Below are positions 1 to 6,204 of a DNA stretch of 6,204 nucleotides, one piece after another. Numbering within the stretch: position 1 is the first letter of the stretch; the number at the start of each line of letters is the position of its first letter. This stretch comes from Synergistota bacterium (lineage in GTDB: Bacteria > Synergistota > JAGHAJ01), in contig JAGHAJ010000054.1 of the NCBI GenBank assembly GCA_021161545.1, positions 1-6,204 on the forward strand. The letters are read 5' to 3'. The notes below the pieces were generated by a model. It was not told where the DNA came from and ran no database searches. It worked only from the letters and a program-made list of their open reading frames with translations. Position numbers and translations under genes: made by a program.

Positions 1-155
1 AAAGATAAAGCGCCTGGACTCCTCTGTGAAAGTGAGGAGTTGACGAGGACAGGGTTTATCGAGTTTTTCGGCGGATGCCCTGAGGTGAAACCCTCGCCTT
101 AAGCCCTTCTACAAACCCGGTAAGAGGTGACTCCCGGACAAAGTGAAGGGCAGGA
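1..155 (+). ncRNA. glmS ribozyme: glmS self-cleaving ribozyme / GlcN6P riboswitch
   Basis: This is the metabolite-activated ribozyme in the 5' leader of glmS. Glucosamine-6-phosphate binds and acts as a cofactor for self-cleavage of the mRNA, which lowers glmS expression. The conserved 5' core AGCGCC lies at 9-14, so cleavage is expected between A9 and G10. Helix P1 is 18-24 paired with 34-40 (ACTCCTC/GAGGAGT). It is followed by the conserved TTGACGAGG (40-48), GGGTTTATCGAG (52-63) and CGGCGGATG (69-77). CAGGG (50-54) can pair with CCCTG (78-82), GAGG (82-85) with CCTC (92-95), and a 3' domain helix pairs 103-109 with 145-151 (GCCCTTC/GAAGGGC). The element ends about 25 bases before the glmS start codon. 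The 3' edge is approximate. The glmS promoter must lie upstream of the window. Identification rests on recognised consensus segments plus the glmS gene directly downstream. Confidence 0.96.
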
Positions 156-178
156 TAACTGCATGAGGAGTTGAAACC

Positions 179-1999
179 ATGTGTGGTATAGTTGGATATA
201 TAGGTGAGGAGATAGAGATAGTCCCCTTTTTGATTGGGGGGTTAAGGGACCTTGAATATAGAGGTTATGATTCTGCTGGTGTTGTCTTTTTGGACGATGG
301 TCGGCTGAATGTGGTCAAGACAGAAGGAAAAGTGAATCGTCTATTGAATAAACTGGAGAATAGAAATCTCATACACAGAAGGAGCACGTTGGGTATGGGG
401 CATACGAGATGGGCAACACATGGTGCACCAAGCGATGATAATGCACATCCTCTCACGGATAGCTCCATGGACTTTGCAGTGGTGCATAACGGAATAATAG
501 AAAACCATGTGGAGCTCAGGAGAGAGCTGCAATCTGATGGGTATAACTTTGTTTCCGATACTGATACAGAGGTCATCGTATATCTGGTAAAGAAGTATTA
601 CCGAGGTAATCTCCTTGATGCGGTTAGGCAAGCGGTAAAGCGGCTTTCAGGGGCGTTTGCGGTAGGTATAGTGAGCAGATTTGAGCTCGATAAGGTGATA
701 CTGGTGAGACAGGGTAGCCCCCTTGTGGTGGGTATGGGAAGTGGTGCCATGTACTTTGCTTCGGATGTGACCCCGTTTTTGGCATACACAAATGAGGCAG
801 TGTTTCTCGAGGAGAAACAGATTGCTGTTTTGACCCGTGGAGATGTGGAAGTAATGGACTATGATGGGGGTGCCGTTGAGTGGAGGTCTATGCGTATAGA
901 GTGGACTCCTGAGATGGCGTCCAAGGGTGGGTTTGAGCATTATATGTTGAAAGAAATAGAGGAAGAGGGCAAAGTGGTCAGGGAGACACTTGAGGGGAGG
1001 GTAAATCTGGATGGTATATCCCTGCCGGAGCTGGGTGGGGCGAGTGTGGAGCATGTGGGTAGGCTCTTTATAGTTGCCTGTGGTACATCCTACTATGCAG
1101 GGGTGCTTGGTAAATACCTCATTGAGGAGCTTGTAGGTATTCCTGTGGAGGTAGAGGTTGCGTCTGAGTTGCGATACAGGAGATTTCCCGTGTATCGCAA
1201 CGATATGGCGATGTTTATATCCCAGTCTGGTGAAACGGCGGATACCCTTGCCTCCTTGAGGTTGTTCAAAGACAGAGGCATAAAGACAGTCTCTTTGGTA
1301 AATGTAAGGAGCAGCACTATAGACAGGGAATCCGATGTTACGCTTTACCTCAGAGCTGGACCTGAGATAGGAGTGGCATCTACCAAGGCGTTTGTTGCCC
1401 AGCTTGCACTCCTTTACCTCATTGCCTTTCAGTGGGCAAAGGAGAAAAATGCTCTTGATATTCGTGAATATGCCTCAGGACTTCTTAAACTACCCTATCA
1501 GATAGAAGAAATCCTCTCGGGTAAAGAGACTATTAAAGGGCTGGCTGAGAAATACTATTCGTTTAGAAATTTCCTCTACCTCGGAAGGGGATTCTACTAC
1601 CCCATAGCCATGGAAGGTGCTTTGAAGCTGAAAGAGATCTCCTATATCCATGCAGAGGCGTATCCTGCAGGTGAAATGAAACATGGTCCTATAGCCCTTA
1701 TAGATGAACAGATGCCTGTTGTGGCAGTCATACCAAGAGGTTACATATATGGCAAGACGTTGAGCAACCTTGAAGAAACGCTTGCTCGTAAGGCCCCTAT
1801 TGTAGCGGTTGCAACAGCCGGGGATAGCGATATAGTGAGATATACTGATGATGTCATGTGGATACCAAGGAGTATGGAGATCTTTGCGCCTGTGCTCTGC
1901 ATCGTTCCTTTACAGCTATTTGCATACCATGTTGCAAGACTTAGGGGTTGTGAGATAGACCAGCCAAGAAACCTTGCGAAGAGCGTTACCGTGGAGTAA
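179..1999 (+). CDS. glmS: glutamine--fructose-6-phosphate aminotransferase (isomerizing)
   Basis: GlmS converts fructose-6-phosphate and glutamine to glucosamine-6-phosphate and glutamate, the first committed step of UDP-GlcNAc and peptidoglycan precursor synthesis in the cytoplasm. The 606-residue product has the normal full length. The N-terminal glutaminase domain (about 2-215) starts with MCGIVGYIG, so Cys2 becomes the nucleophilic N-terminal Cys after Met removal. HTRWATHG (75-82), NAHPLTD (88-94) and HNGIIEN (103-109) are typical of the domain. Two SIS sugar-isomerase domains follow: CGTSYYAG near 301 and SQSGET at 348-353 in the first, and EMKHGP in the second. The C-terminus DQPRNLAKSVTVE (594-606) is the family signature. 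The ATG at 179 is preceded by GAGGAG (165-170) at normal spacing. Control is by the ribozyme in its leader. The stop codon lies five bases from the 3' end of an opposing tRNA gene, and no separate terminator was found. Confidence 0.98.
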   Translation: MCGIVGYIGEEIEIVPFLIGGLRDLEYRGYDSAGVVFLDDGRLNVVKTEGKVNRLLNKLENRNLIHRRSTLGMGHTRWATHGAPSDDNAHPLTDSSMDFAVVHNGIIENHVELRRELQSDGYNFVSDTDTEVIVYLVKKYYRGNLLDAVRQAVKRLSGAFAVGIVSRFELDKVILVRQGSPLVVGMGSGAMYFASDVTPFLAYTNEAVFLEEKQIAVLTRGDVEVMDYDGGAVEWRSMRIEWTPEMASKGGFEHYMLKEIEEEGKVVRETLEGRVNLDGISLPELGGASVEHVGRLFIVACGTSYYAGVLGKYLIEELVGIPVEVEVASELRYRRFPVYRNDMAMFISQSGETADTLASLRLFKDRGIKTVSLVNVRSSTIDRESDVTLYLRAGPEIGVASTKAFVAQLALLYLIAFQWAKEKNALDIREYASGLLKLPYQIEEILSGKETIKGLAEKYYSFRNFLYLGRGFYYPIAMEGALKLKEISYIHAEAYPAGEMKHGPIALIDEQMPVVAVIPRGYIYGKTLSNLEETLARKAPIVAVATAGDSDIVRYTDDVMWIPRSMEIFAPVLCIVPLQLFAYHVARLRGCEIDQPRNLAKSVTVE

Positions 2000-2004
2000 A
2001 AAGA

Positions 2005-2092
2005 TGGTGCCGAGGGCCGGAGTCGAACCGGCATGAACCAGGGGTTCGCTGGATTTTGAGTCCAGTGCGTCTGCCAATTCCGCCACCTCGGC
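2005..2092 (-). tRNA. tRNA-Leu (anticodon CAA)
   Basis: Read on the minus strand this folds as a complete class II tRNA of 88 bases including an encoded CCA (plus-strand TGG at 2005-2007). The acceptor stem is GCCGAGG/CCTCGGC (2086-2092 with 2009-2015), with discriminator A. The D-arm carries the GCG/CGC stem. The anticodon arm is CTGGA-CTCAAAA-TCCAG, with anticodon CAA (reads UUG). There is a long variable arm with a GAACC/GGTTC stem, as expected for leucine, and a T-arm GCCGG-TTCGACT-CCGGC. It lies between two plus-strand genes, glmS ending five bases from its 3' end and queH starting beyond its promoter. A run of five T follows the CCA on the minus strand, but no separate terminator hairpin was found. 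Confidence 0.97.
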
Positions 2093-2101
2093 TCATCTTA
2101 A

Positions 2102-2130
2102 ATTATAATAGGGGGTCTTGCTTTTGTCAA
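2102..2130 (-). promoter_or_regulatory. consensus sigma-70 promoter for tRNA-Leu
   Basis: On the minus strand, TTGACA (plus 2125-2130), a 17-base spacer and TATAAT (plus 2102-2107) match the housekeeping consensus at all twelve positions. Transcription should start near 2095, leaving only about three bases before the mature tRNA 5' end at 2092. The -35 box overlaps the proposed TTG start of queH on the other strand. Confidence 0.9.
2110..2116 (+). promoter_or_regulatory. ribosome binding site deciding the queH start
   Basis: AGGGGGT can pair along its length with the 16S 3' end (AGGAGGT with one G:U wobble). It is seven bases from TTG 2124 but only one base from the in-frame TTG 2118, so 2124 is the better start. 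Confidence 0.7.
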
Positions 2131-2660
2131 GGAAAAAAAGGCTGCTGCTCCATATATGCTGTGCACCTGATGCCACTATCCCTTATATACTCCTCAGCGA
2201 AGAGTATGAGGTTGTCGGATACTTCTATGGTTCAAATATACACCCACTATATGAATACAAAAAAAGAATAGCAGCCCTACAGGGCCTTTCAGAGAGGTGG
2301 GGTATGCCCATTATAGTTGAGAAGTATGAACCCTCCTCATGGTTGAAGAAGACCGCTATTTTCAGAGATGAACCCGAAGGTGGGAGGCGATGCAGGATAT
2401 GTTTTTTCCTTCAGCTTGACTCAGCAGCCCGAGTTGCAGCTGAAAGAGGTATCCACCTCTTTACAACTACGCTTACCATTAGTCCCCATAAAGACGTAGA
2501 TGCAATAAATACTATAGGAACAATTGCAGGTAAACGACATGGTGTTCATTACATCCCCCACATATTCAGGAAAAAAGACGGCTTTAAAAAGAGTGTGTAC
2601 TTAAGCCGTCTTTTAGGGCTTTACAGGCAGAACTACTGTGGCTGTATATTCAGCCGTTAG
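2124..2660 (+). CDS. queH: epoxyqueuosine reductase QueH (former DUF208)
   Basis: QueH reduces epoxyqueuosine to queuosine in the wobble position of tRNA Asp, Asn, His and Tyr, as the last step of queuosine synthesis. It is the iron-sulfur alternative to cobalamin-dependent QueG. From the TTG at 2124 the product is 178 residues, normal for the family. Visible family motifs are LLLHICCAPD near the N-terminus (adjacent Cys12-Cys13), RRCRICFFLQL (Cys90 and Cys93), FTTTLTISPHKD around 113-124, KKDGFKKS, and the C-terminal GLYRQNYCGCIFS with Cys172 and Cys174. The six conserved cysteines fit a metal/Fe-S enzyme. An in-frame TTG two codons earlier (2118) is too near the ribosome binding site. No clear own promoter was found, so readthrough from glmS across the antisense of the tRNA is possible. 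Its TAG stop overlaps the TAA of the converging gene. Confidence 0.94.
   Translation: MSRKKRLLLHICCAPDATIPYILLSEEYEVVGYFYGSNIHPLYEYKKRIAALQGLSERWGMPIIVEKYEPSSWLKKTAIFRDEPEGGRRCRICFFLQLDSAARVAAERGIHLFTTTLTISPHKDVDAINTIGTIAGKRHGVHYIPHIFRKKDGFKKSVYLSRLLGLYRQNYCGCIFSR
2571..2614 (-). terminator. intrinsic terminator of the sensor gene, inside queH
   Basis: AAAAGACGGC (2573-2582) and GCCGTCTTTT (2605-2614) form a perfect 10-bp stem, extended by four A:T pairs after one bulged T, with a 13-base loop. Read on the minus strand, the hairpin is followed by a run of six T (plus A run 2571-2576) and begins about 42 bases after the stop of the PocR/MCP-like gene, an ideal place for Rho-independent termination. 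On the plus strand it has only a T4 tail and lies within queH coding sequence. Confidence 0.72.
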
Positions 2661-3415
2661 GACTCCTTCTTGTAATCTGCGATGAGTTTCTCAAGCTCAT
2701 CTACCTGTGAAAATACGTAATCCCCAACCTTCTTTATCTCGCCTGCGACGACTGCAAACCCTGTTCCCTCTTCCCCGAGCCTTGCGGCTTCTATTGCGGC
2801 ATTTATACCAAGCACCTGTATGTTCTTTGCTATCCTTCTTATGCCGTTTCCTATGTTGTGCAGCTTTGTGTAGAAGTCTCCAGAGCTTGCAGATAGTGAT
2901 ATGTAAAGCTTGATACTCTCTGCTGCTATATTTACGGTGGCGCGCATGCACTCCTTGTCTTGAATTTTCTCATCCTCCAAAAGGTCAAGTAACTTCTGTG
3001 CAGGGAATCCATATTTGGACGCTTTTTCTGATATGAGACTCTTGTACTCTTCGTCTAACTCTCTCGCTTTTGCAAAGTCCCCTTCAAGGAATCCAACAAA
3101 CTCGCCATTGCTGTCGAATATAGGGGATGTAAATGCATAAAAACCCATGCTGTTCTTGTATACGATGGTGCACTTCTCCTCGAGTGCCCTGTTTCTTGCA
3201 TCCAGTCTCAGAGGCAAACACTCTTCTGTGAATATCCTCGAATTGGATAGAGTTGCTATGGTATCTTTGTGCTTCTGTGTACCGCGTATTTCCCCTACCT
3301 TTTCGATGATTTCAGCATTTCCTGTTGCCAGCCACACGGCGCTGTTGGTAGCTTCAGAAAGCATGCCAAGGATATTACTGATTTCACTTTTACCAGCTAC
3401 TTTCTCGATATCCAA
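2657..3415 (-). CDS. soluble PocR-like sensor with minimal chemotaxis-receptor tip
   Basis: The predicted cytoplasmic protein has 252 residues and no membrane segment. Residues about 15-175 resemble the PocR ligand-binding fold: SEATNSAVWLATGN at the start, then GFYAFTSPIFDSNGEFVGFLEGDF (91-114) in the position of the PocR core strands, then an Ala/Leu-rich helical end. Cys66, Cys82 and Cys156 are the only cysteines. Residues about 192-246 match just the hairpin tip of methyl-accepting chemotaxis proteins (GINAAIEAARLGEEGTGFAVVAGEI), the part that contacts CheA/CheW. The usual long coiled coils, HAMP and methylation helices are missing. I choose TTG 3415 because a strong ribosome binding site (3421-3430) and a promoter lie just upstream. 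The ATG at 3499 would add 28 basic residues but has no usable ribosome binding site. It converges on queH with overlapping stops and diverges from padR. PocR assignment is by pattern only, and the ligand is unknown. Confidence 0.85.
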   Translation of the reverse strand: MDIEKVAGKSEISNILGMLSEATNSAVWLATGNAEIIEKVGEIRGTQKHKDTIATLSNSRIFTEECLPLRLDARNRALEEKCTIVYKNSMGFYAFTSPIFDSNGEFVGFLEGDFAKARELDEEYKSLISEKASKYGFPAQKLLDLLEDEKIQDKECMRATVNIAAESIKLYISLSASSGDFYTKLHNIGNGIRRIAKNIQVLGINAAIEAARLGEEGTGFAVVAGEIKKVGDYVFSQVDELEKLIADYKKES

Positions 3416-3420
3416 CGTTC

Positions 3421-3430
3421 TCCCCCCTCT
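3421..3430 (-). promoter_or_regulatory. ribosome binding site deciding the sensor-gene start
   Basis: On the minus strand AGAGGGGGGA lies about six bases before TTG 3415. The alternative ATG at 3499 has only an AGG two bases away. This supports the shorter 252-residue protein. Confidence 0.7.
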
Positions 3431-3447
3431 AAATCCCCGTTTTAGAT

Positions 3448-3476
3448 ATTTTACCTCTTTTGACAAAGTTTGGCAA
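3448..3476 (-). promoter_or_regulatory. sigma-70 promoter for the PocR/MCP-like gene
   Basis: On the minus strand TTGCCA (plus 3471-3476), a 17-base spacer and TAAAAT (plus 3448-3453) each differ from consensus by one base. Transcription would start near 3441, giving a leader of about 25 bases that includes the ribosome binding site at 3421-3430. The promoter lies inside the longer reading frame that begins at 3499, which argues against that start. Confidence 0.75.
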
Positions 3477-3492
3477 GTTGATTTGAAAATCC

Positions 3493-3521
3493 TTGACATG
3501 ACCTGATACTTGTATTATAAT
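3493..3521 (+). promoter_or_regulatory. consensus sigma-70 promoter for the padR operon
   Basis: TTGACA (3493-3498), a 17-base spacer and TATAAT (3516-3521) match the consensus at all positions, so transcription should start near 3528. The -10 region sits in a perfect 10-bp palindrome, TATTATAATA (3513-3522), and more AT-rich sequence follows to 3541. A promoter this strong in front of a PadR gene suggests it is held off by a repressor, most simply PadR itself, but I cannot assign a defined operator. The -35 boxes of the two divergent promoters are 16 bases apart. Confidence 0.88.
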
Positions 3522-3559
3522 ATATATGCAAAATGAATATAGGAAGGTAGTGTATATAG

Positions 3560-3916
3560 ATGCGTAGAGGTAGAGGTGGATTTGGTCTTGGATTTGGTAA
3601 GGGTTGGTGGCTCATGGCCTATATATTGAGGGTGTTGAGGGATGGGCCTGTTCATGGTTATGAGATATTGGAGAGGCTTGTTGAGGATGGTCTTGCGTGG
3701 GGAAGTCCTGGGAGCGCTGGTGGTTTATACAGGCAGTTGAGGGTGATGGAGCAAATGGGACTTGTGACTTCTACATGGGATGTGACTGGCGGTGGACCTG
3801 CAAAGAGGGTTTACAGCATAACGCCGTATGGTATGGAGTATCTGTATGAGGTTGTCAATGATATGAAGGCTCTGAAGCGCGAGATAGATGGGTTTATAGA
3901 CGCCTTTGAGCGTTGA
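3560..3916 (+). CDS. PadR family transcriptional regulator
   Basis: The 118-residue protein is a winged-helix DNA-binding regulator of the short PadR type. The family usually represses its neighbours until a small ligand or stress releases it. Family motifs are GPVHGYEILERL (29-40), GLYRQLRVMEQMGLV (55-69) and the wing GPAKRVYSITPYG (79-91). A C-terminal helix (about 94-118) would form the dimer interface. The first 17 residues (MRRGRGGFGLGFGKGWW) are rich in Gly, Arg and aromatic residues, like the two small proteins encoded downstream. AGGAAGG (3541-3547) is the likely ribosome binding site at a somewhat long spacing of 12 bases. It is the first gene after a consensus promoter, and its stop is within the ribosome binding region of the next gene, so it is probably autoregulated with that operon. 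The effector cannot be read from sequence. Confidence 0.95.
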   Translation: MRRGRGGFGLGFGKGWWLMAYILRVLRDGPVHGYEILERLVEDGLAWGSPGSAGGLYRQLRVMEQMGLVTSTWDVTGGGPAKRVYSITPYGMEYLYEVVNDMKALKREIDGFIDAFER

Positions 3917-3917
3917 A

Positions 3918-3925
3918 AGGAGGTG
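3918..3925 (+). promoter_or_regulatory. ribosome binding site setting the start at 3934
   Basis: AGGAGGTG, a near-perfect Shine-Dalgarno sequence, is eight bases before ATG 3934. A longer frame from TTG 3913 would translate through this site and is not credible. Confidence 0.8.
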
Positions 3926-3933
3926 GTCAAGAG

Positions 3934-4143
3934 ATGTGGGGTAGAGGTTGGGGCTATGGCCCATATGGATTTGGAGGCTTTGGTTGGGGATTTGGTCCTG
4001 GATGGGGATACAGACCGGGTCCTTACTACAGACCGTCTCCGGAGGAAGAAAGGCAGTATCTTCTGGACTATAAGGCGTATCTTGAGGAGGAATTGGCTGC
4101 GGTTAACAGGAGACTTGAGGAAATAGATAGAGAAGGGAGGTAG
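3934..4143 (+). CDS. small Gly/Trp/Tyr-rich protein with C-terminal coiled coil (DUF5320-like)
   Basis: The 69-residue protein has two parts. Residues 1-34 are a low-complexity stretch of Gly, aromatic and Pro residues (MWGRGWGYGPYGFGGFGWGF at the start). Residues 36-66 form a charged amphipathic helix, PEEERQYLLDYKAYLEEEL followed by AAVNRRLEEIDRE, likely a coiled coil. This helix resembles the C-terminal half of DUF5320 proteins, small proteins of unknown function common in anaerobes. There is no signal peptide and no Cys. It starts 17 bases after the padR stop, and its own end carries the ribosome binding site of the next gene, so the three are co-transcribed and probably translationally coupled. 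I know no biochemical function. Self-assembly through the aromatic/Gly segment and the helix is an inference. Confidence 0.85.
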   Translation: MWGRGWGYGPYGFGGFGWGFGPGWGYRPGPYYRPSPEEERQYLLDYKAYLEEELAAVNRRLEEIDREGR

Positions 4144-4148
4144 TGAAG

Positions 4149-4394
4149 ATGCCTGCATTTGATGGGACAGGTCCTGCTGGTCTTGGACCGATGACTGGAA
4201 GGGGTCTTGGACCCTGCGGTGCTTATTATCGTGGTCGTTACGGCTATCCTGCACCTTACTATGGCTACGGTTTACCTTACCGTTACGGTTGGGGTAGAGG
4301 TTTCGGCTATGGCTGGGGTAGAGGCTACGGTTGGGGTAGAGGCTACGGTTGGGGCAGAGGCTTTGGTTGGCGTAGAGGATGGGGCTGGTGGTAA
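4149..4394 (+). CDS. DUF5320-like protein with Gly-Trp-Gly-Arg repeats
   Basis: The 81-residue protein opens with MPAFDGTGPAGLGPMTGRGL and then GPCG, the recognised N-terminal signature of DUF5320 proteins (MP-x-x-DGTGP-x-G-x-GPMTGRG-x-G-x-C). The rest is Tyr/Gly/Pro-rich and then about five copies of a six-residue GWGRG(F/Y) repeat, ending WGWW. Cys23 is the only cysteine. It lacks the C-terminal coiled coil of the family, which is instead encoded by the gene just upstream. ATG 4149 is seven bases after AAGGGAGGT (4133-4141). The GTG at 4143 is only one base away and would spoil the MP start typical of the family. It ends seven bases before a strong terminator. Function is unknown; the positive charge and aromatic repeats would suit binding of nucleic acid or condensation with partners, as inference only. 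Confidence 0.88.
   Translation: MPAFDGTGPAGLGPMTGRGLGPCGAYYRGRYGYPAPYYGYGLPYRYGWGRGFGYGWGRGYGWGRGYGWGRGFGWRRGWGWW
4287..4382 (+). repeat. in-frame 18-bp tandem repeat coding GWGRG(F/Y)
   Basis: About five degenerate copies of an 18-base unit (GGTTGGGGTAGAGGCTAC and variants) begin at 4287, 4311, 4329, 4347 and 4365, with one extra Gly-Tyr pair of codons between the first two. The units at 4311 and 4329 differ at one base. The period keeps the reading frame and lies wholly within the DUF5320-like gene, as expected for a repeat that can change copy number without breaking the protein. Confidence 0.9.
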
Positions 4395-4400
4395 GCCCTT

Positions 4401-4432
4401 AAGTGGGGAGGTATGTTGCCTCCCCACTTTTG
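4401..4432 (+). terminator. Rho-independent terminator after the padR-DUF5320 genes
   Basis: AAGTGGGGAGG (4401-4411) and CCTCCCCACTT (4419-4429) form a perfect 11-bp GC-rich stem with a 7-base loop, followed by TT and then GTAAT, so the T run is TTTT counting the last stem bases. It lies seven bases after the 4394 stop and directly before the permease ribosome binding site at 4437. It may act as a partial terminator that sets less permease than small protein. Confidence 0.9.
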
Positions 4433-4436
4433 TAAT

Positions 4437-4444
4437 GGGAGGTG
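4437..4444 (+). promoter_or_regulatory. ribosome binding site deciding the first half-permease start
   Basis: GGGAGGTG is seven bases before TTG 4452. The in-frame ATG 4413 lies in the terminator loop and upstream of this site, and ATG 4458 is 13 bases away, so TTG 4452 is preferred. Confidence 0.72.
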
Positions 4445-4451
4445 GATAACA

Positions 4452-4952
4452 TTGCAGATGCTTGGGGGACTCATATACGGTATTATTGTTTTTTGCCTTT
4501 ATGCATATATGTTTAAGAAAAGAAAAAAGCAAGCATCTTCTGCCTTGAAGAAGGGAATTGTTCAATTCTTCAATAGGCTGCCGATGATACTTGCTATATT
4601 TCTCCTCATAGGGCTGTTTGATGTGTTTGTTCCCAAGGAGGTTGTCAGTTCTGTGGTTGGTGGTGGAAGAGGCATAGTATCCGTTATACTCTCTGTCTTT
4701 ATGGGGGCTGTTATGATGGGGCCTGTTGCTACATCCTATCCGTTGGGTGCCATGTTACTGTGCAAAGGGGCTGCTGTCTCTGCAGTTGCTGCATTTCTGT
4801 ACAGTTGGGTCATGCTTGGTGTCACGGTGGTGCCATTTGAGATATCCGTCTTTGGGGGCAGATTTGCGCTGGTGAGAAATATGTTCGCATTCATTGGTGC
4901 TGTGGTTATGGGATTGCTTACATCTTTGGTTCTCACGGGAGGACCGTTTTGA
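4452..4952 (+). CDS. half-size permease, ArsP/DUF318-like, first subunit
   Basis: The 166-residue integral membrane protein has about five hydrophobic segments: about 4-21, 43-61, 75-97, 100-130 and 145-164. A basic cluster KKRKK (22-26) follows the first and should lie in the cytoplasm. The pattern FFNRLP (39-44), VP (60-61), a Gly-rich segment, GAVMMGP (85-91) and LLCKGA resembles one half of the COG0701 permeases (ArsP, DUF318), which are about twice this size. The CSCG-type cysteine motif of arsenic-exporting ArsP is absent here (GPVATSYPLG stands in its place), so organoarsenical export is not supported. The next gene encodes a paralogous half and overlaps by four bases, so the two probably form a heterodimer. 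Transcription most likely comes from the padR promoter through the terminator, since no promoter was seen in the gap. Substrate unknown. Confidence 0.85.
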   Translation: MQMLGGLIYGIIVFCLYAYMFKKRKKQASSALKKGIVQFFNRLPMILAIFLLIGLFDVFVPKEVVSSVVGGGRGIVSVILSVFMGAVMMGPVATSYPLGAMLLCKGAAVSAVAAFLYSWVMLGVTVVPFEISVFGGRFALVRNMFAFIGAVVMGLLTSLVLTGGPF

Positions 4953-5428
4953 AGGAACACTGGTTTGAGTTCTTTGTCTTATTGTTATATATTTCACTAT
5001 CACTCTTTTATCCCGGGAAGGTTCAGCAGGCGTTTTGGGTAGGTATAGGGTTGTTCTTCAAGATGTTACCTATATTCGCTTCTGTTGTTCTGTTTTCCAC
5101 CTTTCTTGGTGTATTTTTGTCTCCTAAGTTTATACAGAGGTTTGTGGGAAAGGATTCAGGCATAAAGGGTATTATCATTGCGGTTATTCTTGGCACCGTG
5201 ATAGTTGGTCCTATGTGGGTGATGTTTCCCATGTTTAAGACATTTATGGAGAAGGGTGCACGTGTTGCAGTTGTGGTTGCCTTAGTCGGCACGTTTGCCG
5301 TGAAGACGCCGTGGTTGCCGTATGCAGCAACCTTTCTGGGTTGGGAGTTTGTCATTGTCTCCGTTGTTCTTATAGTGTGTTATGCTGTGGTCTCTGGACT
5401 TGCTATGGAAAGGCTCTTGGGAGAATAG
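4949..5428 (+). CDS. half-size permease, ArsP/DUF318-like, second subunit
   Basis: The 159-residue membrane protein mirrors the preceding one: FFKMLP (36-41), SP (58-59), a Gly-containing loop and GTVIVGP (82-88) fall at nearly the same spacings, followed by two or three more hydrophobic segments. VKTPWLPYAATFLGWEF in the second half would be the polar, Pro-containing part of the pore region. It begins at TTG 4949, which overlaps the previous stop as TTGA, with GGGAGG (4937-4942) six bases upstream, a classical arrangement for translational coupling of two subunits made in equal amounts. No Cys-rich metal motif is present. The family match is by pattern and is stronger for the pair than for either protein alone. 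Substrate unknown. Confidence 0.85.
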   Translation: MKEHWFEFFVLLLYISLSLFYPGKVQQAFWVGIGLFFKMLPIFASVVLFSTFLGVFLSPKFIQRFVGKDSGIKGIIIAVILGTVIVGPMWVMFPMFKTFMEKGARVAVVVALVGTFAVKTPWLPYAATFLGWEFVIVSVVLIVCYAVVSGLAMERLLGE

Positions 5429-5433
5429 GTTTG

Positions 5434-5442
5434 TGGTATAAT
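5434..5442 (+). promoter_or_regulatory. extended -10 promoter for the pyrophosphatase gene
   Basis: TGGTATAAT is a perfect TATAAT (5437-5442) with the TGn extension. The -35 position (5414-5419, CTCTTG) matches poorly, as is usual for extended -10 promoters. Transcription would begin near 5449, giving a leader of about 29 bases with GGAGG at 5465-5469. It lies six bases after the permease stop, making the next gene independently transcribed. Confidence 0.72.
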
Positions 5443-5477
5443 TAGGTCGTGTTTACACTGCTTTGGAGGAGATACTT

Positions 5478-6204
5478 TTGGGCAGAGATGTAATATATGT
5501 AGTAGGGCACAAGCGTCCAGATACTGACAGCATAGCTTCTGCTATTGCTTATGCGTATTTAAAAGCTCAGATTGATAGGGAGTTTGAATATATTCCAGTA
5601 AGACTTGGAGACATAAACAGGGAGACAGGATATGTCCTGAATAGGTTTGGCGTTGCTGTCCCACCGTTATTGGGGCATGTGCACATACAGGTGAGGGATG
5701 CCATGACATCCGAGCCTGTGGTTGCCCACAGAGGTGCTACTCTTTACGAGGTTGGCAACCTCATGTTACAGCACCACATTCGTGATGTTCCCATTGTTGA
5801 TGACGATAGAAGGCTTCTTGGCCTCATTACGGAGCGTAGGATAGCACGGAGTTTCTTGGAAGAACTGCAGAACTTCTCGTTTGGCTCTGAGTGTCCAAAG
5901 ATATCAGATGTCTTGAGGAGTGTGGGTGCAACCCTCCTTGTGGGAGAACCCAGATGGTCTTTATGTGGGAGACTGATGGTTGGTGCAATGTCTCATGAGA
6001 TGGTCCGTAGGCACCTAAAAAAAGGAGATATACTCGTTGTTGGCGATAGAGATGACATCCAGAGGGTTGCAATCTTCATGGGGGCGAGCTGCCTTGTCAT
6101 TACGGGTGGTTTGAGACCTCATGATGAAATTCTCAGAGAGGCTCGCAGAAGAGGGGTTGCAGTTTTACTTACAGAACATACTACATATATAGCGGGCAGG
6201 CTTT
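5478..6204 (+). CDS. ppaC: CBS-domain manganese-dependent inorganic pyrophosphatase (5' part)
   Basis: This is a family II (DHH superfamily) pyrophosphatase, which splits pyrophosphate to phosphate in the cytoplasm, of the nucleotide-regulated CBS type. The frame is open from TTG 5478 to the window edge, 242 codons without a stop; the C-terminal catalytic parts lie beyond. VVGHKRPDTDSIASA (8-22) is the metal-binding motif, with ligands expected at His11, Asp15 and Asp17. VRDAMTSEPVVAHRGATLY (72-90) through VPIVDDDRRLLGLITERRIAR (104-124) is the first CBS motif. Residues about 145-242 match the DRTGG domain that is inserted between the two CBS motifs in some clostridial enzymes, with GDRDDIQ (189-195) and CLVITGG (205-211). 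CBS-type enzymes are known to be inhibited by AMP/ADP and activated by diadenosine polyphosphates in DRTGG members; that is family knowledge. GGAGG (5465-5469) eight bases upstream supports the TTG start. Confidence 0.95.
   Translation, partial: MGRDVIYVVGHKRPDTDSIASAIAYAYLKAQIDREFEYIPVRLGDINRETGYVLNRFGVAVPPLLGHVHIQVRDAMTSEPVVAHRGATLYEVGNLMLQHHIRDVPIVDDDRRLLGLITERRIARSFLEELQNFSFGSECPKISDVLRSVGATLLVGEPRWSLCGRLMVGAMSHEMVRRHLKKGDILVVGDRDDIQRVAIFMGASCLVITGGLRPHDEILREARRRGVAVLLTEHTTYIAGRL

Follow-up and report, generated by a model that had tools for sequence, protein, structure and literature searches.

The five genes at positions 3560-5428 of the window, a stretch of 6,204 nucleotides that makes up one entire contig of a draft genome totalling 1.58 Mb, were interpreted, with a probability of about 0.5, as a DUF5320/NifX-type operon under autoregulation by PadR, in which an ArsP-like pair of half-permeases follows a terminator that is either leaky or regulated. 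As related sets in distant bacteria include a protein of the metal-cofactor type, the unit probably handles a metal or a metal cofactor. The families are known, and it is the arrangement of these known families that is new; a PadR-DUF5320-half-permease arrangement was not found in the literature searched. The unit connects DUF5320, a family that occurs widely in this phylum of anaerobes but lacks an assigned function, with a regulator and its specific DNA motif, with the NifX-fold metal-cofactor family and with a two-part ArsP-like permease. These links give testable claims on the identity of the metal or cofactor, on PadR as the sensor and on the joining of the half-permeases into one transporter.

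Organization of the unit and its promoter

The gene order of the window is glmS ribozyme, glmS, tRNA-Leu on the opposite strand, queH, a PocR-MCP gene, the unit and, at the right end, the beginning of a CBS/DRTGG pyrophosphatase gene. The following features were assigned.

1-161: glmS ribozyme (RF00234, 99.8 bits), immediately 5' of glmS
2092-2005, minus strand: tRNA-Leu
2657-3499, minus strand: PocR-like sensory domain with a short MCP signalling piece, divergent from padR
3493-3521, plus strand: sigma-70-type promoter TTGACA-17-TATAAT of the PadR unit
3520-3532, minus strand: putative PadR operator TTTGCATATATAT, which overlaps both the -10 box (at its end) and the expected start site
3560-3916, plus strand: padR, 118 aa, with a Gly/Arg/aromatic N-terminal extension
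3934-4143, plus strand: d1, C-terminal-type DUF5320, 69 aa, profile positions 35-99, Gly/aromatic stretch and charged coiled-coil-like tail
4149-4394, plus strand: d2, N-terminal-type DUF5320, 81 aa, profile positions 1-53, GYGWGRG repeats and no coiled coil
4401-4433, plus strand: intrinsic-terminator-like hairpin, perfect 11-bp stem and 7-base loop, then TTTT
4452-4952 (alternative start 4413), plus strand: perA, half-permease of 166 aa, ArsP-like repeat, TTG start
4949-5428, plus strand: perB, half-permease of 159 aa, paralogue of perA, TTG start overlapping the perA stop

The five-gene layout given in the original prediction was confirmed: padR is followed by two small genes that match DUF5320, with gaps of 17 bases (padR-d1) and 5 bases (d1-d2), and by two overlapping half-permease genes. 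In profile searches the unit contained the only matches to PadR, DUF5320 and ArsP_1 in the draft genome, which is the sole member of its family among the relatives compared. The perfect-consensus promoter described upstream of padR was present at 3493-3521 (12/12 match) and was, as had also been claimed, the single visible one, with nothing else promoter-like on the plus strand between this site and position 4965. The tRNA-Leu gene has a second 12/12 TTGACA-17-TATAAT promoter (2130-2102, minus strand), and the padR promoter is not unique in the contig. The start of the PocR-MCP gene lies about 60 bases from padR, and one intergenic region houses both promoters.

The 100 bases upstream of each of four PadR-DUF5320 units (the window, G008, G004 and G185) were compared. 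The motif TTTGCAYATATRT was common to all four promoters and overlaps or adjoins the promoter elements. An equally good shared 12- or 14-mer was obtained in 0/400 shuffles and in 0/400 control sets, the latter being real AT-rich stretches taken from the same loci as the units. The exact 13-mer of the putative operator has one copy in the 1.58-Mb genome, at the padR promoter. In a leave-one-out test, which was partly non-independent as the four sites had been picked for likeness, the best site of the three-unit profile in the whole locus was at the promoter of the omitted unit in all four cases; for G004 the register was off by one base from the chosen site. The placement of the motif fits a repressor site, from which autorepression by PadR would naturally follow. 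The conserved promoter-overlapping motif in four units agrees with the earlier suggestion of control by PadR, at least for its own operon. The perA gene contains one more motif-like site (4500-4512, one mismatch), which was not counted as an operator, since 22 such sites occur in the genome versus 9 for the reversed control pattern.

PadR scored 57.5 bits against PF03551 (gathering cut-off 27). It resembles the family in its winged-helix domain, in its length of about 118 aa and in being without a long C-terminal domain, and the motif overlapping its own promoter would be a likeness to autoregulated PadR repressors. The closest solved chain was TM0937 of Thermotoga maritima (2esh, E 4.5e-22), on which a literature search found no paper. 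Unlike its PadR kin, the window protein has an N-terminal Gly/Arg/aromatic extension that resembles the start of d1, and it is encoded together with DUF5320. It contains no cysteine and was far under the cut-off for PhaQ (65 versus 139 bits). A single clade for the PadR proteins of the four units was not shown.

Both small proteins exceeded the cut-off of PF17253 (DUF5320; 27), d1 with 39.1 bits and d2 with 45.0 bits, and neither covered the profile on its own. Together they make up both ends of a single DUF5320 protein that has been split, with the order swapped, and are not two copies of the family; DUF5320 relatives are mostly one full-length gene. The N-terminus of d2 reads MPxxDGTGPxGxGPMTGRGxGxC, and an 18-bp tandem repeat was found in its gene at 4305-4378. 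The description of both genes as low-complexity holds for d2 over most of its length, but the C-terminal half of d1 is ordinary charged coiled-coil-like sequence. A literature search on the function of DUF5320 found no paper.

Related units and the NifX-fold partner

The survey covered the phylum (185 genomes) and a small separate group of three genomes, listed as the phylum of G185, that includes G185 and G187. A single scan of named genomes gave two loci, and other phyla are therefore under-sampled. DUF5320 was present in 56 of the 185 phylum genomes and also occurs outside the phylum, in Thermotoga and Methanosarcina. Within the phylum PadR adjoins DUF5320 only in the window genome (G000), G004 and G008; the proposition that DUF5320 always accompanies PadR was rejected on this count (3/56 genomes). 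The complete PadR-DUF5320-perA-perB set was found in only two phylum genomes, the window genome and G008. The latter, the MAG 'bacterium 42_11' from another family, carries NifX-PadR-DUF5320-perA-perB in one run on one strand. Its NifX, PadR and DUF5320 genes overlap, and its PadR and PerA are about 36% identical to those of the window. G004 has PadR-DUF5320-NifX without an adjacent permease, and a permease pair unaccompanied by PadR or DUF5320 is present in G002, from the genus group of G008. In G185 (MAG-58) the order is NifX-PadR-DUF5320, hairpin and a DUF364 gene, and the closest PerA/PerB pair lies on a different contig from PadR-DUF5320. G187, from the same group as G185, has DGC, two half-permeases and a DUF5320 gene overlapping the second half. 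This composition is located at L114 (1486-3178, minus strand) in an overlapping gene order beside dnaA, the same parts in a different arrangement.

Conservation of the unit is real though patchy. Its extension beyond close relatives is supported by the full order in G008 and by PadR-DUF5320 in G004 and G185. Adjacency was not limited to this strain and its closest relatives, as seen from the G008 order at about 36% identity and from the DUF5320/half-permease overlap in G187.

A NifX-fold protein, and not the permease, is the chief conserved companion of DUF5320, a point on which the original prediction was incomplete; the permease is an optional part. At 35 of the 45 phylum loci checked, DUF5320 has a NifX-like ORF no more than about 1.5 kb away, and in G015 and G018 a NifX domain, a Gly-rich stretch and a DUF5320 tail are fused in one protein. 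NifX-Gly-rich-DUF5320 proteins of about 192 aa were observed at L025 (1489-2064, minus strand) and L026 (1135-1710, plus strand), with similar frames in G066 and G176. NifX-like genes adjoin the units of G008, G004 and G185. Most DUF5320 relatives have an adjacent NifX gene, while d1 and d2 do not: the window has no NifX-like gene (PF02579) beside them, and three are present elsewhere in the genome. At L110 (1121-1932, plus strand) in the window's genome, the gene next after a DUF59-like one encodes a NifX-like protein with a coiled-coil-like tail of its own, a candidate partner of d1 and d2.

Further metal-related neighbours were the DUF364 gene ('putative heavy-metal chelation') 3' of the G185 unit and DGC in G187. 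DGC is linked to zinc. By association only, these neighbours, the known relatives of the half-permeases and the family of the NifX-fold partners point to the handling of a metal, metalloid or metal cofactor. The ORP protein (2wfb), which belongs to the same family as the NifX-fold partners of the sister units, binds Mo-Cu clusters (PMC6345978 and its references). The MinD/Mrp ATPase, ferredoxin and sigma-54 regulator of the ORP complex are all absent from the window unit, whereas ORP operons are under sigma-54 control (PMC6345978).

Half-permeases and the hairpin preceding them

PerA and PerB each match full-length relatives of ArsP over the first repeat of these proteins. Permeases of the ArsP/SO_0444 kind are encoded by one gene for 300-400 aa, while the window has two genes for about 160 aa each. 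The halves remained under the cut-off of PF03773 (ArsP_1; 30.2 and 26.8 bits versus 32.3), and the score for NF033936 (SO_0444) was 27.5 bits with a cut-off of 300. SO_0444 is a Cu/Zn efflux protein according to mutant fitness (PMC3219624), and ArsP exports methylarsenite (PMC6205960). The CxC of the first ArsP repeat is absent from the window proteins: full-length homologues have CSC, but the halves have the cysteine-free sequences GPVATSYP and GPMWVMFP. Because the halves are without this CxC, the case for metal transport rests on the neighbours. PerB clusters with PerB of G008, G002 and G185 (support 98/95), and the window PerA was placed near PerA of the same genomes without strong support.

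A search of PerA against solved structures gave nothing at E values up to 10. The predicted PerA model had a pLDDT of 80 from a seven-sequence alignment, with only one of five models above 61. In Foldseek it had no match under 0.001, and a second look gave a Z score of 6.2 at best; no fold is claimed. Half-permeases were also observed in other settings. A pair at L064 (331-2789, plus strand) lies beside a different PadR and a full-length ArsP homologue bearing CSC, a pair at L062 (576-2707, minus strand) lies beside a different PadR and a small thioredoxin-like protein, and at L072 (1512-2528, plus strand) a further half-permease, the third in a row, precedes a DGC-like protein that has a membrane segment at its N-terminus.

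The hairpin at 4401-4433, absent from the original prediction and overlooked by a simple terminator scan, lies between d2 and perA. Its region had a folding z of -4.4 to -4.9, and 0/200 shuffles were as good. Hairpins trail DUF5320 in the window, G008 and G185, and none was found in G004. The G008 hairpin occupies the same place as that of the window, after DUF5320 and before perA, and is statistically weaker (z -2.2); the G185 hairpin is located 3' of DUF5320 although the next gene is no permease. With a terminator-like hairpin ahead of the permeases in both the window and G008, the suggestion of one uninterrupted transcription unit was not supported. The TTG at 4452 is probably the perA start, as judged from the sequence, because the ATG at 4413 falls in the hairpin loop and because the TTG has a GGAGG Shine-Dalgarno sequence 8 bases upstream and is the point where homologue alignments begin. 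The perA and perB genes overlap by 4 bases.

The hairpin can also be explained by two adjacent units: PadR would govern itself and the DUF5320 pair, the operon would stop at the hairpin, and the half-permeases would be unrelated. The strong hairpin ahead of perA agrees with this, and so does the hairpin in G185. PadR-DUF5320 without an adjoining permease (G004 and G185), the permease without PadR-DUF5320 (G002) and the half-permease pairs without DUF5320 that are common in the phylum also fit. However, between the hairpin and perA there is no promoter-like site and almost no room for one, and G008 keeps the order and the hairpin position at about 36% identity. The DUF5320/half-permease overlap in G187 is independent, and with about 25 phylum genomes that contain both DUF5320 and the pair, even one chance adjacency is unlikely by a coordinate-based estimate. 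Two separate units are considered rather unlikely.

Proposed function and other explanations

In the preferred reading, a PadR-autoregulated DUF5320/NifX-type operon followed by the half-permeases, PadR would sit on the TTTGCAYATATRT operator over the promoter and repress the unit; the motif is conserved, and binding as well as its sign are inferred. A ligand or cofactor would release PadR, and padR-d1-d2 would be transcribed at a high level. Most transcripts would end at the hairpin 3' of d2, and less perA-perB would be produced by read-through. The paralogous halves PerA and PerB may pair into one transporter, as suggested by their pairing and overlap, while d1 and d2 would jointly supply both ends of a DUF5320 protein. 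As DUF5320 is linked or fused to NifX-fold proteins in most genomes, it may act as an adaptor for small metal-cofactor carriers with the NifX fold, and the unit would traffic or detoxify a metal, a metalloid or a metal cofactor.

This reading draws on the family assignments, the gene order of G008, the G004 and G185 units and the G187 overlap, together with the shared promoter motif and the three hairpins. The frequency of NifX near DUF5320, the G015 and G018 fusions, the three NifX-like genes of the window's genome, the DUF364 and DGC neighbours, the ORP kinship and the grouping of PerB point the same way. Against it stand the window unit without a NifX gene, the pair alone in G002, the G185 pair on another contig and the presence of the full set in two phylum genomes, as well as the missing CxC, the cysteine-free PadR and the failure to show one PadR clade.

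An improbable alternative is a metal-cofactor circuit in which DUF5320 does the sensing and the conserved hairpin after it is an attenuator setting the amount of permease. DUF5320, loaded or unloaded by the NifX-fold carrier, would then tune PadR at the promoter through the Gly/Arg/aromatic segment common to d1, d2 and the N-terminal tail of PadR.

Drug efflux of the LmrR type follows the idea of the original prediction: PadR would sense a lipophilic drug or a phenolic, the permease would export it, and DUF5320 would be an accessory. Many studied PadR proteins govern transporters or detoxification, according to two papers (PMC3506622, PMC6624303), but the permease does not belong to the ABC, MFS or MATE drug exporters and DUF5320 is mainly partnered by a NifX-fold protein. 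This explanation is improbable as well. Efflux of arsenic or an organoarsenical by an operon of the ArsP kind, with PadR acting as ArsR, was considered very improbable. Both halves gave weak ArsP_1 matches and correspond to repeat one of full-length ArsP homologues, but the ArsP_1 matches were below the cut-off, the CxC is replaced by cysteine-free sequences, PadR is free of cysteine too, and no arsR, arsM, arsH or arsB adjoins the unit. Gene decay, with DUF5320 broken into two fragments and the unit being lost, would agree with the single full-length DUF5320 of most genomes but can hardly apply, as both fragments have a start codon, a Shine-Dalgarno-like sequence, no internal stop and tight spacing, C-terminal-only DUF5320 is also the form found in G008, G004, G185 and G187, and simple breakage would not yield the swapped order.

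Follow-up and report, generated by a model that had tools for sequence, protein, structure and literature searches.

Tail-only and signature-only DUF5320 genes side by side behind a PadR-family regulator gene in a Synergistota bacterium

The window analyzed here is a stretch of 6,204 nucleotides from the draft genome of a Synergistota bacterium (288 contigs, 82% complete). Two short genes lie next to each other on its forward strand, and both open reading frames proposed from the sequence alone were found in place. Gene 1 (3934..4143, 69 amino acids) starts at the ATG at 3934 and is preceded by AAAGGAGGTG. Gene 2 (4149..4394, 81 amino acids) starts at the ATG at 4149 and is preceded by GAAGGGAGGT, which lies within the final codons of gene 1, the gap between the stop of gene 1 and the start of gene 2 being 5 nt. 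A strong Shine-Dalgarno sequence was observed ahead of each gene, in agreement with the sequence-only reading, which had assigned each its own ribosome binding site. The product of gene 1 consists of a Gly/Trp/Tyr-rich part and a single C-terminal helix (residues 36-68), and that of gene 2 is made up of MPAFDGTGPAGLGPMTGRG and Gly/Arg/Trp/Tyr repeats and has no helix. The GYGWGR repeats of gene 2 are encoded by an 18-bp tandem repeat present in 4.1 copies (4305..4378, forward strand).

The pair sits in an apparent operon on the forward strand whose first gene encodes a PadR-family transcriptional regulator, the N-terminus of which is rich in Gly and Arg (3560..3916; PF03551, E 1.4e-15). The Gly/Arg-rich stretch at the start of this regulator (3560-3610, forward strand), MRRGRGGFGLGFGKGW, resembles the adjoining small proteins. 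A consensus sigma-70 promoter, TTGACA-17-TATAAT, lies ahead of the PadR gene (3493..3521, forward strand); five promoter-like sites were found in the region compared with 3.1 expected from shuffled sequence, and only this one matched at 12 of 12 positions. On the 3' side of gene 2 there is a strong hairpin followed by a short T-run, terminator-like in form (4401..4429, forward strand). Folding of 4392-4440 gave -25.6 kcal/mol with a z of -4.6, and the hairpin was absent from the results of a separate pattern scan of the region. This hairpin possibly limits transcription into the two half-size permease genes which follow on the same strand, permease 1 (4458..4952, ArsP_1/DUF318-like; PF03773, E 3.3e-7, 30.2 bits), starting at either TTG 4452 or ATG 4458, and permease 2 (4949..5428, ArsP_1-like; PF03773, E 3.6e-6, 26.8 bits), which overlaps permease 1 by 4 nt. 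Because both permeases are half-size and score below the PF03773 cut-off of 32.3 bits, they are named ArsP_1-like only.

Elsewhere in the window, a glmS ribozyme/riboswitch (1-161, forward strand; Rfam RF00234, 99.8 bits) was found directly 5' of the glmS gene (179-1999). A tRNA-Leu (CAA) gene lies on the reverse strand between glmS and queH (2005-2092), and the same strand carries a gene for a PocR-sensor/chemoreceptor-type protein (2657-3499) with a C-terminal MCP signalling domain of only about 69 residues, which looks truncated when compared with normal receptors.

Both small proteins were searched against the Pfam profile of DUF5320 (PF17253; 99 positions, curated cut-off 27 bits), and both scored above the cut-off. 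Gene 1 matched with 39.1 bits (E 1.8e-9) over profile positions 35-99 only, and gene 2 with 45.0 bits (E 2.6e-11) over positions 1-53 only. Since these are the ranges matched, gene 1 carries the Gly-rich middle and the tail of the family, and gene 2 carries the signature and the Gly-rich middle. The N-terminal signature MP..DGTGP..GPMTGRG is found in gene 2 only, the match of gene 1 beginning at position 35, and the C-terminal helical (coiled-coil type) tail is present in gene 1 only. The swapped order of the two ends which had been noticed from the sequence alone, with the signature in the second gene and the tail in the first, is therefore borne out by the profile, as is the assignment of the first gene to the C-terminal part of the family. 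The same reading had taken the coiled coil to be typical of complete members; this tail is part of the Pfam profile, and most of the whole-genome DUF5320 matches listed extend to about position 99. Neither gene spans the whole profile in one polypeptide, which is the state common to many DUF5320 members.

A second profile, made from 89 full-length members, gave 42.2 bits for gene 1 and 53.4 bits for gene 2. When the two halves of gene 1 were shuffled separately (500 shuffles) the top score was 20.0 bits, and when its Gly part was kept and the tail shuffled the top score was 25.0 bits; shuffling of the first 26 residues of gene 2 alone gave a top score of 17.3 bits. As the shuffled sequences reached the score of neither gene, an artefact of low complexity or composition was ruled out. 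Genes 1 and 2 were the sole DUF5320 matches in the source genome, which is 82% complete.

AlphaFold predicted one confident helix for gene 1 at residues 36-68 (pLDDT 88-98 by block) with a disordered first half, and no secondary structure for gene 2 (mean pLDDT 48). On the basis of this model gene 2 offers no partner coil for the helix of gene 1, and any contact between the two products would need the Gly/aromatic/Arg-rich arms. The earlier suggestion that the halves meet again as a two-protein complex is not supported by these predictions, in which gene 2 lacks a helix to pair with that of gene 1.

With respect to kinship, comparison of the two proteins by BLASTP gave an E of 5.9 over a Gly-rich stretch only, that is, no detectable similarity, and recent tandem duplication was rejected on this ground. 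An old duplication behind the pair is possible. The proposed paralogy of genes 1 and 2 rests on the shared family and not on mutual similarity. The best matches of gene 1 outside its own genome were three tail-only genes at loci L289 and L286 (40.1, 36.2, and 34.7 bits). Those of gene 2 were the signature-only genes of L112, L118, and L262 and the full-length gene of L099, and the signature partners present in L286 and L289 were not among them. That the best matches of the two genes are not partners of one another argues that such pairs were assembled from separately evolving parts, and inheritance of the pair as a vertical unit was rejected.

Within the phylum, 59 of 185 genomes have DUF5320, in most cases in the form of a single full-length gene. 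Full-length members such as those of L003 and L004 from this phylum combine the signature of gene 2, the Gly-rich middle, and the helix of gene 1 in one gene of about 90-140 amino acids, whereas in the window these are spread over two genes in the reverse order. Permeases similar to permease 1 occur in 53 of the 185 genomes, and among 29 loci examined from other genomes only that of G008 had PadR and a DUF5320 gene ahead of the permease; G002, of the genus of G008, has the permeases with neither PadR nor DUF5320 in front. The operon of G008 (L049) has PadR, a tail-only DUF5320 gene, and two half-permeases in an order identical to that of the window, but differs in having no signature-only gene at the locus, in the NifX-family gene which precedes PadR, and in the GGLPRCWYY motif of its tail-only gene. 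The source genome itself has three NifX-family genes, all on other contigs. In G004, which is in one family with G008 and, like it, in the phylum of the source genome, a tail-only gene stands directly after PadR with a NifX-family gene adjoining. No signature gene was present at the PadR/tail-only loci of G004 and G008, so the type of gene 1 can stand alone, and it persists without gene 2 in the nearest comparable operon, that of G008.

Partial forms of the family were also observed well beyond the phylum. Seeding a cross-phylum scan with the signature yielded 80 loci spread over many phyla; about 950 further genomes were searched whole. An in-house full-length profile was applied to the fetched loci, both cross-phylum and from the same phylum, and counted 171 proteins with both ends, 85 signature-only, 36 tail-only, and 25 with the tail on a longer protein, in a sample chosen by signature in which signature-bearing forms are over-counted. 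The 25 long proteins are mostly NifX-domain proteins with the tail far down the chain. Among same-strand neighbors, a signature-only gene was followed by a full-length gene in 29 cases and by a tail-only gene in nine, three of which (L111, L302, L095) appear to reflect assembly gaps or frameshifts; a tail-only gene was followed by a full-length gene in seven cases and by a signature-only gene in five. The last of these arrangements, that of the window, was found in L286 (genome G926), a genome with only two DUF5320 matches in all, and twice within 3.2 kb in L289 (G1101). Pfam confirmed the pair of L286 and the first of the two in L289. In both loci, which are from another phylum, the tail-only gene lies directly upstream of the signature-only gene on the same strand, as in the window, and no full-length DUF5320 gene was present; these pairs adjoin NifX-domain genes, whereas the pair in the window sits between PadR and the ArsP-like half-permeases.

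Other layouts were also seen. L285 (G1023) has tail-only, full-length, and signature-only genes consecutively, and in L081 and L116 (Dehalococcoidia) the order is the opposite one, signature-only then tail-only. Given these layouts, the partial genes can follow either order, and the window is not alone in its arrangement. PadR is followed by a full-length gene in L174, L177, and L283, and by a signature-only gene with no tail-only gene in L077, where PadR was confirmed. In other genomes the swapped pair recurs (L286, L289), but the two halves do not always occur together, each being found apart from the other (G004, G008, L077). The helix is shared, but what lies N-terminal to it varies, with at least six different Gly/aromatic sequences. 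Because forms with both ends, signature-only, tail-only, and NifX- and zinc-ribbon-linked forms all occur, the signature and the helical tail of DUF5320 are separable modules.

NifX-family proteins with a GRG-helix tail, such as those of L052 and L081, share with DUF5320 the Gly/Arg-rich stretch, the helical tail, and a match to the profile, but differ in that the tail is fused to a NifX-type domain. NifX-domain proteins with a GMGRGMG stretch and a DUF5320-type helical tail were noted at L052:4108-4686, L081:5882-6457, and L118:7366-8247, the last with a ferredoxin-like segment after the tail, and several tail-bearing NifX-domain proteins exceeded the DUF5320 cut-off in whole-genome searches. 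Small zinc-ribbon proteins of a separate family also start with the signature (MPRGDGTGP...CVCPSCG...CPKCG, with a four-cysteine ribbon at the end), often in the same cluster, in L101, L107, L108, L118, L147, and others. Two signatures about 60 residues apart in one chain were seen in L076, L107, L118, L119, and L141.

We consider it likely that genes 1 and 2 are paralogues from the modular DUF5320 family, placed next to each other in an operon under PadR control. The description of the locus as one protein divided between two genes was not supported, as tail-only and signature-only members are common and are found alone, together in both orders, and next to full-length paralogues; moreover, the closest relatives of gene 1 are tail-only and those of gene 2 signature-only, and the latter are not partners of the former. 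A special case of the modular reading, possible although doubtful, is that the lineage of gene 1 never had the signature and that gene 2 came later by insertion or transfer, so that only the operon is shared. The variety of N-terminal sequences ahead of one helix, the G008 operon without gene 2, and the lack of mutual similarity between the two genes are consistent with such an assembly, but the MPYGMGPAGWG start of the L286/L289 relatives looks like a worn signature and suggests loss.

Less well sustained is a subfunctionalised split, in which a full-length gene in the PadR slot was duplicated in tandem, the copies lost opposite ends, and the products form a hetero-complex. The full-length genes in the PadR-linked slots of L174, L177, and L283, compared with two complementary genes here only 5 nt apart, would fit this course of events, as would the tail-first pairs of L286 and L289 at loci lacking a full-length gene, the restriction of G926 to its two matches, and the resemblance of gene 1 to the tail-only genes of those pairs. 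We nevertheless judge it unlikely, given the solitary tail-only genes of G004 and G008, the signature partners in L286/L289 which are not among the best matches of gene 2, the lack of a predicted helix in gene 2, and the partial forms which flank a full-length gene in L285. That the tail-first, signature-second pair evolved on more than one occasion into a working two-component DUF5320, an obligate hetero-complex replacing the single chain, we regard as quite improbable. That the two are decayed or mis-assembled pieces of a single gene, an explanation which a draft in 288 contigs at 82% completeness might invite, is most improbable and was rejected, as both frames are open with a ribosome-binding site and family-typical sequence each, a simple break would not give this order, and the arrangement recurs in other genomes; the earlier argument that a single frameshift or stop cannot account for complementary ends in swapped order, each gene with its own ribosome binding site, was sound.

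If the two genes are paralogues of a modular family, as we favor, gene 1 would have retained, or had from the outset, the Gly-rich part together with the C-terminal helix, and gene 2 would have retained the GTGP/GPMTGRG signature at its N-terminus along with the Gly/Arg repeats. The product of gene 1 would probably self-associate via its helix and display an aromatic Gly-rich arm, and that of gene 2 may be a disordered Gly/Arg/Tyr/Trp-rich companion. Since the hairpin stands between gene 2 and the half-permease genes, the two small proteins would be produced more abundantly than the permeases. PadR may turn on expression of the set upon a signal, perhaps metal or redox, a suggestion which draws on the presence of NifX-family genes in 57 and of MinD-type ATPases in 43 of the 80 cross-phylum loci and on family knowledge, namely the ArsP_1/SO_0444-like permeases, which we take to be metal efflux permeases, and the NifX-domain proteins by most relatives, presumably metallocluster proteins. 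We know of no experiment linking any DUF5320 protein to oligomerisation or metals.

DUF5320 is common in anaerobes and almost unstudied; literature searches returned few open-access mentions and no function for the family. It is routine for the signature and the tail to be encoded by separate genes, in either order, and the window holds one more shuffled pair. These genes are ordinary members of a known family, although their layout is instructive, and the pair represents not a new kind of system but a clean natural dissection of signature and tail. Separable, reshuffled modules of this kind offer a way into the family, as each module is testable alone.
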